This document shows, one piece after another, positions 1-63,461 of a stretch of 63,461 nt of DNA (positions are counted from its first letter, which is position 1; every line of letters starts with the position of its first letter). The position numbers and the translations under genes are program-made. The notes under the pieces are model-generated. The model worked only from the letters and a program-made list of their open reading frames with translations, was not told the DNA's origin and ran no database searches. The stretch spans positions 1 through 63,461 of the forward strand of contig JAQVHV010000002.1 of assembly GCA_028696055.1 (NCBI GenBank), given 5' to 3'. Origin of the DNA: Sulfurovum sp. (GTDB taxonomy: Bacteria > Campylobacterota > Campylobacteria > Campylobacterales > Sulfurovaceae).

Positions 1-346
1 CACTTCCTCTGTCCTTCTCCTTGGACCGCTGCGTACGCAAAAACCTTTCAAGTTCGGACCTGTTGATCTCTCCGTTGTTTTGTTTGGGAAGCGGGGAGTG
101 GACGATCTGATACCCTTTGATCTTCTGATCGCTTTCGGCTTTGATATTATAGAGTTCGACCGCATACCATCTGATCTCGTTTTCGATGCGTATCAGCTTA
201 CGCTTCTTTGCCTCTTCGAGGTCGGGGTAGATCACTGCAAAGAGTTGCCCATGATGCATAAAGACCGCGACTTCTTTCACGACTTTTGAGAGCTTGAGTA
301 TCGTTTGTTCGATCCTGGAAAGATCGATCTTCATGTGAGACTTCAT
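1..346 (-). CDS. AMP-binding (acyl-CoA/ACP synthetase-like) protein, fragment running off the window edge
   Basis: Reverse frame from cat at 344-346 is open to base 1: MKSHMKIDLSRIEQTILKLSKVVKEVAVFMHHGQLFAVIYPDLEEA...IKGYQIVHSPLPKQNNGEINRSELERFLRTQ, resembling the C-terminal subdomain of AMP-dependent synthetases. Confidence 0.55.
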   Translation of the reverse strand, partial: MKSHMKIDLSRIEQTILKLSKVVKEVAVFMHHGQLFAVIYPDLEEAKKRKLIRIENEIRWYAVELYNIKAESDQKIKGYQIVHSPLPKQNNGEINRSELERFLRTQRSKEKDRGS

Positions 347-441
347 ACCCTTATGATATCTTTTTTTGGTGTGATTTTACTTGATCTTTTTGGGTCTGCA
401 TACGTTCTAAAATGCCATTTCCTTGCTCCAAAAAAGCTCTT

Positions 442-525
442 CGTAGGTCGGGGTGTCCCCACTCCGACACCAGACATTGCAGTGCATCAACGGTCATTGT
501 CGGGGTAGGGATACCCCGACCTACG
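442..525. repeat. REPIN-like palindromic repeat, copy 1 (cgtaggtcggggt...accccgacctacg)
   Basis: Two inverted half-sites flanking a short spacer; related copies at 33708, 37546 and 46997. Confidence 0.8.
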
Positions 526-711
526 GGGCTTGGATATTTTATGCCTCATACGTTTTTTATGTTTTATGGTTCCCAAAAAGATGAGTCTTTCCACACCTAC
601 TACATAGAGAGATGGTATCTTTTCTGTAATGGGTAGACTTGATGCTATTCCGTCTGATCGCTTATGACGGGTGAAAGCGGGTTCAAGAGATAGCCACTGG
701 AAAAATGAGAG

Positions 712-2016
712 GTGTGCACGATGAGACGATTACTCTTTTTTTTACTTCTATGTATCGTTCCGCTCTTTGGGGCACCTTCCAAGGTGATAAAGCTGGAGAT
801 CAAAGGTGCTGTAGGGCCTGCAACCAGCAACTATCTCAAAGAGGGGATGCTGTATGCCGATCGCCAGCAGGCCGATATGGTGCTGATAGAACTCGATACT
901 CCCGGCGGGCTTGCCTCATCGATGCGTGAGATGATCCAGCAGATCGCCAACAGCAGGATCCCCGTGATTGTTTATGTCGCCCCAAAAGGTGCGAGGGCTG
1001 CCAGTGCAGGCACCTATCTTATCTATGCTGCCCATGTGGCAGTAATGGCACCGGGGACCAATCTCGGTGCCGCCACACCTGTCAATATGCTCTCACCTGC
1101 AACACTGCCCGATACGAACGGTTCGGCTGCAACGGTGTTGGAGAAAAAAGCGATCAACGATGCCAAAGCATATATCAAAAGCCTTGCACAACTCAACGAG
1201 CGAAACATTACATGGGCTCTGGAGGCTGTAGAGAAGGCAGAGAGTATTCCTGCATACGATGCATTGCGGTATGGGGTCATAGACCTGGTAGCCGAAGACA
1301 CAGATACCCTTCTGCAAAAACTTGACGGTATGTCCGTAAAGATCGGGGGCAGGTCCGTAGAACTCAATACACAAGAGGTCTCTATCCTTCTCTTTGAAGC
1401 CGACTGGAAGACCCGTATGCTTGCCATTATCACCGATCCCAATATCGCCTATATCCTTTTGATCATAGCGATCTATGGGATCTTTTTCGAACTGTTGAAC
1501 CCCGGTGGATTCGTACCGGGTGTGATCGGCGTGATCTCCGGAGTGCTGGCACTCTATGCGCTCAATATGCTGCCTTTTAACTATGCAGGTTTATTGCTTA
1601 TTTTACTGGGGGTTGGACTGATGGTCGCAGAAGTGCTGATCGCCGGATTTGGTATCCTGGGTATCGGCGGTGTGATCTCATTTGCTTTTGGGTCGCTACT
1701 GCTTTTTGATACCGAGACTCTGGGTGCCGGGGTATCCATCCCCCTGATCATCGCCATTACCCTGGTGAGTTTGATTTTTTTTATCTATGTCATACGGTTT
1801 CTTATCCGTTCACGTTCGGCAAAAGCGGTTTCCGGTGCGGAAGAGATGATAGGGGCTGATGCCAAAGTGCTTGAGGTGACGGAGGATGGATACAGAGTCA
1901 GGTGTCATGGAGAGATATGGTTTGCAACCTCCAAAGTTCCGCTTGAAGTAGGGCAGAGTGCAAAAGTAGAGAGTCTGGAAGGACTTACGCTGCATCTCAA
2001 TTTAAAAAAGGAGTAA
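712..2016 (+). CDS. NfeD family membrane-bound ClpP-class serine protease
   Basis: Signal peptide, [16 protein letters not shown] and AASAGTYL motifs, C-terminal TM segments and OB-like NfeD domain; followed by slipin. Confidence 0.85.
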
Positions 2017-2018
2017 AA

Positions 2019-2774
2019 ATGGTACCGATAATTCCGATGACAATATTATATATAGTTGCATTGCTGATACTGATTCTTGCGTATGCGATACATATTCTGC
2101 GAGAATATGAAAGAGGTGTGGTCTTTACACTCGGGCGTTTTACAGGGGTTAAAGGACCGGGGTTGATCATCTTGATCCCATTTATCCAGAGGATGGTGCG
2201 TGTAGACCTGCGTACGATCGTACTGGATGTCCCCTCACAGGATGTGATCTCCCATGACAATGTCTCTGTAAATGTCAATGCCGTAGTCTATTTCCGGGTG
2301 GTCGATCCTGAAAAAGCGATCATTCAGGTAGAGAATTTTTATGAGGCGACCAGCCAGCTGGCACAGACGACACTGCGTTCGGTGCTGGGACGCCATGAAC
2401 TCGACGAGATGCTGGCAGAACGTGAACAGCTCAACTTTGACATTCAGGAGATCCTGGACAAACAGACCGATGCCTGGGGGATCAAGATCGCCAATGTAGA
2501 GATCAAACATGTCGACCTTGACGAGAGCATGGTGCGTGCCATTGCCAAACAGGCTGAAGCGGAACGTGAACGGCGTGCAAAGGTGATCAATGCCAAAGGG
2601 GAACTGGAAGCGAGTGCAAATCTCCTGGAAGCGGCTGATATGCTGAGCAAAAACCCGCAAGCCATCCAGCTGCGCTACCTGCAGACCTTGAGTGATATCT
2701 CCAGCGACAGGACCAATACGGTGATCTTCCCGTTTCCTACGGAGTTTAGCCAGATATTTAAGGAGAAAACCTAG
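2019..2774 (+). CDS. Slipin/stomatin-like SPFH domain protein
   Basis: N-terminal [40 protein letters not shown]. Confidence 0.9.
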
Positions 2775-2846
2775 GATTTGTAAATCAACCCTTCACCTCC
2801 TTGAGCGAACAGATGAGGTACAAATTTGGCTAACGAAGCCCAGAAA

Positions 2847-3293
2847 TCACTCAGAGAAAGCACGGAACCGTTGCTGTGCATAGGCTGAATGGCACTGCAC
2901 GCAGAGTCCCGTCATTATGGCAAAGTTTTCCTCTACGGCTGTTTTGTCCTCAAATTCCGCTGCTTCGGACAATTTGGCTGCTGCAGCATGGAAAGAACGG
3001 TCCAGATCGATAAATCCCTGCGGCAAATTCGCTTTCAGTTCCGCTCTTTGTGCCTCTGTCAAATTCTGGGCAAAGATAAAACTGTTGTGGATATCTGTTG
3101 CCGTTTTGGAGATCTCTTCATACTCGCCTTTGACGATGCTGGAAAAGATGTGGTGCATCCCTTTTTCGATATACTTCATCTCATCAGCAAGCAGTGTCCT
3201 TGTATCTTTGGATAATCCCTCTACACCTTTTTGACCTTCACCTGCCGAGAGAATTGTGGCTGCGGTTATAATGATTCCTAAACTTTTGATCAT
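2847..3293 (-). CDS. Periplasmic monoheme cytochrome c-like protein
   Basis: Signal peptide and single C-terminal CVQCH heme motif. Confidence 0.65.
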   Translation of the reverse strand: MIKSLGIIITAATILSAGEGQKGVEGLSKDTRTLLADEMKYIEKGMHHIFSSIVKGEYEEISKTATDIHNSFIFAQNLTEAQRAELKANLPQGFIDLDRSFHAAAAKLSEAAEFEDKTAVEENFAIMTGLCVQCHSAYAQQRFRAFSE

Positions 3294-3462
3294 GATTGAT
3301 TCCTCTATAAAATTTTATAAAGTTGTATCATAATATTTTTCAGTTTTACTGACGTTGATCTATGTTAAGTTGTACAAAAAGCAGATATAACCAACTCTCT
3401 TTTATAAAATTTGCTATGGTATTGAGACGCGGCAGGGAGCTTTAGCGTATGAGAAGAGAATC

Positions 3463-3585
3463 AGAGATAACAGATGTCATCAGTGCAAAACCGCGGCTCT
3501 GCACCGTCGCTCCCCCTGAAAGCCTCCCGGCCGATCTCCGGAAGTTCAGCCGGATGCTTTGCATACTTCTCTTGGGATATTGATC
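3463..3585 (-). pseudogene. 3' remnant of a B12-dependent ribonucleotide reductase gene
   Basis: Reverse translation ISQEKYAKHPAELPEIGREAFRGSDGAEPRFCTDDICYL-stop matches the end of the 58764-60752 product (ITKEEYEKRVAELPEIDWETFRGSDGAEPRFCTDDICYL). Confidence 0.8.
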
Positions 3586-3726
3586 GCTATAAATGCCGCT
3601 ATGGATTTTGGTAAACTATTCTTATTTTATTTTAAAATATGATATCATAAAAATAATATGCAGCGGTAACAAGTCATTCATAAAGCGTAATAGTCTATAA
3701 GAGATCAGCAGAAAGGAAGGTGTGAG

Positions 3727-4602
3727 ATGAGCAACTCAGGAAGAATCGTTGTGGGGATAGACCCTTTTTCAAAATCGAAGAACATTGTTAAAAGAGCCTT
3801 TATGATCGCCCAGGAGAAGGGTGCAGAACTCTTTTTCATTTATGCGGTCAGGATACCCTGGTTTGAAACACCGGATCTGTTTCTTTTGAAACAAGAGAAT
3901 ATAGATACGGATGCGATCAGAAAAGATATCCAAAAAATGATCAAAGAGTTGAAACTTCCGGAGGGTGTTCCCTATTCTGTCCTGGTCAAAGAGGGGGATC
4001 CTGAGGAGACAATACTTTATCAGGCAAAGCTGGTAAAAGCAGAGATGATCATTATCGGACCGCACAGTAAGGGGAAAAAAGCCATGCTGGGTACCACGGC
4101 GCACAAAATTGCGGATAGAAGCTATATCCCGGTTTTGGTAGTGAAAAATAAATCAAAAGAACCTTATCGGAAGATTACGGTACTTACGGATTTCGGGATG
4201 CACTCCAAGCTTGGGGCAGCCTATGCAAAAAAAGTATTCCCTTCAGCTAAAATGAAAGTCGTACATGCCTACGAGCCGTTCTATGCTGCGGGCATCTATA
4301 CCTCAAATGGTTACGGGTTTCAGGGGTTTGACTTCGAAAAATACAGGCAGGATGTCAAGCTGTCGGCCCATAAGGGTCTCAATGCCTTAAAAGCGGATCT
4401 TGGTATCGAGAAAAGCAAGCTGATCGAAGGGGGGATAGAGGTGCGAAAAACATTGCTGGATTACGTGAAAAAGAATCCTTGCGACCTTTTGGTGATCGGC
4501 TCAAGGGGAACTTCCGGCCTACAGGCCCTTCTGGGAAGCATGGCCTCGTATCTGCTTGCCGAAGCACCCAGCGATGTGCTGGTCTATGTTCCAAACGAGT
4601 AG
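3727..4602 (+). CDS. Universal stress protein, tandem UspA domains
   Basis: IVVGIDPFSKSKNIVKRA and C-terminal LLVIGSRGTSGLQALLGSMASYLLAEAPSDVLVY. Confidence 0.9.
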   Translation: MSNSGRIVVGIDPFSKSKNIVKRAFMIAQEKGAELFFIYAVRIPWFETPDLFLLKQENIDTDAIRKDIQKMIKELKLPEGVPYSVLVKEGDPEETILYQAKLVKAEMIIIGPHSKGKKAMLGTTAHKIADRSYIPVLVVKNKSKEPYRKITVLTDFGMHSKLGAAYAKKVFPSAKMKVVHAYEPFYAAGIYTSNGYGFQGFDFEKYRQDVKLSAHKGLNALKADLGIEKSKLIEGGIEVRKTLLDYVKKNPCDLLVIGSRGTSGLQALLGSMASYLLAEAPSDVLVYVPNE

Positions 4603-4636
4603 CCAAGAAACTGTCAGGGGTGACATGGATCTTTAT

Positions 4637-5194
4637 CTAGCTTAAAAGGGTGTGCTCGATAAGGATCTTTGATCCGATACCGATCAGTACGATGCCGCCC
4701 AGGAGTTCTGCTTTGCTTTCCAGAAAAGCACCGCCATGCGCACCGAGCAATACCCCTGCATAACTGAAAACAAAGGTAGTGAGTGCGATCACAACGATCG
4801 AGATAGCGATAGCAGGTTCCATCAGTGTCAAGGTAAAGCCTGCCGCCATTGCATCGATACTTGTGGCAACGGCAAGTATGAAGAGTACCTTGTTCGTGAT
4901 GATGGAGAGCTCTTCTTCCACAGGTTCGCCAAAACTATCATAGACCATTTTTGACCCGATAAGTGCAAGCAGCACAAAGGCAACCCAGTGGTCGACCGAC
5001 TCGATAAAACTTGAAAGGCCGACGCCGGCAAGATAACCGATAAGCGGCATGAACCCCTGAAAAAATCCGAAAAAGAGTCCGACTTTCACTGCCAGCTTTC
5101 TGTTGTCAACGGTAAGCTGTTTGGCACCCAGTCCAAGGGATACGGCAAATGCATCCATACTCAATGCGACTGCCAGGATGAAAAGTTCAAGCAT
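4637..5194 (-). CDS. mntP: Manganese efflux pump MntP family
   Basis: MLELFILAVALSMDAFAVSLGLGAK and ATSIDAMAAGFTL motifs. Confidence 0.9.
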   Translation of the reverse strand: MLELFILAVALSMDAFAVSLGLGAKQLTVDNRKLAVKVGLFFGFFQGFMPLIGYLAGVGLSSFIESVDHWVAFVLLALIGSKMVYDSFGEPVEEELSIITNKVLFILAVATSIDAMAAGFTLTLMEPAIAISIVVIALTTFVFSYAGVLLGAHGGAFLESKAELLGGIVLIGIGSKILIEHTLLS

Positions 5195-5260
5195 CCAAAA
5201 GCCTTTTTGTGTGGAATCTTACACAAGGTTTGCTTCAAAAAAAGAGGGATATGCTAACGA

Positions 5261-5665
5261 CTACTCTGTATCACTGACTTTCCGTCCGGCATAGTAGTTG
5301 ATCTTCCACCCCTCATCCTCTTTTGAAAAGTACAACACCTTCTCTCTGCCGTCCTCTTTGAATCGGACAGTTTTGCGTTCGACTCCATTGGAGTCGACAG
5401 AGTCGATCTCGATCCGGGGATTTTTCCGGCGCGATGCCAGCTCTGCGGAGAGCTTCAGCTCCACCTCTTTGAGCGTTTCGGGATTTTCTATCTCTTTGAG
5501 CCGGGATCTAAAGTGCGGATCTCTCAGCGCCAGCCTCAACCCGAAGCTTTCAAGCGTCATGAAGTAGGATTCCCTCTTCATGCACTTTTTTACCTCTGCG
5601 AGGTCACCGGCATAGAGCGCCTGGTAATAGGCTGCGACGATCTCTTGCGGCTCTCTGGTCGGCAT
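5261..5665 (-). CDS. Hypothetical protein, DUF4878/NTF2-like
   Basis: IVAAYYQALYAGDLAEVKKCM... DGREKVLYFSKEDEGWKINYY pattern. Confidence 0.5.
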   Translation of the reverse strand: MPTREPQEIVAAYYQALYAGDLAEVKKCMKRESYFMTLESFGLRLALRDPHFRSRLKEIENPETLKEVELKLSAELASRRKNPRIEIDSVDSNGVERKTVRFKEDGREKVLYFSKEDEGWKINYYAGRKVSDTE

Positions 5666-5670
5666 CGGTT

Positions 5671-6234
5671 TTACGCCCGTGCGATGGCAGTTCGGAAGGC
5701 ATCCAGGTGGTTGTAGCTTCCCTCTTTCAGGTTTCCAAAGACATTGACCACATCACCTGGCATCCCCACTGACGCCTCTTCCAGATCGTCGATATCTGTC
5801 AGCTCGATCAGCTCACCGATCTTGAGCGCATCAAGTCTTGACTCTTCTCCCGTCGAAACACAGGTGTCATAGAGCTCCTGCAGTACTGGCAGCACAAAGT
5901 GGCCTACGCGACCCTCATCGACCTCCGAGATATCCACACCGTACTTCTCGCAGAGTCCTCTTGCCGCGTCCATATGTCTCTGCTCGGAAACCTGAATCGA
6001 TGCAAAGGTGTTTTCATCCGTATAGATATTGCCCAGTGTGATATAGACATCTCGTGCTACCTTCTCTTCCTGATAGATAAAAAAGAGTTTGTCTTTCTGT
6101 GCTTCTGTCAAGGTTTGGGTCGATGAGTTGTTTCTTGGACCCTTTGCATACGCTGAGGTTGAGAGCAGTGCCGCACTGCCGATACCTGTCATCATCACTT
6201 TAGAGAGAAAATTCCTTCTGTTGTTTACTTCCAT
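5671..6234 (-). CDS. DUF2202 (ferritin-like) domain protein with signal peptide
   Basis: LFFIYQEEKVARDVYITLGNIY...EQRHMDAARGLCEKYGV. Confidence 0.8.
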   Translation of the reverse strand: MEVNNRRNFLSKVMMTGIGSAALLSTSAYAKGPRNNSSTQTLTEAQKDKLFFIYQEEKVARDVYITLGNIYTDENTFASIQVSEQRHMDAARGLCEKYGVDISEVDEGRVGHFVLPVLQELYDTCVSTGEESRLDALKIGELIELTDIDDLEEASVGMPGDVVNVFGNLKEGSYNHLDAFRTAIARA

Positions 6235-6371
6235 TATTCATCCTTCTTTTTTTTGTTTTGTTTATAACAATGATAAGTATAGGTTTTAAGTGTTAAATAT
6301 CTGTTAAATTTCTAATCGTATTTTCTCCAAAAAACTCTCATAAAGGAAAGATAGATGTTCTGTCGGTTGTG

Positions 6372-6974
6372 TTATATGGGCCGGGCAGAGGGGAGGCTGT
6401 AGAGCGTTTCGAGCAGGTTCAAAAGCGGCAAAAACAACATCTCCACTTCGGAAAAATCGATCACTCCCTGGTTGGGAAAGAAAAAATGGCTGTTGCGGTT
6501 GCGTCGGGTGCGGATAATAATGGAAAACATTTTCGAGATCAGTGCCGTCTGTCCGGGATTGACGGGCAGGCTTGGAAAGAGTTCGCTTTCTGCGCATCTC
6601 AAAGCGGTTGTGACGGTGCCGGTATTGATCTGCGCCACATAGCTGATCTGCATCGCTTCGAGTGTGCTTTGAAGCCAGGAGTTTGTGTCAGCAGTGACCC
6701 TCTCACCGTATTCTCCGTTGGCCCTTTTCCTGAAAAACGGGATATGGTGCCTGAGCAGACAGGCCTTGAGGAGGATTTCTGTTGCAAGTGAGAGGTTTCG
6801 CCAGAAATCGACCACTTCAAAGGGGTGCCTGCCAAAAGAGGCATCAAGAAGCACAAAAGCGCCGTTTTTGTAGGCAATGACACTCTGAGATGTCGCCAAG
6901 TGTATCGCATAGGCGTGGTTTTCCCTGGCAATATCGCTGATATCAACAGACATAATACTTTCTCCTTCAGGCAT
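6372..6974 (-). CDS. Hypothetical protein
   Basis: Open 200-aa frame, no confident family. Confidence 0.5.
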   Translation of the reverse strand: MPEGESIMSVDISDIARENHAYAIHLATSQSVIAYKNGAFVLLDASFGRHPFEVVDFWRNLSLATEILLKACLLRHHIPFFRKRANGEYGERVTADTNSWLQSTLEAMQISYVAQINTGTVTTALRCAESELFPSLPVNPGQTALISKMFSIIIRTRRNRNSHFFFPNQGVIDFSEVEMLFLPLLNLLETLYSLPSARPI

Positions 6975-7019
6975 GATAATGACATTCTGTCAATTTTGAC
7001 ATAAAATTTATCCTATTCG

Positions 7020-7748
7020 CTACTTTGACAGAATAATCAGGATCGCCACGATGATACCCGATCCCAGGGCGATCAGACTGAATCGTGCATGCTCCTTCTC
7101 TGCCTGAGGCAGCAGATGCGTTGCCCCGACATAGACCAGTGCTCCCGCAGAGAGTGACAATAGAATACCAAGCATGGGTTTATCGATATGGCTGATAAAA
7201 GGATAGGAGAGGAGCATCCCCAGAGGCGTTGTCAAAGCAGCAGAGAAAAAGGCGAGGAGCAGTGCGGTTTTCTCTCCGAACCCTCCGCGAAGAAGCAGAA
7301 GATAGGTAATGATCCCCTCGGGAAACTCATGCAGTACCATTCCTGTCGTAGCCAGCAGTCCGGTAAATATACTTACAGAAAAGGTAACAGAATAGACAAA
7401 GCCGTCAATCAATGAATGTATGCCGATACCCAGCATAGGGACCACTCCTATTACGTAATTGGGTTCAGACTTCTTCTCACAGACAAAAGCGGTGATAAAA
7501 CGGTTAAAGAGGTGCATGCCCAAAAATCCGATAAGCAGAAATGACGGGGCATACGGACTCATTTCAAAAGATTTGGGGATGATATGCAGGAAGGAGACTG
7601 AGATCAGTACCCCCGCGGCAAAACAGATAAAATAGATACTGTGCTTCTCTCCCCACGCTCTATAGTGGCGGATGGTATAGATCCCAAGAGATGTTACCGC
7701 TGCAGCAAGCGAACTGGCACCCAGGGCAGTCCAGAAGGCATCTTCCAT
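7020..7748 (-). CDS. ZIP family metal transporter
   Basis: GIHSLIDGFVYS and VLHEFPEGIITYLLLLRGGF TM motifs. Confidence 0.88.
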   Translation of the reverse strand: MEDAFWTALGASSLAAAVTSLGIYTIRHYRAWGEKHSIYFICFAAGVLISVSFLHIIPKSFEMSPYAPSFLLIGFLGMHLFNRFITAFVCEKKSEPNYVIGVVPMLGIGIHSLIDGFVYSVTFSVSIFTGLLATTGMVLHEFPEGIITYLLLLRGGFGEKTALLLAFFSAALTTPLGMLLSYPFISHIDKPMLGILLSLSAGALVYVGATHLLPQAEKEHARFSLIALGSGIIVAILIILSK

Positions 7749-7751
7749 GGG

Positions 7752-8588
7752 CTACTCCTCTTTTTTGCTCTCTCCCTCCAGGAGAGATCTTTCCAGGCTT
7801 TCGATGATGTTTGCGATCTCTTCATGGGCATCCCCTTCGAGAAGTGATCCGCCGGAGAGCTCTTTACGGACCAATTCCGGGTCATAAGATACTGACCCAA
7901 GCACTCTGTTTCTGAGATCTCCGAGTTTCTCCATCATGACCGACTCCATCTCTTTTGAATCGATCTTATTCAGGATCAGCCAGAAGGTATTTCTTTTTGA
8001 TTCCCGGCAAAAACGCTCTATCCTCTTTGCAATGGAGAGAGATTCCAGCGTGGGGTCGAGAACAACCAGTATGATATCCATGGTGTCGGTGATCTTTCTT
8101 CCGAAATGTTCGATCCCCGCTTTCATATCGATCAGGCTTACCCACTCGCCTTCCACGATAAAATCTCTGACGACCTTTTCCACAGGCCCGTCACACCCCT
8201 GTCCGTAGGTTTCTATCTTCCCGGCCTGGAACATACGGATACCATTCTTGTGGATCGTGTACTCAGGCGGTATCTCTTTGGCAATATTGATTTTTCTTTC
8301 CGGTACAGGCACGGAATCATCCTTCCTTGTCAGGGGAGAGGGGTCGTCTACCGGGCAGGTGACGCTGCCAAGCCCTCCAAAAAACTCCAGAAGAGGCCGG
8401 GGTTCACTCTCTACGCCCAGTCCGAACAAAAGCCTGATAAGCCCTTCCGGATTGGAAGCATCACCGTCCAGAACCAGTGTCTGATACGCTTTTTTCTGAA
8501 GCACGTCCGCCATCAGGGCTACGATCGTGCTTTTCCCGCTGCCCCCTTTTCCGCATACCAGAACTCTCTTTCCTGCTATAGGCTTCAT
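7752..8588 (-). CDS. CooC/MinD-like P-loop ATPase
   Basis: VLVCGKGGSGKSTIVALMADVL deviant Walker A. Confidence 0.8.
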   Translation of the reverse strand: MKPIAGKRVLVCGKGGSGKSTIVALMADVLQKKAYQTLVLDGDASNPEGLIRLLFGLGVESEPRPLLEFFGGLGSVTCPVDDPSPLTRKDDSVPVPERKINIAKEIPPEYTIHKNGIRMFQAGKIETYGQGCDGPVEKVVRDFIVEGEWVSLIDMKAGIEHFGRKITDTMDIILVVLDPTLESLSIAKRIERFCRESKRNTFWLILNKIDSKEMESVMMEKLGDLRNRVLGSVSYDPELVRKELSGGSLLEGDAHEEIANIIESLERSLLEGESKKEE

Positions 8589-8681
8589 CGACTCACCTTT
8601 TTACCTAGTATCATTTATTGGTTACTGTTCTTACAACTATTGTAGTACAATTCATGTATATCAACTCTTAAGAGGCAGCTT

Positions 8682-8927
8682 ATGGAAACCACACTTTTTG
8701 ATCTGAAATCGGGAGAAGAAGCGGTAATAAAAAACCTGAAGGGTGGAGCGGAGTTCCAAAAAAAACTGAGATCATTGAATTTGAGAAGAGGGAAAATGAT
8801 CAGAAAAGTCACAGCAGAGCCCTTCCACGGCCCTGTAGTCGTTGAGATAGACAATACCGAAATAGCCATCGGCATGAATATGGCGAAAAAAATAGTCGTA
8901 GAAGCATCAGAGAGTGAATCAGACTGA
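8682..8927 (+). CDS. feoA: FeoA domain protein
   Basis: Small SH3-like FeoA pattern, overlaps feoB start. Confidence 0.8.
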   Translation: METTLFDLKSGEEAVIKNLKGGAEFQKKLRSLNLRRGKMIRKVTAEPFHGPVVVEIDNTEIAIGMNMAKKIVVEASESESD

Positions 8928-10627
8928 TGAAAATACTTCTGATGGGAAATCCGAATGTTGGAAAGTCGGCGATCTTTTCACGGCTGACCGGTATCGATGT
9001 TATGATATCAAACTATCCCGGTACCACGATCGAGTTAAAAAAAGGAAAAATGAAACTTGACGGAGAGACGGCAGAGGTGATCGATGTCCCCGGGACCTAT
9101 TCGCTGGACCCTGCTTCAAGAGCGGAAGAGGTCGCAGTCAATATGCTTCAAGAGGGTGACCTGGTCATCAATGTGGTGGACGCAACCAACCTCGAGCGCA
9201 ATCTCAATCTGACACTTGCATTGTTGGAGCGTAATATCCCGGTGATCACGGTACTGAATTTTTGGGATGAGATACGTCACCTGGGGATCAGGATCGATAT
9301 CCAGAAGCTTGAAAGCCGTTTGGATATACCGGTCGTGCCGGTGGTTGCCGTGACAGGTGAAGGTATCAAAGCACTGGTTTCAAGACTCCATGAGGCAAAA
9401 GCCCATCAAAAAAGATACACCGAAGAGAGCAGGTGGGAGCGTATCGGAAAGATCATCGGGGAGGTCCAACGGATTAGCTTGAAAAAGCATACGTTTTTGG
9501 AGAGGCTTGAAGATCTGAGCGTGCAGCCGCTGACCGGGATTCCGATCATGTTTTCTGTTCTGATCGTTGTCTTCTGGACAGTCCGTATCGTCGGAGAGAC
9601 CATGATCGCTTACCTCTTTGATCCTTTGTTTGAGCTCTACCTTCCGTTTGTAACAGATTTGAGCCGGATGCTTGGAGGCGGAGGGGTCGTCCATGATATT
9701 TTACTGGGGACACTGATAGCGGGACAGATCGACTATATCCAGTCGATGGGAGTGCTGTCGACCGGCCTCTATGTCCCGATTGCCATGGTCTTTCCCTATG
9801 TTGTTGCGTTCTACCTGGTACTGGGTATTTTGGAGGACAGCGGCTACCTTCCGAGACTGGCAACACTGGTCGATGCCATTTTTCATAAGCTGGGGATGCA
9901 CGGGCTGGCGATCATCCCGATGCTTCTCGGGTTGGGCTGTAATGTACCGGGAGCCCTCAGTACCAGGATATTGGAAGGCCGAAAACAGCGTTTTATCGCT
10001 GCAACGCTCATGGCTACAGCCGTACCCTGCATGGCGCAGACTGCCATGGTCTTTGCCCTGTTGGGGCCTTACGGTATCAAGGGGCTTGGAATCTTTTTCA
10101 TGACACTTTTTGCTGTATGGCTGATACTTGGATTTTTGCTTAACAGGTTTTTGGGAGGTGAAACCCCGGAGACATTTATGGAGATCCCCCCTTACCGTAT
10201 CCCCTATCCGGGGAGTCTGGGAAAGAAGCTCTGGATGCGTATACGAAGTTTTCTGACTGAAGCGATCCCTTTTGTGCTCTTTGGGGTACTGATAGTGAAT
10301 ATTTTATATGTTTTTGGGATCATCGAGTGGATCGGAGAAATGGCAGCACCGGTGATCGTAGGGATCTTTGGTCTGCCGAAAGAAGCAGTTGCGGCTTTGA
10401 TCGTCGGTTTCCTCAGAAAAGATGTGGCGGTGGGGATGCTGTTGCCGCTGGGGCTTGACATGGAGCAGCTCATTGTTGCAAGTGTGGTATTGACGATGTA
10501 CTTTCCCTGTGTTGCAACTTTTGTGGTATTATTTAAGGAACTGGGTGCCCGGGACCTGCTCAAAGCCACGGGGATCATGCTTGTTACTACACTGCTGGCT
10601 GGAGGGATACTGAATGCATTGTTATAG
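8927..10627 (+). CDS. feoB: Ferrous iron transporter FeoB
   Basis: GNPNVGKSAIFSRLTG, NYPGTTIE, DVPGTYSLDP G-domain motifs plus Gate/FeoB C domains. Confidence 0.95.
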   Translation: MKILLMGNPNVGKSAIFSRLTGIDVMISNYPGTTIELKKGKMKLDGETAEVIDVPGTYSLDPASRAEEVAVNMLQEGDLVINVVDATNLERNLNLTLALLERNIPVITVLNFWDEIRHLGIRIDIQKLESRLDIPVVPVVAVTGEGIKALVSRLHEAKAHQKRYTEESRWERIGKIIGEVQRISLKKHTFLERLEDLSVQPLTGIPIMFSVLIVVFWTVRIVGETMIAYLFDPLFELYLPFVTDLSRMLGGGGVVHDILLGTLIAGQIDYIQSMGVLSTGLYVPIAMVFPYVVAFYLVLGILEDSGYLPRLATLVDAIFHKLGMHGLAIIPMLLGLGCNVPGALSTRILEGRKQRFIAATLMATAVPCMAQTAMVFALLGPYGIKGLGIFFMTLFAVWLILGFLLNRFLGGETPETFMEIPPYRIPYPGSLGKKLWMRIRSFLTEAIPFVLFGVLIVNILYVFGIIEWIGEMAAPVIVGIFGLPKEAVAALIVGFLRKDVAVGMLLPLGLDMEQLIVASVVLTMYFPCVATFVVLFKELGARDLLKATGIMLVTTLLAGGILNALL

Positions 10628-10718
10628 AGGGAGATACTTTTTTGCAGTGCAGGCGCGTGTGGCTTCAGAGGAATAGTTTGTAGCGTGCAGGGCACGTTCT
10701 GAGAGAGAAGGAGGAAAA

Positions 10719-11720
10719 GTGAAAAAAAACCTGATAAAAAATAGTGTATATCTTTTATCGGTGATCGGTCTGTTTTTCGCCGTACTTGTGTTGACAGGAT
10801 ACTGGGAGCAGGATGACCACTATGAGGGGATTGCCTCCGGGAACGGCAGGGTGGAGACAACACAGGTGGATATCACCGCAAAGTATGGGGGAAGACTCAC
10901 AAAGATCTATGTGCATGAGGGGGATATGGTCGAAAAGGGCCAGCTGCTGGCCGAACTTGATACCAGAGAGCTGGAGGCACAGTACAGGGTCGCACTTGCA
11001 GGGATAGAGCAGGCAAGGGAGAACAAAAAGTATGCCCAGGCGGTTGTGGCGCAAAAAGAGATCGATCTCCAGCAGGCAGAGAGAGACTATGTAAGAAGTA
11101 AAACACTTTTTAAAAGCAAGAGTATTGCACTGGTTCAGCTGGAGAAGGATGAAACAGCGTATCAAAGGGCAGAAGCAGCGCTGATGGCGACCAAAGCACA
11201 GGTGACGAACGGTGAAGCGGCGATCAATGCTGCCAGAGCCCAGTCAGAAAGCATCAAAGTGCAGCTGGAGGAGAGCAGACTCTACGCTCCCGTAAAAGGA
11301 AGGGTGCTTTACCGTCTGGCAGAAGAGGGGGAAATGATAGGAAACGGCGGAAGGGTTTTGGTCGTACTTGATCTGATCGATACCTATATGACCATTTTTC
11401 TGCCGACCTCCCAGGTGGGGCGTATCGATATCGGTTCGGAGGCGCGGATCGTTCTGGATGCATTGCCAAATACTCCGATACCGGCAAGAGTGAGTTTTAT
11501 CTCCCCTGAAGCGCAGTTTACACCCAAAGAGATAGAGACGGCAACAGAGAGAGAAAAACTGATGTTCCGTGTCAAAGTAAAAATAATGCCTGAACTCCTG
11601 CAGCGACATCTGGAGAAGATCAAATCCGGATTGCCGGGTATTGCCTATGTAAGACTTGATGAAACGATGCCCTGGCCGGAGTCATTGCGGATGAAAGATC
11701 GTAACGGTTCTCAACCATGA
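10719..11720 (+). CDS. HlyD family secretion/membrane fusion protein
   Basis: [41 protein letters not shown] biotinyl-lipoyl pattern, coiled coil. Confidence 0.9.
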
Positions 11721-14449
11721 CCCCCGTAGCCTCTCTGCATAATATCACTCACCGTTATGGGGATAGGATCGCAGCGGATGATGTAAGCCTGGAGATACCT
11801 GCTGGTTGTATGGTCGGGCTGATCGGGCCCGACGGGGTCGGAAAATCGACCATCCTGTCGCTGATCTCAGGGGTGAAAACCATACAGGAGGGATCGGTCA
11901 AGGTCTTTGGCGGAGAGATGCGCTCTTCGCGACACCGCAATAGGATCGGTCCCCGGATCGCCTATATGCCCCAGGGGCTCGGGAAAAACCTCTATATGTC
12001 GCTCTCGGTGGAGGAAAATGTCGATTTTTTCGGCCGCCTTTTCGGGCAGGAGAGGGCGGAGCGCCGGGCAAGGATCGACGAACTGCTCCGAAGCACGGGG
12101 CTTGCGCCTTTCCGTGACCGGCCTGCAAGCAAGCTTTCGGGTGGTATGAAGCAGAAACTTGGGCTCTGCTGTGCGCTGATCCATGACCCCGATCTTCTGA
12201 TCCTCGATGAGCCGACAACCGGGGTGGACCCTCTCTCCCGCCGCCAGTTCTGGGAGCTTGTGGAGCGCATCAGGACGCGCCGGGAGGGGATGAGTGTGAT
12301 CGTTGCCACAGCCTATATGGAAGAGGCGGAACGTTTCGACTGGATCGTAGCGATGGATGAGGGAAAGCTGCTGGCTGCGGGTACGCCGGATGGGCTGCAC
12401 CAAAAGACCGGTACGGAGAACCTCGATGATGCCTTTATCGCACTGCTGCCCGAGTCAAAACGCCGGGGGTACAAAACCCTTGTCGTACCGCCGCGAAGCA
12501 GTACCCTTTCTGAGAATGGAAACGGGGAAGAGGCGATTATCGCCGAAGGGCTTACGATGCGTTTTGGGGACTTTACCGCGGTAGATGAAGTAAGCTTTGG
12601 TATAGAGCGTGGTGAGATCTTCGGCTTCCTCGGCTCCAACGGCTGCGGTAAAACCACAACGATGAAGATGCTGACCGGCCTGCTCGATCCAAGCGAAGGG
12701 GAAGCATGGATCTTTGGTCAGCCGATAGATGCGCAGGATCTGGCTGCGCGCAGCCGTGTGGGCTATATGACCCAGGGGTTTTCGCTCTACTCGGAACTGA
12801 CCGTCAGACAGAACCTCAAGCTGCATGCCCAGCTTTTTCATCTTCCCGATGATGCAGTGGGACCCCGTGTGGAGGAGATGATAGCGCATTTCGGGCTGGA
12901 ACACTACCGTGAGACGTTTGCCTCGGATCTCCCTCTTGGTATCAGGCAGCGTCTCTCCCTGGCGGTAGCGGTAGTGCACAAACCACAGATATTGATCCTG
13001 GATGAGCCTACTTCAGGGGTCGATCCGGTCTCACGTGACCGCTTCTGGGAACTGCTCATCGGTCTCTCCCGCAATGAAGGCGTGACGATCTTCGTCTCGA
13101 CCCATTTCATGAATGAGGGGGAGCGGTGTGACAGGATCTCTCTGATGCACAGGGGAAAGGTATTGGCCAGCGGTACGCCACAGGAGCTGATCCGTTCGCG
13201 CGACAAAGAAAACCTGGAAGAGGCTTTTATCGACTACCTCGAAGAGGCTGAAGGAGCCGCAGAAGAACAAAAAAGTATGCACAGAGAGCCAACTTTCCCC
13301 CCGTCAGAACCTCAAAACCGTTTTTTTAGTCTGTTGCGGCTGCTGGGTTATACCTACCGGGAATCCCTGGAACTCATCCGTGATCCGGTACGGCTGGTCT
13401 TTGCGCTATTCGGGACGATCCTGCTGATGCTGACACTGGGGTATGGGATCAGTATGGATGTGGAGGATCTGCGTTTTGCCGCGCTGGACCGTGACCGTAC
13501 ACCGGAGAGCCGCTCCTACATCGAGAATCTTTCAGGCTCGCGCTACTTCCTGGAACAGCCCTCTATCAGCTCCTCGGCAGAGCTGGATCAAAGGATGCGC
13601 AGCGGGGAGATCTCGCTGGCGCTTGAGATCCCGCCGGGGTTCGGGAAAGAGATGAAACGGGGGAAGTCCGCAGAGATCGGGGTATGGATCGACGGGGCAA
13701 TGCCGTTTAGGGCCGAGACCATTCTGGGGTATGTCAGGGGAATGCACTATGACTATATACTTCGGCAGGCAAAAATGCAGCTGGGATATACCCCGGCACT
13801 CTCTGCTGTTACTCTCGAGATGCGCTACCGCTACAATCAGGATTTTAAAAGTATCTATGCGATGGTACCGGCGGTCATCCCTCTGCTGCTTGTCTTTATC
13901 CCCTCTATCCTGATGGCACTGAGTGTCGTCAGGGAAAAGGAGCTCGGTTCCATTACCAACTTTTATGCCACACCGGTAACGCGGCTGGAGTTCCTGCTGG
14001 GGAAACAGCTCCCTTATATTGTGCTCAGTATGATAGGCTACTTTGGATTGGTGGCTCTGGCGGTGACACTCTTCGGGGTACCGCTGAAGGGCAGTTTATG
14101 GACACTGAGTCTGGGTGCTTTGCTTTTTGTGACGGCGACTACGGGCCTGGGGCTTTTGATGTCCTCCTTTGCCAAGACGCAGATTGCCGCACTGGCTGCG
14201 ACAGCGATCTTCACTCTGCTGCCGACAGTGAGCCTCTCCGGTCTCAATGAACCCGTCAGCTCCCTCGAGGGTCCTGCCGCTTTTATCGGAAATATCTATC
14301 CGGCAACCTATTTTATCAATATCAGCCGCGGTGTTTTCAGCAAGGCGCTTGAGTTCGATGACCTTGGCCGGGACTTTGCGGCATTGGCGGCTGCGGTTGT
14401 TGTCATCACGCTGCTGAGTATTCTGGCACTCAAAAAGCAGGAGGTTTAA
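11717..14449 (+). CDS. Tandem ABC ATPase fused to ABC-2 permease (RbbA-like)
   Basis: Two Walker A ([18 protein letters not shown]), two Walker B/DEPT motifs, C-terminal ABC-2 membrane domain. Confidence 0.92.
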
Positions 14450-15568
14450 ATGAAAAGATCTCTTCTGAACATTTATCGTCTGGGGATCAAAGAGCTGCAG
14501 AGCCTGTGGCATGACAAGATCATGACGATCCTGATCCTCTATACCTTCTCGTTTGCCATCTATCTGGGTGCCACGGCTACCTCTTCGGAACTCAACAAAG
14601 TCCCCGTTGCTTTTGTCGATGAGGACCGCTCCGCACTCTCTGCACGTATTATAGGGGCGTTTTACAGACCGCGTTTCCTTCCTCCCGAGGTGATCACTGC
14701 GGAGGGGGTGGACTACGGGATGGATAAGGGTATCTATACGTTTGTCGTGACGATACCGCCTGCTTTCGAGAAAAAGGTACTCCAGGGAAAGCAGCCTGCG
14801 ATCCAGCTCAATATCGATGCGACCCGCATGTCCCAGGCGGGCATCGGCGCGGGGTATATCCAGCAGATGATCAACGATGAAGTAAGTACGTTTCTGGAGG
14901 GGACCTCCGGCGGTACCCAGCTTCCGGTGGCGCTTGTGACCCGCATGAAGTTCAACCCTGCATTGGAGAGCTCATGGTTCGGAAGTGTGATGGAGTTTAT
15001 CGAGCAGGTCTCTCTGCTCTCTATCATTCTTGCCGGTGCGGCACTTATCAGGGAGCGTGAGCATGGAACGCTGGAGCACCTTCTGGTGATGCCCCTGAGC
15101 GCTACGGAGATCATGATCTCCAAGATCTGGTCCATGGGTGCGGTCGTGCTGCTTGCAGCGGCACTTTCACTGGAGTTTGTCATCAAGGGGATATTGGATG
15201 TGCCTATCGCAGGTTCTGAGGGGCTCTTCCTGTTCGGAGCGTTTTTGATGCTTTTTTCGACGACCTCGATGGGGATCTTTATGGGGACGGTTGCGAGGTC
15301 GATGCCGCAGCTTGGGCTGATCATCATTATCACCATTCTGCCGCTTCAGATACTCTCCGGGGCGATCACCCCTTTTGAGAGTATGCCGCAGGCACTGCAG
15401 TATCTTATGCTGCTGATGCCTACAAGCCATTTTGTGAGTATGTCCCAGGCAGTGCTTTACCGTGGGGCAGGGCTGGATGTCGTATGGCTCGATATGCTCT
15501 GTATTTTTGTGATCGGAATGTTTTTCTTTCTCTTTTCTCTTTCCATTTTTAAAAAAAGTTTGAGTTAA
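14450..15568 (+). CDS. ABC-2 type permease (YhhJ-like)
   Basis: C-terminal TM block EREHGTLEHLLVMPLSATEIMISKI; coupled to upstream ABC gene. Confidence 0.9.
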   Translation: MKRSLLNIYRLGIKELQSLWHDKIMTILILYTFSFAIYLGATATSSELNKVPVAFVDEDRSALSARIIGAFYRPRFLPPEVITAEGVDYGMDKGIYTFVVTIPPAFEKKVLQGKQPAIQLNIDATRMSQAGIGAGYIQQMINDEVSTFLEGTSGGTQLPVALVTRMKFNPALESSWFGSVMEFIEQVSLLSIILAGAALIREREHGTLEHLLVMPLSATEIMISKIWSMGAVVLLAAALSLEFVIKGILDVPIAGSEGLFLFGAFLMLFSTTSMGIFMGTVARSMPQLGLIIIITILPLQILSGAITPFESMPQALQYLMLLMPTSHFVSMSQAVLYRGAGLDVVWLDMLCIFVIGMFFFLFSLSIFKKSLS

Positions 15569-15614
15569 TTGAATATAATACGGTTTGAAGTAATCATCAA
15601 GGAGAGGGAAAACC

Positions 15615-17357
15615 ATGCAATCCCATAATATACAAGATAGAAGCGTTTCTGTATCTGTGTCTGGAGCAGGCGGAAGCGGTGCGGTCACGGCAGGATTGAT
15701 CTTGCTGAAGAGTATGGCCAATGCCGGTTATTATGGATATATGACACGATTTTCCGGTCCACAGATCCGAGGCGGGGAGTCTGCTGTCGTATTGAATTTT
15801 TCTGACTCTCCTGTAGAGCGTTCCGCCCGGAGCAGCGATATCCATTTTGCGTTGGACTGGCACGGATTTGAACGTTTCAGCGATGAGATCCCCTTGACCT
15901 CCCAAAGCTGTGTGATCTTCGACAATAGTCATGATGCCCTGCCGGATAGTGTCGCATCCACGGGCGCAAAGATCATAGAGGTCAACCTGAAGGATCAGGT
16001 AGATCAGCTAGAAGGAAGCCGCGCCAACGCATTTGCCGTAGGTATTGTGGCCTTTCGGCTCGGACTGCCCCTGAATGCGGTCTTGGAAGCATTGGAGCAA
16101 ATTCTGGAGAAAAAAGGGGAAGAGATCTTCCTGGCTGCATCCGAAGCGGTCAGGAGAGGCTACGGACTGCTTGAGAAAAAAGCTGCTCCGCTTGAGCAAT
16201 GGAAGCCGGTTTCACATACACGGTGGAATATGAGCGGAAATGAAGCCTGCGCATTGGGTGCCTTGCGTGCGGGTGTCAAGTTCGCTGCAGCATATCCTAT
16301 CACTCCGGCCAGTGATATCGTAGAGTATCTTGCACCCCGTTTGGAAAAATATGGCGGCAATGTGATGATTGCAGAAGATGAACTTGCCGCGATAAATATG
16401 GCAATAGGAGGTTCATTCGGAGGGAAACCTTCGATGACAGCTACATCCGGTCCGGGTTTTTCGCTTATGATCGAAGCGATGGGACTGGCGATAGCCAGTG
16501 AGGTACCGGTACTGGTGATCAATGTGATGCGCGGAGGGCCCTCAACGGGGCTTCCCACCAAGTCAGAACAGACGGATCTCAATCAGGCGCTTTTCGGGAT
16601 GCACGGTGAAGCCCCGCATGTCGTGGTCGCGCCTTTGAACATCGCAGACTGTGTAGTCACGACACAGTGGGCAGTGGGACTCGCAGAACATCTGCAGACA
16701 CTTGTTGTGTTGCTTTCTGATCAGAGGCTTGGCCAGTCTCGTGCGATTATTGATGCGGTCCCTTCTAAAACATTTGATTTGAAAAGAAAGATACTCGAGG
16801 AAAAAGAGGGGCAGAGATCCTATCTGCGTTATGCTGTCTCACCTGATTCCATATCGCCTATGGCGATTCCCGGTAATGCCGCAGGCAGATATACTGCGGA
16901 CGGACTGGAACATACTGTCTCAGGGAAGCCTTCATCCATGGCTTCGGACCATCTTCAGCAATTAAAAAAACGCGAAGCGAAAGTAACACGGTTTGACTAT
17001 GGTAAGATGTGGGCAGAAGCGTGCTTCCATCTGGAGAGTACAAAGATCGTTGTCCTGACATGGGGATCTGTCTATCACAATACAAAAGCGGCAGTTTCCG
17101 AACTTTATCATGACGGCTGTCCTGTCGCGCTTTTGGCATTGAGACTGTTGATGCCGCTGCAGACAGAAGCGATCAAAGCGCTCTGCAAAGGGAAAAAAGT
17201 GATCGTTGTCGAACAGTCATACTCAGGGCAGTTCTGCCATTATCTGAAAGGACAGGGGGCGATCGATGCTTCTGCATTGACATTGGCAAAACCGGGTCCC
17301 TTGGTATTGGGCAGTGATGAGATCAAAGCATTTATCAAGGAGGCGACAAATGATTGA
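15615..17357 (+). CDS. 2-oxoacid:acceptor oxidoreductase, fused gamma/alpha subunit
   Basis: GAGGSGAVTAG gamma domain, AAYPITPASDIVEYLA alpha domain. Confidence 0.9.
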   Translation: MQSHNIQDRSVSVSVSGAGGSGAVTAGLILLKSMANAGYYGYMTRFSGPQIRGGESAVVLNFSDSPVERSARSSDIHFALDWHGFERFSDEIPLTSQSCVIFDNSHDALPDSVASTGAKIIEVNLKDQVDQLEGSRANAFAVGIVAFRLGLPLNAVLEALEQILEKKGEEIFLAASEAVRRGYGLLEKKAAPLEQWKPVSHTRWNMSGNEACALGALRAGVKFAAAYPITPASDIVEYLAPRLEKYGGNVMIAEDELAAINMAIGGSFGGKPSMTATSGPGFSLMIEAMGLAIASEVPVLVINVMRGGPSTGLPTKSEQTDLNQALFGMHGEAPHVVVAPLNIADCVVTTQWAVGLAEHLQTLVVLLSDQRLGQSRAIIDAVPSKTFDLKRKILEEKEGQRSYLRYAVSPDSISPMAIPGNAAGRYTADGLEHTVSGKPSSMASDHLQQLKKREAKVTRFDYGKMWAEACFHLESTKIVVLTWGSVYHNTKAAVSELYHDGCPVALLALRLLMPLQTEAIKALCKGKKVIVVEQSYSGQFCHYLKGQGAIDASALTLAKPGPLVLGSDEIKAFIKEATND

Positions 17358-18180
17358 GACAGCCGGAGAAAAGTTGAGTCCTGAAGCGTATTTGTCTGAT
17401 GTGCGTCCTGTCTGGTGTCCGGGATGCGGGCACTATTTTGTACTGCGTGCACTGACCCAGGCTTTGGCGTGGCTGAAGATCCCCAATGAACAGATAGGGT
17501 TGGTGACCGGTATCGGTTGTTCTTCGAGGATCTCCGCATATGTTGATGCGTACGGGTTTCATGGCGTGCATGGCCGGGCTTTGGCATTGGGGGCCGGATT
17601 GAAAGCCGTACGTCCTGATATGAATGTCATTGTCGCGGGTGGGGACGGGGATGGTTACTCGATCGGGGGAAACCACTTTTTGCATGCCTGCAGGCGCAAT
17701 ATGGATCTGACCTATATCGTTATGGATAATGAAGTGTACGGTATGACAAAAGGGCAACCCTCTCCTACCACAGAGCCTGACTGGCAGAGCAAACTCGCAC
17801 CTGAAGGGACGGGTATCAGACGCTTTAATCCTCTAGGTATCGCTTTGGCTTCCGGAGCGAGTTTTATCGCCAGGGGGTCGGCGGGAGATCAAAAAGGATT
17901 AAGCAGACTGATCGTGGAGGCGATTGAGCATAAGGGGTTTTCTCTCGTTGAGATCAAAACACCGTGTGTCACCTTCCGTCCGGAAGAGAAAGCGTGGTAT
18001 AAGAGCATGCGCAAAATCGCTATCGAACCCACAGACGATATGATACTGGCTGCGCAACGGATACACGGGAGTGACGGGTTTGATACGGGCATTTTTTATC
18101 AGGCTGACCTACCCGTCTTTCAACCCCATTTTACAGAAGAGAAATCGATAGAAGATTTTGAAAAGGAGTTTGAAGTATGA
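17350..18180 (+). CDS. 2-oxoacid:ferredoxin oxidoreductase beta subunit (TPP-binding)
   Basis: VWCPGCGHYFVLRAL, GIGCSSR, GDGDGYSIGGNH; ATG at 17350 overlaps alpha stop. Confidence 0.9.
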   Translation: MIETAGEKLSPEAYLSDVRPVWCPGCGHYFVLRALTQALAWLKIPNEQIGLVTGIGCSSRISAYVDAYGFHGVHGRALALGAGLKAVRPDMNVIVAGGDGDGYSIGGNHFLHACRRNMDLTYIVMDNEVYGMTKGQPSPTTEPDWQSKLAPEGTGIRRFNPLGIALASGASFIARGSAGDQKGLSRLIVEAIEHKGFSLVEIKTPCVTFRPEEKAWYKSMRKIAIEPTDDMILAAQRIHGSDGFDTGIFYQADLPVFQPHFTEEKSIEDFEKEFEV

Positions 18181-18620
18181 ATCCGTCCTTATCAAATGAT
18201 CCGGTTCTTGCAGAAGTTTTGGGTAGCATTAATGAAATGATCGAAGAGACGCTGTACCATACGGAGACCTTTGCACATGCACTGCAGATCCATCGTAATG
18301 CTATAGCTGCAGAGGTTTTTTTGCAGGCAGTCAAGCAGTTTGAGAATGAGCAGAAGATCCTCGAGAAGTATGTTCGGGGGATAGCATTTTCCTGTAATCC
18401 ACCGTGGGAAGTACCTCACGCGGCATATACCCATCCTGCACAGATATTGATGGATGTAGACTATCTGATAAGCAAAGAAGAAGCACGGAAGGTTATTGAG
18501 GAAATCGTTCAAATACATCAGCGCGTTTATCTGCAATTAAACAAGGAAAACGGGAATGAAAGCGTGACAAGCCTGACAGCAGAACTCATAACCCACTGTG
18601 ATCGGTGCGGCAAAGTATAA
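18177..18620 (+). CDS. Hypothetical protein cotranscribed with the oxidoreductase
   Basis: 4-nt ATGA overlap with the beta subunit. Confidence 0.55.
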   Translation: MNPSLSNDPVLAEVLGSINEMIEETLYHTETFAHALQIHRNAIAAEVFLQAVKQFENEQKILEKYVRGIAFSCNPPWEVPHAAYTHPAQILMDVDYLISKEEARKVIEEIVQIHQRVYLQLNKENGNESVTSLTAELITHCDRCGKV

Positions 18621-18820
18621 AACTGAGACGATACAGGTTTCTATAAAGCTTCGTCATCTATGACGGGGTAGTTCACTGATGGGCCAATCTCTTTGAGACA
18701 ATTTCATTCTGCCGGTCTTGCGACTTTTGTGGTATGATTAAAAAAGGTAGGTGAGGGAGGCATATTGAACGGTGTGGCTATGATACCTGTTACTATATAG
18801 AGTGAATTGAGGAGTTCTGC

Positions 18821-19075
18821 ATGTGGTGTGAGAGAAGCAGAAAAGCACATTTGGTCTTTCTGTGGTTTTTTATGACGTTTCTTTATGGAGCTGAAGTGCA
18901 CGATGCCGCAAAGAAGGAGCCAAAGATGCACTATCCGGTCATCACCGTCGTTTTTGATCACAATCCTTACCAAAAGGGGATGCAGAGCGGGTGGGGGTTT
19001 TCCTGCCTGATCGGGGGGATGGAAAAGCGTCTCCTGTTCGATACGGGTGCAAATGCTGCCCTGAAATTACGATAA
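18821..19075 (+). pseudogene. Truncated MBL-fold metallo-hydrolase (N-terminal part only)
   Basis: HYPVITVVFDHNPYQKGMQSGWGFSCLIGGMEKRLLFDTGANAALKLR-stop matches the MBL-fold N-terminus; no downstream HxHxDH domain. Confidence 0.6.
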
Positions 19076-19131
19076 CGTTGTTCTGTGCGGTCAATAGCTG
19101 CAGGGAAAGAGAGTGATCACAAGATGCACCC

Positions 19132-19674
19132 TTAGGATTGACAGGCTCCTCGGATAGAGGTTTCCCCAAAAACCGCCAACCCCTCATCGATCTGCGCAAG
19201 CGCCAGATCTTTGGCATTTTCCTCCTCTTTTGCGCTCCACCAGTACTCGATGATCTGCTGCTCTATGCTTCCAAGCAGATTTACGGGCATATTGGCAAAG
19301 ACTTCGCAGGAGCTGATTGCTTCTTTTTTCACTTGTCTGCGTTTTGCAAGATCATCTATAAGCTCTCTAATCGATTTTTCGATATCGGTGGGTTCGGGAA
19401 GCGGTGTCTCATCGGCAGGCTGCGGGATGATACGGGCATAGTCGATCCATGTTTTGATCTCCTCTTCCAGGTAGGGGTATCCATAGACCCGGTAGCATAC
19501 TATGCGGTTGGGTCCATAAAGGATCGTATCGTTCTCTTCAAGGATATCAGAGACGGCAGGCACCCCCTCAAGCAGATAGACTTCGATACGCTGGTCCTCT
19601 CTCAGTGTAGAAGCGCGCTCAAAAGCATCTCTGGAGAGTTTAATCAGTTCCGTTTTGCGTTGTTCTTGTTTCAT
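19132..19674 (-). CDS. Hypothetical nif-island protein
   Basis: 180-aa frame in a leftward operon behind the sigma-54 promoter at 20331-20348. Confidence 0.6.
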   Translation of the reverse strand: MKQEQRKTELIKLSRDAFERASTLREDQRIEVYLLEGVPAVSDILEENDTILYGPNRIVCYRVYGYPYLEEEIKTWIDYARIIPQPADETPLPEPTDIEKSIRELIDDLAKRRQVKKEAISSCEVFANMPVNLLGSIEQQIIEYWWSAKEEENAKDLALAQIDEGLAVFGETSIRGACQS

Positions 19675-19909
19675 TGTTGTCTCTTTGATGATGCATTTTG
19701 TTGTGAAAATCCCACAGGCGCCTATAGTTGCTGTCCAGTTCTGAGAGCATACTGTCGATCACTATGAGATTGTCCATTTTTGTAAATCTCTCGTTGGGGA
19801 ACCGGGTATACCACTCTGTCATTTCATTTTTGAGCGTTTCTCTTTTTGCGATCGTTTTCATGATCAGCTGTTTGAGCTGATGCATCTCTTCTGTAATGAT
19901 CTCACTCAT
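19640..19909 (-). CDS. Small hypothetical helical protein
   Basis: MSEIITEEMHQLKQLIMKTIAKRETLKNEM..., start inferred at 19909, overlaps neighbours on both sides. Confidence 0.55.
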   Translation of the reverse strand: MSEIITEEMHQLKQLIMKTIAKRETLKNEMTEWYTRFPNERFTKMDNLIVIDSMLSELDSNYRRLWDFHNKMHHQRDNNETRTTQNGTD

Positions 19910-20297
19910 GGCTGCACCCGCATCGACAGTCACCCGAAGCGGTCCCCGGATCAAGGTACTCCGAAGCATTTGAAGCGTCAACCCGGATAAACCGGTTTGC
20001 TTTGAGTCCTTCGACTATCTTGCTCAAAGGCATACGCTCTTTTCCGATATGGTAAACATCGATGCCGTTGTCGATCATTGTCTTAAAAGGCCCGTCCCCC
20101 AAAAAAGCGTAGGTGACCTTTTTTACCTTCCACGCTATGAGCGCTTCAGCGGTTTTGATGCCGTTGCCGCATCCGGGATTGTCTCTGAAGTCAAATGCGT
20201 CTTCTTTTTCATCATAGAGTGCGAAGGCCGATGCATTTCCGAACAGATGCGAGGATCGCGCACTGAGATACTCTATATCTACAGGTATAGCCAACAT
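19902..20297 (-). CDS. NifX/NifB C-terminal-like (dinitrogenase iron-molybdenum cofactor) protein
   Basis: MLAIPVDIEYLSARSSHLFGNASAFALYD...CGNGIKTAEALIAWKVKKVTYAFLGDGPFKTM; C-terminal CRCGCSHE. Confidence 0.75.
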   Translation of the reverse strand: MLAIPVDIEYLSARSSHLFGNASAFALYDEKEDAFDFRDNPGCGNGIKTAEALIAWKVKKVTYAFLGDGPFKTMIDNGIDVYHIGKERMPLSKIVEGLKANRFIRVDASNASEYLDPGTASGDCRCGCSHE

Positions 20298-20330
20298 ATT
20301 TTCTCCTTTTTACGTCATTTTACGAAGAAG

Positions 20331-20348
20331 ATGCAAGAAGCATTCCAA
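20331..20348 (-). promoter_or_regulatory. Sigma-54 promoter TTGGAATGCTTCTTGCAT
   Basis: GG-N10-GC on the reverse strand upstream of the 20297 leftward operon. Confidence 0.7.
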
Positions 20349-20356
20349 CAAAGTTT

Positions 20357-20374
20357 CTGGAATGAAACTTGTAT
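20357..20374 (+). promoter_or_regulatory. Degenerate sigma-54 promoter CTGGAATGAAACTTGTAT
   Basis: GG-N10-GT upstream of 20414, divergent from the reverse promoter. Confidence 0.4.
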
Positions 20375-20413
20375 CTCTTTGGGTAAATATCCAAGAGCGA
20401 TAAAGGAGAGACT

Positions 20414-21142
20414 ATGACCACACTGTTTGAAAAGGGGGTACGTGCGTATGAAAACAAAGCGTATCCTGCTGCCTATCAGCATTTTGAAGAAGCGGCATCC
20501 GAAGAGCATAAGGATGCGATGGTAAATCTTGCCCTGATGCACATGAAAGGTGCCGGATGCGAAAGAGATCTGCAGTCGGCTGAAAAGTGGTTTGAAAAGG
20601 CGGCATCACTGGGACATACGCATGCGATGATGAGCCTTGCCCATTTCTATGAAAAAGGTATGGACGGGAAGCCCGATAAGGAGAGGGCACTAAAGTACTA
20701 TCTTCAGGCAGCCGATCACGGGGTGGTCGATGCCCAGCTGAAGGCGGGGATGATCTTCAGGGAACAGGGGGAGATCTCCAGGGCAATGCAGTACCTGATC
20801 ACCGCTGCGCACAACAACAACCCGCAGGCACAGGCACTCATTACCTATGTAAGCAATGCAGGGTTAGATGGGAGCTATAACGAAATGTTCAGGTCCCTGG
20901 ATGAAGCCAAACAAAAAGCACTGGTAGAACATATGATTGAAACCAGGATACGTCCTACGCTGGAGGCGGACAGCGGAGGGATTGGGCTGATCAACTATGT
21001 CGCAGGAGATGTCCCTCAAATATGGCTGAACTATCTTGGGGCCTGTTCGGGATGCCATCTTGGGTCTACTTCGACGGCGGATATGCTTCTTGACCGGTTC
21101 GAGGCATTGATCGACAAAAATGTCGTACTTTATCTGATGTGA
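20414..21142 (+). CDS. SEL1-repeat protein fused to a NifU C-terminal-like domain
   Basis: SEL1 repeats (AEKWFEKAASLGHTHAMMSLAHFYEKG) then IRPTLEADSGGIGLINYVAGD...YLGACSGCHLGSTSTADMLLDRF. Confidence 0.8.
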   Translation: MTTLFEKGVRAYENKAYPAAYQHFEEAASEEHKDAMVNLALMHMKGAGCERDLQSAEKWFEKAASLGHTHAMMSLAHFYEKGMDGKPDKERALKYYLQAADHGVVDAQLKAGMIFREQGEISRAMQYLITAAHNNNPQAQALITYVSNAGLDGSYNEMFRSLDEAKQKALVEHMIETRIRPTLEADSGGIGLINYVAGDVPQIWLNYLGACSGCHLGSTSTADMLLDRFEALIDKNVVLYLM

Positions 21143-21155
21143 CATTTCTGTTCCA

Positions 21156-21173
21156 GTGGAACGGAAGTTGCAT
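21156..21173 (+). promoter_or_regulatory. Sigma-54 promoter GTGGAACGGAAGTTGCAT
   Basis: GG-N10-GC upstream of ferredoxin 21299. Confidence 0.75.
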
Positions 21174-21298
21174 ACTTTAAAGAAGAATTTCAGAGCACAA
21201 GTATGAGAACCGTTAAGTAAACGCAAACTGCTTTGCGTTTATAGGTTCGGAACCGTAGGCTTTGAAAGTGTATATATTTAATAAAAAAGGAGTAAACA

Positions 21299-21691
21299 AT
21301 GGCAGTGATGATTACCGATGCGTGTATCAGTTGTGATGCATGTGCGCCCGAGTGTCCGGTGGCAGCGATCTTAAATGATGAGAGTGAAAAAAATCCCTAT
21401 GCGGGCGAGTACTTTTATGTCAAACCCGAGACATGCGTAGAGTGTGTGGGGCATGCCGACAGCCCGAGATGTGCAGAGGCATGTCCTACGGAGGGGGCGA
21501 TCGTATGGGATATGCCGTATACGACTGACTTCGAAGCCTACTATGCGTCAGGTAATGAAGAGGGAAAATATCTGATCAGGGATCATAAGAAAAAGGGGCT
21601 GATGCTGCCTTCTGTGAAATCACAGGCTTTTATGGAAGAGATCGGTATGGACGTACGCGAATCCCATGCTGATGTGGCAGCATCATTCTAG
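21299..21691 (+). CDS. 4Fe-4S ferredoxin, nif-associated, copy 1
   Basis: CISCDACAPECPVAAI and CVECVGHADSPRCAEACPTEGAI. Confidence 0.9.
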   Translation: MAVMITDACISCDACAPECPVAAILNDESEKNPYAGEYFYVKPETCVECVGHADSPRCAEACPTEGAIVWDMPYTTDFEAYYASGNEEGKYLIRDHKKKGLMLPSVKSQAFMEEIGMDVRESHADVAASF

Positions 21692-21700
21692 GAGCAGAGG

Positions 21701-22078
21701 ATGATTATCGCTTTTGCATCGTCAACCGGGGAAAAGATCGATCAGCATTTCGGCTGGTCAAAATATTTTTATCTCTACCGTATCGATAAGGCGGGGGCAG
21801 AGTTTCTCAAGACCATCGATGCCGAAACGGATCTTGAAGATGAGCATGAAAAACTAAGCTTCAAGATCGAAGCGGTCGGCGAAGCGGATATCATGTACTG
21901 TACACAGATCGGGCCGAAAGCGTCCCAGATGGTGCAAGCAGCAGGTATTCACCCTGTCCGTGCAGCCGAAGGCGAAGCGCTGAAAGATGCGATCGGCAAT
22001 GTGGTCGAAATGCTCAATACGCAGCCGCCGATATGGCTGCTCAGAGCGTTTCACAAAGCTCAGCAGAGGAGTGCATAA
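21701..22078 (+). CDS. NifX-family protein
   Basis: MIIAFASSTGEKIDQHFGWSKYFYLYRID...ADIMYCTQIGPKASQMVQAAGIHPV. Confidence 0.8.
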   Translation: MIIAFASSTGEKIDQHFGWSKYFYLYRIDKAGAEFLKTIDAETDLEDEHEKLSFKIEAVGEADIMYCTQIGPKASQMVQAAGIHPVRAAEGEALKDAIGNVVEMLNTQPPIWLLRAFHKAQQRSA

Positions 22079-22079
22079 G

Positions 22080-22472
22080 ATGGCAGTAGTGATCACTGAG
22101 AGCTGCATCAACTGTGATGCATGTATCGAAGAGTGTCCGGCAACGGCTATCGTCAGTGCGGATGAGTCGCCATTGAGCGGCGGTGAGCATACCTACGTCA
22201 AACCTGAAAAATGCATCGAGTGTGTGGATGCTGCTGTACCTAAGTGTGCGGATGTCTGCCCGACTGAAGGGTGTATCGTCTGGGATATGCCGTACACGGA
22301 AACATATCATGATCACTTCGTTGACAGTGATGATTATGTGATCCGTGTCCACAAGAAGAACGGGCTTATGTCTCCACGGGTATCGCCAAGACCGTTCAGA
22401 GAGAATATCTCTATAGCCGATCGAACCAACCGTGTGAGCGTAGATGAGACGCTCAAACTTTATAATCCGTAA
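22080..22472 (+). CDS. 4Fe-4S ferredoxin, nif-associated, copy 2
   Basis: CINCDACIEECPATAI and CIECVDAAVPKCADVCPTEGCI; ATG at 22080. Confidence 0.9.
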   Translation: MAVVITESCINCDACIEECPATAIVSADESPLSGGEHTYVKPEKCIECVDAAVPKCADVCPTEGCIVWDMPYTETYHDHFVDSDDYVIRVHKKNGLMSPRVSPRPFRENISIADRTNRVSVDETLKLYNP

Positions 22473-22498
22473 TTTAAAGCGTGCGAAAAATCGCACAA

Positions 22499-22521
22499 GA
22501 GCCGTCCGCTGAGGACGACCG
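22499..22521. repeat. Intergenic element GAGCC-GTCCGCTGAGGAC-GACC
   Basis: Reverse-orientation relative of the elements at about 30499 and 39220. Confidence 0.5.
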
Positions 22522-22574
22522 CGTGGGTCGGGACTTTGTTCCGATCCAAATTAGCATAAAAAAAGGAGTCAAGA

Positions 22575-22970
22575 ATGTCAGTAATTATCGATGATACGTG
22601 TATCACATGTGATGCATGTCTGCAAAACTGTCCTGTCAATGCGATCGTAGACGATATGCATAACCCGACAGGAGAGAGCCGTTACTATGTACAGCCTGAA
22701 AAGTGTATCGAGTGTGTCGGTGTGTTTGATGATCCCCAGTGTGCGGCGATCTGCCCCAGTATCGGGTGTATCACCTGGGATATGCCCTATACCAAAGCGT
22801 ATGAAGAGCACTATATGAGCAGTGATCTCTATGCGATCGGTACCAGCAGGAGCGGGAAGCTGCTTTCTCCGTCACACAGGGAGAAAAAATACAGAGAAGA
22901 TATCCCGCTTGAAGCGCGCGGTGTAGGCAAAAAGGTCCAGGAAGAACATGAAGAACTGGAAGCGGGTTAA
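22575..22970 (+). CDS. 4Fe-4S ferredoxin, nif-associated, copy 3
   Basis: CITCDACLQNCPVNAI and CIECVGVFDDPQCAAICPSIGCI. Confidence 0.9.
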   Translation: MSVIIDDTCITCDACLQNCPVNAIVDDMHNPTGESRYYVQPEKCIECVGVFDDPQCAAICPSIGCITWDMPYTKAYEEHYMSSDLYAIGTSRSGKLLSPSHREKKYREDIPLEARGVGKKVQEEHEELEAG

Positions 22971-23064
22971 TGATCTGCCAGATTGATAAACTATTTGATC
23001 GTGTCTGTGCTATCGTGACGGTACAACGGATCGAGGAAAAGGCAATTTCCGCGATCCCGCTGTA

Positions 23065-23433
23065 CTATAGGCCCAGGAAAATCTCTTTGGGGCTCGATGG
23101 GGACCAGCATCTGCTTTTTAACGGCTTGATGGGTCTGCGTGCTTTCAGCTTTTTAAGCGGTTTGCGTGTTTTGAGCGTTTTCAATGATCTGAGGGACCTT
23201 TTGGGCTTCAGGGGCCCGCGCCCGAATCTTGACATATCGGTAAACAAAAGCATATTGCCGTGGTGGTCCCAGATACTCCCCTCTTCAAAATAGCCCAAAT
23301 GACTCCCCGCAAATGCATAAATGTCATTTACGTCGATATAGGCGACGGGTCTGCCTTCAAAGGTATACAGGGTCTTGCCGTCTTCACTGTAGGCATACGG
23401 GGTTCCATTGCAGTCGTAGAAATTCAGTTTCAT
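23065..23433 (-). CDS. 4-fold beta flower-like protein with basic Lys/Pro/Leu repeat tail
   Basis: FYDCNGTPYAYSEDGKTLYTFEGRPVAYIDVNDIYAFAGSHLGYFEEGSIWDHHGNMLLF, then LKTLKTRKPLKKLKARRPIKPLKSR. Confidence 0.6.
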   Translation of the reverse strand: MKLNFYDCNGTPYAYSEDGKTLYTFEGRPVAYIDVNDIYAFAGSHLGYFEEGSIWDHHGNMLLFTDMSRFGRGPLKPKRSLRSLKTLKTRKPLKKLKARRPIKPLKSRCWSPSSPKEIFLGL

Positions 23434-23548
23434 GTGTTACTCCTTCTAACGTTGTTTGGTTCATTAAATATTGTGACTTAAAAGGCAGGGAAAAGAGAAA
23501 AAATAGTGCTTATTTTTTCATCATTTGCAGAGACAGTGCCAATATCTA

Positions 23549-24112
23549 TCAAACTGCACCGAAAAGGACTTTCCCTTCACTGTTCTGAAGGGCTTTGATC
23601 TCTTCATAGCTCTTGTCGCTGATTCGAAGTACAGTCCTTTTGATCTCGCTGTAAACTTCATCGATCTTCTCCGCAGGCGTTAGTTTTTTGAGGTCACCTT
23701 TGGAAAGATCCGCGTGGTCAAGCAGTTCGTTCCATACCGAACTCTCGTCCAGGGCAAAGGCATGGAAGGTGTACCCTTCATATTCGAATTTACCGTCTGC
23801 ATCCAGATCGGTCACAAAAAGCAGGTAAAGACCATCAGGAGAGAGTACCTCTTTGTATCTCTCAACTAACGGTTCAAAGAAGTCCAGTGTTTCCAGCTCA
23901 CACGCGATAAAGTCGATCTTGTCAGAGTTTGTCGCAAGGATCACCTGTGTTGCCGTGGCTTTTGGCGGTAGTTGTTTGTCTGCAGAGAGTACTTTCCCCG
24001 GTGTGATGACCAGTGAACCTCTGTATGCATATGCATTTTTTGCTGTGTTCTCGTTGAATGATGCCTGCCATTGCAGGTTGTTTTCGTAGATAAAATTTTG
24101 TACGTTTGGCAT
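23549..24112 (-). CDS. Hypothetical nif-island protein
   Basis: Start MPNVQNF at 24112, downstream of a sigma-54 site at 24147-24164. Confidence 0.65.
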   Translation of the reverse strand: MPNVQNFIYENNLQWQASFNENTAKNAYAYRGSLVITPGKVLSADKQLPPKATATQVILATNSDKIDFIACELETLDFFEPLVERYKEVLSPDGLYLLFVTDLDADGKFEYEGYTFHAFALDESSVWNELLDHADLSKGDLKKLTPAEKIDEVYSEIKRTVLRISDKSYEEIKALQNSEGKVLFGAV

Positions 24113-24146
24113 GGTGTTTACTCCTGATAATAGTGTGTTGTTAGAG

Positions 24147-24164
24147 ATGCAAGAACGGTTCCAT
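24147..24164 (-). promoter_or_regulatory. Sigma-54 promoter ATGGAACCGTTCTTGCAT
   Basis: GG-N10-GC on the reverse strand upstream of 24112. Confidence 0.7.
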
Positions 24165-24209
24165 CTCTCCATCTGCTTCGGCAGGTTCGGTCTATCCGTT
24201 GTTGGTGGA

Positions 24210-25418
<1,209 letters not shown>

Positions 25419-25430
25419 TTATTTGTCTGA

Positions 25431-25448
25431 TTGCAAGTTTTGTTCGAG
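25431..25448 (-). promoter_or_regulatory. Degenerate sigma-54-like site CTCGAACAAAACTTGCAA upstream of nifS
   Basis: CG-N10-GC; otherwise matches the local TGGAAC-N5-TTGCA pattern. Confidence 0.35.
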
Positions 25449-25482
25449 GATGGAGGTAGCAATAATTTTCATTATATTTTTA

Positions 25483-25720
25483 GCTCCCACGATTTCGTGG
25501 GAGCGAAAAAAAACTGATACAATCAGAAAGTATGATGCTGCAATATATCGACTATATCCACAACAATCCTCTCAAGCGCGGATATGTGGATGAGGCAAAG
25601 CACTGGCGATACTCCAGTGCGAGAGATTATGAAGGAGTAAACGGTCTATTGGAAATAGAGAGGGCTTGGTAGATGAAGTTCCCGTATACACTCACACGAA
25701 ATCGTGGGAGCGAAAAAAAA
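25483..25720 (+). mobile_element. Internally deleted RAYT/IS200-like element (MITE-like)
   Basis: gctcccacgatttcgtgggagc palindrome joined to the last ~200 bp of the 27826-28530 element, ending in acgaaatcgtgggagcgaaaaaa. Confidence 0.75.
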
Positions 25721-25730
25721 TGAACTCACA

Positions 25731-26205
25731 GGCTGTTCGTGGCAACGCTGTAAAGTGCACTTTATGCGTAATATTTTAGCCTATGTTTCCCCAAAAAGCA
25801 AAAGAGCTGTTTGCTGCCAGACTAAAACAGATATGGCTACAGCCTGATTTTAAAAGCGCTATGGCTATGTCCAATCTTATCACGGATGAATATAGCTCCT
25901 TGTACCCGGATGCCATCAAGTGCCTGGAGGATGGGTTGGAAGACAGTTTGCAGTTTTATCACTTTGGTAATATTGACCATAGACGCATCTCATCTACCAA
26001 TGTACTCGAACGCCTGAACAAAGAGATACGGCGCAGAAGTAAGGTGGTTGGTGTCTTTCCAAGTCAGGAATCCTATATACGACTGCTTACATGCTATCTT
26101 ATGGAATATACCGAAGAGTGGGAGGTTGAACGAAGCTACATTAAACCGGAAAAACTAGTGACAGTGATGGAGACAAGAGAGAGATTGCTACAAAAAGTAG
26201 CCTGA
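25731..26205 (+). pseudogene. IS256-family transposase C-terminal remnant with frameshift
   Basis: GCSWQRCKVHFMRNILAYVSPKSK in one frame, then ELFAARLKQIWLQPDFKSAMAM...NVLERLNKEIRRRSKVVGVFPSQESYIRLLTCYLME in the next. Confidence 0.85.
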
Positions 26206-26293
26206 TACTATAGGGATTAGTGAAATTGCGAACTTTTTAGAACGTTATCGATATAATTGAACTCAATTTTTAGAACAATAAGGGGAAGAGATA

Positions 26294-27100
26294 ATGAAAC
26301 AAAAAAAATTAAAATTATTAATATGTTGCAGTATGGTATCAGTAGCAAATGCGGGGCTTTTTGATAATGATGCAGCATACTATCAGGATCATCCACAAAA
26401 AATGGATCAAAAGATAGACGAATGTAAAAAAGCTTTTGCTCATGCCATGATAGATAAAGATAAAGAAAAGATTTCCGATCTTAAAAAAGATCCAGAATGC
26501 AATGCAGCACATGAGGCAAAAAAAGCACTTAGAAAAAAAGAATATGAAGCAAGGCAACGGCAAGAAGAAAAAGAAAAAGCAGAAAAAGAAGCCCTCTTCA
26601 ATACAGAATATGATAAGAGCTTATCAGAATTTAAAACAATGGACTATCAGGTGTTTATCGGTAAAGAAAAAGAAGTTTGTAAAAGTCTTTCCTTTTTCGG
26701 AGATAATCTCTCTCCAGAAGCAGCTAAATGTAAAGCGTGGAAAGATCTAAAACAAGTAAAAGAAAATGAGGGCATAGAAACTCTATTGGCTCAATATCCA
26801 AAAGATAAGATACTTGAATATAAAAATAAGGTTTGTGAAAAAGCTTTATATGGTGATCCAAGGTGTGACTTTGCGATCAAAGCCTTTAACAGAGAAACCG
26901 AAAATGTAGTTGAAGTTTATTTGTCAAATAGAGAAACACTTAAAAAAGATTTCAATGAATGTCAAAGCTCCATAGATAAACTTAATAAATCTGGAAAATA
27001 TGAAGAAGCTCGTAATATCCAAAAGACTTATCAATGCGAAATGGCTTTAAAAGCCGCCAATAAGATTAATATCTTTGGATATTTTAGTCCAATGAAATAA
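26294..27100 (+). CDS. Exported Lys/Glu-rich coiled-coil protein with Cys-containing repeats, unknown function
   Basis: Signal peptide MKQKKLKLLICCSMVSVANA; AT-rich coding region. Confidence 0.65.
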   Translation: MKQKKLKLLICCSMVSVANAGLFDNDAAYYQDHPQKMDQKIDECKKAFAHAMIDKDKEKISDLKKDPECNAAHEAKKALRKKEYEARQRQEEKEKAEKEALFNTEYDKSLSEFKTMDYQVFIGKEKEVCKSLSFFGDNLSPEAAKCKAWKDLKQVKENEGIETLLAQYPKDKILEYKNKVCEKALYGDPRCDFAIKAFNRETENVVEVYLSNRETLKKDFNECQSSIDKLNKSGKYEEARNIQKTYQCEMALKAANKINIFGYFSPMK

Positions 27101-27116
27101 GAAAGGAAAATTTGAA

Positions 27117-27482
27117 ATGAAAATTATGGATTTATTTAAAGGACTAACCAAAGAGTATTATTTTAGGCAGCTTTTCTTTGGTTTTTTGATGTTTGGTGCT
27201 ATGCTTTTTTTAATTAATCAAGGGAAAGGCGTTGATAAGCAATTTGGACTTATTGCATTTTGGCTCATAAGTACATTTTTGTATCCATATGCTAGATTTG
27301 CCTATGAGTCAATAGTTGAGTTTTTTGTGGGGAGTAATGTATTTTTTGCTAATGCAATTTTCTTTATGATAGTGAAAGTGTTGACTATGTTTTTATGTTG
27401 GGGATTTGCCATATTTATTGCTCCTATCGGATTATTGTTTATATATTTACATCAAAGAAAAGAACAAAAAATAAATAACTAA
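27117..27482 (+). CDS. Small membrane protein, unknown function
   Basis: Several hydrophobic segments; 16 nt after 26294 gene. Confidence 0.6.
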   Translation: MKIMDLFKGLTKEYYFRQLFFGFLMFGAMLFLINQGKGVDKQFGLIAFWLISTFLYPYARFAYESIVEFFVGSNVFFANAIFFMIVKVLTMFLCWGFAIFIAPIGLLFIYLHQRKEQKINN

Positions 27483-27496
27483 ACTAACTCCCGTGA

Positions 27497-27519
27497 GAGG
27501 GATTTTATATATCCCTCTT
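27497..27519 (+). terminator. Hairpin AGAGGGA-ttttatata-TCCCTCT
   Basis: 7-bp stem shortly after the 27117 gene. Confidence 0.5.
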
Positions 27520-27728
27520 GCTTAACTGGGAGTGTAAAATAAACTGTGTAAACCCACCTTTCCTCGTGCCGTATCTCCTGATACGGCATGCCTACACTAC
27601 CACTTTAAACAGTAGACACATACAATCCACCGTTAGGTGACAAGCAATTTCAAGCCCCGCTACGATACAATAATCTATCAATCCTAAAACATTGAATGTT
27701 CTTTTATTTCTATTTGTTTTTTAAATTC

Positions 27729-27824
27729 AACGCTGGACGCATCACCAAGATCGTCGATGCAAGCGGTGAGAGGCTCTTTGAGTACGGCAAACTGGGCGAG
27801 ACGACCAAAGAGACCAGAACACTC
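27729..27824 (+). pseudogene. RHS/YD-repeat gene fragment
   Basis: NAGRITKIVDASGERLFEYGKLGETTKETRT, cut at its 3' end by the RAYT element inverted repeat. Confidence 0.6.
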
Positions 27825-27825
27825 T

Positions 27826-28530
27826 TTTTTCGCTCCCACGATTTCGTGGGAGTGTATAGGAGAACCTGCATACGAAAATGAATGAATCGTGCTATAATCA
27901 CCCATGGGAAAAAGCAGATATGCCGTGAGCATAAGCGAGGAAATACCCTTGGGGTGTAAGATATACGAACCTGCACATCCGCACTTTATAACCTGTGCAG
28001 TACTTAACTGGATACCGATCTTTACCAATCAAGAGAATGTCAATGTCATTATCGATTCACTCAAGTATCTCCAAAAGAGTGATAATCTCACTATCCATGC
28101 CTATGTGATACTAGAGAACCATCTGCATCTCATCGCCAAAAGCAATGATATCTCTCAGAGTATGGCAAGATTTAAAGCACATACCGCAAGAACACTTATC
28201 AAGCTTCTTGCAGAAAAAAATGTCACCACGATACTTGAACAACTGAGATTTTATAAAAAAGCCCATAAGAAGGATAGGGAGTATCTGTCAAGTATCAACT
28301 GTGGCAGGAGGGTATCAAACCCAAACTGATACAATCAGAAAGTATGATGCTGCAATATATCGACTATATCCACAACAATCCTCTCAAGCGTGGATATGTG
28401 GATGAGGCAAAGCACTGGCGATACTCCAGTGCGAGAGATTATGAAGGAGTAAACGGTCTATTGGAAATAGAGAGGGTTTGCTAGATGAAGTTCCCGTATA
28501 CACTCCCACGAAATCGTGGGAGCGAAAAAA
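27826..28530 (+). mobile_element. RAYT (REP-associated tyrosine transposase) element with terminal inverted repeats
   Basis: ttttttcgctcccacgatttcgtgggagtgtata at the left and its reverse complement at the right, enclosing a TnpA-like ORF. Confidence 0.8.
27904..28484 (+). pseudogene. RAYT transposase, frameshifted by an 11-bp insertion
   Basis: HFITCAVLNWIPIF, HAYVILENHLHLIAKS, then KDREY-(ctgtcaagtat)-QLWQEGIKPKLIQSESMMLQYIDYIHNNPLKRGYVDEAKHWRYSSARDYEG. Confidence 0.8.
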
Positions 28531-28625
28531 AAATAGTTGTGGGACTAAAGTCTCCACTTCCGTGAGTTCTTTCACAGTTTCTGGAGCTTGGAGACAATGG
28601 GATTATCCATAGTTGGACTTGAAGA

Positions 28626-29840
28626 TCACGCTTCGGCGCTCTCTTCTTTTTTGAATGTATAGATCGGTTCCTGGGTCGGATCTTTGATCACGGCTTCTGT
28701 GATGATACACTTCTCCAGTCCCTCTTTGGAAGGGCAGCTGTACTGAAGCGGGAGCATCGACTCTTCTATGATCCCTCTGAGCCCACGTGCGCCGACACCT
28801 TTGTCTATCGCTTTTTGTGCGATCGCCTCAAGTGCCGCATCTTCAAACTCCAGTGCTATCCCATCCATCTCAAAGAGTGCCTGGAACTGTTTGATCAGGG
28901 CATTGTCCGGTTCCCTGAGGATCTGAACCATCTGCTCTTTTGTCAGCTCTTTGAGCTGTGCGATGATCGGGATACGTCCTATGAACTCCGGGATCATCCC
29001 GTAATGTACCAGGGCTTTCTGATCGACCTTGAATTCTTTCATCTCCGCTTTTTGCACGGAACCGAACCCAACCTTGTTGGTCTTTTTGGTATGTCTGTCC
29101 GGCACAAGTCCTACAAAGGCCCCGCCACAGACGAAGAGCACATGTGTCGTATCAAAGAGCACGGTCTCGGTCGTAGAGTTCTTGCGGCTCCCTTTGACCG
29201 GCACATAGACCTCTGCACCTTCCAGGATCTTTAGCAGCCCCTGCTGTACGCCTTCCCCTGAGACATCTCTGCCCATGGTGGAACTTTCGCTTTTTCTGGC
29301 TACCTTGTCGATCTCATCGATATAGATGATCCCTCTTTGCGCCAGTTCCACATCGTAGTTGGCCGCTGCCAGCAGACGCGAGAGGATACTCTCGACATCC
29401 TCACCGACATAACCCGCTTCAGTAAGAGCTGTCGCATCAGCCACGGCAAAAGGGACATTCATGATCTTTGCAAGCGATTTTGCCAAAAGTGTCTTACCGC
29501 TTCCTGTCGGTCCGAGCAGCAGGATATTGCTTTTTTCCAGTTCCACATTGTTGTAGACCGGATTTTCGATACGCTTGTAGTGGTTGTATAAAGCTACGGC
29601 GAGGACTTTTTTGGCATCCTCCTGACCGATAATATGCTTATCTAAGAACGATACGATCTTTTCAGGCTTCGGAAGCTGCGCATGCAGGGAATGCTGCTGT
29701 TCGTACCGTACCTCTTTTTGGAGGATCGCTGCGCAGGTGGTGATACACTCATTGCAGATATTGCTCTTTTCCGAGGAGAACATCTTTTTGACTTCACTCT
29801 GTTTTCTCCCGCAGAATGAACAGGTTTTTTCCTGGCTCAT
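28626..29840 (-). CDS. clpX: ATP-dependent protease ATP-binding subunit ClpX
   Basis: CSFCGRKQSEVKKM zinc finger, LLLGPTGSGKTLLAKSLA, GYVGEDVES. Confidence 0.95.
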   Translation of the reverse strand: MSQEKTCSFCGRKQSEVKKMFSSEKSNICNECITTCAAILQKEVRYEQQHSLHAQLPKPEKIVSFLDKHIIGQEDAKKVLAVALYNHYKRIENPVYNNVELEKSNILLLGPTGSGKTLLAKSLAKIMNVPFAVADATALTEAGYVGEDVESILSRLLAAANYDVELAQRGIIYIDEIDKVARKSESSTMGRDVSGEGVQQGLLKILEGAEVYVPVKGSRKNSTTETVLFDTTHVLFVCGGAFVGLVPDRHTKKTNKVGFGSVQKAEMKEFKVDQKALVHYGMIPEFIGRIPIIAQLKELTKEQMVQILREPDNALIKQFQALFEMDGIALEFEDAALEAIAQKAIDKGVGARGLRGIIEESMLPLQYSCPSKEGLEKCIITEAVIKDPTQEPIYTFKKEESAEA

Positions 29841-30436
29841 GACTTATCCTTTGTGTTCAGGTTGGAGAGTACTTTATCGGCAAGACCGAACCTGATCGCT
29901 TCGGCTGCGATGAAATAGTTATCTCTGTCACTCTCTTTTTCGATCGTTTTGATATGCTTGCCTGTTGCAGCAGAGATGATCCTGTAGAGACGCTTTTTGA
30001 GACTGATGATATGGTTGGCCTGTATCTCGATATCGCTGGCCTGGCCTGAAGCCCCGCCCAAAGGCTGGTGTATCATCACTTCGGCATTGGGGAGGATATA
30101 TCTATGCCCCGGTTCACCACAGGTAAAGAGTACGGCTGCCATGGAAGCGACCAGTCCCATCCCGTAGGTATATACCGGAGCCGAGATCAGCTGCATCGTA
30201 TCGAGTATCGCCAGTCCTGCCATGACTGATCCTCCGGGAGAACTGATATACATATGGATAGGCTCACCGGAGTCTTCAGCTTCAAGGTAAAGCAGTTGGG
30301 AGACGATGATCCCCATCATATGGTCATCGATAGGTTCTGTGATCATAATGACCCTGTCTCCCATCAGTTTGGAAAAGAGGTCGAAGTATCGCACTCCTCG
30401 TGGGGACCGGTCCTTTACCGTCGGTATGTATGGCAT
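29837..30436 (-). CDS. clpP: ATP-dependent Clp protease proteolytic subunit ClpP
   Basis: MYISSPGGSVMAGLAILDTM, GMGLVASMAAVLFTCGEPGHRYILPNAEVMIHQPLGG; overlaps clpX. Confidence 0.95.
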   Translation of the reverse strand: MPYIPTVKDRSPRGVRYFDLFSKLMGDRVIMITEPIDDHMMGIIVSQLLYLEAEDSGEPIHMYISSPGGSVMAGLAILDTMQLISAPVYTYGMGLVASMAAVLFTCGEPGHRYILPNAEVMIHQPLGGASGQASDIEIQANHIISLKKRLYRIISAATGKHIKTIEKESDRDNYFIAAEAIRFGLADKVLSNLNTKDKS

Positions 30437-30585
30437 GGTTTATCCTTTGATTGAAATAACGCTTTCAAAGCAAAGCTTCTCAAGCTACGTTAACACTAGG
30501 TTCTCTTCAGCAGAGGGCTCTCGCACTAGTGCTTTGGACTTCTTGCTCACAAGAAGTCGATTAATGTTTCTTACAATTTTCATCA

Positions 30586-31440
30586 CTATACAAACGCTTT
30601 CGTGAATTCTTTCAGAGACATCTTCAGCAGTTCAAGATTGTGTTTTTCGATAAATTTTTCCTCTTTTTTGCTCAGCGGTTGGTCATTGACAAAGTAGCCT
30701 CCCTCAAGATCGATCGTAAGTTCATTGGCAACCATCCTGTCCGTGTCCCGGTCAAAGGCTGTACCCAAAAAAAGGTACTTTTTGGTCTTTCTGTAGGTCT
30801 TCAACACAGAAGGGACCGCAAATCCGCCCATTGCTTCGGTCAGCCAGTCGACATAATCGGCATCCGATATCACAAAGCTTGGCTCGGGCAGCGGGGTGCC
30901 CATCGGTTTAAAGAGGATTTTCTTTGCATCATCGAGTGCATCCTCTTCCACCTGAAAATACTTTTTGTTTTCCAGATCCCATTCAAAGATCTCATACCTG
31001 TAGTCATTATCCATTATCCTGGATTTTCCGACGATCAGGGTATGGGGCTCATAGGCGAGAAGCTCCTGTATCTTGCTGTCGCGGTTGGTATCGATGATGT
31101 AGCGCGGCTGCATATTGAGTATCGCTTTTTGCAGCGGCGTGGGATCGAACGGTTTGGTATAGATCCAGTGCATCATCTGCTGGATATAGTCTACGCCCCT
31201 TCGCTGTTCAAGGTGCATGGCAGCCCTGGAGTACTCGAACATCAGCCTTTGGCTCATAGCCCTCCCGTTGTTCATCATCAGGATCATAGAGTCCGAGTCA
31301 TAGGGGATCTGTTCACCCTCTTTGGTTTTTGTACCTTCAAAAATGCCCATGCCAAAGTAGGGTACAGTGGTTTGGTTTCTGAGTTCTTTTTTGATCGTCT
31401 CTATCGTATCATCTATGGTTAATGCAGTCATTAGTGGCAT
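30586..31440 (-). CDS. SIR2-like domain protein
   Basis: KPMGTPLPEPSFVISDADYVDWLTEAMGGFAVPSVLKTYRKTKKYLFLGTAFDRDTDRM is SIR2_2-like. Confidence 0.65.
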   Translation of the reverse strand: MPLMTALTIDDTIETIKKELRNQTTVPYFGMGIFEGTKTKEGEQIPYDSDSMILMMNNGRAMSQRLMFEYSRAAMHLEQRRGVDYIQQMMHWIYTKPFDPTPLQKAILNMQPRYIIDTNRDSKIQELLAYEPHTLIVGKSRIMDNDYRYEIFEWDLENKKYFQVEEDALDDAKKILFKPMGTPLPEPSFVISDADYVDWLTEAMGGFAVPSVLKTYRKTKKYLFLGTAFDRDTDRMVANELTIDLEGGYFVNDQPLSKKEEKFIEKHNLELLKMSLKEFTKAFV

Positions 31441-31946
31441 CCTTTCCCTGTATAGCAGGCCTGTGCTGCCGCCATCTTTCTTAGCAGCATATCGTGATCG
31501 AAGGGGTTGCTGATATCTTTGGGATATTCATCATAAAAGAGTGCCCCGTCCCTGGAGATCAGCATGAGTGATTTGGTGAACTCGCCTTCTAGCACATCGC
31601 CATGCAGCCTGATGCCGTACCAGTCCCCAAACTCTCCCTCCTTGTCGATCAGGAAGTCGATATGATCCAGGTGCGGATTTGCATGCTGAGCATTTGCAAC
31701 GATCAGGTGACACTCTATTTCACTTTCCTCTTCTGATGAGAGGAGCGTATCCAGCTTCCGAAGCTCATCTTTTACTGTCTTGTTGATAAAAGGCAGAGCG
31801 ATGATCAGCTGTGTTTTCCCGTTGTGCCCGCCAACACTCTGTTGTGTATTCTTCTCATCATATAATGTGATTTTTTCTGATGCGTAACCTATATCCATGG
31901 GAATATCCTCAAGTTCTAAAGTGTATGTGTTGTAGTGCACCTGCAA
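31431..31946 (-). CDS. Peroxiredoxin (Tpx)-like protein lacking the peroxidatic Cys
   Basis: LPFINKTVKDELRKLD occupies the Tpx PSxxTxVCxxxxRKFN position; FTKSLMLISRDGALFYDEYPKDI; C-terminal CYTGKGCH. Confidence 0.55.
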   Translation of the reverse strand: MQVHYNTYTLELEDIPMDIGYASEKITLYDEKNTQQSVGGHNGKTQLIIALPFINKTVKDELRKLDTLLSSEEESEIECHLIVANAQHANPHLDHIDFLIDKEGEFGDWYGIRLHGDVLEGEFTKSLMLISRDGALFYDEYPKDISNPFDHDMLLRKMAAAQACYTGKGCH

Positions 31947-32066
31947 GTAAGACTCCTAAAATAGAACTGATGATTGCGATATACATTGCGTGTAGATCGG
32001 GAGCGTTGTATCGATTTCTGATCATACACGCTTATACTCTGCTTTCATCATCTCATTGTAACACTC

Positions 32067-32084
32067 TTGCAAATTGTGTTCCAA
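32067..32084 (-). promoter_or_regulatory. Sigma-54 promoter TTGGAACACAATTTGCAA
   Basis: GG-N10-GC on the reverse strand upstream of the Prx-like/SIR2/ClpP/ClpX block. Confidence 0.75.
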
Positions 32085-32142
32085 CTTGAAAGAGAGAGGA
32101 AAGGGCACAGGCATACAACTCATCCCATTCTCATTCAAAAAA

Positions 32143-32156
32143 CGACAAAAATGTCA
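32143..32156. promoter_or_regulatory. Palindrome CGACA-AAAA-TGTCA between divergent sigma-54 promoters
   Basis: Matches ACA-W4-TGT motif seen upstream of other nif genes. Confidence 0.5.
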
Positions 32157-32196
32157 TTGTCTGTGTAGGAAGTTGATCGTGATGCCAGGAGTCAGG

Positions 32197-32214
32197 CTGG
32201 AATATATTTTGCAT
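32197..32214 (+). promoter_or_regulatory. Sigma-54 promoter CTGGAATATATTTTGCAT (nifB)
   Basis: GG-N10-GC about 70 bp upstream of nifB ATG. Confidence 0.75.
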
Positions 32215-32284
32215 TTGTTGCTGTAGAGATGATACATAGCTACATGATGCGCGATCATTCCGAATATATATCAAAGGAGAATCT

Positions 32285-33703
32285 ATGAGTTGTTGTTCGA
32301 GTAATCCGGCAGAAAATTTTATGCCTGAGGATATTCAGGAGAAGATTCATAACCATCCATGTTATTCCGAGGGGGCGCACCATCACTATGCACGTATACA
32401 TGTTGCGGTAGCTCCCGCGTGTAATATACAGTGCAATTACTGCAACCGTAAATATGACTGTTCCAATGAGAGCCGTCCGGGAGTCACCAGTGAAAGGCTC
32501 ACTCCCGAAGAAGCGGTAAAAAAAGTGATGTATGTGGGTGGCGAGGTACAGCGCCTGAGCGTGCTTGGTATCGCAGGTCCGGGCGATGCGCTTGCAAATC
32601 CGGGAAAGACATTTAAAACCTTCAAAATGGTCAGGGAAAAGGCGCCGGATCTGAAACTCTGTCTCTCTACCAACGGGCTGGAGCTTCCGGCGTTTGTTGA
32701 TGAACTGGTAAAGTACGATATCGACCATGTGACCGTCACGATCAACAGTGTGGATACTACCGGAGAGATCGGTTCGCGGATCTATCCGTGGATCTTCTAT
32801 AACAATAAGCGCTACTTCGGGAAAGAAGCGGCACAGATCCTTCTGGAGCGTCAGCTTGAGGGGATGAAGAGGTGTGTGGAAAAGGGTATCCTGATCAAGG
32901 CAAACTCGGTACTGATCCCCGGCATCAATGACAAACACCTTCCCGAAGTCGCCAAAAAGCTCAAAGAGATCGGTGTGTTTCTCCATAACATTATGCCGAT
33001 CATCTCAGAGCCGGAGCACGGTACGAAATTCGGTCTGGAGGGTATACCGTCGGCAACAGACCAGCAGCAGATGGAGGTACAGGAAGCCTGCGGTATGGAT
33101 ATGAAGCTGATGCAGCACTGCCGTCAGTGCCGTGCGGATGCGGTAGGGCTTATCGGTGAGGACCGAGGCCAGGAGTTTACCAAAGAGACCTTTGCCAATA
33201 TGACTTTTGATGAACTCGAGATCAAATACGATATCGAAGGCCGGCAGGAGAGCCAGGCGAAGATCGAAGAGTTCAGATACTTCCTTGACAAAGCCAACGA
33301 ACGTGTCAGAAGAGAAAAAGAAGAGCTAAGCAGTGATGGAGAGACGATCCTCGTGGCAGTCACGACTGCCGGTGAGGGGATGATCAACCAGCACTTCGGT
33401 TCGGTCAAAGAGTTCCTGATCTATGAGGCCGGGGACAGAGGTATCCGCTTTATCCATCACAGAAAAGTAGCGTATGAGTACTGTGCCGGCCCGGATGGTG
33501 TGAACCCGATCGACGGCATTGTCGAAAAGCTCAAAGACTGTAAATTGATCCTCACAGCCAAGATTGGCGGATGCCCCCAGGATGATCTGGCAAAAGCGGG
33601 ATTGATCGCAGACCAGAGCTACGCTTTTGAGCCTATCGAAGCGTCAGTGCTGAAAGCGGCACGCAAGTACTTCAACCTGCCCGAGGAGCTGGAGGCGAAT
33701 TGA
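32285..33703 (+). CDS. nifB: Nitrogenase cofactor biosynthesis protein NifB (radical SAM plus NifX-like C-terminus)
   Basis: VAVAPACNIQCNYCNRKYDCSNESRPGV; C-terminal TTAGEGMINQHFGSVKEFLIYE. Confidence 0.97.
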   Translation: MSCCSSNPAENFMPEDIQEKIHNHPCYSEGAHHHYARIHVAVAPACNIQCNYCNRKYDCSNESRPGVTSERLTPEEAVKKVMYVGGEVQRLSVLGIAGPGDALANPGKTFKTFKMVREKAPDLKLCLSTNGLELPAFVDELVKYDIDHVTVTINSVDTTGEIGSRIYPWIFYNNKRYFGKEAAQILLERQLEGMKRCVEKGILIKANSVLIPGINDKHLPEVAKKLKEIGVFLHNIMPIISEPEHGTKFGLEGIPSATDQQQMEVQEACGMDMKLMQHCRQCRADAVGLIGEDRGQEFTKETFANMTFDELEIKYDIEGRQESQAKIEEFRYFLDKANERVRREKEELSSDGETILVAVTTAGEGMINQHFGSVKEFLIYEAGDRGIRFIHHRKVAYEYCAGPDGVNPIDGIVEKLKDCKLILTAKIGGCPQDDLAKAGLIADQSYAFEPIEASVLKAARKYFNLPEELEAN

Positions 33704-33707
33704 TTGC

Positions 33708-33789
33708 CGTAGGTCGGGGTGTCCTCACCCCGACACAAAATTTGAAGTAGATTTATGTGATTGTCGGGGTAGGAATACCCCGACCTACG
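33708..33789. repeat. REPIN-like palindromic repeat, copy 2
   Basis: cgtaggtcggggtgtcctcaccccgac ... gtcggggtaggaataccccgacctacg. Confidence 0.8.
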
Positions 33790-33830
33790 AAAATGTTGAT
33801 GAATATTGACAGTAAAACAGGGAGTCTATC

Positions 33831-34946
33831 ATGGCATGGATCAACGATACCACTTTAAGAGACGGAGAACAGGCACCATACGTTGCTTTTAATACCCATG
33901 AAAAGCTTGAGATCGCACAGGGGCTTGCCGCGTGCGGGGCTGATGAGCTGGAGATCGGTATCCCGGCAATGGGGAGAAGGGAGCAGGAGGATATCAAAGC
34001 GCTTCTGGCGCTGGGGCTTGATGTGCAGATGATGACATGGAACCGTGCAAGCATGTCTGATCTTGAAGCCTCACTGGCTTGCGGTGTCAAGGCGGTCGAC
34101 CTCTCGATCCCTGTTTCTGATATTCTCATCGATGTGAAGTTCGGCGGTGACAGGGAGAGGATGCTCAGGCAGCTTGAAGAGGTCGTGCATGTCGCAAAAA
34201 AAGAGGGGCTGTATGTCTGTATCGGCGCAGAGGATTCGTCACGTGCCTCACTCTCTTTTATCGAAGAGGTGATGAAGCTTGGCAAAGCGCTGGATGCCGA
34301 CAGGTTCCGCTACTGTGATACGGTCGGTATCATGACACCCTCCAGAACCTTTGCCCATATCAGCCATCTAAGCCGTCTGGATCTGCTTCCCATCGAGATG
34401 CATACGCACAATGATTACGGTCTGGCCAATGCCAACGCTTTGAGCGGCCTGGACGCCGGGGCGATCTCTGTCAACACTACGGTGGTGGGACTGGGCGAGA
34501 GAGCAGGCAATGCTTCATTTGAGCAGATCATTATGGCACTGAAACATCTCTACCGCGAAGCGAGAACGATCGATGCAGTTGCCATACGTGCGCTGATAGA
34601 GACAGTGACCAAAGCGGCCGATATGTATCTGGCTCCCAATGCACCGATCGTCGGCGAAAGGCTCTTTGCACATGAAAGCGGTATCCACGCGGACGGCATG
34701 ATGAAGCACGGAAGTGCCTATGAGCCGTTTGATGCCGAAGAAGTAGGCGGGCACAGAGCGTTTCCTATCGGAAAACACTCCGGTACCTCTACGATCATGT
34801 ATCATCTTAAGGCATTGGGGATCGATGCGGACAAGGCATCACTGAAGCACCTGCTGCCTTCTATCAGAGAGATCGTAACCTCGCGCAAAAGGGTACTGGA
34901 GGGGGATGAACTGCTGCATCTCTACAGGGAAAGCGTATGTTTATAG
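33831..34946 (+). CDS. nifV: Homocitrate synthase NifV
   Basis: [48 protein letters not shown]. Confidence 0.93.
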
Positions 34947-35761
34947 GTTGGCTGAAATTTACCGATGTCAATGATCTGGTAACGATCGCCAATGATGTAG
35001 GTTGGCTGGTTGACGGCTACCATATCAAACTGATGATCATGCATGCGCCGCATCTCTGCTATGGGGCATATGATGAAGGGAAGCTTGTGGGGGCGATCCT
35101 GGCGATAAAGTTTGAACAGAGTGCACAGATGAAGTACTTTATGGTAAAGCCGGAGTATCAGAAGCAGGGGATCGGCAGACGTCTGGCCGATACCCTGATC
35201 GGCGTACTCAAAAATGAGTTTCAACATATCTACGTACACTCCAACCCTTCACTGGTTTCCTTTTTCGAGGCATACGGCTTTGAATCCCGGATGGAGATAG
35301 GACGTTATGTCAATGTCGGGAAAGTGCCGCCGTTCAACTTTACCAATGCCCATGCCAAGGAGCTTGATAGCGGCAATTTTGATGCGATCATCGCAAAGAT
35401 CGATAAAGAGACGTTCCATGAGGACAGGCTGGATTTTCTCAGAGACGAGATGGAGCGTCACAGTTCTCTGAAGTTTGCGCTTCAAAACGGCTTTCAGCAC
35501 TCAAGCGTGGTCAATGCCAGACAGGTTTATCTTGGTCCATGGCAGGTAAGAGCCGGGCATGAGGATGAAGCAGAGAAAATGATGAAGGGCGTGTTGTATT
35601 TCAGGGGATTGAAAAAAGTCGTTGCTGATATACCGATGGGTATCAAGCATGCGGTTGAGCTCTATGAGCGTTACCATTTTCAAAACAAACAGCGTTTTGT
35701 CCATATGAGTTATGGCGGCAGCGATATTCGTTTTGAAAATATCTACGCCTTTTCATTGTGA
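34937..35761 (+). CDS. GNAT-family N-acetyltransferase
   Basis: [23 protein letters not shown] motif; overlaps nifV end. Confidence 0.8.
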
Positions 35762-35869
35762 TGCTGCGAAGGGTTGGCAAACCCACCCTTCGGTCTATTT
35801 TGCAAGAAATTGCGAGAATTATTTTTGCATTGATTCAATCAATAAACCAAGAGATCAGGAGATGAGAAG

Positions 35870-36097
35870 ATGTTGTTACATGAATTGAATATCGGAGAAA
35901 TGGCGATGATCGATACGATCACAATAGGTGGTTCTTTGAAGCGTCGACTCTGCTCGCTGGGGCTTGCCGAAAGAGAGTCCGTGTGTGTCAAACACTACGG
36001 CATGTTCAAAAGCACGGTTCAGGTGATGACGGAGAGTTCTTTCATCGCACTCCGCAAATCCGAGGCTTCCTGTATCGAAGTACACAAAATTGCGTAG
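35870..36097 (+). CDS. FeoA-like small protein
   Basis: MLLHELNIGEMAMIDTITIGGSLKRRLCSLGLAERESVCVKHYG. Confidence 0.75.
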   Translation: MLLHELNIGEMAMIDTITIGGSLKRRLCSLGLAERESVCVKHYGMFKSTVQVMTESSFIALRKSEASCIEVHKIA

Positions 36098-36143
36098 GGT
36101 GGGTTAGAAAACCCAACCCGCGTAACATCTCTCACAAAATCTT

Positions 36144-36161
36144 CTGGAACGCTCTATGCAT
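36144..36161 (+). promoter_or_regulatory. Sigma-54 promoter CTGGAACGCTCTATGCAT
   Basis: GG-N10-GC upstream of 36204. Confidence 0.65.
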
Positions 36162-36203
36162 ACCCAATCATGAAATTTCTGTATCTGCAAAAGGAGGACA
36201 ATG

Positions 36204-36398
36204 ATGTCAGAAGAAACAAAAGAGTTGAAAAAAGAGCTGGCAAAACGCAAACGTATGGCGGTGGAGATCGCATCGGAGATCCATGATATCGTGGAGGACA
36301 CGCTCTGGACAGATTATGACAAGATGCCTGAACTGAGCCAAAGGCTTGTCGCAGCTGTCGCTGAGGCAAATACATTCAAAGCAGAGAACGGGCTATAG
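36204..36398 (+). CDS. CCE_0567/DUF683-family small nif protein
   Basis: MSEETKELKKELAKRKRMAVEIASEIHDIVEDTLWTDYDKMPELSQRLVAA. Confidence 0.75.
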   Translation: MSEETKELKKELAKRKRMAVEIASEIHDIVEDTLWTDYDKMPELSQRLVAAVAEANTFKAENGL

Positions 36399-36499
36399 GA
36401 TAGATAGTAAGTAGTAGAGAGCAGGTAGCAGGTATGGGGATTAGTTTTTAACGAAAAACATACCGAACCTACTACTTACTATCCGCTATCTACTACCTA
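36399..36499. repeat. Heptad-like TAGTAAG/TAGCAGG repeats arranged as an imperfect inverted repeat
   Basis: tagatagtaagtagtagagagcaggtagcaggtatg ... cataccgaacctactacttactatccgctatctactacct. Confidence 0.65.
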
Positions 36500-36516
36500 A
36501 ACATTAAGGCAGCAGG

Positions 36517-36783
36517 ATGAGCAGCAAAGAGGAGATCCTTCGGATGCAGATCTGTGAGTGCGGAGAGAAGAGCGTGGCAGAGGCGATCGATATCTTTCAG
36601 GATACTTCTCTGCCGTTCAAAAAAGCAAAAAAGCTGGTGACGGGGTGCAACAAGATATGCTGTCGTGAAGCTTTGGCGAAACTTTATGAGATGCAGCAGT
36701 TTGGCAGGTATGACTATGATGAGATCGAAATGATGATCGAAGAAGCTAGAAGCGTTGGGTACCGTTGCCGTCAAAGCATCTGA
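36517..36783 (+). CDS. Small Cys-rich BFD-like protein
   Basis: QICECGEKSVAEAIDIFQDTSLPFKKAKKLVTGCNKICCREAL. Confidence 0.55.
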   Translation: MSSKEEILRMQICECGEKSVAEAIDIFQDTSLPFKKAKKLVTGCNKICCREALAKLYEMQQFGRYDYDEIEMMIEEARSVGYRCRQSI

Positions 36784-36846
36784 GCGTACTCTGAGACGCT
36801 TCCGATGTGTTGATGACAATACCCACTGAGTACAGGAGCAAAAAAA

Positions 36847-37338
36847 GTGATAGAGATACTTCAACCCGAGGTCTGTGATATCCATATGAAAAGAGGGATC
36901 ACCATAGAAAATGCAAAAGAAGAGGACCTCGAAGAGATGGCGCACCTGCTCAGTCTCCTCTTTGCGATCGAACAGGATTTTGAGATCAACTATGACAAAC
37001 AGCTCGCCGGGATCAGCAAGCTTTTCCGCTCAGAGGGGAAAGTGCTTTTGGTCGCCAGGCATGAAGGAGAGGTCGTGGGCATGGTGACGATGCAGCGGCT
37101 CATCTCCAGTGCCGAGGGGGATTACATCGGCCAGATCGAAGATCTTGTGGTCAGGGAGGCGTACAGAAAGATGGGAGTGGGAAGCCGCCTGATCAACAAG
37201 ATGAGAGCCATCGCCCTGGAGTATGGATATAAGCGTATACAGCTGGCTGCGGATGAAGAGAATGCCAATGCCCTGAGATTTTATACCAGACGGGGTTTCC
37301 ATCGGACACACCTGAAGATGTACCATTTTAAGGCGTGA
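36847..37338 (+). CDS. GNAT-family N-acetyltransferase
   Basis: IEDLVVREAYRKMGVGSRLINKMRAIALEYGYKRIQLAADEENANALRFYTRRGF. Confidence 0.88.
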   Translation: MIEILQPEVCDIHMKRGITIENAKEEDLEEMAHLLSLLFAIEQDFEINYDKQLAGISKLFRSEGKVLLVARHEGEVVGMVTMQRLISSAEGDYIGQIEDLVVREAYRKMGVGSRLINKMRAIALEYGYKRIQLAADEENANALRFYTRRGFHRTHLKMYHFKA

Positions 37339-37545
37339 TAACGTTTCTCTTGTTCCCCTAAAGCGCATATATTACACTGAGAGTATATCAAAACATTAGA
37401 GAGAGATCATGACAATTACACCGTTTGACATGATGCTTATCTCCTCCACGATTTGAGAGTTCACCCCGATTTTACAAACAATTAAGATCATCAAACTCAA
37501 AGAGGCAAAAGATGTATCGATCCGGAATGGTGTTATTGAGTTACC

Positions 37546-37572
37546 CGTAGGTCGGGGTATCCCTACCCCGAC
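37546..37572. repeat. Single REP half-element, copy 3
   Basis: cgtaggtcggggtatccctaccccgac. Confidence 0.7.
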
Positions 37573-37615
37573 GATAACCATCATTGAATCCCGCACCTCT
37601 GCAAATCCCATTCCT

Positions 37616-37625
37616 ACAAAATTGT
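37616..37625. promoter_or_regulatory. ACA-AAAT-TGT box upstream of nifH
   Basis: Same motif as upstream of nifB, nifU, nifW. Confidence 0.4.
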
Positions 37626-37685
37626 CTCTTTTTTGTTCTTGATACGGTTTTGTTCTTACTTGTCGTATCTTTGTCGTGAAAAAAC

Positions 37686-37703
37686 CGGGAACGGATTGTG
37701 CAC
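37686..37703 (+). promoter_or_regulatory. Sigma-54 promoter CGGGAACGGATTGTGCAC (nifH)
   Basis: GG-N10-GC about 43 bp upstream of nifH ATG. Confidence 0.65.
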
Positions 37704-37734
37704 TAGTGTTTGATGACATTTGATTACAACATAA

Positions 37735-38649
<915 letters not shown>

Positions 38650-38676
38650 AAACAGTTGACCTCTATGAGGTTCAAA

Positions 38677-38694
38677 ACTCCTCTTTCGAGGAGT
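38677..38694 (+). terminator. Intercistronic hairpin ACTCCTC-TTTC-GAGGAGT after nifH
   Basis: Perfect 7-bp stem, 4-nt loop, no long U tract. Confidence 0.55.
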
Positions 38695-38746
38695 CCCTAA
38701 AAACACTTTCAATAATGAAAAGAAAACAACAGACAAAGGAGAAAAG

Positions 38747-39121
38747 ATGTTTATTTTAGGTTTCCACTTTCCTGCAGATATGGGGAATTCGATTGAAGAT
38801 ACAGCAGTTCTAGAAAAACTTGACGCACAGGTAGCTGAGGTTGGTATCGATGATATCACAGCGATCGAGCTTGAGATGGGTCTTAGAGGTAAAGAGGTTC
38901 ATAAGATCACTTACACCAATAAAGACACTTTCATGTTCAAAGCATTGGCTGCTTACCTTAAAGATGAGACATACGAAGAAAAAGATGGTGAGAAGTATCT
39001 AGTATATACAAACAGATACCAAATGTCTGAGCTCTCCAAGAGACTTGATTCTGATGATGAAACAATGGCGCTTTGTAAAGCCTTTGACTCTATGGAGCAA
39101 TTCAGAGTAAAAGCGGCGTAA
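38747..39121 (+). CDS. Uncharacterised protein encoded between nifH and nifD
   Basis: 124-aa frame with RBS aaaggagaa, MFILGFHFPADMGNSIEDTAVLEKLDAQVAEVGIDDI. Confidence 0.75.
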   Translation: MFILGFHFPADMGNSIEDTAVLEKLDAQVAEVGIDDITAIELEMGLRGKEVHKITYTNKDTFMFKALAAYLKDETYEEKDGEKYLVYTNRYQMSELSKRLDSDDETMALCKAFDSMEQFRVKAA

Positions 39122-39161
39122 GACCATTTAAAAGAACGCCTTACGAGCAAAGCCTGACTAG

Positions 39162-39207
39162 TCTCTTGAAAAAAACTTGCCATTAAGGCAACTTTATTTT
39201 CAAGAGA
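39162..39207. repeat. Hairpin TCTCTTGAAAA...TTGCC-attaa-GGCAA...TTTTCAAGAGA
   Basis: 11-bp outer and 5-bp inner perfect complementarity. Confidence 0.65.
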
Positions 39208-39360
39208 TTGTTAACACTTGGTTCTCCTCAGCGGAGGGCTCACGCGGCTGGTTGCATTAAAGCACCATAGGTGCGTGGGCCTGCTGCCGAAGCAAACTTA
39301 GCGTTAGCGTAGTAAAAGGGGCTTTGCTCCTTTGCGTCATATATCAAAGGAGAAAATACA

Positions 39361-40836
39361 ATGGGTCCAGAAACATTAGAATCAAAACAGAGAGCTGCGG
39401 TAGAAGAGGTACTTAAAGCCTATCCTGCCAAAGCAGCTAAGAACCGTGCTAAACATCTCGGTGTAGGCGGTCCGGAAGATGAGAGTCAAAAGACTTGTGG
39501 TAATGTGAGATCGAACAAAAAAACCGTACCGGGTGTAATGAGTCAACGTGGATGTGCATATGCAGGTTCCAAAGGGGTTGTATGGGGTCCGGTAAAAGAT
39601 ATGATCCACATCTCTCACGGTCCTATCGGTTGTGGTCAGTATTCAAGAGCAGGTCGTCGTAACTACTATATCGGTACTACCGGTGTCGATACATTTGTTA
39701 CAATGAACTTCTCTTCAGACTTCCAGGAAAAAGATATCGTATTTGGTGGGGATAAAAAACTGGCAGTCTGTTTAGAAGAGATTGATGCGCTTTTCCCGCT
39801 TAACAATGGTATCTCTGTACAGTCGGAGTGTCCAATCGGTCTGATCGGGGATGATATCAACGCAACATCAAAAGTCTATGCAAAGAAATCAGGCAAGACA
39901 ATCGTACCTGTGAACTGTGAAGGGTTCAGAGGGGTGTCCCAGTCACTTGGTCACCATATCGCAAACGATACGGTAAGAGACTATGTTTTTGATGCTGAAG
40001 TAGATACACTTGGTGAACCGATCGAGCAAACTGATTACGATGTAGCGATTATCGGTGACTATAACATCGGTGGTGATGCATGGTCAAGCCGTATCCTTCT
40101 TGAAGAGATGGGTCTAAGGGTTGTTGCGCAGTGGTCAGGAGATGCTACGTTGAAAGAGATGGCAGCAACTCCGAAAGTGAAACTGAACCTGCTTCACTGC
40201 TACAGATCGATGAACTACATCTCAAGACATATGGAAAAAGAGTTCGGTATTCCATGGATGGAGTATAACTTCTTCGGTCCGACCCAGACGATCAAGTCAC
40301 TCAGAAAGATCGCTTCGTTCTTTGACGAGAGCATCCAGCAAAAATGCGAAGAGGTGATCGCCAAGTATCAGCCGATGGTTGACGGCGTGATCAACAAGTA
40401 TAAACCAAGACTCGAAGGCAAACAGGTCATGCTCTTTGTCGGTGGTCTGAGACCTAGACACGTGATCGGTGCCTATGAAGACCTGGGTATGGAAGTGATC
40501 GGTACAGGATATGAGTTCGCTCACGATGATGACTACAAGAGAACGAAAGACGAGATCATGAGATCGACAGTGATCTATGATGACGTCAACGAGTATGAGC
40601 TTGAAGCATTCGTGAAGAAACTTCAGCCGGATCTCGTAGCATCAGGTATCAAAGAGAAGTATGTGTTCCAGAAAATGGGTCTGCCGTACAGACAGATGCA
40701 CTCCTGGGACTACAGCGGCCCTTACCATGGGTATGACGGCTTTGCGATCTTTGCAAAAGACATGGATCTGGCGATCAACTCCCCGGTATGGGCACATACC
40801 AAAGCCCCATGGGACAAAACAGAAGCGGAGGCGTAA
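39361..40836 (+). CDS. nifD: Nitrogenase Mo-Fe protein alpha chain NifD
   Basis: [62 protein letters not shown]. Confidence 0.98.
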
Positions 40837-40837
40837 G

Positions 40838-42385
40838 ATGCAGGAAGTAGAAAATATCGTAAATGGACAGAAACTGTTCCAGAAACCGGAGTACCAAAAG
40901 GTACTTGCGGACAAAAAAGAGTTTGAAGGCGGAATGGGTGCGGTCAACCCTGAAAAGGTGGCAGAGGTAGCTGAATGGACGAAGTCGTGGGATTACCGTG
41001 AGAAGAACCTTGCAAGAGAGGCGATCACCGTAAATCCGGCAAAAGCATGTCAGCCGCTTGGCGCAGTAATGGTCGCACTCGGTTTTGAAAACACGATGCC
41101 GTATGTGCACGGGTCTCACGGATGTGTAGCATACTTCAGATCCTACTTTACAAGACACTTCAAGGAGCCGACGCCATGTGTATCTGACTCAATGACGGAA
41201 GATGCAGCGGTATTCGGCGGTCTTGTGAACATGAAAGACGGTCTGAAAAACTGTGCGGCACTCTACAAGCCCGATATGATCATGGTGTCAACGACCTGTA
41301 TGGCGGAGGTGATCGGTGATGACCTTTATGCTTTTGCTATAGCCGCAAAAGAAGAGGATGGCGGAGAGTTCCTCCCGGAGGAGTTCCCCATCACTTATGC
41401 GCATACCCCATCATTTGTCGGCAGCCACATTACAGGCTATGACAATATGATGCAGGGTGCGCTTCAGCAGCTTACTGAGGGTCACCAGGGCGAGCAGACC
41501 GATACGATCAACATTATCCCCGGTTTTGAGACGTATATCGGTTCCATCCGTTCCATCAAACACATCGCCGAGGAGTTCGGTGCAAACTATGTCATGCTTG
41601 GTGACCACTCTGATCAGTGGGATATGCCGGCAGGTGAGTATACGATGTTTGCAGGGGGTACGAAGATAGAGGATGCCAGAAACGCGATCAACGCAAAAGC
41701 AACACTCTCGCTTCAAAAGTATGCAACTGCCAAAACGATGAAGATGATCACCAAGCGCTGGAAGCAAAAAGAGAGTGCAGAACTGAACCCGATCGGCCTA
41801 AGAGGTACGGATGAGTTCGTGATGAAGCTCGCCGAGCTTACCGGAAAAGAGGTACCGGAGTCACTCAAAGTAGAGCGCGGCAGACTGGTGGATGCGATGC
41901 AGGACTCTTATCCCTATATGCACGGCAAGAAATTCGCGATCTGGGGTGATCCTGACTTCCTGATCGGTGTGGTAGGTTTCCTTCTTGAGATGGGTGCGGA
42001 GCCGACACACGTACTTTGCCACAACGCGCCAAGAGGCTGGGAGGATGAGATGAGAGCACTGCTTGATACTTCTCCGGCTGCAGCGGATTGCCACGTATGG
42101 GCAGGTAAAGACCTGTGGCACATGAGATCGCTTCTCTTTACGGAGCCGGTTGACTTCATGATCGGTAACTCCTACGGTAAAGAGCTGATGAGGGATACAG
42201 GTACACCGCTGATCTATATCGGCTTCCCTATCTTTGACAGACACCATCTTCACAGATACTCTATCAGCGGATATGACGGGGCACTGAACCTGCTGACCTG
42301 GATCACAAACAAAGTGCTTGACCAGCTCGATGAAGAGACAAAAGATATCGCAAGTACCGATTATTTCTTCGACCTTGTGAGATAA
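40838..42385 (+). CDS. nifK: Nitrogenase Mo-Fe protein beta chain NifK
   Basis: NPAKACQPLGAVMVALGFENTMPYVHGSHGCVAYFRSYFTRHFKEP; ATG at 40838 directly after nifD. Confidence 0.98.
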   Translation: MQEVENIVNGQKLFQKPEYQKVLADKKEFEGGMGAVNPEKVAEVAEWTKSWDYREKNLAREAITVNPAKACQPLGAVMVALGFENTMPYVHGSHGCVAYFRSYFTRHFKEPTPCVSDSMTEDAAVFGGLVNMKDGLKNCAALYKPDMIMVSTTCMAEVIGDDLYAFAIAAKEEDGGEFLPEEFPITYAHTPSFVGSHITGYDNMMQGALQQLTEGHQGEQTDTINIIPGFETYIGSIRSIKHIAEEFGANYVMLGDHSDQWDMPAGEYTMFAGGTKIEDARNAINAKATLSLQKYATAKTMKMITKRWKQKESAELNPIGLRGTDEFVMKLAELTGKEVPESLKVERGRLVDAMQDSYPYMHGKKFAIWGDPDFLIGVVGFLLEMGAEPTHVLCHNAPRGWEDEMRALLDTSPAAADCHVWAGKDLWHMRSLLFTEPVDFMIGNSYGKELMRDTGTPLIYIGFPIFDRHHLHRYSISGYDGALNLLTWITNKVLDQLDEETKDIASTDYFFDLVR

Positions 42386-42474
42386 AGATCTCATCTCTCT
42401 CCACACCTTCCGCGGGGTGGGAGAGATACTCTTAGTGTGTATGGGATCCGGATTTGAATCCCACGCATAGCACA

Positions 42475-43122
42475 TTATAGCAGCTTATCATCATACAGGA
42501 TCATAAGTTCATCATAGAGATAACTCTTTTCGAGTTTCTTCGTATGTGCTTCATAGATAATGCTCTGTGCACTATCAAGTTTTTCTCTATTGCCTTTTAC
42601 TTTTGAGACAATGTTGTGAATGTATTCTCCTGCCAGTTCTTCAGGGTCAGTGTTTTTTACCAACTGATCCAACTGGGGCATCCCGCCTTTGGGAAGCGGC
42701 AGGTCGCAATAGTAGTCACCCAGACGATTGATCCCCCAGTAGACCAGTCCCAGTGTCAGATAAAAGTTGAGTGACTGTGGTACACAAGTGATACGAAAAC
42801 GGCGTACACACTTTTCTTCTGCAATCTGAAAAACACGTTCAAAGAGCTGACTGGCATATCCCTTTCTTCTGAATTGCAGTGGCGTAAAAATGTTGTGGAT
42901 TGTAATGTACTCATTATAACGGTCAATTTTGTAGAAGATGTAGCAGAGGTGCTCTTTTTTTTCATTGGAAAGCGTGATACATCCGTGTACCTTCCAGCTG
43001 AAGTGTCTATCCCACCAGTGCAATGCCAGGTTGGCAAATCCAAAACTTTTTTTGTCTTTGATCTGTGCGATAGAGTCGATATAGTCATTTCTATTGAGAT
43101 GTTCAAGGTGAAATTTTTGCAA
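42475..43122 (-). CDS. GNAT-like acetyltransferase domain protein
   Basis: IHNIFTPLQFRRKGYASQLFERVFQIAEEKCVRRFRI. Confidence 0.65.
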   Translation of the reverse strand: MQKFHLEHLNRNDYIDSIAQIKDKKSFGFANLALHWWDRHFSWKVHGCITLSNEKKEHLCYIFYKIDRYNEYITIHNIFTPLQFRRKGYASQLFERVFQIAEEKCVRRFRITCVPQSLNFYLTLGLVYWGINRLGDYYCDLPLPKGGMPQLDQLVKNTDPEELAGEYIHNIVSKVKGNREKLDSAQSIIYEAHTKKLEKSYLYDELMILYDDKLL

Positions 43123-43373
43123 CGGTTATCCTTTTTTCTATAGATGAAAAAGGAAGGCGTGAAGTACCTGATGCAAAAATAGAGTAATACTACACTCTAC
43201 CATTTAATTCTACGGGCGAAAGAGAGAGAGTGATCGATTTTTAAACAAATGTTGTCTTTGGTTTCCCCGCGCATCAAAATAGTGTTGTTTTGAGTTTTTT
43301 CGGACACTCTGTAGCTCGAAGATGAGGGAAACATACAAATTCACCTTCCACTATGCTACGAATACGACAAAAA

Positions 43374-43387
43374 CGACATTTTTGTCG
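43374..43387. promoter_or_regulatory. Perfect palindrome CGACA-TTTT-TGTCG
   Basis: 16 bp upstream of the sigma-54 -24 GG at 43403; same motif as nifB upstream. Confidence 0.5.
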
Positions 43388-43400
43388 TTTTTTGGATTTA

Positions 43401-43418
43401 TTGGTATGAAAATTGCAT
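43401..43418 (+). promoter_or_regulatory. Sigma-54 promoter TTGGTATGAAAATTGCAT
   Basis: GG-N10-GC upstream of the 52-aa ORF. Confidence 0.75.
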
Positions 43419-43491
43419 ATTTTGGCTTGTTTTTTGGGAACGGAAGTTGTATGGGTGTTAGATGTAAACATATTTAACCAAAGGAGACAAG

Positions 43492-43650
43492 ATGCATGAC
43501 TGTAACATTATCGAATTGGAAGATTTCGGATTTAACCACTATATCCATCATCTGGATGAGTTGGAAGGTGACGGTTTCGGATATAAAAATGAGCTGGACT
43601 TTATCTACGATCTGACAGATGACACTGCGGAAACAGAGTGGGAGGAGTAG
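43492..43650 (+). CDS. Unlisted 52-aa acidic protein
   Basis: RBS aaggagac then MHDCNIIELEDFGFNHYIHHLDELEGDGFGYKNELDFIYDLTDDTAETEWEE-stop; below the ORF track cutoff. Confidence 0.65.
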   Translation: MHDCNIIELEDFGFNHYIHHLDELEGDGFGYKNELDFIYDLTDDTAETEWEE

Positions 43651-43805
43651 AGGTTTTTGTTTAGTAAGTATATAAAAAAGCTGCAGAGCAGGGAGCTGTG
43701 AAGAAGCGTAAGTGATCTCGCGACATGGCACGATAAGGCTTTGCAGTACGTACGAAATTCATCTTTTCAAAGAGGGCAGGCACATTTTTTGAAAAGAGGA
43801 TATTT

Positions 43806-43823
43806 CTGGCACATAAATTGCAT
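43806..43823 (+). promoter_or_regulatory. Sigma-54 promoter CTGGCACATAAATTGCAT (nifE)
   Basis: Consensus TGGCAC-N5-TTGCA; supports the nifE start at 43858. Confidence 0.85.
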
Positions 43824-43857
43824 GAGAGAGTCATATACCTGGATAAAGGAGTACTTT

Positions 43858-45234
43858 ATGGTCAACAGAGCCAAAATCAAAGAGCTGCTCAATGAGAGTG
43901 CCTGCTCTCACAGCAAAGATAAAAAACCCGGAGAGGGGTGCGATAAGCCAAAACCGGGACTTACCGCAGGAGGGTGTGCGTTTGACGGTGCGCAGATCTC
44001 GCTTTTTCCCTATGCCGATGCGGTCCATCTGGTCCATGGCCCGCAAACCTGTCTTGGGGCATCCTGGGAGACAAGAGAGACACTGAGTTCCTATGAAGGA
44101 CGCGACCATACGGTCATGGGATTCACCACGGGTATCAGAACCAATGATGTGATCTTCGGCGGGGACAAGAGGCTGGAAGCGTCGATAGACTTCATTATGA
44201 AGGAGTATGCGCCTGAAGCGATCTTTGTCTACTCGACCTGTGTCACGGCAATGGTGGGGGATGATATCGATATGACCTGCAAGCGGGGAAGCGAGAAACA
44301 CGGAGTACCGGTGGTACCTGTACATGCTCCCGGGTTTGTCGGCGGGAAGAACCTGGGGTCACGGCTTGCGGGTGAAGCAGTGCTGGAGCATCTGATCGGT
44401 ACCAAAGAGCCGGAGTTTACCACCCCTTATGATATCAACCTGATCGGAGACTATAACGTCACGGGAGATATGTGGCAGTATCTGCCTCTGTTTGAGAAGA
44501 TCGGGATACGTGTGCTCAGTTCACTCAGCGGCGACGGAAGGGTAGGAAGCATCAGGACGGCACACCGTGCCAGGCTCAATGTGATCGTCTGTGCAAAATC
44601 CCTGATCACCCTGTGCCGAAAGATGAAAGAGCAGTACGGTATCCCTTGGATCTCTGTCTCTTTTTACGGAAAACGCGATACCGCCTTTGCGATCCGCGAG
44701 ATCGTCAGGGCTTTGGGAGACGAGAAGCTGATCGCCAAAGCCGAAGAGGTTTTGACGGAGGAAGAGGAGAAGCTTGAAGCACGATTGAAACCCTACAGGG
44801 AGATGTTCGCGGGCAAAAAAGCCGTACTCAATACCGGGGGGAACAAGTCATGGTCCATCGCTTCAGGGCTGCAGGACCTGGGTATCGAGGTCGTGGCAAC
44901 TTCTATCAGAAAATCCACGGAGGATGATATCGAAAAAGCCAAAGCGTATCTGGGGCCCAATGGGGTTTTGATGAAAGCACCCGCAGCAGAGCAGGCCAAA
45001 GTGATCGATGAGAAAGGCGCGGACATCTTGCTTGCCGGAGGCAGAAGCCTCTATACGGCGATCAAAAAGAAGATCTCTTTTATCGATGTCAACCAGGAGA
45101 AGAAGGTAAGCTACGGGGGATTTGAAGGGCTGCTCAATCTGGCTGAAGACCTCAGGCATGCTTTTCTCAGCCCTGTCTTTGCCAATGTGAGCGAAAAAGC
45201 GCCCTGGGAAACTGTATCGATGGAGGCAGAGTAA
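43858..45234 (+). CDS. nifE: Nitrogenase cofactor scaffold NifE
   Basis: GGCAFDGAQISLFPYADAVHLVHGPQTCLGASWETRETLSSYEG; start after the sigma-54 promoter. Confidence 0.95.
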   Translation: MVNRAKIKELLNESACSHSKDKKPGEGCDKPKPGLTAGGCAFDGAQISLFPYADAVHLVHGPQTCLGASWETRETLSSYEGRDHTVMGFTTGIRTNDVIFGGDKRLEASIDFIMKEYAPEAIFVYSTCVTAMVGDDIDMTCKRGSEKHGVPVVPVHAPGFVGGKNLGSRLAGEAVLEHLIGTKEPEFTTPYDINLIGDYNVTGDMWQYLPLFEKIGIRVLSSLSGDGRVGSIRTAHRARLNVIVCAKSLITLCRKMKEQYGIPWISVSFYGKRDTAFAIREIVRALGDEKLIAKAEEVLTEEEEKLEARLKPYREMFAGKKAVLNTGGNKSWSIASGLQDLGIEVVATSIRKSTEDDIEKAKAYLGPNGVLMKAPAAEQAKVIDEKGADILLAGGRSLYTAIKKKISFIDVNQEKKVSYGGFEGLLNLAEDLRHAFLSPVFANVSEKAPWETVSMEAE

Positions 45235-46547
45235 TGGAATGTAATGAAGTGATCGCACTGAGCAGGCATGAACACAAACCCCTGCAGGTCAACCCTATCA
45301 AACACTCCCAGCCTATGGGCGCGGCACTGGCATTTTGCGGCATCCGCAACTGTCTGCCCCTGATGCATGCTGCGCAAGGGTGCGCCTCCTACACGAAAGT
45401 GTTTTTTACAAGACATTTCAATGAACCGATACCGCTCTACAGCACCTCGGTCTCTGATATCACGGCGGTACTGGACGGAGGGGATTATTCCATCCTGTTG
45501 TCCATAGAAAACATCACCCAAAAAAACAAATTTGTCCCGGAACTCATAGGGCTGCATACCACAGGACTGACCGAAACGAAAGGGGATGATGTCCGAGGTG
45601 CGGGTATGCATATAGAGTTACCTTACTGCTATGTCAACACCCCTGATTTTGAGGGTGGTATGGAGAGCGGATGGGCATTGACGGCCAAAGCGCTGATCGA
45701 TCAGCATACAAAGCCGCAGAGCCATATCCGGCCAAACAAAATACTGCTGCTGCCGCATGTAAGCATGCAGCCTCTGGAGGTGGAGAAGCTCAAGGAACTG
45801 TGTGAGAGTTTCGGGTTTGAGACCTATGCCCTGCCTGATCTTTCTACCTCTATGGACGGTTTTTTCGGTGAGCAGCAGGGCAAGCTGGCACAGGGAGGTA
45901 TCGGCATTGATGAGATCGAAGTCCTGGGGAACTGTGGTTCGGTCATCTCTGTCGGCAGTTCGATGAGGATCGCCGCGGAGGCACTGCTGGCAAAGAACCC
46001 CCGCATCAGTCATCTGCATTTTGACCACCTTATGGGGCAGAAGATGAGCGACAATTTTGTAGGAGCATTGATGCAGAAGAGGCAGATAGCACCTTCCCCT
46101 TCGGTAAAAAGATGGAGGGGGCGTCTGCAGGATGCGATGCTCGATACCCATTTTCTGATAGGCTTGTCACGTTTTGTCATCACCGGTGAACCTGATATGT
46201 GTGTGGGTATCGCCGAACTACTGCAGAGTGTCGGTGGAACGATAGCGGCCGTGGTATCGACGGTTTACAGCCCTGTACTTGAAAAAATCGAGGCGGAAAG
46301 GGTATTTGTCGGAGATCTTGAAGATGCAAAAATCTACTTCAAAGATGCGGACCTGGTCATCAGCAATTTCCATGCGGAACGAATCTTGCATAGCAACGGA
46401 GAGTACCGTGCCGGGCTGCTGCTGAGAGGGTTTCCAAACTATGAAGAGCTCGGAAACCAGCTCAGGAGCGATCAGCTTTATGAGGGAAGTACCTGCTTCC
46501 TTTTTGAAGTAGCAAATAAATTAAGAGAGGTGAAACATCATGGGTGA
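45234..46547 (+). CDS. nifN: Nitrogenase cofactor scaffold NifN
   Basis: NPIKHSQPMGAALAFCGIRNCLPLMHAAQGCASYTKVFFTRHFNEPIPL. Confidence 0.95.
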   Translation: MECNEVIALSRHEHKPLQVNPIKHSQPMGAALAFCGIRNCLPLMHAAQGCASYTKVFFTRHFNEPIPLYSTSVSDITAVLDGGDYSILLSIENITQKNKFVPELIGLHTTGLTETKGDDVRGAGMHIELPYCYVNTPDFEGGMESGWALTAKALIDQHTKPQSHIRPNKILLLPHVSMQPLEVEKLKELCESFGFETYALPDLSTSMDGFFGEQQGKLAQGGIGIDEIEVLGNCGSVISVGSSMRIAAEALLAKNPRISHLHFDHLMGQKMSDNFVGALMQKRQIAPSPSVKRWRGRLQDAMLDTHFLIGLSRFVITGEPDMCVGIAELLQSVGGTIAAVVSTVYSPVLEKIEAERVFVGDLEDAKIYFKDADLVISNFHAERILHSNGEYRAGLLLRGFPNYEELGNQLRSDQLYEGSTCFLFEVANKLREVKHHG

Positions 46548-46995
46548 GTCAACGAAGATAACGGTAGAGCGTACGGATAAACCGGAAAATGGCATCAAAG
46601 TTGCATTTGCAAGCAGGGATATGGAGACGATCAATGCACATTTTGGCGGTACGAAGGAGTTTGTGGTCTATCACGTTTCCAAAGAGGGATTTTTCCTGGA
46701 TGGTGTTATCCGGACTGATACTTCAGAAATGACAGGGGATGACAAGACCGACTTTAAGGTCAGGGCACTTGAGGGTATCAACATCGTCTACTGCGAATCG
46801 ATCGGCGGCACTGCCGCAGCAAAAGTGATCCGTGCAGGGATGAACCCGATGAAAGTACAGGAACCGAGATCGATCGAAGAGGTACTCAAGGAGCTTGTAG
46901 CGATGATCAACGGCAATCCTCCACCATGGATCAGGAAAATCATGAATGTCGAAACAGTCGAAGACCCGAGACTGGCACGCTGGGCAGATGAATAA
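46540..46995 (+). CDS. nifX: NifX
   Basis: IKVAFASRDMETINAHFGGTKEFVVYHVSKEGF, follows nifEN. Confidence 0.9.
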   Translation: MGESTKITVERTDKPENGIKVAFASRDMETINAHFGGTKEFVVYHVSKEGFFLDGVIRTDTSEMTGDDKTDFKVRALEGINIVYCESIGGTAAAKVIRAGMNPMKVQEPRSIEEVLKELVAMINGNPPPWIRKIMNVETVEDPRLARWADE

Positions 46996-46996
46996 C

Positions 46997-47082
46997 TGTA
47001 GGTCAGGGTGTCCCCACCCCGACAAAAATGTACAGTGGTAAAAAATCATAAAAATGTCGGGGTAAGGATACCCCGACCTACG
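46997..47082. repeat. REPIN-like palindromic repeat, copy 4
   Basis: tgtaggtcagggtgtccccaccccgac ... gtcggggtaaggataccccgacctacg. Confidence 0.8.
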
Positions 47083-47117
47083 AATAAATAATTGCAAGAG
47101 AAGTATAAGGATAAAAA

Positions 47118-47570
47118 ATGGTTGATACAGCACTGGAGCACAATGCATTTACCGAAGAGCTGATCCGTCAGCTCAGAGCTGCCGATCAGTTCGGAAACTG
47201 GTCCAAGATGAGTGATGAGGAACTTTTGAGGGCGAAATATGTAAAGACAAAAGAGGATCTCAAAAAAATCCCTATTATCGCAGATATCGATGAGATGCTT
47301 ATCGGGGAGATCAAGATGATCTATAAGGCCATTGCGCTTCAGTTTGAGAGAAAAACCGGTGTGATGTGCAATGTGGTGATGGAGATGAGCCATGAAGGGT
47401 TTGGCAGATGTATCGTGATCGCCGGCAGGATCGTATTGGTAGACAAATACTTCAAAGATGCACATCGATTCGGTTACAGAACCCTTGAAAAGCTTTATGA
47501 AGATGGTCAAACACATCTGGATAAGGCATTGGGGACCTATCAGCAATATAAACCGTGTATCAGTAGGTAG
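47118..47570 (+). CDS. NifX-associated protein (DUF269)
   Basis: FTEELIRQLRAADQFGNWSKMSDEELL, position after nifX. Confidence 0.85.
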   Translation: MVDTALEHNAFTEELIRQLRAADQFGNWSKMSDEELLRAKYVKTKEDLKKIPIIADIDEMLIGEIKMIYKAIALQFERKTGVMCNVVMEMSHEGFGRCIVIAGRIVLVDKYFKDAHRFGYRTLEKLYEDGQTHLDKALGTYQQYKPCISR

Positions 47571-47625
47571 TAAGTAGTAAGTAGCAGGTAGTAGATAGCA
47601 GGTAGTAAGTAGCAGGTGCTGGTAG
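47562..47625. repeat. TAGTAAG/TAGCAGG heptad-like tandem repeat tract
   Basis: agtaggtagtaagtagtaagtagcaggtagtagatagcaggtagtaagtagcaggt. Confidence 0.7.
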
Positions 47626-47649
47626 GCTCAGTTGAGCGACTGTTTCTTG

Positions 47650-47671
47650 TTCCCAACGTCCTCGTTGGGAA
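47650..47671. repeat. Perfect hairpin TTCCCAACG-TCCT-CGTTGGGAA
   Basis: 9-bp stem upstream of nifF. Confidence 0.65.
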
Positions 47672-47703
47672 TGCATATAGACACAATATTTAGGAGGAAT
47701 TTT

Positions 47704-48222
47704 ATGGCAAACGTGGGAATATTTGTAGGAAGCAGCAGCGGTGTGACCCAGGCAGCGGCAGAACAGCTCGAAGCACTTTTTGAGGAAGCCGAACTGATCA
47801 ATATGGAAGAGGATTATGATGATCTTGAGCAATTTGATGCGTTTGATATACTGCTGATCGGTTCATCGACCTGGGGACAGGGGGATCCGCAGCGTGACTG
47901 GGTGGACCCTCTCTATGCGTTGGAAAATGAAGCACCTGACTTCAGCGCTAAAAAGGTTGCTTTCTTTGGAGCGGGTGACCAGGATACCCATGGAGAAGAG
48001 TTTATCAGTGCCCTGGGAAAAATGAAGGATATCTTCAGCAGGCTCGGTGCCGATACGGAGTATGGATACTGGCCTGCCGAGGGGTATACCTATAAATACT
48101 CACGGGCTGAAAAGGATGGAAGGTTCTGCGGTCTGGCGATCGATGATGTCAACCAGGCAGAGCTTACCGAAGAGAGAATTAACAGATGGGCCGAACAGCT
48201 GAAATACGAAATGGGTCTCTAA
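47704..48222 (+). CDS. nifF: Flavodoxin NifF
   Basis: MANVGIFVGSSSGVTQAAAEQLEALF, LLIGSSTWGQGDPQRDW. Confidence 0.9.
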   Translation: MANVGIFVGSSSGVTQAAAEQLEALFEEAELINMEEDYDDLEQFDAFDILLIGSSTWGQGDPQRDWVDPLYALENEAPDFSAKKVAFFGAGDQDTHGEEFISALGKMKDIFSRLGADTEYGYWPAEGYTYKYSRAEKDGRFCGLAIDDVNQAELTEERINRWAEQLKYEMGL

Positions 48223-48224
48223 CA

Positions 48225-48234
48225 ACAAATTTGT
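48225..48234. promoter_or_regulatory. ACA-AATT-TGT box upstream of nifW
   Basis: 44 bp upstream of the GG at 48278. Confidence 0.4.
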
Positions 48235-48275
48235 CGGAGTTTGTCACCGATAGTACAGGTTCCGTTTGGTTAGCC

Positions 48276-48293
48276 ATGGAGTAAAAAATGCAT
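48276..48293 (+). promoter_or_regulatory. Sigma-54 promoter ATGGAGTAAAAAATGCAT (nifW)
   Basis: GG-N10-GC; overlaps the ORF-track ATG at 48288, favouring a start at 48312/48315. Confidence 0.55.
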
Positions 48294-48314
48294 AGTTTGT
48301 CGAAAGGATTTATG

Positions 48315-48692
48315 ATGGGTAGGTTAAAAGAGTTTCAGACGCTGACCGATGCTGAAGATTATTTTGATTTTTTTGATCTTGAGTATGATGAGAGATTGGT
48401 CTACGTCAAACGTTTTCATATCATGAAAAAATATGGTGAAATGATAGAAAAGGCAAAAGGGCATGATCTGGGCAGTGAGGAGAAGTTGTTGGCGTATTAC
48501 AAATTTGCGCTGATCACTGTCTACAAGAATTTTGAGAACGGCTATGCACCGTCTGCCGCCGAGGTATGGGATACATTCGGAAAACCGAGTGCATGCAGTA
48601 CCTGTTCGACATCAGCCACATGTAATGAAATAGAGGAGGTAAGCCATGGCGTACACGCATGCACAAGCCAAACAGATCTCCGCTTCGACTAA
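48315..48692 (+). CDS. nifW: Nitrogenase stabilizing/protective protein NifW
   Basis: LKEFQTLTDAEDYFDFFDLEYDERLVYVKRFHIMKKYGEMIEKA. Confidence 0.85.
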   Translation: MGRLKEFQTLTDAEDYFDFFDLEYDERLVYVKRFHIMKKYGEMIEKAKGHDLGSEEKLLAYYKFALITVYKNFENGYAPSAAEVWDTFGKPSACSTCSTSATCNEIEEVSHGVHACTSQTDLRFD

Positions 48693-49044
48693 AGATGAGA
48701 TACTCCCGGTCTTTCATATCGGGCAGAGAGTACGCATCACGAAACCGATAAGAAATGACGGCTCCAACCCTTTTCATGCTCCCGATGCGATATTGGTCCA
48801 GCCCGGCGCGGAAGGATATGTCACGCATATAGGGGACTGGCTGCAGGTGATACGTATCTATGAAGTGCACTTTATCGAGGAGGGGTCTACCTACGGGTGC
48901 CGTGAAGCAGAACTGTTAGCCATCGATGATCTGGACGGATATGATGAAGTAGAGGAAGAACTCAGGTGGCTGAGAGAACACCGTGCGAAAAAAGCCGCCC
49001 AGAAAGCAGCAGGGCAATCTCAAAATAAAGGAAGCGATGACTGA
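48646..49044 (+). CDS. nifZ: NifZ
   Basis: VFHIGQRVRITKPIRNDGSNP...VQPGAEGYVTHIGDWLQVIRIYEVHFIEEG. Confidence 0.85.
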   Translation: MAYTHAQAKQISASTKDEILPVFHIGQRVRITKPIRNDGSNPFHAPDAILVQPGAEGYVTHIGDWLQVIRIYEVHFIEEGSTYGCREAELLAIDDLDGYDEVEEELRWLREHRAKKAAQKAAGQSQNKGSDD

Positions 49045-49117
49045 GTTTTGTGTATTGGCAAGGAGTTTTGTATCTGAAGCAGGTGCAAACCCCATCTATT
49101 TTAAAAGGAGAGAATCA

Positions 49118-49408
49118 ATGACAACAAGAGTGGAGATCATGAATGATTTTTTGGCGATCAATGTGACACCTGGGAAAACGATCCAGGACATTGTGGAGGC
49201 ATCAGGTTCTGCATTGCCGTTTGGGTGCAGAGACGGTGAGTGCGGTACCTGTGTGGTACTGATCGAATCGGGGATGGAGTATCTCAGTGATATGACCGAA
49301 AAGGAAAAAGCAGTGATGCAAACGATCGGTGAAAGCAGCCCCAAAGCACGTCTTGCCTGCCAGATGAAGATCACCAGGCCAAGCGGGCTTGTACGTATCA
49401 AATACTAA
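49118..49408 (+). CDS. 2Fe-2S ferredoxin (Shethna FeSII-like)
   Basis: LPFGCRDGECGTCVVLIESG; start at 49118. Confidence 0.88.
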   Translation: MTTRVEIMNDFLAINVTPGKTIQDIVEASGSALPFGCRDGECGTCVVLIESGMEYLSDMTEKEKAVMQTIGESSPKARLACQMKITRPSGLVRIKY

Positions 49409-49437
49409 TCTTTCTCCGGGATTTTCCGGAGAGAAGC
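49409..49437 (+). terminator. Hairpin TCTCCGG-gatttt-CCGGAGA
   Basis: 7-bp stem immediately after the ferredoxin stop. Confidence 0.5.
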
Positions 49438-49581
49438 AGTCATTTTTAAAGAGATTTTTATGATCTTTTTCACGATGACTCTCCTGTTCTTTAAAAAAGA
49501 TTCATTTTTGTGCACTCTGGAACAAAATATGTATAGTATTCAATGTAAAATGAGTGATATATTACATACAAGAGGATACCT

Positions 49582-50856
49582 ATGGCAGTCAAACAGGTCT
49601 TTCATCTCAAACAAAAACAGATACCGCGTCTCTCTATGCAGACATGGTTGCCTTTGCTGCAGTGTTCACTTTCGGACCTGGAAAAACATATACAGAATAT
49701 CGCCAATGAAAACCCCTGTCTGGAGGTGACTTCCGGCTTTGAGGTAGCGGAAAGTTCGTCAAGCAGTACGCATCAGGCATATCTCTCCTATCAGAACCGC
49801 GTCTCCAATGCATCAAGCGATGAGATAGAGTGGATGAGTATCTCTACCCAGTCACTCTATGAAAAACTCGATGAGCAGATCGCCGCACCGCTCTTCCCTA
49901 CACCGATCTCTCAGAAGATTGCAAAACAGATCATCTTTTATATCAGTGACGAGGGGTATTTTGAAGGAGATATTGAGGAGATCGCCGTACAGTGTAATGT
50001 ACAGGCAGCCCAGGTCGAGTCGGTCAGACAGCGTTTTGCCTATCTCCAGCCTTACGGGGTGGGGGCAAGGGACTATAAGGAGTCCTTTTTGTTCCAGCTC
50101 AACGAGTTTGACCTGGATGATGATATGAGTCTGCTGCTCAGTGCGATGATCATACGGTTCGAATCCCTGGAAAAGTTTATCAGCCATCCAAGATTTTCCG
50201 AAGCAAAAGAGGTACTAAAGCGTCTGAAAAACCCTCCGGCGATCAGATATATGGCAAGCGAACCGCCTATCCTGCCAGATCTTTTTGTCTATTTTGACGA
50301 AGATGGGCTGACGATAAAAATGAACCATGCATTCTATCCGGATCTCAAAGTGACACAGATCGACAAATATGAGAACTTTGCAAAGCAGAAGTTCAAAGAG
50401 GCAAGGGAACTGGTCAATCTTTTGGATCTGAGAAAAAGTACGCTCTATAATATTACCCTCGTACTGATAGAGAAGCAGTATCCGTTTTTTATGGGAGGAT
50501 CGTTGAAGCCTTTGAAGCTCCAGGATGTTGCCGAGGAGCTTGGATTTAATGAATCGACCATCTCCCGTGCGATAAGCGGAAAGTATCTGGAGACTGAGCA
50601 GGGTATTTTCTCTTTCAAGGAGTTCTTCTCCCATGCGATCGGCAATGTGTCCACGGCCGAGCTCAAAGCATTTATCCAAAGGTTGGTTCAGAGTGAGGAT
50701 AAAAACAAGCCTTACAGCGACAAGGCGATCCATGAGATGCTTGAGGCACGTTTCGGCATCCGGATGGTACGAAGATCTATCGCCAAGTACCGGCAGGAGC
50801 TGGATATCCCTTCCTTCAAGGAGAGGAAGTTCCTTTATCAGCTTGAGATGCTGTAA
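49582..50856 (+). CDS. rpoN: RNA polymerase sigma-54 factor RpoN
   Basis: PRLSMQTWLPLLQCSLSDLEKHIQNIANENPCLEV; HTH ELGFNESTISRAISGKYLETEQGIFSFKEFFSHAI; RpoN box VRRSIAKYRQ. Confidence 0.93.
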   Translation: MAVKQVFHLKQKQIPRLSMQTWLPLLQCSLSDLEKHIQNIANENPCLEVTSGFEVAESSSSSTHQAYLSYQNRVSNASSDEIEWMSISTQSLYEKLDEQIAAPLFPTPISQKIAKQIIFYISDEGYFEGDIEEIAVQCNVQAAQVESVRQRFAYLQPYGVGARDYKESFLFQLNEFDLDDDMSLLLSAMIIRFESLEKFISHPRFSEAKEVLKRLKNPPAIRYMASEPPILPDLFVYFDEDGLTIKMNHAFYPDLKVTQIDKYENFAKQKFKEARELVNLLDLRKSTLYNITLVLIEKQYPFFMGGSLKPLKLQDVAEELGFNESTISRAISGKYLETEQGIFSFKEFFSHAIGNVSTAELKAFIQRLVQSEDKNKPYSDKAIHEMLEARFGIRMVRRSIAKYRQELDIPSFKERKFLYQLEML

Positions 50857-50873
50857 TCGCTTTCGACTCCGGC

Positions 50874-51260
50874 TTAACTCGCCGGTGTGTCTTCAGCGGT
50901 AAAGCTCGCTGTAATACGGGAAACAGCCTTCCCGACAACGGAGTGTGAGAGCGCATCTTCGTTGGTCTCTCCTGTACGGATACGCTCTACTTCCATGACC
51001 GGTGTGACCCACATTTTCCCGGAACCTTTTTCCGAGTTTCTGGCATTGTCCCGTATCGCTTCTTTTGCAACCTCTTTGAAGTGATCATTGGATACGACAA
51101 TATCGATCCTGATATGCTCCTCTATCTCTTTCATCGTATCAATGAATTTCCCTTTTCCTTTGACCTTGCTCAACGTAACCCCTTCTATCTCTGAGGCTTT
51201 GAGGTCTTCGAGTATATCTTTGACGCATTCCGCGTTGATAATAGCAGTGATTAAATACAT
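50874..51260 (-). CDS. P-II family protein with shortened T-loop
   Basis: C-terminal SGKMWVTPVMEVERIRTGETNEDAL; T-loop region reads KVKGKGKFIDTMKEIEEHIRIDIVV. Confidence 0.8.
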   Translation of the reverse strand: MYLITAIINAECVKDILEDLKASEIEGVTLSKVKGKGKFIDTMKEIEEHIRIDIVVSNDHFKEVAKEAIRDNARNSEKGSGKMWVTPVMEVERIRTGETNEDALSHSVVGKAVSRITASFTAEDTPAS

Positions 51261-51292
51261 TTTTCTTCCTTTTGTTTGATGTATCTCTCCCT

Positions 51293-51310
51293 ATGCAAAA
51301 ACTGTTCCTG
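51293..51310 (-). promoter_or_regulatory. Sigma-54 promoter CAGGAACAGTTTTTGCAT (P-II gene)
   Basis: GG-N10-GC on the reverse strand upstream of 51260. Confidence 0.7.
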
Positions 51311-51336
51311 AAATGATATCTGGAACAAAATCCATA

Positions 51337-51374
51337 ACAATTTTGTAGCTACAGCGTCAATCAGACAATTTTGT
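51337..51374. promoter_or_regulatory. Two ACA-ATTT-TGT boxes 28 bp apart
   Basis: 51337-51346 and 51365-51374, between the P-II and nifU promoters. Confidence 0.5.
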
Positions 51375-51404
51375 ATGGATCAAAGCGGTGCAGTGAGGAT
51401 CATG

Positions 51405-51422
51405 GTAGAACAGAATTTGCAT
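51405..51422 (+). promoter_or_regulatory. Sigma-54-like site GTAGAACAGAATTTGCAT (nifU)
   Basis: AG-N10-GC, otherwise matching the local consensus. Confidence 0.5.
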
Positions 51423-51455
51423 GAGCATTACAAAATGAATATAAAGGAATCTGTC

Positions 51456-52427
51456 ATGGCTAGAAATGATCTTATCGGAGGTGCTCTGTGGGAGGAGTAT
51501 TCCCAGGAGGTACAAAGGAGAATGGATAACCCCTCAAATATGGGAGAGATCACGCAGGAAGAGGCCGGAGAAAACAGGCTGGTAATAGCGGATTTCGGTG
51601 CAGAGAGCTGCGGTGATGCGGTCAGGCTTTACTGGCTGATCGATCCGAAAGATGACAGGATCATCCGGAGCAAGTTCAAGAGTTTCGGCTGCGGTACAGC
51701 GATCGCGAGTTCGGATATGATGGCGGAACTTTGTATGGGGAAAACCGTTGACGAAGCAGTCAGGATCACAAATATCGATGTGGAGAAAGCGCTTCGGGAT
51801 ACACCTGATATCCCTGCAGTACCGGGGCAGAAGATGCACTGCTCGGTGATGGCGTATGATGTGATCAAAAAAGCCGCATCTCTCTATAAAAATGTGGATA
51901 TGGAGAGTTTTGAAGAGGAGTTTATCCTGTGTGAATGTGCACGAGTCACCCAGGAGACGATACAGGAAGTGATCCGACTTAACAGGCTTTCCACCATCGA
52001 AGAGATCATCCACTATACCAAAGCGGGTGCGTTCTGCAAGTCCTGTGTCAAACCCGGAGGACATGAAGCAAAAGATCTCTATCTGGCGGATCTTCTGGCT
52101 GTACTGCTTGAAGAGCGGGAAGCGCAGGAGAGGTCACGCAAGATCATTGAAGCGAAGGGTGACGGATCGTTTGAATCGATGGGGCTTGTGCAGAAGATCA
52201 AATCCGTCGAATCTATCCTAGAAGAGTATATCCGGCCTACGCTCAAAGCAGACGGCGGTGATGTCGAGCTTGTGGATATCAAAGAGGCGGATGAGGTGTT
52301 TGAAGTATTGATCAAGTATCGTGGAGAATGCATGAGCTGTTCGATGAATACCACTACAACACTTGCGGGGATCGAAGATATGCTCAGGTTCAAACTCAAA
52401 GCACCGCTGAAAGTGATCGTGGTCTGA
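51456..52427 (+). CDS. nifU: NifU Fe-S scaffold (NifU_N, BFD-like, NifU_C)
   Basis: FGCGTAIASSDMMAELCMGKTVDEA, central CECARVTQETI...FCKSCVKPGG, C-terminal YRGECMSCSMNTTTT; start at 51456. Confidence 0.95.
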   Translation: MARNDLIGGALWEEYSQEVQRRMDNPSNMGEITQEEAGENRLVIADFGAESCGDAVRLYWLIDPKDDRIIRSKFKSFGCGTAIASSDMMAELCMGKTVDEAVRITNIDVEKALRDTPDIPAVPGQKMHCSVMAYDVIKKAASLYKNVDMESFEEEFILCECARVTQETIQEVIRLNRLSTIEEIIHYTKAGAFCKSCVKPGGHEAKDLYLADLLAVLLEEREAQERSRKIIEAKGDGSFESMGLVQKIKSVESILEEYIRPTLKADGGDVELVDIKEADEVFEVLIKYRGECMSCSMNTTTTLAGIEDMLRFKLKAPLKVIVV

Positions 52428-53548
52428 TGGCGTATGCAACCAAAGAGGGGACCTTCTCCTATCTAAAGAAGTTCCCAAAATACAGCAGAGATTTCTTCCG
52501 CTTTACCGGAGAGTATTTCGTCTCTTCACTGGGGCTTGGTACTTTCCGCAAAGAACCCTACAGAGAAGAGAACTATGTGATCAGCTACAAAGATTCGGTA
52601 AAAACCGCCATAGGAAACGGGATCAACGTGATCGATACTGCGATAAACTACCGCTATCAGGTAAGCGAAGAGGAGATCGGCGAAGCACTCCGGGAGATGT
52701 TTGCTGAGGGGAAAGTCAAGAGAGAAGCTCTGGTCATTGCCTCAAAAGCGGGATTCATCCCCCTTGAGTTTCCTTTCCCGGAAAACCCTTATGCATGGAT
52801 CGAAGCGCATATTGTGGATAAAGGATTGGCTGCAAAAGAGGAGGTGGTGATCGACCAGCACTGTATGAGCCCGGAGTTTCTGCGGTGGAGTGCAGAGAAG
52901 TCACTGGAAAACCTCAGGCTGGATACTCTGGATATCCTCTACCTGCATAACCCCGAAACGCAGTTGGGCTATGTCGAGAGGGAGGTAGTACTCTCGCGTA
53001 TCAGGGAGGCATTTAAGGTATTTGAATCACTGGTGCAGGAAGGGAAGATACGGTCATACGGGATCGCATCATGGAATGCCTTTTTGTACGAGGAGGGACA
53101 TACCGAGTACCTGAGCCTTGCCGAGATCGTCAAGATCGCGCAGGAAGTGGGCGGTCCTTCCCATCATTTCAGGTATCTGCAGGTACCTTTCAATCTGGCG
53201 AAGCCTCATGCCTGCAGCTACACCAACCAAAAAGGGCCGGATGGGAAGTACTATACTTTGATGCAGGCAGTACACGGGTACGGGCTTGGGTTGTTCGCCT
53301 CCTCTTCGCTGCTGCAGATGCATCTTTTTAAAGGAAAGTTCAGCGATGAAGTATGTGAGACTTTGAATACGGCAAATGTGACTGATGTCGCTACGGCCTT
53401 GCAGTTCGCAAGATCAGGCAAGGTCCTCAGTGCACTTTTCGGTTCGATCGAACCGCAGCATATCAAAGAGAATCTTATGCTTGCCTACCTGAACGAGGCA
53501 AAATCCGCTCAGATAGAGCGTCTGTTTGGAGTCAAAGATGTTATATGA
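52427..53548 (+). CDS. Aldo/keto reductase family protein
   Basis: GLGTFRKEPYREENYVISYKDSVKTAIGNGINVIDTAINYRYQVSEEEIGEAL, LDTLDILYLHNPE; ATGA overlap with nifU. Confidence 0.85.
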   Translation: MAYATKEGTFSYLKKFPKYSRDFFRFTGEYFVSSLGLGTFRKEPYREENYVISYKDSVKTAIGNGINVIDTAINYRYQVSEEEIGEALREMFAEGKVKREALVIASKAGFIPLEFPFPENPYAWIEAHIVDKGLAAKEEVVIDQHCMSPEFLRWSAEKSLENLRLDTLDILYLHNPETQLGYVEREVVLSRIREAFKVFESLVQEGKIRSYGIASWNAFLYEEGHTEYLSLAEIVKIAQEVGGPSHHFRYLQVPFNLAKPHACSYTNQKGPDGKYYTLMQAVHGYGLGLFASSSLLQMHLFKGKFSDEVCETLNTANVTDVATALQFARSGKVLSALFGSIEPQHIKENLMLAYLNEAKSAQIERLFGVKDVI

Positions 53549-55202
53549 TGTAGTCGTGGTCGGCAGTGGTATATCCGGCCTATATGCCGCACTCTATGCC
53601 AAAAGAAGCGGAGCGAAAGTGGCTGTAGTGACCAAAGCAAATCCCATGCGTTCCAACTCCGCAGTGGCATCAGGCGGTATCAATGCGGTGATCAATCCGG
53701 GCGAATATGACTCTTACCTGAAACATGCGGGCGATACGATCGCAGGTGCGGATGGAATGGTGCATGAACAGAATATCAAAAAAATGTGCGAGGCGGCTCC
53801 CCATATCGTGCAGGAGCTTGCGGCGATGGGTGTCGGATTTGATACCAGAGAGGATGAGACGATCGCACAGCGTCCTTTTGGCGGAGGCAGTGCGGTACGC
53901 ACCTGCTATATCGCAGACAGGACCGGTTCTGCGATCGTGATGTCTCTGTTGCACCAGTGCCGCAAGGCAGGGATCATACTGCTGACAAACTATCAACTCC
54001 TGAATATCATCAAGTATGAAAAAAGACTGGCGGGTATCAGTGTATTGCGCCGGTCCGATTCTCAGGTCATTGCTTTGGCCTGTAAGTCACTGGTGCTTGC
54101 AGGGGGCGGATATGCCGGGGTCTACAGAGGGCACTCCACCAATGCCCAGGAGAGTTCAGGCGATGTGATCGCTGCGGCATTCCGGGCAGATATCCTGCTT
54201 TCAAATATGGAGTTTGTACAGTTCCATCCCACCACGCTTAAAACCAACGGTGCCTTGATCAGTGAAGCGGCAAGAGGAGAAGGGGCATACCTGGTGGATG
54301 AACGGGGTGAGAGGTTTACCGGCGAGCTCCAGACCAGGGACAAACTTTCCCGTGAGATCATCGGGCATATGAAAAAGGGGCATAAAGTCTTTCTGGACTT
54401 CAGGCATCTCGGAGAGGAAGTGATCGACAGGAAACTGCCCTCGGCAAGAAAGATGGCGCTCAATGCTGCGGGTATAGATATCACAAAGGAGCTTCTTGAG
54501 ATCACCCCCTCAGCACACTATACGATAGGCGGGATATGGACCAGGCCGGATACGTCTACGACAATGGATGGTGTATTTGCATCTGGGGAGTGTGCGGTGA
54601 CGGGTGTCCATGGGGCGAACCGCTTGGGCGGCAATTCGCTTTTGGAGGGAGCCTATTTCGGCAGAATAGCAGGGTATGAAGCGGCAAAAGCAGCCTATAA
54701 AAAAGATTATCTTCCTATAGACTACTCTGAAGTGGAAAAAGATATGAACCGTGTTGCACTTATCATGGAGGGAGAAAACAGGTTTAATATTAATGCGATG
54801 AGAATAAGTCTTGGAGAGATGCTGTTTAGAAATGCGGGGCCGTTCCGCTCGGAAGAGACGCTGGGAGATGCGATCTCTTATGTGACCTACCTCAGAGGCA
54901 AGCGTTACGGTCTTAACTGTATCAATAAAGAAAAAGAGAACAATGTAGAGCTCTCTTCGATACTGGAGTTCCACAATGCGCTTTTCATTGCAGAAGCGAT
55001 AGCAAACAGTGCCTACCGACGAAAAGAGAGCAGGGGAGTACACTACAGAAGTGACTATCCAGCTCAGGATAACAAGCATTTTAACGTTGCATCTTATGTG
55101 CGTAAAATGGGAAAAGAGTTTATGGTTATCACCTTTGAAAACGCAGTTAAGATCGATATATGGCACGCGATCAAAAAAATTTTAATCACACTGAAAGGAT
55201 GA
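53538..55202 (+). CDS. FAD-dependent oxidoreductase (NadB/FrdA-like flavoprotein)
   Basis: YDVVVVGSGISGLYAALYAKRSGAKVAVVTKANPMRSNSAVASGGINA; HYTIGGIW, GVHGANRLGGNSLLEG. Confidence 0.9.
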   Translation: MLYDVVVVGSGISGLYAALYAKRSGAKVAVVTKANPMRSNSAVASGGINAVINPGEYDSYLKHAGDTIAGADGMVHEQNIKKMCEAAPHIVQELAAMGVGFDTREDETIAQRPFGGGSAVRTCYIADRTGSAIVMSLLHQCRKAGIILLTNYQLLNIIKYEKRLAGISVLRRSDSQVIALACKSLVLAGGGYAGVYRGHSTNAQESSGDVIAAAFRADILLSNMEFVQFHPTTLKTNGALISEAARGEGAYLVDERGERFTGELQTRDKLSREIIGHMKKGHKVFLDFRHLGEEVIDRKLPSARKMALNAAGIDITKELLEITPSAHYTIGGIWTRPDTSTTMDGVFASGECAVTGVHGANRLGGNSLLEGAYFGRIAGYEAAKAAYKKDYLPIDYSEVEKDMNRVALIMEGENRFNINAMRISLGEMLFRNAGPFRSEETLGDAISYVTYLRGKRYGLNCINKEKENNVELSSILEFHNALFIAEAIANSAYRRKESRGVHYRSDYPAQDNKHFNVASYVRKMGKEFMVITFENAVKIDIWHAIKKILITLKG

Positions 55203-55205
55203 ACA

Positions 55206-55427
55206 ATGGCAAAAGTAATGTTAAGAGAAAATGATGAAGGGAAGGTGCTCTTTTATGTGGCAAAAAAGGATATGGAGGAGATCATAGCGTCACTGGAGTT
55301 TGACAGTGACGAAAAGTGGGGCGGAAATATCACCCTGACCAACGGAGATGTATGGTTTATCTCACCGGGTCCAAAAAATCTTCCGGACGAGGTGAATGCA
55401 AAGATGATCAGCAGAGGGGATGATTGA
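55206..55427 (+). CDS. nifT: NifT/FixU
   Basis: MAKVMLRENDEGKVLFYVAKKDMEEIIASLEFDSDEKWGGNITLTNGDVWFI. Confidence 0.85.
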   Translation: MAKVMLRENDEGKVLFYVAKKDMEEIIASLEFDSDEKWGGNITLTNGDVWFISPGPKNLPDEVNAKMISRGDD

Positions 55428-55642
55428 TCCTCTCCCCTCCCTCTCAGAACAATATACCTCTCTCTTTTTTTCTGCACCCATGAATCAAAAACCGTAATAG
55501 AGCGAAGAAGGCAGATAGTAGTAGACCAGACACGAGGCCAATGTAGTATTGCAGAGTTTTAGCTGTGATTTATTTGAAGCAAAACAGTACATTGTATAGT
55601 TCTCCTTTCATATGATTTTACTCTTTTGATGCAATTTTTATT

Positions 55643-57331
55643 CTAGAGTTCTATCTCGTATTTTTTGATCTTGTAACCGATCTGTCTGGGTGTCATACCC
55701 AGCTGTTTGGCTGCTTTTGTCTGGATTCCCCTGTTTTCTATGAGCGCTTTGAGGATAGCTTCTTTCTCTATCTCCTGCAGACTGTTTTTTGCAAACGGGG
55801 TGTGACCGCCGGTTGTTTTTGGGATTTCCTGGCCATTATCTGCCGCCTCTTCTCTTTTTTTTGGTATTTCCGCAACCTCCTGCGGCATATGCATTTTTTG
55901 GAAGTTAAAGGGCATGACATGGTTGAGCATCTCCGGCTGAAGCTCTCCTTGCGGACAGATCAGTACGATACGTTCCATCGTATTTTGAAGCTCCCTGATG
56001 TTCCCCGGCCATGGGTATTCCAGGAGGATCTCCAGTGCCGCTTTTGAAAAATACATCTCTTTGTGGTGTTCCCGCATATATTTCTTCAGATAGTGTTCGA
56101 TAAGCAGCTGAATATCCTCATAGCGGTCGCGGAGAGGGGGAAGGTTGACAGGGATGACATTCAGCCGGTAGAAAAGATCTTCCCGAAACTCTCCCTTTTT
56201 GACCATCTCTTCAAGGTTTCTGTTGGTTGCGGCCACCAGGCGTACGTTCGTTTTGATCGTTTTTGTTCCCCCTACACGCTCAAACTCTTTCTCCTGCAGG
56301 ATACGCAGCAGTTTCACCTGCAGTGCCGGCGTGATATCTCCGATCTCATCAAGAAACAGGGTTCCCCCGTCTGCCAGTTCAAAGCGTCCTTTACGCATCT
56401 CTTTGGCGTCGGTAAAAGCGCCTTTTTCATGGCCGAAAAGTTCTGACTCCAGCAGCGTTTCACTGATCGCTGCACAGTTAAGCTTGATAAAGGGCCCGTT
56501 CTTTCTCGGACTGATATTGTGTACGGCCGCGGCAATGAGCTCTTTCCCCGTACCGGTCTCTCCGCGTACCAGTATCGTGGCATCCGAAGGTGCGACAGTT
56601 TCAAGTATGCTGAAAATCTGCTGCATGACGGTGCTTTTTCCGATAATGTTCTCAAACTTGTAGTTGCTTAGCATTTCATCCCGGTAATAGGTCTTTAGAT
56701 CCTGGATATCCTCTTTCTCTTTTGAAAAGCGTCTATGGACATTGAGTGCCCCCAGAGAGATCGATCCGAGTATCGTCAGCATTCGTACAATTTCATCAAA
56801 GTCCAATGGGGCCTCTTTCCGGAGGTTAGCGGAGATCACCCCTACGACACCGTCTTTTTGGATGATCGGTACAGCGACATAGGAGATCAGCGAGGTATGC
56901 AGTGCCCCCATTTTATTGAGATAGTTGATATTGTTATGGATATTTTCGATGACGATGGGTTCTGCACTTTTTGCTGCCAGACCGGTCGCCCCTTCTCCTA
57001 TTTTGTAGATCGCCATACTTTTTTGTTGCGGAGTCAGATCGATCGAGGCATATGGTTCAAGAAGTGTTTTGTCGTCGTTCAGCAAAAAAAGCGCACAGCG
57101 ATCAAGGTACCCGTGGTGTTTGAGCATACGCATCCCTTTTTCGATGCTCTCTTTGATATTTTCAGAACTGCTGAGAAGCACAGCGATATCATAAAGCAGC
57201 TCTATCTCTTTATAGGCGAACATCAGAGAACAGGCACGGCACTCTTCGGGAAAATCTATTGGTAACATCTTTCTCACTTTTGTATGGAATGTTATACCGA
57301 TAGTACCATAGAGAAAAAGTATTTTGATCAT
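55643..57331 (-). CDS. nifA: Sigma-54-dependent activator NifA (GAF, AAA+, Fis HTH)
   Basis: LVRGETGTGKELIAAAVHNISPRKNGPFIKLNCAAI, ESELFGHEKGAFTDA, C-terminal KAAKQLGMTPRQIGYKIKKYEI. Confidence 0.95.
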   Translation of the reverse strand: MIKILFLYGTIGITFHTKVRKMLPIDFPEECRACSLMFAYKEIELLYDIAVLLSSSENIKESIEKGMRMLKHHGYLDRCALFLLNDDKTLLEPYASIDLTPQQKSMAIYKIGEGATGLAAKSAEPIVIENIHNNINYLNKMGALHTSLISYVAVPIIQKDGVVGVISANLRKEAPLDFDEIVRMLTILGSISLGALNVHRRFSKEKEDIQDLKTYYRDEMLSNYKFENIIGKSTVMQQIFSILETVAPSDATILVRGETGTGKELIAAAVHNISPRKNGPFIKLNCAAISETLLESELFGHEKGAFTDAKEMRKGRFELADGGTLFLDEIGDITPALQVKLLRILQEKEFERVGGTKTIKTNVRLVAATNRNLEEMVKKGEFREDLFYRLNVIPVNLPPLRDRYEDIQLLIEHYLKKYMREHHKEMYFSKAALEILLEYPWPGNIRELQNTMERIVLICPQGELQPEMLNHVMPFNFQKMHMPQEVAEIPKKREEAADNGQEIPKTTGGHTPFAKNSLQEIEKEAILKALIENRGIQTKAAKQLGMTPRQIGYKIKKYEIEL

Positions 57332-57369
57332 TGTGTTGATTAAAAAATAAACACTCTATTGTTTTGTAT

Positions 57370-57387
57370 ATAGAATGGGTATTGCAT
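57370..57387 (+). promoter_or_regulatory. Degenerate sigma-54-like site ATAGAATGGGTATTGCAT
   Basis: AG-N10-GC upstream of the Tpx-like gene. Confidence 0.35.
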
Positions 57388-57412
57388 GGTTTTGATTAAA
57401 AATGAGGAGATA

Positions 57413-57964
57413 ATGATGTATATTACAGTACACGGAACCAAAACAGCACTTCTTGGCAAAGAACAATCTGTCGGCAATGAGGCTCCGGCAGTCCGTATTA
57501 AAAAACTTGACGGCTCAGAAAATGTGATAGGGATGATCGCACCGAATGTGCAGCTTCTTATCGCTATCCCGTCACTCAAGACCGAAGTCTGTTCTCTGGG
57601 GGCAAAGAAGTTCAATGGGTTGATCAAGGAGTTTTCCAAACTCACTACTTATATGATCACCACCGATGATATGGAATTTGTCAAAGCGTATGCAGAAAAG
57701 GAGTCTATTGACAGCGCTGATATAGTGATCGATACCGAGAGAAACTTTGCAAGAAAATACGGTCTTCTGATCTCTGAGGGAAAACTCAAAGAGAGGCTGG
57801 CAAGAGCCGTCTTTGTGATCAATAGAGAAGGACTCATCGTCTATAAGGAAGTGGTCGCTGAGATCGTAGATGAGGTAGATTATGATGCCTGTATCGAAGC
57901 GGTCAGAAACGCAGTCCATATCAAGCAAAAAGGACATACACATGAGGATTGGATGTCTGCATAA
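57413..57964 (+). CDS. Thiol peroxidase (Tpx)-like
   Basis: VHGTKTALLGKEQSVGNEAPAVRI, PSLKTEVCSLGAKKFN, RLARAVFVINREGLIVYKEVVAEI. Confidence 0.8.
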   Translation: MMYITVHGTKTALLGKEQSVGNEAPAVRIKKLDGSENVIGMIAPNVQLLIAIPSLKTEVCSLGAKKFNGLIKEFSKLTTYMITTDDMEFVKAYAEKESIDSADIVIDTERNFARKYGLLISEGKLKERLARAVFVINREGLIVYKEVVAEIVDEVDYDACIEAVRNAVHIKQKGHTHEDWMSA

Positions 57965-57983
57965 AACAATGATGATCGTCTTA

Positions 57984-58001
57984 GTGGAACACTGCTTGCA
58001 T
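57984..58001 (+). promoter_or_regulatory. Sigma-54 promoter GTGGAACACTGCTTGCAT
   Basis: GG-N10-GC upstream of 58114. Confidence 0.7.
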
Positions 58002-58113
58002 TGTAAAGCAGAGAGCAATAACGGTTTTTATTATCTCCTATGGACAAAGAGTTACAAAATTGTCAGGAATTGGATGAAAAATGGTTGAGATAGTTGTAAA
58101 TGGAGGAAGAGAG

Positions 58114-58446
58114 ATGACGGAAACGCACAAAGCCATGTATGAAGAGGTAAAGGCACTACTTGCTGCCCATGCGGCAGATCGTTATGCCAGTGAAGTGGTG
58201 GCACCTATGGTTGCCTTGAAATCCCTGGAGATGCACCATCTCTATGAAGATCTTGGAATGCAAAGCAGGAGCGAGATGGGGAAGTTCATGATGAAGCACT
58301 TTCCCTCACTTGCACAAAACAAACCCAAAGAGAAACTCTGGAAGAAGTATCTCTATGATGCGATAGGGAAGATCGCACCTGCATGCGCAACCTGCGATGA
58401 TCAGCTTAACTGCTTTGCGTGTCTGGTCAAGGAAATACATACTTGA
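58114..58446 (+). CDS. Short NifQ-like protein
   Basis: HHLYEDLGMQSRSEMGKFMMKHFPSLAQNKPKEKLWKKYLYD...CATCDDQLNCFAC; RBS ggagga; start at 58114. Confidence 0.75.
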   Translation: MTETHKAMYEEVKALLAAHAADRYASEVVAPMVALKSLEMHHLYEDLGMQSRSEMGKFMMKHFPSLAQNKPKEKLWKKYLYDAIGKIAPACATCDDQLNCFACLVKEIHT

Positions 58447-58489
58447 TCTATACTGATAAAAATAATCTGAGATGTAAAAAGGAAGGGCA

Positions 58490-58750
58490 ATGTTAAATCC
58501 GAACAATAAAACACATGTTATTCGCAGTGTGATGAAAGCGATCTATAATCTCAGTGATGAAGAGAACTATTGCGTCTATGATGCGGAGGATATTTCAGCT
58601 TATCTGGGGTTGAGACGCAGAGTTGTAGATGAAACGATAGCAATATTGTGGGACGCAGGTTTTTTGGCTGAATGTATGACACGTGAAGATGACGGGGCGG
58701 CAACCTACAGTCTGACCGACAGGGCGATCGATCTGGTGGAGATGAGCTGA
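58490..58750 (+). CDS. Small winged-helix-like hypothetical protein
   Basis: 86-aa frame DAEDISAYLGLRRRVVDETIAILWDAGFL. Confidence 0.5.
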   Translation: MLNPNNKTHVIRSVMKAIYNLSDEENYCVYDAEDISAYLGLRRRVVDETIAILWDAGFLAECMTREDDGAATYSLTDRAIDLVEMS

Positions 58751-58763
58751 CACTGGAAGCCGC

Positions 58764-60752
58764 TTAGAGATAACAGATGTCATCGGTGCAAAACCGCGGC
58801 TCTGCGCCGTCACTCCCCCTGAAAGTCTCCCAGTCGATCTCCGGAAGCTCCGCCACTCGCTTTTCGTACTCCTCTTTGGTGATCCCTTCATAGGGCATCT
58901 GCCTGTAGGCACCGCTTCTGGTGTGCGGGAGCATGGAAACTGACTTGATGAGTGGTGCGAACTGTGCCAGCATCTGTTCGATCTGTGCTCCCTCATCTTC
59001 CGGATCGAAGTAGACCGTACAGCTGACCATATTGTCGCTCCATTCGCGCTGCAGCATTGCCAGCAGGGAGAACTGTTCCCAGGCAGAGACGGAGGAGGCT
59101 TTCCTTGTTTTGCCCAGGTAGAGCGGAAATTCAAACACCGTGGTGTTTTTGCTGTAGAGATCCTCCTCGCAGGGGATACCCGCTCTTTTGAGTACCTTGC
59201 AGATCGCGGAAGCACTCCCTACACGCATCCGCCGGACCGCATAGCGGAAGGGAGGGAAATGCATCCCCGAACTGACACCGGCAAGCTGGCTGATCGTACC
59301 TGAAGGCTTGACGGTCGTTACCCTGATCGAAGCGGGGATGCCTGCCCTGGCTGCCAGTTCCCTGTTGGCGGATACGACAAGTTTGTAGCCTTTGCGCAGT
59401 CTGCGCGTCAGTTCCGCTGCACCCAGTTCGTCCAGCATATCTGCGATACCCGATAGACTGACGCCGATGCGACGGTTTCTGACAATGACCGCATTGGATT
59501 CCGGGCGGTGTGTGGGAAGGAGGGCAACGGTGGAGGCATAGAAGGTGGCAAACTCCAGGGCTTCGTAGAACGCCGCTTCGCTGTTGCAGCGTGAGGGGAA
59601 GACCTCTGCAAGGTTGCAGAGCTCGAAACTCTCAAGGGGGATCTCCGAACAGGGGTTGGTCAGCCATGCCTTCTCTTCTGCAGGTTCTCCGTATCGTCCG
59701 TACCTTTGCACATTGATCAGGTTCATGATACCCGGTTCGCCGTTGTCACGTATATGTTCAGCGATCATCGGCATCCGTTCAAAATCCTCTGTCTTTTCCA
59801 GTACGACGGTATTGTTGGAGATCCACCCGATCTCGGCACGCTCAGGGTATCTGGTATAGTCCTTGAGCCCAAGGAATGTTTGGTCATCCGCACTCCCCAG
59901 CGCGATCTGGGCACTTCTGCGTACATTCCCGGCGACCACGCAGGCACCGATCTCATTCATGATGTCGACGGTACAGCGTGTCGTATCGATCTCTCCCCTG
60001 CAGAAGCGATCCAGTGTCTTCTCCATGCGCCGATGCAGCTCCCTGAGCGGTGCAGGCCCCGATGCCGTCCCTCCGAAACCGCGGATAGGGGAACCCTCGG
60101 GGCGGATCCCGGAGTAGTCAAACACCGGCCACGCTTTCCCGGCGGTATAGCTCTCGATCAGCAGGCGCACGGAGCTGACCCATCCCTCTCTGCTGTCGGG
60201 GATACTATAGAAGAAAGGGGCTGTTTTGTCCGGTATGGCAACATTTTCGCCTTTCCATGCAGTGTTAAACCCGACACCCACACCGCACATCAGCATATCC
60301 ATCGCCCAGTCTGCGGCCAGCGCAAGGTCGGTTGTATCCACCGCGCCGCAGTTGTTCAGTGCCGCAGCCCCGCGTTCATAGATATACTCCGTCCCCATGA
60401 TCCACAGGCCGCGGCCGGGCGGAAGCCATTTCATCTCAAACATGGCGGCTGCAAGTTTTTGGGCATAGCGCTGCCATGAGCGCTCATCCCATGCCAGCCT
60501 GTTCACAACACAGTGGTTTTTTCGGATCGACATCACTCCGTTGACCGCCCGTATGACGGTATCTGCCCAGTGTTCCTGCGACCCATCGGCTTTCATGCGG
60601 CTGTAGGTACGGTAGTAGACTGCCTCGCCAAAACCCCCGAAACCAAAATGCGCTTTCCTCTTATGCAGCCCGTCGCAGAATGCCGCATCAAGCGAAAAGC
60701 GCTCTTTGACGATGGTGTGTGAGAAGCCGTTGTTCTGATTTTCAGGGTGCAC
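58764..60752 (-). CDS. nrdJ: Adenosylcobalamin-dependent ribonucleoside-triphosphate reductase
   Basis: LNNCGAVDTTD, NPCSEIPLESFELCNLAEVFP, VTTVKPSGTISQLAGVSSGMH, C-terminal CTDDIC. Confidence 0.9.
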   Translation of the reverse strand: MHPENQNNGFSHTIVKERFSLDAAFCDGLHKRKAHFGFGGFGEAVYYRTYSRMKADGSQEHWADTVIRAVNGVMSIRKNHCVVNRLAWDERSWQRYAQKLAAAMFEMKWLPPGRGLWIMGTEYIYERGAAALNNCGAVDTTDLALAADWAMDMLMCGVGVGFNTAWKGENVAIPDKTAPFFYSIPDSREGWVSSVRLLIESYTAGKAWPVFDYSGIRPEGSPIRGFGGTASGPAPLRELHRRMEKTLDRFCRGEIDTTRCTVDIMNEIGACVVAGNVRRSAQIALGSADDQTFLGLKDYTRYPERAEIGWISNNTVVLEKTEDFERMPMIAEHIRDNGEPGIMNLINVQRYGRYGEPAEEKAWLTNPCSEIPLESFELCNLAEVFPSRCNSEAAFYEALEFATFYASTVALLPTHRPESNAVIVRNRRIGVSLSGIADMLDELGAAELTRRLRKGYKLVVSANRELAARAGIPASIRVTTVKPSGTISQLAGVSSGMHFPPFRYAVRRMRVGSASAICKVLKRAGIPCEEDLYSKNTTVFEFPLYLGKTRKASSVSAWEQFSLLAMLQREWSDNMVSCTVYFDPEDEGAQIEQMLAQFAPLIKSVSMLPHTRSGAYRQMPYEGITKEEYEKRVAELPEIDWETFRGSDGAEPRFCTDDICYL

Positions 60753-60761
60753 AGGACTCCT

Positions 60762-61274
60762 TTAGTTAGCGCGCTTCCGTAAACAGATCTTGATCGCATC
60801 CACAAACGCATCCAGATCAGAGGGGTTTCTCGAGGTGATGAGGTTTTGATCGATCACTACCTTTTCATCCCTGTAGACTGCGCCGGCTTCTTCCAGCTCC
60901 TCTTTGATGCTTTTGTACCCTGTTGCTTCTCTCCCTTGCATCAGCCCCGCCGAGATGAGTACTTGCGGGCCGTGGCAGATCGCTGCTACGGGTTTGTCGT
61001 GTTCGAAAAAATACCGGGCTATTTCTAAGGCATTGGGCGCTTTGCGCAGTGCTTCAGGTGCTTTGCCCCCGGGAAGGATCAGGATATCATAGCGCTTTGG
61101 GTCCACTTCATCCAGACTGAGGGTTGCTTCCAGCCGCAATCCGTGTTTTCCAGTGATCACTCCCCGCTTCAAAGAGGCGATATCGATATCCAAACCTGCC
61201 TTGAGAAGTGCATGGAAGGGTACATTCAGTTCAGTGTCTTCAAAAAGATCTGCAGTGATGATCAGAGCCCTCAT
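60762..61274 (-). CDS. DJ-1/PfpI family protein
   Basis: DILILPGGKAPEALRK, KPVAAICHGPQVLISAG. Confidence 0.92.
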   Translation of the reverse strand: MRALIITADLFEDTELNVPFHALLKAGLDIDIASLKRGVITGKHGLRLEATLSLDEVDPKRYDILILPGGKAPEALRKAPNALEIARYFFEHDKPVAAICHGPQVLISAGLMQGREATGYKSIKEELEEAGAVYRDEKVVIDQNLITSRNPSDLDAFVDAIKICLRKRAN

Positions 61275-61472
61275 TTTTCCTCCTTTTCATCTTAGTTCTA
61301 GTATAGCATAAGTTGATATCAGTTTTAAAATAAAATAATTTTTCATTATCTAAACCTATTTTAATATGCTATACTATACAAAATGACGTTGGTAAAAAAT
61401 GTCTCATTGTTCATTTCCTGTTGGCAGGCAGATCTAAAAGTATTACTTCAAAAGCAGAGGAGGGGTCACCGC

Positions 61473-62978
61473 ATGAAGAAGATATTTACACTATTAATGG
61501 CACTGGGGCTTCTTGGTTCCGGATGGGCGGCAGAAAAGGAGGAGGGGACAAAGAGTACAGCCCCTCAAATGATGCTGGGCGCAGCCGCGCACTATGTGGA
61601 CACTATCCTCTCAGATGCTATGGATTCACTTGAGCTGATCGCTTCGAGCCCTGAGGCGAAGAGGGGAGAGTGGAAGGGGATCAGGCCCTATCTGGCACAG
61701 CTTAAGGAGAAGTTGCCTGGGGTTTACTCTTTCATCCTGCCAAACGGCGACTACTATACCCTAGATCGGAACTTTACCAATCTCAACCTGAGCAACCGGG
61801 GATACTTTAGGCCTTTGTTTACCGGGAATGTAGTGAAAGGGTTTCCGATTCATAGCCGCTCTACAGGGAAAAAATCGGCATTTGTGGCCGTTCCGATCGT
61901 TGTGGATGGAAAGGTGACCGGTGCACTCGGTATCTCTCTCTTCCTGGATGAACTCAATGAGAGGCTGAACAAGGATTTTGATCTGCCTCCGCACTACACC
62001 TGGTATATCCTGAATGAGGAAGGGAACACCATGCTTGACAAGGAGAGTGACTTTATCTTTATGAGTCCGCTGATACAAGGAAGCGATTCTCTACATAAGG
62101 CGGTAAGAGAGGCTCTCAAACATGATAGCGGCAGGATGCAGTACCAGTTTGAAGGTCACCGCGAGGCATACTATCAGAAGCTGCCCAATTTTGGGTGGCG
62201 GATGTTTATTACCCTGGTCGAGGAGGGGGAAACCGATGCTCCGCAGAAGCTGAACCTTACCCTGGAGCGTTTCGTTCCAGAACTTCAGGGGCAGCTCAAC
62301 AGAATAGATGCGTCTATTGCCAAAGAGATCGAAAAAAACGGCGTAAATATTCAAAATGAGGGAGAAGTCAGAAAGCTGCTGCGCAGTGTGTTTGACAGCA
62401 ACCCGCACATCGTTGATGCTTCGTTTATCGATACGCATGGGGTATTGCGTCTGGTAGAGCCGGGTGATTACAAAAACTTTGAAGGATCGGATCTAAGTTC
62501 CCAGGAACACATCATCGCTATGCTGAAAAACCCACAACCTTTGCTTAGCGGCGGATTTGTCTCTGTCGAGGATTTCCTGGGTATGGTCATAGCCCGGCCT
62601 CTGTATGACAGCAGCAACCATTTCGCAGGCACGATCTCGGCATTGATCCGCCCGGAACTCTTTATCACCCCTATGATCAGCAAAAGTATGATCCCTGAAG
62701 ACTATGAGCTCTGGATCATACAGACCGACGGGATGATCGTCTATGATCTGGACAAGGAAGAGATCGGGAAAATGCTCTTCAGCGATCCGATATATCAAGG
62801 GTATGAGAGCCTGCAGAAAGTGGGCAGAAAAATCGCTGCTGCACCTGAGGGGGAGGGGAGCTATGTCTACCTTGCCCCTGGGCATGGAGAGAAGGTGGTC
62901 AAAAAAGTGATCTGGAAAACGGTGAAGCTGCATGACCGCGAATGGAGAGTGGTACTGGCATACCGGCCTTACGACTAA
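61473..62978 (+). CDS. Exported Cache/PDC sensor-domain protein without an output domain
   Basis: Signal peptide MKKIFTLLMALGLLGSGWA; GYFRPLFTGNVVKGFPIHSRSTGKKSAFVAVPI; frame ends after the sensor region. Confidence 0.8.
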   Translation: MKKIFTLLMALGLLGSGWAAEKEEGTKSTAPQMMLGAAAHYVDTILSDAMDSLELIASSPEAKRGEWKGIRPYLAQLKEKLPGVYSFILPNGDYYTLDRNFTNLNLSNRGYFRPLFTGNVVKGFPIHSRSTGKKSAFVAVPIVVDGKVTGALGISLFLDELNERLNKDFDLPPHYTWYILNEEGNTMLDKESDFIFMSPLIQGSDSLHKAVREALKHDSGRMQYQFEGHREAYYQKLPNFGWRMFITLVEEGETDAPQKLNLTLERFVPELQGQLNRIDASIAKEIEKNGVNIQNEGEVRKLLRSVFDSNPHIVDASFIDTHGVLRLVEPGDYKNFEGSDLSSQEHIIAMLKNPQPLLSGGFVSVEDFLGMVIARPLYDSSNHFAGTISALIRPELFITPMISKSMIPEDYELWIIQTDGMIVYDLDKEEIGKMLFSDPIYQGYESLQKVGRKIAAAPEGEGSYVYLAPGHGEKVVKKVIWKTVKLHDREWRVVLAYRPYD

Positions 62979-63193
62979 AGTGTGTCGTCGATTGATAGGA
63001 TCGACTTTGCGGAGTCAGGGGCTCTCCTTATCTTTCCAGTAAGTGGAGGGTCGATGGATGTATGCCTATTGTATGTCCGGAAATATTTTTTGTATGTATC
63101 TTCTTTTTCTTTGAAATAAACGTCGAATATGGTATGGTTCTTTTATAGTTAATTATTTTTAATTGATATATTTATTGGTAATATGAGGAAAAA

Positions 63194-63461
63194 ATGAAGT
63201 ATATGCGATCTCTGATAAGTTTCTTGCTGTTAGCAGGATATATTGCAACAAATAGTTTGGCCGGTAACCTTCTGCATGGGCCTACTCTGGAAAAAACCAG
63301 TGTTTCCTCCACTGAAGGGTCTATTGTTGTTTACAGAGAAGAGAATGGGGACACTGGGAGTACCCCCGCGATATTTATCGATGGTGATATCGTAGGCTCC
63401 TTGCTCCCGGGTGAATTTTCACAGACAAAAGTGTGTGCCGATGCTATAAAGTTGCGTGTTG
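63194..63461 (+). CDS. Exported hypothetical protein, cut by window end
   Basis: MKYMRSLISFLLLAGYIATNSLAGNLLHGP...IFIDGDIVGSLLPGEFSQTKVCADAIKLRV. Confidence 0.6.
   Translation, partial: MKYMRSLISFLLLAGYIATNSLAGNLLHGPTLEKTSVSSTEGSIVVYREENGDTGSTPAIFIDGDIVGSLLPGEFSQTKVCADAIKLRV

What the first reader, a model, noticed from the sequence alone, without database searches (positions are those of the whole stretch)
28626..32214. nif-embedded block of Prx-like, SIR2-like, ClpP and ClpX genes behind a sigma-54 promoter divergent from nifB
Four consecutive leftward genes start from an intergenic region with two divergent GG-N10-GC sites: TTGGAACACAATTTGCAA for this block and CTGGAATATATTTTGCAT for nifB, with the palindrome CGACAAAAATGTCA between them. 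This implies a nitrogen-fixation-induced ClpXP with two unusual partners. Established precedent: in Azotobacter vinelandii a nif-cluster ClpX copy affects turnover of cofactor-assembly proteins. Pairing with ClpP, a SIR2-like protein and a Cys-less peroxiredoxin-like protein could form a redox- or NAD-responsive proteolysis module for nitrogenase. The ClpP-SIR2 gap (30437-30585) contains a repeat element, so cotranscription needs proof.
Basis: partly seen in the sequence, partly recalled or inferred. Interest (0 to 1): 0.85.

Follow-up and report, generated by a model that had tools for sequence, protein, structure and literature searches.

The report
Nitrogenase-linked ClpX/ClpP copies with pseudoenzyme partners
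Beside the nitrogen-fixation genes of this bacterium sits a conserved block with a second, altered copy of the ClpX-ClpP protein-shredding machine and two proteins that look like enzymes but lack key catalytic residues; it probably serves quality control of nitrogenase assembly, extending the one known case of a nitrogenase-specific ClpX.

Summary
The block is real: prx-like (31946-31431), SIR2-like (31440-30586), clpP2 (30436-29837) and clpX2 (29840-28626) run leftward from a sigma-54-type site divergent from nifB's. The genome has a second clpX and clpP elsewhere, so these are nif paralogues. The SIR2-like gene tracks nif: 32 of 250 campylobacterotal genomes, all with nifB. The four genes are nested, not a fixed unit: SIR2-like is near-universal in Campylobacterota nif genomes and recurs on rhizobial nif plasmids; clpX2 and prx are in many; clpP2 is confined mainly to the Sulfurimonadaceae type. 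Every complete nif ClpX2 examined has Gly and Asn/Ser where all nine housekeeping copies examined have Thr199 and His230, the ssrA-tag contacts of E. coli ClpX; ATPase motifs, pore loop and ClpP-docking loop are kept, and ClpP2 keeps its triad. The SIR2 fold lacks the catalytic His; the Prx fold lacks the peroxidatic Cys but has an invariant C-terminal GCH. Best reading: a nif-induced, non-ssrA ClpX2(P2) for nitrogenase-assembly proteins, a variant of Azotobacter ClpX2, with non-catalytic partners of unproven role. "Redox/NAD-responsive module" is untested; "Cys-less" is wrong.

The parts
28626..29840 (-). clpX2: nif-type ClpX paralogue (404 aa); Zn finger, Walker A/B and GYVG pore loop kept; VGF ClpP-docking loop; Gly at the Thr199 position and Asn at the His230 (RKH) position
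29837..30436 (-). clpP2: second ClpP (199 aa), catalytic Ser/His/Asp motifs ASM, MIHQP and SDRD kept; 4-bp overlap with clpX2
30437..30585 (.). clpP2-sir2 gap holding a dispersed repeat (6 matches in the genome including this one); gap about 15 bp in relatives; no minus-strand terminator-like site found here
30586..31440 (-). SIR2-like nif protein (284 aa): SIR2 fold, DTNxD kept, catalytic-His position is Met/Leu, SDADxVDWLTEAM motif invariant in the campylobacterotal family
31431..31946 (-). Prx/Tpx-like protein (171 aa, TTG start): thiol-peroxidase fold without peroxidatic Cys; invariant C-terminal GCH
31975..32067 (-). leader between promoter and prx; in relatives (L041, L134, L136, L141) an extra ORF (158 aa in L136) lies here and overlaps the prx start; it is missing in the window and in L133
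32068..32083 (-). -24/-12 (sigma-54 type) site TGGAACACAATTTGCA for the block
32143..32156 (.). palindrome CGACAAAAATGTCA, candidate activator site; ACA-N4-TGT core in 33 of 41 relatives' nifB upstream regions
32198..32213 (+). -24/-12 site TGGAATATATTTTGCA for nifB
32285..33703 (+). nifB, divergent neighbour

Best explanation
The block encodes a nitrogen-fixation-specific ClpX2, here with its own ClpP2, expressed with the nif regulon from a sigma-54 promoter. ClpX2 is a complete AAA+ unfoldase that can dock on ClpP, but its degron-reading loops have changed (Thr199 to Gly, His230 to Asn/Ser), so it probably no longer takes ssrA-tagged proteins and instead takes nif clients such as NifB and NifEN, as ClpX2 of Azotobacter does. 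In the Sulfurimonadaceae-type clusters it delivers them to ClpP2; in the other lineages it must use the housekeeping ClpP. The SIR2-like protein is a nif maturation or regulation factor in its own right: a SIR2 fold probably without sirtuin or NADase catalysis that binds a ligand or a partner protein; here it may act as an adaptor. The Prx-like protein is a pseudo-peroxidase with a conserved C-terminal Cys-His tail, perhaps a metal- or cluster-binding accessory. Shown by sequence: nif linkage, paralogy, residue changes. Predicted: folds, docking, loss of ssrA recognition. Inferred: induction, client identity, adaptor roles.
For: Second clpX and clpP exist elsewhere in the same genome; of 40 genomes searched, 22 (this one included) have two ClpX and 10 have two ClpP. 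Nif ClpX2 is one clade (100/100) apart from the housekeeping copies. Thr199 and His230 positions: Gly and Asn/Ser in all complete campylobacterotal nif ClpX2 examined, Thr and His in all 9 housekeeping copies examined, including this genome's; in E. coli H230A and T199A/V raise KM for GFP-ssrA strongly, and human ClpX, with Leu at both, does not degrade ssrA substrates (PMC7652416). Zn finger, Walker motifs and GYVG kept; docking loop VGF (one VGL) where clpP2 exists, mostly MGF where it does not. ClpP2 triad kept. All 44 flanked loci with clpP2 near sir2 also have clpX2. SIR2-like in 32 of 250 genomes, all with nifB (one with both broken), absent from the 216 counted as lacking nifB: Fisher p = 2e-38, not corrected for phylogeny. 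[AG]GAA[CT]-N5-TTGCA upstream of the block in 21 of 50 loci against 0.3 expected. Precedent: A. vinelandii ClpX2 regulates NifB and NifEN levels (Martinez-Noel 2011, seen only as a citation; nifWZM-clpX2 cluster); Azoarcus clpX/clpP under NifA control. P. stutzeri PST1325, annotated SIR2 family: non-polar mutant has 23% nitrogenase activity.
Against: No expression or protein data. Client identity rests on a distant precedent whose sequence could not be compared here. SIR2-like occurs without clpX2 in the Sulfurospirillum-type clusters and in the Pseudomonadota regions opened, so its primary role need not involve ClpX2. Some Sulfurimonas-type loci have prx-sir2 directly followed by nifS without clpPX2 (L182-L185). 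The promoter match is missing from 29 of 50 loci at this stringency. Orthology of PST1325 to this protein was not tested.
Confidence: 0.55

Rival explanations
1. A four-part redox- or NAD-responsive proteolysis switch: SIR2-like senses NAD or ADP-ribose and Prx-like senses peroxide, and both steer ClpX2P2 against nitrogenase after oxygen shock.
For: The genes are contiguous with overlaps in the Sulfurimonadaceae type; the SIR2 model matches NAD-binding DSR2/ThsA domains; the Asn and Asp of the DSR2 pocket (N133, D135) have counterparts N119 and D121 in nearly all homologues, so ligand binding is not excluded; a conserved Cys-His tail could be redox-active.
Against: Catalytic His position is Met/Leu in 36 of 36 and the peroxidatic Cys is absent; the partners separate freely in other lineages.
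Confidence: 0.15
2. SIR2-like and Prx-like are nitrogenase maturation factors unrelated to the protease; clpX2/clpP2 simply joined the same nif operon.
For: In Pseudomonadota the SIR2 gene sits in nifB-fdxN-nifZ-nifT or nifS-nifT-SIR2-nifB strings without clpX; Sulfurospirillum-type clusters have nifA-sir2 alone; PST1325 mutant has 23% activity.
Against: clpX2 lies within 4.5 kb of sir2 in 57 of 65 flanked loci, which suggests at least a common demand, though this set is biased to close relatives; G167 shows a second clpX near nifB without sir2.
Confidence: 0.35
3. ClpX2 is mainly a protein-remodelling chaperone for cofactor assembly, and proteolysis is secondary; this would explain lineages without clpP2.
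For: Many clusters have clpX2 without clpP2.
Against: The ClpP-docking loop keeps its hydrophobic-Gly-Phe form in nearly all ClpX2, including those without clpP2, so docking on the housekeeping ClpP is expected.
Confidence: 0.2
4. Ordinary duplicate of the general ClpXP with no special substrate range.
For: It is a full ClpX by family score.
Against: One deep clade with two fixed changes at ssrA-contact positions and strict nif linkage.
Confidence: 0.07

Closest known systems
ClpX2 of the Azotobacter vinelandii major nif cluster (nifWZM-clpX2; Martinez-Noel 2011)
   Same: second ClpX copy inside a nif cluster
   Different: here next to SIR2-like and Prx-like genes with its own clpP2, divergent from nifB; sequence relation to the Azotobacter copy not tested (sequence not at hand)
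nif-linked 'SIR2 family protein' of Pseudomonadota (R. capsulatus Rcc03262, P. stutzeri PST_1325, Z. mobilis ZMO1821, rhizobial symbiotic plasmids)
   Same: SIR2_2-related protein in nif clusters; the rhizobial members align over 91-97% of the length, E down to 2e-20
   Different: about 22-26% identity; the rhizobial branch has Trp for the pocket Asn and keeps His in some; the campylobacterotal branch keeps Asn and has Met/Leu for His
DSR2 / ThsA SIR2 NADase domains (anti-phage defence)
   Same: closest solved folds (E about 1e-9, TM about 0.65)
   Different: stand-alone, nif-linked, no defence-model match, catalytic His missing
Thiol peroxidase Tpx (e.g. 2yzh, H. pylori Tpx)
   Same: fold (TM 0.82)
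   Different: no peroxidatic Cys; C-terminal YTGxGCH tail
E. coli ClpXP
   Same: ATPase, pore and docking motifs; ClpP triad
   Different: Thr199 to Gly and His230 to Asn at ssrA-contact positions

Membership tests
ClpX | family score, Zn finger, Walker A/B, GYVG pore loop | tested here: met
ClpX | ClpP-docking loop (IGF type) | tested here: met
   VGF in the window
ClpX | ssrA-contact residues Thr199 and His230 | tested here: not met
   Gly and Asn; not a defining trait of all ClpX (human ClpX lacks both)
ClpP serine peptidase | Ser-His-Asp triad and family score | tested here: met
   it misses the clpP equivalog cut-off TIGR00493 (231 vs 309 bits) but passes the subfamily NF001368
nif ClpX2 (Azotobacter type) | second ClpX encoded in a nif cluster | tested here: met
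nif ClpX2 (Azotobacter type) | controls NifB/NifEN levels | not testable with these tools
   needs a mutant
Catalytic sirtuin / SIR2 NADase | SIR2 fold | tested here: met
   predicted model only
Catalytic sirtuin / SIR2 NADase | catalytic His (H171 in DSR2, H152 in ThsA) | tested here: not met
   Met/Leu in 36 of 36; position inferred from the rhizobial KPHG/TPHG column
Catalytic sirtuin / SIR2 NADase | pocket Asn-x-Asp | tested here: met
   N119 in 35/36, D121 in 36/36
Thiol peroxidase (Tpx) | peroxidatic Cys | tested here: not met
   position not Cys
Thiol peroxidase (Tpx) | Tpx fold | tested here: met
   pLDDT 91, TM 0.82 to 2yzh
sigma-54 promoter | GG-N10-GC with near-consensus flanks | tested here: met
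sigma-54 promoter | RpoN/NifA-dependent transcription | not testable with these tools
   needs RNA data; rpoN (about 50 kb) and a nifA-type activator (about 56 kb) are in the window

The most novel reading that the evidence does not exclude
A nitrogenase-dedicated ClpX2P2 protease that has shed ssrA recognition and is loaded by two pseudoenzymes, a SIR2-fold protein that binds a nucleotide without cleaving it and a peroxiredoxin-fold protein with a Cys-His tail, so that turnover of nitrogenase-assembly proteins follows cell energy or cluster state.
Probability: 0.15. Interest if true: 0.85.

Novelty: new variant of a known kind. Interest (0 to 1): 0.55.

Why it matters
A nif-specific ClpX was known mainly from Azotobacter; here it is found as a separate, deep ClpX clade across nitrogen-fixing Campylobacterota, with a predicted loss of ssrA recognition that can be tested in vitro. 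It also puts a recurrent but uncharacterised nif gene, the 'SIR2 family protein', in a new light: one group has supposed it to be a deacetylase (Z. mobilis, PMC8600466), whereas the campylobacterotal branch appears to lack the catalytic His. Nitrogenase protein stability is a bottleneck in engineering nitrogen fixation (general knowledge; instability of NifB is noted in the abstract of PMC5715403).

Tried and rejected
Only clpXP in the genome: rejected. SIR2-like as an anti-phage defence gene: no PADLOC match and strict nif linkage. SIR2-like as active deacetylase or NADase: weakened by the His replacement. Sequence search of the PDB with the SIR2 profile gave only chance hits; the fold search was needed. 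Prx-like in plasmids: no match. NifA site TGT-N10-ACA in the window's nifB-prx region: none. ClpX2 search in plasmids to find nif-linked copies in other phyla: only general clpX among the 15 rows listed. The 2011 Azotobacter ClpX2 paper is not held. A misbinned contig was considered: the housekeeping ClpX groups with the host genus while the nif ClpX2 groups with Sulfurimonadaceae; a flanking window gene is closest to a same-genus genome at 86% but almost as close to Sulfurimonadaceae at 84%, so horizontal transfer is likelier than misbinning but not proven; the paralogy claim also holds in single-contig genomes such as G191, G116 and G163.
Full report
Observation. Reading the window minus strand gives four ORFs in order prx-like, SIR2-like, clpP, clpX. 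Family scans name ClpX and ClpP with confidence; the SIR2-like and Prx-like proteins match below the curated cut-offs, so their assignment was checked by structure prediction: the SIR2-like model (mean pLDDT 84, pTM 0.87) matches DSR2 and ThsA SIR2 domains (E about 1e-9, TM about 0.65), and the Prx-like model (pLDDT 91) matches thiol peroxidases (2yzh, TM 0.82).

Paralogy. The genome carries another ClpP (C14, 295 bits) and another ClpX (C97, 603 bits). Of 40 genomes searched, 22 (G000 included) have two ClpX, and 10 (G000 included) have two ClpP. The genomes with a second ClpX all carry a full-length nifB. A tree of 30 ClpX puts all 21 nif copies on one side of a branch with 100/100 support, and the window genome's own housekeeping ClpX with its genus.

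Linkage to nif. In 250 genomes of the phylum, SIR2-like occurs in 32; full-length nifB occurs in 33, plus a broken nifB in G224. All 32 SIR2-like genomes fall in this set of 34; the exceptions without SIR2-like are G232 and G167 (Fisher p = 2e-38, without correction for shared ancestry). G007 and several Campylobacter-type genomes have shorter or weaker nifB-like matches and were counted as lacking nifB. Gene order shows three arrangements: nifB divergent from prx-sir2-clpP2-clpX2 (Sulfurimonas/Sulfuricurvum, and the window); nifA-prx-sir2-clpX2 without clpP2 (Sulfurovum, Arcobacter, Sulfurospirillum arcachonense); nifA-sir2 alone (other Sulfurospirillum-type genomes). Names come from record titles and matching contig lengths. 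The loci are biased to close relatives.

Beyond the phylum. tblastn in 72,556 plasmids finds 73 records, nearly all rhizobial, with 72 covering at least 80% of the protein at about 20-26% identity. In all five regions that were opened the gene lies in a nif string such as nifB-fdxN-nifZ-nifT-SIR2. The literature names such a protein in R. capsulatus, where it was not found in a nifA mutant, in Z. mobilis, Rhodovulum and P. stutzeri, where the non-polar PST1325 mutant keeps 23% of nitrogenase activity.

Residues. In DSR2 the pocket is N133, Y134, D135, H171. The campylobacterotal proteins have Asn (35/36), mostly Arg/Leu/Met, Asp (36/36), and Met or Leu in place of His. The His position is placed by rhizobial homologues, some of which read KPHG or TPHG in that column; the rhizobial proteins in turn have Trp for Asn. 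Neither branch that was read keeps the whole pocket. The stretch SD[AS]D-x-V-x-x-[LI]TE is among the best-conserved parts of the family. The Prx-like protein has no Cys at the peroxidatic position, and Cys169-His170 invariant in 39/39.

ClpX2 specificity. All nif ClpX2 that are complete have Gly before RDV[SG]G (Thr199 of E. coli) and RKN, RKS, KKN or KKS-like in place of RKH; the nine housekeeping copies read Thr and RKH. These residues contact the ssrA tag in E. coli; H230A raises KM greatly, and human ClpX, with Leu at both, does not degrade ssrA substrates. The docking loop is VGF (VGL in L042) in clusters with clpP2 and mostly MGF in those without, so docking is probably kept. Correspondence of window residues with E. 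coli numbering is by motif, not by a structure.

Promoter. The GG-N10-GC sites are 2 against 0.02 expected in the intergenic region, and sites scoring at least 14 are 11 in the window against 2.0 expected. Across relatives [AG]GAA[CT]-N5-TTGCA lies upstream of nifB in 30 of 38 loci (0.1 expected) and upstream of the block in 21 of 50 (0.3 expected). The pattern was chosen after looking at the window and some relatives, so these ratios are somewhat optimistic. The palindrome core ACA-N4-TGT is upstream of nifB in 33 of 41 (about 4 expected).

Gap. The 149-bp clpP2-SIR2 gap is a dispersed repeat (six matches including itself) that folds moderately well (z -2.7); a terminator-like match was listed there only on the plus strand, so read-through on the minus strand is plausible but unproven.

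Mechanism. See best explanation. Shown by sequence: paralogy, linkage, residue changes. Predicted: folds, docking, loss of ssrA recognition. Inferred: NifA/RpoN induction, Nif clients, adaptor roles of the SIR2-like and Prx-like proteins.

Noticed in passing
window 21113-21124, 32144-32155, 43375-43386: The 12-mer GACAAAAATGTC (or its reverse complement) occurs three times, each upstream of a sigma-54-like site; its core is conserved upstream of nifB in 33 of 41 relatives. Candidate activator site differing from the usual NifA TGT-N10-ACA.
   Followed up: partly
L043, L044, L049, L138, L164 and others, upstream of nifB: In many Sulfurimonas/Sulfuricurvum relatives the -24 element reads AGAAC instead of GGAAC at the same place, an unusual change of the GG pair of sigma-54 promoters.
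   Followed up: partly
window 49582-50856: The only rpoN found in this (87% complete) genome lies inside the nif cluster.
   Followed up: no
L041, L134, L136, L141 between promoter and prx: An extra Cys-rich ORF (158 aa in L136), judged NifX-like by eye only, overlaps the prx start; it is missing in the window and in L133, leaving a remnant.
   Followed up: partly
L070 (G224:C1:1421500-1441499): A nif cluster whose sir2, clpX2, nifB, nifV, nifH, nifD, nifK, nifE and nifN matches are broken into pieces while the housekeeping clpX is intact: a decaying nif cluster, or local assembly errors.
   Followed up: no
window nif block: The window genome belongs to a genus whose four other searched members lack SIR2-like and full nifB, while its ClpX2 groups with Sulfurimonadaceae: probable horizontal transfer of the nif region.
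   Followed up: partly
window 57386-57964: A second peroxiredoxin-like gene beside nifA matches Redoxin at 55 bits and has a Cys in the expected region, unlike the block's Prx-like protein.
   Followed up: no
window 25783-26205: Fragment of an IS256-type (Mutator family) transposase between nifS and clpX2.
   Followed up: no

Follow-up and report, generated by a model that had tools for sequence, protein, structure and literature searches.

A small open reading frame in the 63,461-nucleotide Sulfurovum stretch analysed here (the window) is a real, selected gene that is almost confined to nitrogen-fixing Campylobacterota. It is associated with the nif genes and is preceded by a conserved promoter architecture. 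Its product represents a previously undescribed family, outside any named one, whose members are acidic proteins of 45-58 aa encoded by nitrogen-fixing Campylobacterota. Our best guess, which we consider probable, is that the small protein is an accessory protein of the nif regulon, induced by NifA and sigma-54.

Table 1. Features of the small gene and its surroundings (positions of the window)
Feature	Position	Strand	Basis
Third palindrome-like site, 47 bp before the sigma-54 site (21157-21172) of the ferredoxin gene	21111..21126	.	
Second copy of the palindrome, in the region separating nifB from a divergent gene; 57 bp on, a sigma-54 site (32198-32213)	32142..32157	.	
Divergent GNAT-type gene upstream of the small ORF	42475..43122	-	
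Palindrome ACGACA-N4-TGTCGT, likely UAS of a sigma-54 enhancer-binding protein, probably NifA	43373..43388	.	conserved upstream of ~25 homologues
Element A, GGTATGAAAATTGCATA, sigma-54-like; perfect -12, first G of -24 not conserved	43403..43419	+	
Element B, GGAACGGAAGTTGTAT, likelier main sigma-54 promoter; -24 GGAAC, -12 TTGT	43437..43452	+	
Ribosome-binding site AAGGAGAC of the small ORF	43481..43488	+	AAGGA-type RBS in homologues
Small ORF, 52-aa acidic protein; pI 4.05, net charge -16, core IIELEDFGFNHYIHHLDE	43492..43650	+	sequence, translation, homologues
Separate canonical sigma-54 promoter of nifE, TGGCACATAAATTGCA	43807..43822	+	
nifE	43858..45234	+	TIGR01283, 527 bits
nif-linked sigma-54 gene (rpoN)	49582..50856	+	Pfam Sigma54 AID/CBD/DBD; TIGR02395, 337 bits
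NifA-like activator (GAF, AAA+, Fis-type HTH), candidate binder of the palindrome	55643..57331	-	Pfam; TIGR01817

The ATG, the ribosome-binding site and the exact peptide given in a preliminary description of the locus are all present in the sequence and its translation. For the closest comparable pairs (window/G001, window/G029 and G001/G029) pN/pS is 0.07-0.12; pN is 0.07-0.11 although synonymous sites are almost saturated, a ratio of ~0.1. Such ratios indicate strong purifying selection on the coding frame. A chance ORF, or conservation of the DNA only, is ruled out by pN/pS together with the phylogenetic spread. The palindrome followed by a run of T does score as a terminator-like hairpin, as would be expected if only a promoter or terminator were conserved and the ORF were not a gene. 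That explanation is hardly credible and, on these comparisons, is already contradicted by the selection result, as the amino acids are conserved although synonymous sites are near saturation. The length and start of the ORF are also conserved, and the gene travels together with its promoter to different places. The preliminary description had named a conserved flank around an unconserved peptide as a finding that would speak against a gene; the opposite was found. The window and G029 are rearranged with respect to each other, and the peptide and promoter elements persist. While the remaining flank diverges, the palindrome, A and B hold a spacing that is fixed or differs by one helical turn.

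The occurrence of the gene follows that of nif. Clear homologues were obtained from G001 (98%), G029 (80%) and G004 (65%) in a search of 60 relatives. These three and the window genome are the only nifE-bearing genomes among 61 genus members searched for nifE, and in the 37 genus genomes searched for both, a homologue is present in 4/4 with nifE and 0/33 without it. In the order sample, an alignment search found the peptide in 12/299 genomes, all 12 of them with nifE, a count from which G230 and G253 were left out as chance matches; nifE overall is present in 73/299 (Fisher p 2e-8 for the association). In a second family the peptide is found in 33/200 genomes, 31 of which carry nifE or nifH (28 with nifE, and three of the remaining five with nifH; Fisher 1e-11 for nifE alone). 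The other two positives, G360 and G390, are draft genomes in which neither gene was seen. Since no copy is detectable in 61 of the 73 nif-positive genomes of the order sample, the small protein is not essential for nitrogenase. A scan of genome contigs returned 8 loci, every one from Campylobacterota or an unclassified MAG, and a search for plasmid copies found none. One locus (L135, genome G366) carries two tandem copies, 232 bp apart.

Members of the family mostly have a pI of ~4.05, with net charges of -13 to -18, and share the core motif ExED-x3-NH-x2-HH-xDE. Among 17 aligned members E8, N15, H16, H19 and H20 are invariant, and E10, D11, E34, E47 and W50 almost invariant. The most diverged members (L142-L144) have CHxxNH where others have NHxxHH, e.g. 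EVEDFNFCHYINHF. Profile and sequence searches of Pfam, NCBIfam and PDB gave no family match, and identity with a known family was ruled out on that ground. AlphaFold2 with the 17-member alignment reached a pLDDT of 50.6 with no confident fold, a model too poor for a fold search. The conserved histidines and acidic residues may constitute a metal-binding or docking motif; given the AlphaFold result, metal binding is a reading of the conserved residues. No description of the small protein was found in open-access papers, and passages of a report on a nif-bearing Campylobacterales genome with eighteen genes related to nitrogen fixation (PMC4674564) make no mention of such a protein.

The small gene is usually found in the nif region, placed between nifK and nifE in the window, as in some relatives, and at other points of the region in others. 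Its distance from nifE is ~0.2-1 kb in some genomes, and 13-200 kb or on other contigs in others; in the group of G248, G323, G344 and G373 it is ~60-70 kb. The proposal that the protein is a partner of NifEN found no specific support, and is weakened because the gene is not always beside nifE. In the window nifE has its own canonical sigma-54 site, which makes the small gene a separate transcription unit.

A good sigma-54 promoter and a perfect palindrome had been proposed upstream of the ORF. The GG-N10-GC is present at 43403-43416, 76 bp before the ATG, but the GG at -24 is lost in most relatives. In all 25 distinct loci compared, this element (A) retains the second G and the GC, but it has GG in only 4 and AG in 18. 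The palindrome was also found, with perfect arms of 6+6; its spacer TTTT is, however, not self-complementary. The arms extend to 10+10 when the A/T flanks are included. The palindrome and A occur in 16/19 of the upstream regions first collected, at a near-constant spacing of 31 bp (31-32) counted from the start of the palindrome, and B, in the form RGAAYR-N5-TGTAW, in 19/19 loci of this set and most of the later set. A and B are 32-34 bp apart, or 23-24 bp in L040 and L057, about one helical turn shorter. The arrangement of ORF, A and palindrome recurs in ~25 distinct homologous loci, beyond what chance would give. The loci fetched later, a largely independent test of the motif, repeat the order palindrome, A and B in most cases. 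An Rfam search of the region gave no credible element.

In the window A has GG-N10-GC and B has GG-N10-GT. B is retained without the palindrome and A in L047, L055, L056 and L147. The TGTA form of B is missing in L136, L139 and L142-L144, and L142-L144 carry a canonical GG-N10-GC with TGCA at its position (CGGTATGTCTTATGCA, TGGTACAGCTTATGCA, TGGCACACCTTATGCA). As B outlasts A and the palindrome, and is canonical in the most distant relatives, it is the likelier principal sigma-54 promoter; the leader would be ~30 nt. The centre of the palindrome would be near -81 of the start if B is used, and near -46 if A is used. For sigma-54 activators, -81 is a usual position of the enhancer-binding protein and -46 is unusually close. 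A is a second sigma-54-like site, and may act as a weak promoter, as a holding site or in some other way. The reading of A as an independent transcription factor palindrome, TATG-N7-CATA, was considered; the sigma-54-like reading is preferred because the GC never varies and the left arm does so in the manner of a -24 element, with Y at two positions.

The window contains 33 relaxed matches to the palindrome, more than the 17.9 +/- 4.4 counted in shuffles. The third palindrome-like site of Table 1 may be partly coincidental, as it lies inside the 3' end of the upstream coding sequence. At the nifH promoter (GGGAACGGATTGTGCA; 37630-37705) two TGTCGT half-sites occur in direct repeat, with no full palindrome. 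Palindromes found genome-wide in G248 and G162 near nifN and a Sel1/NifU-domain gene lie within coding sequence, and were set aside as probably coincidental.

The best match of the NifA-like activator is TIGR01817 nifA at 513.9 bits, just below the cut-off of 528.9. The classical NifA site TGT-N10-ACA (PMC2820453) was not found within 260 bp upstream of nine checked starts, the small gene included; binding of NifA to the palindrome is therefore a proposal.

Across loci, the commonest neighbour of the small gene is a divergent moxR/VWA operon, and in many relatives the palindrome lies between the two. The operon, a nif-associated clade of MoxR AAA+ and VWA/DUF2201 proteins, adjoins the peptide gene in L022, L039-L041, L050-L054 and others, and has its own sigma-54-like promoter, CG-N10-GC (GG-N10-GC in L090, L091 and L095). 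In the order sample, the 16 genomes that score best for this clade all carry nifE. The offsets from the palindrome to the moxR promoter are 28, 38, 39, 58, 79, 80, 89, 90 and 109 bp, and fit a 10.2-bp period with R = 0.94, equalled by 0/20000 random sets, in what is a generous test on related loci. Such helical phasing is what an enhancer site working through looping would show. A single helical phase for all palindrome-promoter pairs was not upheld; phasing is clear only for the moxR promoters and when the two spacings of B are compared. A high-scoring nif-type VWA gene is present in 10/12 peptide-positive and 7/61 peptide-negative nif-positive genomes (Fisher p 1.7e-6). The association is not obligatory, since the window genome lacks a nif-type VWA.

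Other neighbours of the small gene include CowN, a hemerythrin-like protein (L022) and GNAT enzymes. Several other loci have relatives of the window's divergent GNAT-type gene close to the peptide gene. In L048 a CowN homologue (PF20543, 2e-25) lies on the opposite strand, ~220-520 bp after the peptide start, and an ORF homologous to it is near the peptide gene in L039.

That the ORF encodes a small nif accessory protein, as was suggested from the window alone, is well supported by its conservation, its co-occurrence with nif and its nif-type promoter architecture. We propose that the gene forms a transcription unit of its own, induced along with the nif regulon. A sigma-54 enhancer-binding protein, presumably the NifA-like protein of Table 1, would bind the palindrome and activate sigma-54 RNA polymerase at B, at A or at both, with B the likelier. 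The product would most likely work as a nitrogenase accessory factor, and the most economical account is that it acts on nitrogenase, on nitrogenase assembly or on nitrogenase protection, with no choice made among the three. Its N-terminal ExED-x3-NH-x2-HH-xDE might bind a metal ion or dock on nitrogenase or a maturation protein, and the acidic variable tail could add charge-based contacts. The metal-binding or docking detail, taken by itself, is tentative and somewhat doubtful.

The neighbourhood of the gene raises the alternative that the small protein serves as adaptor or substrate for the divergent nif-type MoxR AAA+ ATPase/VWA (DUF2201) pair, the pair being a chaperone-like machine of metalloprotein maturation. 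Its position as commonest neighbour, the skewed distribution of the nif-type VWA and the common palindrome at a helix-phased distance from the moxR promoter all favour such a link. Co-regulation is, however, no proof of contact; the window genome and G215 keep the peptide without the nif-type pair (having only generic relatives of ~345 bits), and several nif-positive genomes have the pair without the peptide. We regard this alternative as unlikely, though deserving of some weight. To our knowledge, no described MoxR/VWA system includes such a peptide. A wider version is rather improbable: that a new small-protein family works with a nif-specific MoxR/VWA machine in nitrogenase maturation or protection, under a NifA variant with its own palindrome and a composite promoter in which two sigma-54 sites stand in tandem and both deviate in one of their halves (the first G of -24 in A, the C of -12 in B).

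A small, very acidic protein with no confident fold, whose gene is directly under nif-type control, could also be a feedback regulator, produced while NifA is active, that adjusts nif expression or the activity of nitrogenase by binding NifA, PII or the sigma-54 polymerase, and a small protein regulating nitrogen metabolism is known in Methanosarcina (PMC10714827). The conserved His/acid core suggests contact with a metal or an enzyme and not a DNA mimic, and no sequence link to any known anti-activator was seen; we consider a regulatory role rather unlikely as well. Less likely again is a role in protecting nitrogenase from an inhibitor (CO or O2), in the way that CowN guards it against CO (PMC8047169). 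Its size and nif association resemble CowN, and the CowN homologues and the hemerythrin-like protein among its neighbours would suit such a role. Yet 0/17 members match CowN, and where CowN is encoded alongside, a second protein for CO would be superfluous. The nitrogenase accessory role remains the preferred reading.

Among known systems, CowN (PF20543) is alike in being a small, nif-associated nitrogenase accessory protein, but is ~95-100 aa long and has its own Pfam model. NifT, NifW, NifZ and the Rop-like CCE_0567 are likewise short, nif-clustered and poorly understood; the small protein differs in matching no Pfam or NCBIfam model, and NifW, NifZ and Rop-like proteins are separately encoded in the window. 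The upstream palindrome, the sigma-54-like -24/-12 and the presence of a NifA-like protein and rpoN in the island recall NifA/sigma-54 nif promoters (PMC2820453). Classical nif promoters have the UAS TGT-N10-ACA, whereas the small gene has ACGACA-N4-TGTCGT and two tandem sigma-54-like sites, of which one usually has AG at -24 and the other has GT at -12. The divergent MoxR ATPase and DUF2201 VWA protein of relatives, with the palindrome in common, resemble RavA-ViaA MoxR-VWA pairs (PMC3893208), but the small gene is not always with the pair.

The set of genes that support nitrogenase is still under refinement, and small proteins are overlooked systematically. This family of ~50 aa, conserved, nif-restricted and unannotated, is a concrete candidate for an unrecognised accessory factor of nitrogenase in Campylobacterota, and the region upstream of the gene suggests a NifA operator different from TGT-N10-ACA.

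Other small genes were observed in the window. A 124-aa protein encoded between nifH and nifD (38747-39121) is conserved in G001 and G029 and has no Pfam or NCBIfam match, and downstream of the Rop-like gene, 36517-36783 encodes a conserved protein of 88 aa with no credible family match. Three tandem, divergent dicluster-type ferredoxins are encoded at 21299-22970, downstream of a Sel1-repeat/NifU-domain protein.
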